A program made the position numbers and the translations under genes. Shown here one piece after another: positions 1 to 11,862 of a stretch of DNA of 11,862 bases. Numbering within the stretch: the stretch's first letter is position 1; each line of letters opens with the position of its first letter. Source of the stretch: Tannerella sp. (GTDB taxonomy: Bacteria; Bacteroidota; Bacteroidia; Bacteroidales; Tannerellaceae). The notes beneath the pieces were generated by a model. It ran no database searches and had not been told where the DNA came from. It was given only the letters and a program-made list of their open reading frames with translations. Location: positions 1 to 11,862 of the forward strand of contig JAISEZ010000019.1 in NCBI GenBank assembly GCA_031263835.1, in the 5' to 3' direction.

Positions 1-975
1 AAACCGGACTTATGCCTCTATTCGGATGGGAAGCCCGTATTGGAACAGGAAGTGGAAAACAGCACGCCGGCCATCCGGAGTTCCCTTCGGAATGTCCTGA
101 AGCGTTACGGGAAGGAAGCGCCGGAAGTATTGATCTGTGCTGAATACACGGGTCAGTACGGTTATCCGCCTGGCTGTGCCTGCGAAGAATTATGCATAGA
201 TCTGTGGATGGAAAATGCGATGCAGATAAAACATTCATCGGGACTTGACCGCGGTAAGAACGACAGGCTGGATGCCCGTAAAACAGCCGCATATGCGATT
301 CGTTTTCAGGATAAAGTCCGTCTGTTTTCCCTGCCGCAAAAGAATCCGGCAACCTTGAAACAGCCTGTCGGCGAACGCGATATGTATATGTGCGATAAAG
401 GTAAATATCAGGGACAGCTTACCGATCGGAAGCGGTTTATGAATCCGGATGATTATCGGGACAAAGCCCGGCGTGTGGATCGGATGCTGAAGGAACTGGA
501 AGCGGCTATCGATGAAATTGAAGCCGGAATCCGGAATCTGACAGATAGCGATAAAACGCTTAAGCGCCGGCACGAACTGTTGCTTTCCATAGACGGGACA
601 GGCGAAAGAACTGCTGTCAAGATGACTGTAGAAACCGGCGCATTCCGCAATTTTGACAGTGCACGCAGGTTCTGCTGCCATGCCGGGGTTGCTCCCTTTA
701 AGTATGATTCCGGCTCATCGGTACGCTCCCGGTCCAAAGTCTCCAGCCGGGCGGACAAAAGTATTAAGGCTCTTTTGCACATGGCTGCCCTGTGTGTTGC
801 CACACGGACGAAAGGCGAACTGCATGATTATTATCTCCGAAAAGTGGCGAAAGGCAAAAACAAAATGCTGATAATAAACGCTGTGAGGGGTAAACTCGTG
901 TTGCGTATGTTTGCCGTGATCAAAAATAACAGTCTTTATGAAAGAAATTATGCGTTTTGCTTGCATAAATCATAA
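1..975 (+). CDS. IS110-family transposase, 5' end outside window
   Basis: This is the DEDD-type transposase of an IS110-family insertion sequence, which moves DNA with a RuvC-like N-terminal domain, a C-terminal catalytic serine and, in this family, a structured guide (bridge) RNA. The frame is open from base 1 (reading KPDLCLYSDGKPV...), so the real start and the first Asp of the DEDD set lie upstream; the TTG at 40 is only the first start-like codon inside. Counting from the first in-window codon, the visible N-domain marks are AEYTG (Glu48) and KNDRLDARK (Asp88, Asp91). A helical linker (about 140-180) follows, then the C-terminal transposase_20 region with GVAPFKYDSGSS, where Ser237 of DSG matches the catalytic serine. 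About 324 residues are present and nothing interrupts the frame, so it may be functional. KQPVGERD, where relatives as I remember them read KQLVSERD, hints at some drift. No terminal repeats could be placed, as expected for IS110. Confidence 0.9.
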   Translation, partial: KPDLCLYSDGKPVLEQEVENSTPAIRSSLRNVLKRYGKEAPEVLICAEYTGQYGYPPGCACEELCIDLWMENAMQIKHSSGLDRGKNDRLDARKTAAYAIRFQDKVRLFSLPQKNPATLKQPVGERDMYMCDKGKYQGQLTDRKRFMNPDDYRDKARRVDRMLKELEAAIDEIEAGIRNLTDSDKTLKRRHELLLSIDGTGERTAVKMTVETGAFRNFDSARRFCCHAGVAPFKYDSGSSVRSRSKVSSRADKSIKALLHMAALCVATRTKGELHDYYLRKVAKGKNKMLIINAVRGKLVLRMFAVIKNNSLYERNYAFCLHKS

Positions 976-1028
976 GAATAGCGGGTTGAACTGCGTCGCA
1001 ATTCGGATACGGGAGGGTAAGCCCGTGT

Positions 1029-1085
1029 CCCCGGGCTGCGCCTGCGGCTTGCACGGGGCTATCCATCCTGAACGCCTTCCGGCGT
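1029..1085. repeat. REP-like GC-rich double hairpin
   Basis: Two adjacent dyads are visible. The first pairs CCCCG (1029-1033) with CGGGG (1054-1058) and has an inner stem 1035-1039/1044-1048 closed by the loop GCCT, with one T-G wobble. The second is a perfect ACGCC-TTCC-GGCGT hairpin (1072-1085). Compact GC-rich palindromes like this resemble dispersed intergenic REP-type repeats in Bacteroidetes. It could also act as a transcription stop after the transposase gene, but no T-run follows. Confidence 0.5.
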
Positions 1086-1129
1086 CGACCTGCAATGAAC
1101 AAATATATGCCATGCGTAACATCAGTTAT

Positions 1130-1341
1130 AAATTATGAATTATACGGGCATGACTTTGTGTATGGACATGGAAAATAAAATATCAACACGGAGACACGGA
1201 GGACACGGAGATTTGCTGTTCTGTAGAACGAAGTTCCTCCTCTGTGGCCTCCGGGCAAACGCTTTTCCTGCACAGAGAACACAGAGAAAACACGGCGTTC
1301 CGCCGTGCCTTTCTTCGTGTTCCCCGTGTCTCCGTGTTTAT
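1130..1341 (+). repeat. Dispersed ACACGGAG element, copy A
   Basis: The element starts with AATTATG heptamers (1132-1140), passes a 21-base block at 1149-1169 found identically at 11195-11215, then enters an imperfect long inverted repeat. The left arm, 1185-1210, is built on ACACGGAGACACGGAG. The right arm, about 1314-1339, reads CCCCGTGTCTCCGTGTTT. Inside are a CTCTGTG/CACAGAG pair and a perfect CACGGCG-TTC-CGCCGTG hairpin at about 1290-1306. Copy B at 11163-11388 is in the same orientation. Similar ACACGGAG-rich intergenic repeats recur in many environmental bacterial genomes; their function is not known to me. The short ORF across it is an artefact of the repeat. Confidence 0.8.
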
Positions 1342-1366
1342 AATTTATTTTTTATGGTCACGTACG

Positions 1367-1416
1367 ATTCAAGGGTTTTCGGCGAGGCTGACCGTTCCTG
1401 CCGAAAACCTTTGAAT
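1367..1416. repeat. 17-bp inverted repeat (hairpin)
   Basis: ATTCAAGGGTTTTCGGC (1367-1383) pairs with GCCGAAAACCTTTGAAT (1400-1416) around a 16-nt loop, and the only imperfection is one G-T wobble. The stem is long and AT-rich at its base. It could be a bidirectional terminator isolating the operon from the upstream repeat region, or a mobile repeat in its own right. TTTGAATC-like direct repeats follow at once. Confidence 0.6.
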
Positions 1417-1445
1417 CTTTGAATCATCGAATTTTTGAACCCGAA

Positions 1446-1478
1446 TTTGTTTCATGTAAGAAAAAAACACTACTTTTA
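1446..1478 (+). promoter_or_regulatory. Candidate Bacteroidetes-type promoter for the operon
   Basis: TTTG at 1446-1449 and TACTTTTA at 1471-1478 resemble the Bacteroidetes -33 TTTG and -7 TAnnTTTG boxes, with a 21-nt spacer. The last base of the -7 box deviates (A instead of G). It sits 32 nt before the ATG at 1511, leaving a short leader, and no Shine-Dalgarno sequence precedes that ATG. Similarity to a consensus is the only evidence. Confidence 0.35.
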
Positions 1479-1510
1479 CTGCCGAATTTTAAAAACAGTA
1501 TTTTTATAGA

Positions 1511-3076
1511 ATGTCACCTGGTTCGTATTACCCTCATCCCAAGAAGAGAAGAAGAGGACTCTTTTTTTTGCTGGCAGGTTTCCTGCTTGGTGTGATATGC
1601 TTTATCGCGTTATATCAACTGTCCGTTTACTACTCCACCGACGAGTCGTGTATGATGTGTCATGTCCATCCCCACGCCGAAGACAGCTGGAAGCTGTCCA
1701 CACATGTCAACAACCGTAGCGGCGTGACCGTTCACTGCGTGGACTGCCATTTGCCGCCGAAACATCAGACGGTCAGCCATTACATGGCCAAAGCCAATCT
1801 GGGCATCAAGGACGTATGGTCGTATCTGACGAAGGACAGCGCCGATTTTAACTGGGACGTGAAGTCCGAGCTGGAACATGCGGTGAAGTATATCCCCAAC
1901 GAATCATGCAAGGAATGTCACAGGAATCTTTTCCCGGGAGGGATTACGGACGACGGCATTACCGCACATCTCTATTACGATGCAAACGAGAAAAAACTGG
2001 ATTTGCAGTGTATCAGCTGTCATCTGGACGTCGGACACTATAATCCGAATTATGTACACGGGAAGATGACGGGCATTCCCGGCGCGGGAACGGCCGCTTC
2101 CAACGCGATCAGACCGGTCTTCAGCGAAGCGACGGCCGTGACGGCGTTTGCCGATTATGTCGAACAGATACCGGGCACGTCCGTTTCGTTCAAAATGATG
2201 GCCATTCCGGGCGGCACGTTCCGGATGGGCAGCACAAAGAAGGAACCTTTCCACAGGGAAGACGAATCGCCCGTACGGACGGTGACCGTCAGTCCGTTCT
2301 TCATGGCCGAAGTAGAAACGACCTGGGATCAGTTCTGGGCGTTTTTCGGAAATACGGCGAGCGAAGGCCGTACGCCGCCTGAAAAAGTGTACGCCAACAA
2401 CAGCGACCCGAACGTAGATGCGATTTCCGGGCCGACGCCGCCCTTCGGATACCCCGACCAGGGCTGGGGATACGGCGACCGGCCGGCCATCACAATGACG
2501 CACTACGCCGCCGAGACGTTCTGCCAGTGGCTGTCGAAGAAAACGGGCAAGAAATACCGCCTGCCGACCGAAGCCGAGTGGGAATACGCTGCGCGTGGCG
2601 GTACGGAAACGCCTTACTTTTTCTCCGGAAGTCCGAAGGACTATTCCGACCAGGGATTCTGGCGCAAGTTTTTCGACGCGAAAACCGACAGCATCAGCGC
2701 GTTCGTAATCTACACCAAAAACAGCCGGAACAAAACGCAGGAAGCAGTTAGCGTAAAAGCCAATCCTTTCGGGCTGAAGAATATGCTCGGGAACGTGATG
2801 GAATATTGCGCCGACAAATACGATCCCGAAGCCTACGCCAAAAGCGGCGAAGAAGTGACGAATCCGCTGGTGACGGAGGGCGAAGAATGGGTGGTACGCG
2901 GTGGAAACTATACGTCCGACGCTGCCGACCTCCGCGCCGCAGCCCGCGACTGCAGCCATCACGATACATGGCTGAAGACCGATCCGCAACAGCCCAAGAG
3001 TATCTGGTGGTACTCCGACATTCGCGGCATCGGTTTCCGGATTGTTTGCGAACCGGGTGAATCAATTATCAAATAA
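1511..3076 (+). CDS. NapC/NirT-like tetraheme cytochrome fused to FGE/SUMF1-type domain
   Basis: This is a 521-residue inner-membrane protein with a large periplasmic part. A basic N-terminus (KKRRRG, 11-16) precedes one membrane helix (about 17-38). Four CxxCH haem sites follow: C47-H51, C76-H80, C133-H137 and C167-H171. Order and spacing fit the NapC/NirT/NrfH family, which takes electrons from quinol and hands them to periplasmic partners. A linker (about 190-225) leads into a formylglycine-generating-enzyme (SUMF1/FGE-sulfatase) fold, about 226-515, with IPGGTFRMGS, RLPTEAEWEYAARGG, NPFGLKNMLGNVMEY, VVRGGNY and GIGFRIV. The active-site cysteine pair that FGE enzymes carry just after the RGGSY motif is absent (here RGGNYTSDAADLRAAAR), so sulfatase-activating chemistry is unlikely and a binding or iron-enzyme-like role is more probable. 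It heads a run with two Tat-exported sugar-type enzymes, so it may be their electron partner (inference). Confidence 0.9.
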   Translation: MSPGSYYPHPKKRRRGLFFLLAGFLLGVICFIALYQLSVYYSTDESCMMCHVHPHAEDSWKLSTHVNNRSGVTVHCVDCHLPPKHQTVSHYMAKANLGIKDVWSYLTKDSADFNWDVKSELEHAVKYIPNESCKECHRNLFPGGITDDGITAHLYYDANEKKLDLQCISCHLDVGHYNPNYVHGKMTGIPGAGTAASNAIRPVFSEATAVTAFADYVEQIPGTSVSFKMMAIPGGTFRMGSTKKEPFHREDESPVRTVTVSPFFMAEVETTWDQFWAFFGNTASEGRTPPEKVYANNSDPNVDAISGPTPPFGYPDQGWGYGDRPAITMTHYAAETFCQWLSKKTGKKYRLPTEAEWEYAARGGTETPYFFSGSPKDYSDQGFWRKFFDAKTDSISAFVIYTKNSRNKTQEAVSVKANPFGLKNMLGNVMEYCADKYDPEAYAKSGEEVTNPLVTEGEEWVVRGGNYTSDAADLRAAARDCSHHDTWLKTDPQQPKSIWWYSDIRGIGFRIVCEPGESIIK

Positions 3077-3127
3077 TTATATAAATGAACAGTATCTATT
3101 AATTCAATTTTTAAATTCAAGTGAATC

Positions 3128-4555
3128 ATGAAAAAAGAGAACAGTATCAGTAGAAGATCCTTTTTGAGAAGCTCCGCATTAGCGGGAGCAGCAGGCGTCG
3201 TCGGAACCGGAAGTGCAGCCTCCGTGCTTACTTCCTGTTGCAGTTCGGGCGGCAGTGGTGACGCGGTTAAACCGCTGAAAGAACCGGGAACGTATTACGT
3301 ACCCGACCTGGTAGACTTTGCTACCGACGGTAAAGAACTGAAAGCCGGTGTGATTGGCTGCGGTGGACGCGGCTCCGGAGCGGCTTTCAACTTTTTGGCT
3401 GCCGCCAACGGCATTACCATCACAGCTTTAGGCGATACGTTTAAAGATCGTGTAGACGATTTGGCCGGCAAGTTGAAAAAAGACAGGAACATCGACATCC
3501 CGGAATCCATGCGTTTCACGGGACTGGATGCCTACAAGCAGGTAATTGACAGTGGCGTAGACCTCGTCCTCGTGGCAACGCCGCCCAATTTCCGTCCGAT
3601 TCATTTCCAGTATGCAGTGGAAAAAGGGAAACATGCGTTCCTCGAAAAACCGATTTGCGTAGACCCCGTCGGCTATCGCACCATCATGGCTGCCGCCAAG
3701 CAGGCTGTTGCAAAGAATCTGTGTGTCGTAACCGGTACGCAGCGTCACCACCAGCGCAGCTATGTAGAATCCTACAGGCAGATTATGAACGGAGCCATCG
3801 GCGAAATCACCGGCGGCACGGTTTGGTGGAACGGCGGCATGTTGTGGTACAAAGACCGTAAGCCTGAATGGTCGGACGGCGAATGGATGATCCGCGACTG
3901 GGTGAACTGGATCTGGCTGTCCGGCGATCACATTGTGGAACAGCATGTACACAACCTGGATGTGCTGACCTGGTTTACCGGTCTGAAACCGAAAACTGCT
4001 CTGGGCTTCGGCTCGCGTCAGCGCCGCGTCACCGGCAACCAGTTCGACAATTTCAGCATCGACTTTGAGATGGAAAACGGCATCCACGTGCACAGCATGT
4101 GCCGCCAGGTACACGAAACCGGCGGTACGGTAAGCGAGTTCTTCCAGGGCACGAGAGGCTCCTGGTCAAGTACGAACGGGCATGTAATCAAAGACCTGAA
4201 AGGAAATGTGGTCTGGAAATACGACGAGGAAGCGGAAAAAGCCGCTTACAAGCAGATTGACCCGTACACGCTGGAACACGTGAACTGGATTAATCACATC
4301 CGCAGCGGGAAACTGATTGAACAGGCCTCCGAAACGGCTGTCGCCAACATGGCGGCCATCATGGGACGCGAATCGGCCTACAGCGGAAAGCTGGTGACGT
4401 GGGACGAAATGACGGCTTCCGACCTGAATCTGTATCCGAAAGACCTCGACCTCGCAAAGAAGATGGAGATCAACGGATTCGGTAACGGGAAAGAATTCAA
4501 GTTGCCGGATTACATCCACATTGCAGGGCAGCCCCAGGGTAACCAAACACGTTAA
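3128..4555 (+). CDS. Tat-exported Gfo/Idh/MocA-family oxidoreductase (putative lipoprotein)
   Basis: This 475-residue NAD(P)-dependent oxidoreductase is of the glucose-fructose oxidoreductase/inositol dehydrogenase superfamily. The N-terminus carries a twin-arginine signal (SRRSFLR, residues 8-14), a hydrophobic stretch and a lipobox LTSC at 34-37, so export in folded, cofactor-loaded form and lipid anchoring are expected. The Rossmann motif GCGGRG is at 77-82, the family's EKP catalytic lysine motif at 173-175, and a conserved GDHIVEQHVHNLDV segment at 266-279 should supply active-site histidine and aspartate. WWNGGMLWYKDRKPEWSDG (233-251) may line the substrate pocket. The substrate cannot be read from sequence; sugars, polyols and 3-keto-glycosides are family possibilities. 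The GH109 subfamily was considered, but I do not see its typical motifs. It lies 51 nt after the cytochrome gene and 3 nt before the TIM-barrel gene, so co-transcription is likely. No Shine-Dalgarno precedes the ATG. Confidence 0.9.
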   Translation: MKKENSISRRSFLRSSALAGAAGVVGTGSAASVLTSCCSSGGSGDAVKPLKEPGTYYVPDLVDFATDGKELKAGVIGCGGRGSGAAFNFLAAANGITITALGDTFKDRVDDLAGKLKKDRNIDIPESMRFTGLDAYKQVIDSGVDLVLVATPPNFRPIHFQYAVEKGKHAFLEKPICVDPVGYRTIMAAAKQAVAKNLCVVTGTQRHHQRSYVESYRQIMNGAIGEITGGTVWWNGGMLWYKDRKPEWSDGEWMIRDWVNWIWLSGDHIVEQHVHNLDVLTWFTGLKPKTALGFGSRQRRVTGNQFDNFSIDFEMENGIHVHSMCRQVHETGGTVSEFFQGTRGSWSSTNGHVIKDLKGNVVWKYDEEAEKAAYKQIDPYTLEHVNWINHIRSGKLIEQASETAVANMAAIMGRESAYSGKLVTWDEMTASDLNLYPKDLDLAKKMEINGFGNGKEFKLPDYIHIAGQPQGNQTR

Positions 4556-4558
4556 GTT

Positions 4559-5494
4559 ATGGCGCTGGACAGGAGAAACTTTTTAAAGGCAGCCGCCGCT
4601 ACAGCCGGCGGCGCCGCCTTGTCCGCCTGTGGAGGAAGCAGGGAAAAGGCCGCTTGTTGCAGGGAAGGCGAAAGCTCCTGCTGCAAGGGCAAGGACGTGA
4701 AACTGAACCTCTCGTTTCAGGAAGGAACGCCTCCGGGCGCCAGCCTGAGCGAGAAGTTTGATTTCATGGAAAAACTGGGCATCACGGGTTTTGAACCGGG
4801 CGGGCGAGGTCTTGCCGGTCGCGTGAAGGAATTCAAGGATGCCCTGAACGGCCGCAATATCAAAGTGAGCGCCATCTGTGCCGGATTTTCCGGGTTTATT
4901 CTCTCGGAAGACGAGAAAGTACGCCAGGAATGTATCGACACGATGCACGAAATCCTCACGGCCGCGGGCGAACTCGGTTCGACGGGCGTCATCATCGTGC
5001 CGGCGTTCAACAGTCAGGTGCCGGTGAAGCCGCATACGCAGGAGACGCGCGATTTCCTGTGCGAACAGTTCGACCGGATGGGCACGTTCGCCGCGCAGCA
5101 CAACACGACCATCATTCTGGAGCCGCTGAACCGCGGGGAAGCATTCTATCTGCGTCTGGTAGCCGATGCCGCGTCCATCTGTCGCGACATCAACAATCCG
5201 GGCGTCCGCTGTCTGGGCGACTTCTGGCACATGACGCGGGAAGAAACGTGTGACATGGGCGCATTCCTTTCCGCCGGGAAGTATTTGCAGCACGTGCACA
5301 TGGCCAGCCGGAAACGCCGTTCGATGCCCGGCGAGGACGGCGAGGCCGACAACTACGTAGCCGGATTCAAAGGATTGAAGATGATAGGCTACGACAAGTA
5401 CGTCAGTTTCGAATGCGGCTGCCAGAGCGAAGACCGCGCCGCTACCGTCACGGCCGCCGTACAGCTTCTGCGCGATCAGTGGGCGCAAGCCTGA
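4559..5494 (+). CDS. Tat-exported TIM-barrel sugar isomerase/epimerase-like lipoprotein
   Basis: This 311-residue protein belongs to the xylose-isomerase-like TIM-barrel (AP_endonuc_2 fold) superfamily, often annotated sugar phosphate or hydroxypyruvate isomerase. The signal shows a twin-arginine motif (DRRNFLK, 4-10) and a lipobox LSAC at 21-24. A short tether follows with two adjacent cysteine pairs (Cys33-34, Cys41-42). The barrel starts near 47 (VKLNLSFQEG). The usual divalent-metal set is visible: Glu188 (ILEPLNR), Asp221 and His224 (GDFWHM), His247 (HVHMAS) and Glu285 (SFECG). Family members catalyse keto/aldo isomerisation or C3 epimerisation, and some act as lyases or hydratases on 3-keto sugars. 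It starts 3 nt after the oxidoreductase stop codon, so the two are almost certainly translated from one message and probably act in sequence. The substrate is unknown; phosphorylated sugars are unlikely if the protein is exported. Confidence 0.88.
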   Translation: MALDRRNFLKAAAATAGGAALSACGGSREKAACCREGESSCCKGKDVKLNLSFQEGTPPGASLSEKFDFMEKLGITGFEPGGRGLAGRVKEFKDALNGRNIKVSAICAGFSGFILSEDEKVRQECIDTMHEILTAAGELGSTGVIIVPAFNSQVPVKPHTQETRDFLCEQFDRMGTFAAQHNTTIILEPLNRGEAFYLRLVADAASICRDINNPGVRCLGDFWHMTREETCDMGAFLSAGKYLQHVHMASRKRRSMPGEDGEADNYVAGFKGLKMIGYDKYVSFECGCQSEDRAATVTAAVQLLRDQWAQA

Positions 5495-5501
5495 AAAAAC
5501 T

Positions 5502-6200
5502 ATGTCGTTAGTATATTCCGACATGCAGTTGAGCGAGGTGGTAGAAGAAAACCCCTCGCTCATTCCCGTCATTCACCGGTTTGGCATCTACCTGGGTCTG
5601 GGCGACGCGCAGGTAGAGGAAATTTGCAGGAAACTGAATCTGGACACGGACTTTTTCCTGACGATGATTAATACATTCCTGAACGAAGACTATTTCCCGG
5701 AAAAGAAACTGCAGGGATTCCATATCTCGCTCATTATTGATTATTTGACAAAAACGAATCAGTATTACCGGCGTCACCAGCTGCCGAACATCGAACGCCA
5801 CCTGCGTTCGTTCATCTCGATGAGCAATCCGGACAATCATTCACTTGAACTGATAGGCAGGATATTCGACTCATTCAAGGACGGACTGATGAAGCGCATC
5901 CAAAAGGATGAAAACGAATGGTTTCCCTACTGCGTTGCGCTGAGCGCCCGGCAGGCGAAGGAGCGCCTCCTCCCGCTTGCGACGGACGGCGCCGACGAAA
6001 GCGAAGACGCCATCGAAGCGCTGCTGACGGACATGCGGCACATCATGATCAAGCATCTCACGGGCGAATATGATGAAAATCTCTGCCATGCGGTGATTCT
6101 TTCCGTCAGCACACTGAGCCGGGACATCAAGCAGCATAACCGTATCCGGTACCGTATTCTGCAAACCGTGGTGGCCGAAATGGAGCATAACGGCCTCTGA
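5502..6200 (+). CDS. ScdA/RIC-like hemerythrin-type protein, divergent
   Basis: This 232-residue cytoplasmic protein has no signal peptide. Residues about 9-62 (SEVVEENPSLIPVIHRFGIY onward) resemble the ScdA_N/DUF542 domain of RIC/YtfE iron-sulfur repair proteins, but lack the Cys pair often seen there. The rest is helical and hemerythrin-like: YYRRHQLPNIERH (88-100), KRIQKDENEWFPY (131-143), MRHIMIKHL (178-186) and DIKQHNRIRYRIL (208-220). Tentative alignment to the YtfE di-iron ligands gives His92, Arg132, Asp136, His185, His212 and Arg216, so three expected His/Glu ligands appear substituted. The di-iron centre may be altered or lost, and the protein may be a sensor or adaptor rather than a repair enzyme. 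It begins 7 nt after the isomerase gene and ends 6 nt before a LuxR-type regulator, an arrangement that suggests the two work together in a redox, NO or iron response (inference). Confidence 0.65.
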   Translation: MSLVYSDMQLSEVVEENPSLIPVIHRFGIYLGLGDAQVEEICRKLNLDTDFFLTMINTFLNEDYFPEKKLQGFHISLIIDYLTKTNQYYRRHQLPNIERHLRSFISMSNPDNHSLELIGRIFDSFKDGLMKRIQKDENEWFPYCVALSARQAKERLLPLATDGADESEDAIEALLTDMRHIMIKHLTGEYDENLCHAVILSVSTLSRDIKQHNRIRYRILQTVVAEMEHNGL

Positions 6201-6206
6201 CAGCCC

Positions 6207-6782
6207 ATGTCCAAACCCCGACAAATTGCCATTCTATTGCCCGACACGCTTCAGAGCATCGGGTTGCGAAGTCTACTGACCGATTATTTTTCGCCGGTGG
6301 AAATCACCCGTTTTTCTTCGTTCGAGGCGTTCGCTTCGGCGGAAAAGGAGGTGTTTGACTTTTATTTCATTCTGCCGGAACTTTTTGTCGCCCATGCCGA
6401 TTTCTTCCTGCCCATACGCAACAAAACCGTTTGTATCCTGTACCGGGATGAAGCGGCGGCGGCAAACGCCTGGCCATACCTGCCCATCCTGGCGCCGCAG
6501 GAAGTCATTATCGGACAGTTGCGGCAGGCGATGCAGGAAGAAAATCCGTCGGGTCTCATGGAAAGCAGCCGGGAACTCTCCGCCCGTGAAAGGGAGGTAC
6601 TTCAGCTGATTGTCGCAGGGCTGATGAACAAGGAAATAGCCGACAAGCTGTACATCAGCCTGAATACGGTATTGACCCACCGGAAAAACATCACCTCCAA
6701 ACTCGGAATCAAGACCGTCCCCGGCCTGACGTTCTATGCGATCACCAACGGCCTGATTTCGGGAAACGAGATTGCGCTGTAA
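6207..6782 (+). CDS. LuxR-type transcriptional regulator with degenerate receiver
   Basis: This 191-residue DNA-binding regulator has a clear LuxR/NarL-type helix-turn-helix at its C-terminus (about 124-184): LSAREREVLQLIVAGLMNKEI, then ADKLYISLNTVLTHRKNITSKLGI. The N-terminal 115 residues have receiver-like hydrophobic strands (QIAILLPDT, VFDFYFILPELF, KTVCILYRDE), but the position where response regulators carry the phosphorylated Asp is Leu56. Control by a histidine kinase is therefore unlikely; it may respond to a ligand or to its neighbour. It reminds me of Porphyromonas CdhR-like LuxR regulators linked to haemin response, but that assignment is from memory and unverified. It is the last gene of the run, 6 nt after the hemerythrin-like gene, and could control the operon or act elsewhere. 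Confidence 0.85.
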   Translation: MSKPRQIAILLPDTLQSIGLRSLLTDYFSPVEITRFSSFEAFASAEKEVFDFYFILPELFVAHADFFLPIRNKTVCILYRDEAAAANAWPYLPILAPQEVIIGQLRQAMQEENPSGLMESSRELSAREREVLQLIVAGLMNKEIADKLYISLNTVLTHRKNITSKLGIKTVPGLTFYAITNGLISGNEIAL

Positions 6783-6802
6783 GCAAGGGAGCATTTCAAA
6801 AT

Positions 6803-6838
6803 GTTGCATCGTGCTACGCCTGCGGCGTGATGCGACAA
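6803..6838 (+). terminator. Possible weak terminator hairpin after the operon
   Basis: TGTTGCATC...ACGCC pairs imperfectly with GGCGTGATGCGACA across a TGC loop, with a 5-nt bulge and one T-G wobble, 21 nt after the stop codon of the regulator. Only a short T-run (TTTG) follows, so it is a poor intrinsic terminator and may only protect the 3' end. Confidence 0.3.
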
Positions 6839-6985
6839 TTTGAGTTGCGCACCTTTTCTCCACAAATTTTCGAATTACAGAGAACCGTTTCCCATTCCCC
6901 TGTTTGAAGAATTTACTGAACGTCAGTCCGTTTGACGGGAATAAAAAAAGCAAGATTGGACAAGCTCCGGGGAAAAAGGATGCGC

Positions 6986-6993
6986 TACTTTTG
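6986..6993 (+). promoter_or_regulatory. TAnnTTTG-type -7 box
   Basis: TACTTTTG matches the Bacteroidetes housekeeping -7 consensus exactly. I do not find a TTTG at the expected -33 distance; the nearest TTG is at 6956-6958, which is too far. It would give a leader of about 200 nt for the large gene. A second box, TAATATTG at 7198-7205, one mismatch from consensus, would fit if translation starts at 7256. Confidence 0.35.
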
Positions 6994-7071
6994 TCCCCGC
7001 ATTTAGATTTGGAAGAAACAGAGAGAAGAAAAATGAAGCAACTGTAACCATCCTTTTATAAGGGAGGAACA

Positions 7072-7194
7072 TTGATTTCACGTTTTGGCCGGGGCTGTCG
7101 CAGGACAATCCCGGCCTTTCGGAATCTTCGCTGCGCCATACCGTGCCTTGCGACCGGCGTTCCGAATCGCCATTATGCAATTGAAATGAATTAA
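7072..7194 (+). CDS. Possible 40-residue leader ORF (TTG start), speculative
   Basis: A Shine-Dalgarno-like AGGGAGGA at 7061-7068 is followed at normal spacing by a TTG codon and 40 open codons, ending with TAA 13 nt before the ATG at 7208. The peptide would be basic and cysteine-containing (ISRFGRGCRRTIPAF...), with no recognised domain. The 7087-7116 hairpin lies inside it. Strong SD sequences are uncommon in Bacteroidetes, which makes the site notable, but a TTG start and the short length keep confidence low. It could equally be untranslated leader. Confidence 0.15.
   Translation: MISRFGRGCRRTIPAFRNLRCAIPCLATGVPNRHYAIEMN
7087..7116 (+). promoter_or_regulatory. Strong leader hairpin (attenuator or terminator-like)
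   Basis: GGCCGGGGCTGTC (7087-7099) pairs with GACAATCCCGGCC (7104-7116) around a GCAG loop. Of 13 positions, 11 are Watson-Crick, one is G-T and one is C-A. Only TTT follows, so intrinsic termination would be weak. Its position about 90 nt before the gene start fits an attenuator, an RNA-stability element or a protein-binding site. Confidence 0.5.
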
Positions 7195-7207
7195 CGGTAA
7201 TATTGTT

Positions 7208-10200
7208 ATGAAAAAAATGTTTACTATATGGACCCAGCACCGGGAGAAAATAGCTATGAAAACGACCTTCGCAGAAAGCTTCCCGGTGCGTTGCGTGGCG
7301 CTGGCTGTTTGGATGGGAATCGCATGGCAGCCGGTTGCCGCGCAACTTTTTGCCGGCAATGCCCGGCAGGCAGCGGGAAATACGGTGTTCTTCGGGCAAT
7401 ATCCCCAGCAATTTCTGGGATGTACGCAGGGAGGATATTACATCGCCCCGCCCGCCCGGCCTTACGTGTTGAAGCGGGACCACCGGCACCGGGACGGACA
7501 GAATCCGCCCCAGCCTTACCAGTCCTACTTTGCGCTGGAGCCGGTGACGTGGCGGGTGCTGACCGATAATGCCCAGGGCTTGCTGCTCGTTGCCGACCGG
7601 ATACTGGACTGCCGGCCCTATCATGCCTCCGCCTCCGCCGCGACATGGAGCGGCTCGACGCTGAGAGCCGGACTGGAATCCGATTTCTTCAACGGTTCGA
7701 CGGCGACGCCCGTACAGACAGATTATTTTTCGGCAGATGAAAAGAATGCCATCGTACTTTCGTCCGTAGCCAATCCGACCGTGGGATTCGGAAAAGACCC
7801 GGACGGCATTACCACGCAGGACCACGTATTCCTGCTGGCCGCGGAAGACAGCGTGTTCTTTGCCGGGGCGGCTGACCGTCAGGGCGTCAATACGGATTAC
7901 GCCGCTTCGTACGAAAATACGGCCGACCCCTGGAGCGTGGCCGACAGCTGGCTGCTCCGCACCCACAGCGCCGGCCCTTTTGCAGGATATGCATCTTATG
8001 TACAGGCGAACGGCGCTGTCAACACCTTCGACGGGCTGAGCAACGGACTGCAGGCACGCATCCGTCCGGCGCTGCATTTGTCGAAAGACGCCGTCGTTCT
8101 GTTTTCGGATGCAAACAAACCGGCCTGGTCGCCGGGCGCGCCTCTGACCGCCTTATCCGCCTCCGCCTCCGGCACGCTGAAACTGACGCTGGTCAGCAGC
8201 GCACTGACGCTCGGTTCGTCCGACGACGGAACCTATAAAAATGCAACGGCCGGAAGTCAGCTGTCGCTGAACTATTCGGGACTGAGCGCCGGCGCGGGAC
8301 GGTATATCTCCTGCGTACTTGAGAAACAGGGCGGGGACGCCCTCTATTATGGAAAAATAGCGGAAGCGACGGCGTCTTCCGGGACGGTGAATATTCCGGT
8401 TCCTCCCGGCCTGGCCAACGGCGCTTATGTGCTGAAGCTATTCTGCGAAGCGCCCTCAGCCGGCGTGCAGACGCCCGACCGGGCGAGCCGTCCGGCTGTC
8501 ATTCATCTGGGCACAGGGCCGGCCACGGCTCCGCAGATTGGTGCCGTCACTTTGCCGGATGGCTGGGTGGGGGTAACCTATGATGAACCCCTAATCATTT
8601 CCGGCGCTCCGGCGCCTGCATTATCCATCAGCAGCGGCAGTCTGCCTCCGGGTCTTGTCCTGGAAGCCGACGGACGGCTGCACGGAACGCCCCGCTCGGC
8701 GGGAACCTTCCCGTTCGAGGTGACGGCGGTCAATGCAGGGGGGAGCGACGCTAAATCATGTACTGTTATGATTCTTTTGCCGGCAGCCCCGTCTATTGCC
8801 GCTCCGCTTGCCGGAGCGGTGCCTGACGGGGTGCTCGGCATCCCCATCGCCCCCGTTACCCTTACGGTTGCGGGGAAGCCGGCGCCGGTGCTTTCCGTCA
8901 TTTCCGGAAAACTGCCGGACGGACTGTCGTTAGACCCGGTTGCCGGAATCATCCGCGGGACGCCCGCGAAAACCGAATACGCCCGATTCACCATCCAGGC
9001 AGGCAATGCGCTCGGCGTCGATTCGAAAACCTATTCGATGACCGTTCGCGCTTCCGGCCCGGCCGCCGCGCCGAAAATCACGACCGTTACGGATACGCTT
9101 CCCGCGGCCTTCGTGAATCTCCCGTATGCTTTCAGGATACAGGCGGCGGGAATGCCGGCGCCGGCGTTTGACCTCGACGTCCCCCTGCCGGCCGGCCTGA
9201 GCTTTGATTTTACGACCGGGGAAATCAGCGGCACGCCGTTGCCCCCGGCTGCCGGTACGAACACGACGGTCACCGTGACGGCAAGGAACGGAACCCTGCC
9301 GGACGACGTCAAAACGTTTGTCCTGCCCGTCGCGTACACGTTAAATCCTCCGGTATTGACGCTCACGCCGGCGATTGCCACGGCCGGCAGCAGTCCGTTC
9401 GGCATGACGGCGACGTTCGACCAGCCGGTATCGGGACTGACCGCCGCCGATGTGACCGTGAACTTCGGAACCGTTTCCGGCATGGCCATGTCCGGTCCGT
9501 CGGGGACGCCCGCACGCGCTGCCGTCTGGACGTTTGACGTGACGCCCGACCCCGCCGCTCCGGACGGGAAGGTGATGGAAATCTCCATACGGAAGGGCGC
9601 CGCACGGGAATCGCACGGCGCCGCCACTTACAGGGCGTCCGATACGACCCGCCTGACGTATCGCAGCGACGTGCCGGCCGTCACGTTCAGCATCGCGGAC
9701 GGCATGACGTTCCTTTCCGACATGAACGGATGTTTCCTTGATATTGCTCCTCACGGAACGGGCGCAGGCGTCAACCGTTTCTTTGTGAACAGCGTCGCGG
9801 CAGACCCTGCCAATATCGCCGGCCTGCTTGAAATCCGCCGGAACGGGACGCTTTATACCGGATGGAAGCCCGTTCTCCGCGGAACCCGCGTGACGGTTGC
9901 CGGGCATTTCGGACAGGGCGATTATACGCTTCTTTTCAGGGGCGACCGGCTGACCAATAACGCCGGCAAACAGGCGGCGCCAAAGACGCTTCATTTCTCG
10001 GTACAGGTTTCGAAAAACTGGTACGAGGACTGCCTGCAATCGTTCAGGCAGACGTATCCGGTCTCCGCTTCCGACCGCCGGATTACCCTCGCGTACAGCG
10101 GGCTGTCGGATTACCTCGCTGCCCCGGACGGCGGCAAGCTGCCGGCGCAGGTGATGCTGCCCGCCGGACAGACGGAGGTGACCTTTTCGTTCCGCACGCG

Positions 10201-11029
10201 GGCCGTACCGGCCGGACTGGAAGGCGACTCGGTCGGCATCGTCATCACGCCGGACGGTTTGCCGGGCGCGACCTGCCGGTTCCGGCTGTACAACCGTCCG
10301 AAGGCGGAAGATGTGATTTATATCCCCGTCACGACCCGGTATGCCGGTTACTTCAAGCTGCTGAAAGGCGGTTCGCCCGGCCTGCAGCGCAGTCTCGACG
10401 GCGGCATGCACTGGAGCGACGCATGGTCGCCGGCTTCCACGCTCGAAATGCAGAATGCCGGGAAAAGGATACTGTTCCGCGAGCCGGACGGCTGCGAAAC
10501 GACGGTCATCCCCATAGAGGAAGGCGTCAACATGGCCGTTCAGCACCGGGTTGCGCTGCCGGAGGCGGAATATCTCAATACCTCGCCGATGGCCGGCGTC
10601 TATAGCGTCCACGGCGGCTCGGACTTTATCTTCCGGGTGAAGCCGACCGGGCCGTATGCCGGTATGCCGCCGCTCGTGACAACCGACCGGCATGTGCCCG
10701 ATTCGATTGGCGTCAAGGTCGAACATAACGGCGACGGCAGCTATGAGGTGCGCATACGTGTTGTCCGCGAGTCGGTACGTGTCACCCTGAAGGTGGCGGC
10801 GGGAACGGGTACCGGAAATGAAGGTGTCGAAGCTCCGCGCGTATGGGTTTCCGGCAAACAGCTGTATATCGCTTCCGTCCGCGACGATGAAGCGAAAGTA
10901 TATACCCTGGCGGGGATATTGTTGAAACGTATCCCGGTCGCGGCAGGCAAAACCGTCCAGACACCTCTACCTTCCGGGGTTTATATCGTCAAACTGAACC
11001 GCGGAGAAGTCTTCAAAGTCAGTGATTAG
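7208..11029 (+). CDS. Large secreted DUF6273/Ig-repeat surface protein with C-terminal sorting-like tail
   Basis: This 1273-residue exported protein is a mosaic. ATG 7256 (Met17) is a plausible alternative start: GGGAGA precedes it, and MKTTFAESFPVRC then leads straight into the signal core (29-45, VAA-QL cleavage near 45). Residues about 57-300 resemble DUF6273 (VFFGQYPQ, PVTWRVLTDNAQGLLLVADR, DHVFLLAAEDS, WLLRTHS, RPALHLS). Residues about 310-436 form a beta-rich module. Three putative-Ig (He_PIG-like) repeats follow, marked by SGSLPPGL...LHGTP (476-494), SGKLPDGL...IRGTP (566-585) and LPAGL...EISGTP (660-676). An Ig-like bacterial module comes next (about 714-818, PFGMTATFDQPVSGLTAADV), then less clear beta domains. 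The last about 65 residues (VWVSGKQLYIASV...AKVYTLAGILLKR...LPSGVYIVKL) resemble T9SS type A or DUF6383-like tails. Probably a cell-surface or adhesive protein; no catalytic residues are recognised. The gene looks GC-richer than its flanks. Its stop codon lies in a 7-bp repeat array. Confidence 0.85.
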   Translation: MKKMFTIWTQHREKIAMKTTFAESFPVRCVALAVWMGIAWQPVAAQLFAGNARQAAGNTVFFGQYPQQFLGCTQGGYYIAPPARPYVLKRDHRHRDGQNPPQPYQSYFALEPVTWRVLTDNAQGLLLVADRILDCRPYHASASAATWSGSTLRAGLESDFFNGSTATPVQTDYFSADEKNAIVLSSVANPTVGFGKDPDGITTQDHVFLLAAEDSVFFAGAADRQGVNTDYAASYENTADPWSVADSWLLRTHSAGPFAGYASYVQANGAVNTFDGLSNGLQARIRPALHLSKDAVVLFSDANKPAWSPGAPLTALSASASGTLKLTLVSSALTLGSSDDGTYKNATAGSQLSLNYSGLSAGAGRYISCVLEKQGGDALYYGKIAEATASSGTVNIPVPPGLANGAYVLKLFCEAPSAGVQTPDRASRPAVIHLGTGPATAPQIGAVTLPDGWVGVTYDEPLIISGAPAPALSISSGSLPPGLVLEADGRLHGTPRSAGTFPFEVTAVNAGGSDAKSCTVMILLPAAPSIAAPLAGAVPDGVLGIPIAPVTLTVAGKPAPVLSVISGKLPDGLSLDPVAGIIRGTPAKTEYARFTIQAGNALGVDSKTYSMTVRASGPAAAPKITTVTDTLPAAFVNLPYAFRIQAAGMPAPAFDLDVPLPAGLSFDFTTGEISGTPLPPAAGTNTTVTVTARNGTLPDDVKTFVLPVAYTLNPPVLTLTPAIATAGSSPFGMTATFDQPVSGLTAADVTVNFGTVSGMAMSGPSGTPARAAVWTFDVTPDPAAPDGKVMEISIRKGAARESHGAATYRASDTTRLTYRSDVPAVTFSIADGMTFLSDMNGCFLDIAPHGTGAGVNRFFVNSVAADPANIAGLLEIRRNGTLYTGWKPVLRGTRVTVAGHFGQGDYTLLFRGDRLTNNAGKQAAPKTLHFSVQVSKNWYEDCLQSFRQTYPVSASDRRITLAYSGLSDYLAAPDGGKLPAQVMLPAGQTEVTFSFRTRAVPAGLEGDSVGIVITPDGLPGATCRFRLYNRPKAEDVIYIPVTTRYAGYFKLLKGGSPGLQRSLDGGMHWSDAWSPASTLEMQNAGKRILFREPDGCETTVIPIEEGVNMAVQHRVALPEAEYLNTSPMAGVYSVHGGSDFIFRVKPTGPYAGMPPLVTTDRHVPDSIGVKVEHNGDGSYEVRIRVVRESVRVTLKVAAGTGTGNEGVEAPRVWVSGKQLYIASVRDDEAKVYTLAGILLKRIPVAAGKTVQTPLPSGVYIVKLNRGEVFKVSD

Positions 11030-11069
11030 TGGTTAGTGATTAGTGATTAGTGGTTAATGGTTAGTGGTT
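11021..11069 (+). repeat. 7-bp tandem repeat array (AGTGRTT)
   Basis: Seven head-to-tail heptamers are present: AGTGATT, AGTGGTT, AGTGATT, AGTGATT, AGTGGTT, AATGGTT, AGTGGTT. The first unit forms the last codons of the large gene, and the stop TAG (11027-11029) spans the first unit boundary. It resembles short tandemly repeated repetitive sequences known from intergenic DNA of several phyla. Confidence 0.9.
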
Positions 11070-11094
11070 AATGCGAATCTGTAGTAACGGCGAA

Positions 11095-11140
11095 GGGCTG
11101 AAAGCCCGGCATAACCCAGCCCAATGGCAACGCCTTGGGT
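11095..11140. repeat. Dispersed double-hairpin repeat (GGGCT-GAA-AGCCC / ACCCA-TGGGT)
   Basis: A perfect GGGCT-GAA-AGCCC hairpin (11095-11107) is followed by ACCCA (11114-11118) pairing with TGGGT (11136-11140), with an inner GGC-AAC-GCC stem (11126-11134). I recall similar 'ggctgaaagcccg...aacccagccc' intergenic repeats in Bacteroidetes genomes. It may also serve as the transcription end of the large gene, though no T-run follows. Confidence 0.5.
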
Positions 11141-11162
11141 ATGGAATGACGCACGCCTTTAC

Positions 11163-11388
11163 AAATTATGAATTATGAATGATACGGCACGTAACATGAC
11201 TTTGTGTATGGACATAAAGAATAAATTATCAACACGGAGACACAGAGAACACGGAGATTCGCTTCTCTGCGGTACGAAGTTCCCCCTCTGTGGCCTGTGT
11301 AAGTTCTTATCATGCACAGGAGGACACGGAGAAAACACGGCGTTCTGCCGCGGAGCCGGTCTCTGTGTTCTCCGTGTCTCCGTGTTTC
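11163..11388 (+). repeat. Dispersed ACACGGAG element, copy B
   Basis: This is the second, direct-orientation copy of the element at 1130-1341. It has AATTATG heptamers (11164-11177), the identical 21-base block (11195-11215), a left arm from 11231 (ACACGGAGACACAGAG...), a shared central part (ACGAAGTTCC, CTCTGTGGCCT, GAAAACACGGCGTTC) and a right arm ending TCCGTGTCTCCGTGTTT at about 11387. Both copies lose similarity directly after the right arm, which marks that edge well. The central hairpin differs between copies (CGCCGTG in A, TGCCGCG in B). Confidence 0.8.
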
Positions 11389-11419
11389 AAAATTCAGTAT
11401 TTTACATTAGAGAATTTGG

Positions 11420-11671
11420 GAAAACCGGGCTTGGTTTTAGGAAAACCACGCTTGGTTCTGGGAAAACCACGCTTGGTTTTAGGAAAACCGAGCTTGGTTT
11501 TAGGAAAACCATGCTTGGTTTTAGGAAAACCATGCTTGATTTTGGGAAAACCATGCTTGGTTTTAGGAAAATCATGCTTGGTTCTGGGAAAACCATGCTT
11601 GATTTTAGGAAAACCATGCCTGGTTCTGGGAAAACCATGCTTGATTTTAGGAAAACCGGGCTTGGTCTTGG
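11420..11671. repeat. Twelve-unit 21-bp palindromic minisatellite
   Basis: Twelve uninterrupted units of exactly 21 bp follow the plan GAAAACCatGCTTGGTTtTaG. Each unit is itself a hairpin, AAAACCA-TGCT-TGGTTTT in its best form. Variation falls on unit positions 7-11 (GGG, ACG, GAG, ATG) and 16-20 (GGTTTTAG, GGTTCTGG, GATTTTAG). The outer units 1 and 12 share GGG, while the inner ones share ATG, as expected for growth from the middle. Read as protein it gives a 7-residue period (LGKPCLV), but with no start signal or ordinary protein flanks, so coding is doubtful. Confidence 0.92.
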
Positions 11672-11756
11672 GGAATCAGTAGATAGTAGGCAGATGAGGC
11701 GCCTGTTGCCGTATCCCGGTATGGAGATGTGCGGCGTTCCCGCCGGCTACCCGCCT

Positions 11757-11786
11757 GTACGGGCGAACACACAGGTTCGCCCCTAC
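11757..11786. repeat. GGGCGAAC inverted-repeat hairpin
   Basis: GGGCGAAC (11761-11768) and GTTCGCCC (11775-11782) are perfect arms around ACACAG. GTA/TAC extends the stem beyond one C-C mismatch. The same core with its GTAGGGGCGAAC flank is a very widespread intergenic repeat in bacterial genomes. It may also terminate transcription, but only a distant T-run (11800-11804) follows. Confidence 0.7.
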
Positions 11787-11829
11787 TACTGACTCACATT
11801 TTTACACGATATTAAACGAAGAAAGATAG

Positions 11830-11862
11830 ATGAAATTAATTAGACGAATTTTCAATAGAGCA
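11830..11862 (+). CDS. Possible start of next gene, cut by window end
   Basis: An ATG at 11830 opens 11 codons to the window edge (MKLIRRIFNRA). It follows an AT-rich, purine-rich stretch (GAAGAAAGATAG) that could bind ribosomes, and the repeat pile-up ends just before it. The basic start would suit a signal peptide or a membrane protein, but too little is visible to name it or be sure that it is coding. Confidence 0.35.
   Translation, partial: MKLIRRIFNRA

Follow-up and report, generated by a model that had tools for sequence, protein, structure and literature searches.

Exported sugar dehydrogenases of the NAD type meet no exchangeable NAD in the periplasm and need a re-oxidant. The GH109 enzymes are exported Gfo-type glycosidases, and the NAD-dependent sulfoquinovosidases and the Zymomonas enzyme GFOR close their own redox cycle with a bound cofactor, GFOR doing so on a second sugar. 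The YcjQRS proteins of E. coli are cytosolic, and a Nature paper of 2024 reportedly describes a stepwise, non-hydrolytic cleavage of glycosides. In the literature excerpts used here, BT2158 of the BT2156-BT2160 system of B. thetaiotaomicron is a periplasmic glycoside 3-dehydrogenase (PMC11300592), YcjQRS comprises two sugar dehydrogenases and an epimerase/isomerase (PMC11543891), the FAD-dependent glucoside 3-dehydrogenase of Rhizobium radiobacter passes electrons to a c-type cytochrome (PMC9915066), and NapC, NrfH and CymA are quinol-oxidising electron donors that move electrons out of the quinol pool (PMC12285233). Respiratory oxidation of sugars at C3 is already known, with a flavoenzyme; the locus described here has a Gfo-type enzyme and a fusion cytochrome.

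The window, an 11,862-nt stretch of DNA from the gut bacterium Tannerella sp. (genome completeness 63%), holds three open reading frames on the + strand at 1511-3076, 3128-4555 and 4559-5494. An ORF check verified the coordinates and spacing given in the initial annotation, with gaps of 51 nt between genes 1 and 2 and 3 nt between genes 2 and 3. Sequence profiles identify the product of gene 1 as a fusion of a NapC/NrfH-type tetrahaem cytochrome with an FGE/SUMF1-fold domain; gene 2 encodes a predicted Tat-exported Gfo/Idh/MocA-type dehydrogenase and gene 3 a predicted Tat-exported TIM barrel. Among the best 80 of 127 stretches, the closest relatives of gene 1 come from Tannerella sp. (87-89% identity), which puts the window's genome near Tannerella MAGs. 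The packed run continues past the TIM barrel gene with a RIC/ScdA-like gene (5502..6200, +; TIGR03652 at 44.5 bits, below the cut-off of 204.7), probably half of a regulator, and ends with a LuxR/GerE-type regulator gene (6207..6782, +; PF00196, 65.4 bits) before a terminator-like hairpin (6802..6837, +). The evidence for this hairpin, from a hairpin scan, is weak because the region contains 11 terminator-like sites and shuffled versions of it average 7.7. The RIC-like and LuxR domains form a single protein in three loci (L012, L060 and L064), and the two genes therefore resemble a two-part regulator. With matches (E <= 1e-20) in 54/80 and 52/80 loci, respectively, and, among L093-L129, in L093 and L095 only, they were dropped as core members.

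The steadiest core of the locus is the pair of the fusion cytochrome and the Tat Gfo lipoprotein, with the TIM barrel as a frequent third member. In the best 80 of the 127 stretches with gene 1 relatives, the Gfo gene lies directly downstream of the cytochrome in all 80 and the TIM barrel gene comes next in 75; four of the other five loci end at a contig edge and one (L049) truly lacks the TIM barrel. Thus the trio does occur as neighbours, as had been proposed, but many distant relatives have another gene in place of the TIM barrel or lack it altogether, and the steadiest unit is the pair. The gene order of the window is also found in Parabacteroides distasonis. Among 247 Bacteroidales genomes, gene 1 (E <= 1e-60) was found in 33 and the Gfo gene (E <= 1e-80) in 33, with both in 32; one genome had no Gfo match (G118) and another no cytochrome (G046). 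The cytochrome occupies 38 places in its 33 genomes, one place in 28/33 and two in 5/33, and at 33 of these 38 places, by coordinates transcribed by hand, the Gfo gene adjoins it in the same orientation and no more than 600 bases away. The exceptions are a contig end (G118), a genome with a GH43 gene next (G232), two genomes with other Gfo genes between the cytochrome and its Gfo (G166 and G080), and one place where the two lie 9.3 kb apart (G102:C24). Adjacency at 80/80 loci and 33/38 whole-genome places led us to reject a chance neighbourhood. The flanking genes, whose families were named from one or a few scanned members per BLAST cluster, vary between genomes, and the most distant cytochromes share 45% identity with that of the window, the most distant adjacent Gfo proteins 44%; because of these low identities and changing flanks, we consider that the pair is held by selection and not by recent ancestry. 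The locus sets overlap (L080 and L096 are the same record, as are L049 and L094), and one search for relatives drew on the best 120 of 7227 matches.

Co-conservation of the pair spans 18 family labels, the family total of 109 being the highest label seen in the genome sample. Of 296 genomes sampled across the class, only 4, all from the window's own family, contain the complete fusion; the other 15 matches are confined to the FGE part. Among 382 genomes sampled across the phylum (E <= 1e-90), 3 have the fusion; one of these, G822, lies outside the order, and there too the Gfo gene follows the cytochrome, with another twin-arginine Gfo gene after it. Two loci point to exchange of the partner: L098 combines a cytochrome 68% identical to that of the window with a Gfo protein only 44% identical, followed by a PF06439 gene, and in L099 the gene adjoining the cytochrome encodes a BT2158-like Gfo protein (172.6 bits, cut-off 750). 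Such exchange accords with a cytochrome that can work with several types of Gfo. Over 25 loci, a mirror-tree comparison of distances yielded r = 0.69; r was 0.81 when L098 was left out, the locus with the largest residual, in which Gfo and cytochrome distances are incongruent. As these values are uncorrected for species relatedness, we do not count them as proof that the two proteins interact.

The haem half of the fusion (residues 1-200; 1511..2110, +) matches PF03264 Cytochrom_NNT at 91.6 bits against a cut-off of 24.1 and carries a single N-terminal hydrophobic anchor at about residues 16-34 and four CxxCH motifs starting at residues 47, 76, 133 and 167. On the + strand these are C47-M-M-C-H51, followed by H53 (1649..1663), CVDCH (1736..1750), CKECH (1907..1921) and CISCH (2009..2023). 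All four are kept in 116/116 cytochrome rows (116 of 118 cluster members after a length and label filter, with repeats among them). K94 and D101 are invariant in a 27-row alignment, the window plus 26 of 44 relatives picked by eye, and align with K82 and D89 of NrfH (2j7a; residues numbered by counting along the printed alignment), which we take to be its quinol site. The likeness to NrfH, NapC and CymA extends from the anchor and PF03264 to these residues, and on sequence grounds we place the cytochrome half in the NapC/NirT/NrfH family. The protein differs from these relatives in its FGE-fold fusion, in its constant Gfo/Idh neighbour, where theirs is a nitrite, nitrate or DMSO reductase, and at haem 1, where the invariant H53, two residues after the haem-1 histidine, gives CxxCHxH for the CxxCHxM of NrfH (M49). 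A TIGR03153 score of 70.3 bits against 134.2, the FGE half and H53 in place of M49 led us to reject a plain NrfH. The quinol-type character claimed earlier agrees with the two kept residues, and the membrane tetrahaem cytochrome claimed with it agrees with the motifs, anchor and profile match, but the second-half FGE-fold domain had been overlooked. No other PF03264 protein was found at E <= 0.001 in the window's genome, which is incomplete. A CcsB-like gene lies three or four genes downstream; its cluster occurs in 10/81 loci, and the one member scanned (L040) scored 170.5 against the TIGR03144 cut-off of 187.6.

The other half of protein 1 (residues 228-485; 2192..2965, +) matches PF03781 FGE-sulfatase at 138 bits. 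The AlphaFold model of the fusion has a mean score of 67.8 and averages 33-68 in blocks of 10 over residues 51-200, and because it is poor there only the FGE half was used and nothing was read from the modelled cytochrome half. The nearest structure to the modelled FGE-fold domain, among the matches listed, appears to be PvdO. FGE has two copper-binding active-site cysteines; protein 1 has neither when aligned to 6s07, nor do they occur at the corresponding positions of the 27-row alignment, and we therefore rejected a sulfatase-maturing FGE. Sulfatase PF00884 is no discriminator, since it is present in 213/247 genomes. We know of no PvdO or FGE-fold protein with a haem domain; the domain described here is haem-fused and lacks the copper cysteines that FGE has.

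The Gfo/Idh/MocA-type protein (3128..4555, +) matches PF01408 at 40.6 bits (cut-off 24) and the TAT_signal profile just over its cut-off (23.2 against 22.7), and is predicted to be a Tat-exported lipoprotein. Its twin arginines R9-R10 (3152..3157, +), its lipobox Cys37 (3236..3238, +) and E173 K174 P175, with the EKP lysine, are invariant in 27/27 rows (the window plus 26 of 42 relatives, picked by eye). Over rows filtered by identity and length and including repeats, the twin arginine is found in 110/110 and the lipobox, by a strict pattern, in 103/110. From Tat export only, we infer a tightly bound NAD(P). In its model (mean pLDDT 82.8) the closest folds, among the matches listed, appear to be sugar dehydrogenases and oxidoreductive glycosidases; several are sugar C3 dehydrogenases, a shared fold that shows no function. 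Against NF058561, the profile of the BT_2158 glycoside 3-dehydrogenase, it scored only 25.5 bits (cut-off 750), which sets it apart from BT2158 itself. At several loci a BT2158-like Gfo gene does lie next to the pair, scoring 124-181 bits against the cut-off of 750, a likeness to the BT2156-BT2160 system. The adjoining cytochrome gene distinguishes this Gfo from Zymomonas GFOR and other exported Gfo/Idh enzymes.

The TIM barrel (4559..5494, +), of AP_endonuc_2/xylose-isomerase-like type (PF01261, 99.1 bits, cut-off 31.1), scored slightly below the Pfam TAT_signal cut-off (21.7 against 22.7) and above that of NCBIfam (20.5 against 16.7). A twin arginine in 76/76 TIM barrel rows, filtered in the same way as the 110/110 Gfo rows and likewise including repeats, bears out the Tat export signals previously assigned to both enzymes. 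The further assignment of the TIM barrel as a lipoprotein agrees with Cys24 in the window; as the lipobox is kept in only 60/76 rows, it would not always be one. Of PDB entries, 3kws scored 486 bits and YcjR (6wn6), a 3-keto-glucoside 4-epimerase and the nearest characterised relative, 88.9 bits (E = 3e-24). E188, D221, H247 and E285 are invariant in 13/13 rows (the window plus 12 of 19, picked by eye), and the EPLNR, GDFxHM, HVH and final E segments line up with YcjR, presumably as the metal site of this type of epimerase. By its sequence relation and E/D/H/E site the protein is predicted to be of the YcjR type; against the IolO 5-keto-L-gluconate epimerase profile (NF041099) it scored 82.9 bits, below the cut-off of 300. 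The locus thus resembles YcjQRS in having a dehydrogenase and a YcjR-related TIM barrel and differs in its cytochrome, none being named in the YcjQRS gene list in the excerpt (PMC11543891).

Gene context and phylogenetic profile both point to the 3-keto-glycoside chemistry suggested earlier. The 3-keto-disaccharide hydrolase family PF06439 occurs in 33/33 cytochrome genomes against 77/247 overall (p = 6e-20, not phylogeny-aware; genome lists transcribed by hand). Part of this signal reflects general saccharolysis, since the GH43 control is enriched too (26/33 cytochrome genomes, p = 1.6e-7). The cytochrome is found in 0/44 genomes that have GH43 and lack PF06439, and we therefore set aside the reading of the pair as a mere marker of sugar-rich genomes. 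PF06439 copies have a median of 10 per cytochrome genome, in counts that level off near 12 scored candidates for each genome, and eight genomes have at least 4 copies and no cytochrome, so PF06439 pathways are not always cytochrome-dependent. Physical clustering of PF06439 with the pair was seen in only 5 of 117 loci (two the same record, with repeats among the 117), and in 12 of 36 whole-genome loci the genes examined include no second one of keto-sugar type. Overall we consider sugar-ketone chemistry very probable.

We propose, with about even confidence, that the two core proteins form a redox module in the periplasm, in which electrons from the dehydrogenase pass through the cytochrome to menaquinone. 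The Gfo/Idh protein would fold around NAD in the cytoplasm, leave it through Tat and become lipid-anchored in the periplasm, and there oxidise a sugar hydroxyl, most likely the C3 hydroxyl of a glycoside, giving a 3-keto sugar. Where present, the TIM barrel may process the keto sugar by YcjR-like epimerisation, isomerisation or cleavage. Still in the periplasm, the membrane-bound fusion cytochrome would return the reduced dehydrogenase to its oxidised state; the FGE-fold domain may dock to or contact the enzyme, and the four haems would hand the electrons to menaquinone, from which fumarate reductase can draw. As for direction, flow from enzyme to quinone seems to us an open bet; the direction known for NapC and NrfH runs against it, sugar oxidation needing the opposite flow. 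Also counting against the proposal are the CxxCHxH of haem 1, the rarity of PF06439 genes close to the pair, the enrichment of the GH43 control, the loci with no second keto-sugar-type gene, the PF06439-rich genomes that lack the cytochrome and the incongruent distances in L098. We know of no case in which NADH passes electrons straight to haem. No flavoprotein was found among the window genes scanned with Pfam and NCBIfam profiles, and the FGE-fold domain is the candidate for passing electrons from bound NADH to haem. Of the periplasmic sugar-oxidation module of the initial annotation, the gene unit, export signals and keto-sugar context stand; the trio as core unit does not, and the FGE-fold domain had no place in it.

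The cytochrome might instead serve rescue and not respiration. The Gfo enzyme would then be redox-neutral, oxidising, rearranging and reducing its substrate like GFOR and the NAD-dependent glycosidases, and the cytochrome would only re-oxidise enzyme trapped as NADH after loss of the keto product, stuck because the periplasm has no exchangeable NAD. The nearest folds, among the matches listed, include NAD-dependent sulfoquinovosidases and GFOR with bound cofactor, and a general service role would explain a single cytochrome place in 28/33 genomes beside the median of 10 PF06439 copies; yet the cytochrome is packed 1:1 with one Gfo type at 33/38 places and has two places in 5/33 genomes, which suggests stoichiometric turnover and makes rescue unlikely in our view. 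That cytochrome and Gfo belong to separate pathways that are merely induced together we find scarcely credible: the orthologous Gfo is not directly downstream at 5/38 places, one of them a contig end, but the two are co-conserved over 18 family labels among otherwise varied neighbours.

Electrons might also run outward, with menaquinol reducing the FGE-fold domain or the Gfo cofactor and, through it, a periplasmic keto sugar or other acceptor. At about -75 mV, menaquinol is ill suited to reducing bound NAD or a ketone/secondary-alcohol couple near -0.2 V, so that we rate outward flow very improbable even though PF03264 and the NrfH-like K/D residues are retained and the NapC/NrfH family consists, in the excerpt, of quinol dehydrogenases acting as electron donors (PMC12285233). 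Quite improbable, too, is a maturation or assembly factor that modifies or docks the exported Gfo and TIM barrel proteins and moves no catalytic electrons; protein 1 has none of the copper cysteines of FGE, and spending four haems on docking would be strangely expensive.

Within the proposed flow from dehydrogenase to menaquinone, a bolder version, which we hold to be decidedly doubtful, makes the FGE-fold domain itself the redox converter. PvdO oxidises a small molecule, and by this likeness the domain might draw hydride or electrons from the Gfo-trapped NADH or a keto-sugar intermediate and, with neither flavin nor the FGE copper site, feed them singly into the tetrahaem chain and menaquinone. 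If true, this would be a flavin-free route from nicotinamide to quinone in the periplasm and a respiratory entry point common to many Bacteroidales 3-keto-sugar loci.

Among the matches listed in open-licence PMC papers, we found neither a description of the cytochrome-FGE fusion nor a cytochrome paired as here with a Gfo enzyme or keto-sugar pathway, and the word "cytochrome" is absent from the main texts on the BT2156-BT2160 system (PMC11300592, PMC11501099). The R. radiobacter system couples an FAD enzyme to a monohaem cytochrome, whereas here a Gfo/Idh enzyme stands beside a tetrahaem membrane cytochrome. Tied by adjacency and phylogenetic profile to the 3-keto-sugar pathway of gut bacteria, the fusion cytochrome is a candidate electron acceptor for exported dehydrogenases. 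If the proposal is true, part of the non-hydrolytic breakdown of glycans is a respiratory process, and the fusion cytochrome would be a marker for finding and knocking out the respiratory keto-sugar pathway. The pair probably lets Tannerella sp. and its relatives oxidise sugars outside the cytoplasm and pass the electrons to the respiratory chain.

The cytochrome gene of the window is preceded by an IS110-family transposase (positions 1-975, open at the left end of the window; PF02371, with NF033542 at 122.1 bits against a cut-off of 140), in the place that is occupied in many other loci by a gene for a 388-residue Gfo protein. In Parabacteroides loci (L017:5413-9703 and similar), a Gfo of ∼388 residues that gave no TAT_signal match lies together with a LacZ-type β-galactosidase upstream of the cytochrome-Gfo-TIM trio, and the LacZ cluster was found in 18 of the 81 loci. 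An element of ∼200 bases with inverted repeats is present in two copies (1149-1346 and 11195-11394; 79-90% identity in pieces), one on either side of the stretch that comprises the operon together with the large gene downstream of it. That gene (7208-11029) encodes a protein of 1273 residues that contains DUF6273 as well as Ig-like repeats and has a weak T9SS sorting tail. An array of 21-base tandem repeats (11370-11705) falls inside a 205-residue ORF, which may not be a gene.

The operon also occurs in NZ_OY725790.1 (locus L091), where a TonB-dependent receptor lies downstream of it; this record spans 278 kb and was deposited as a plasmid of P. distasonis. One genome, G180, encodes the cytochrome-Gfo pair twice, on contigs C1 (L095) and C4 (L094), and the two copies differ, one being accompanied by the TIM gene and the other lacking it. 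On an Aquisphaera plasmid (L092), a Planctomycete relative of the Gfo (36%) has a DUF1080 gene on one side and a gene for a sugar isomerase/epimerase on the other; the annotation of the stretch shown for this locus includes no cytochrome.

Downstream of the trio, the RIC/ScdA-like and LuxR-type genes (5502-6782) correspond to a single fused protein in three relatives (L012:12061-12966, L060:6602-7549 and L064:13931-14806). This fusion suggests that the pair constitutes a regulator, in which the RIC-like half would act as the sensor.
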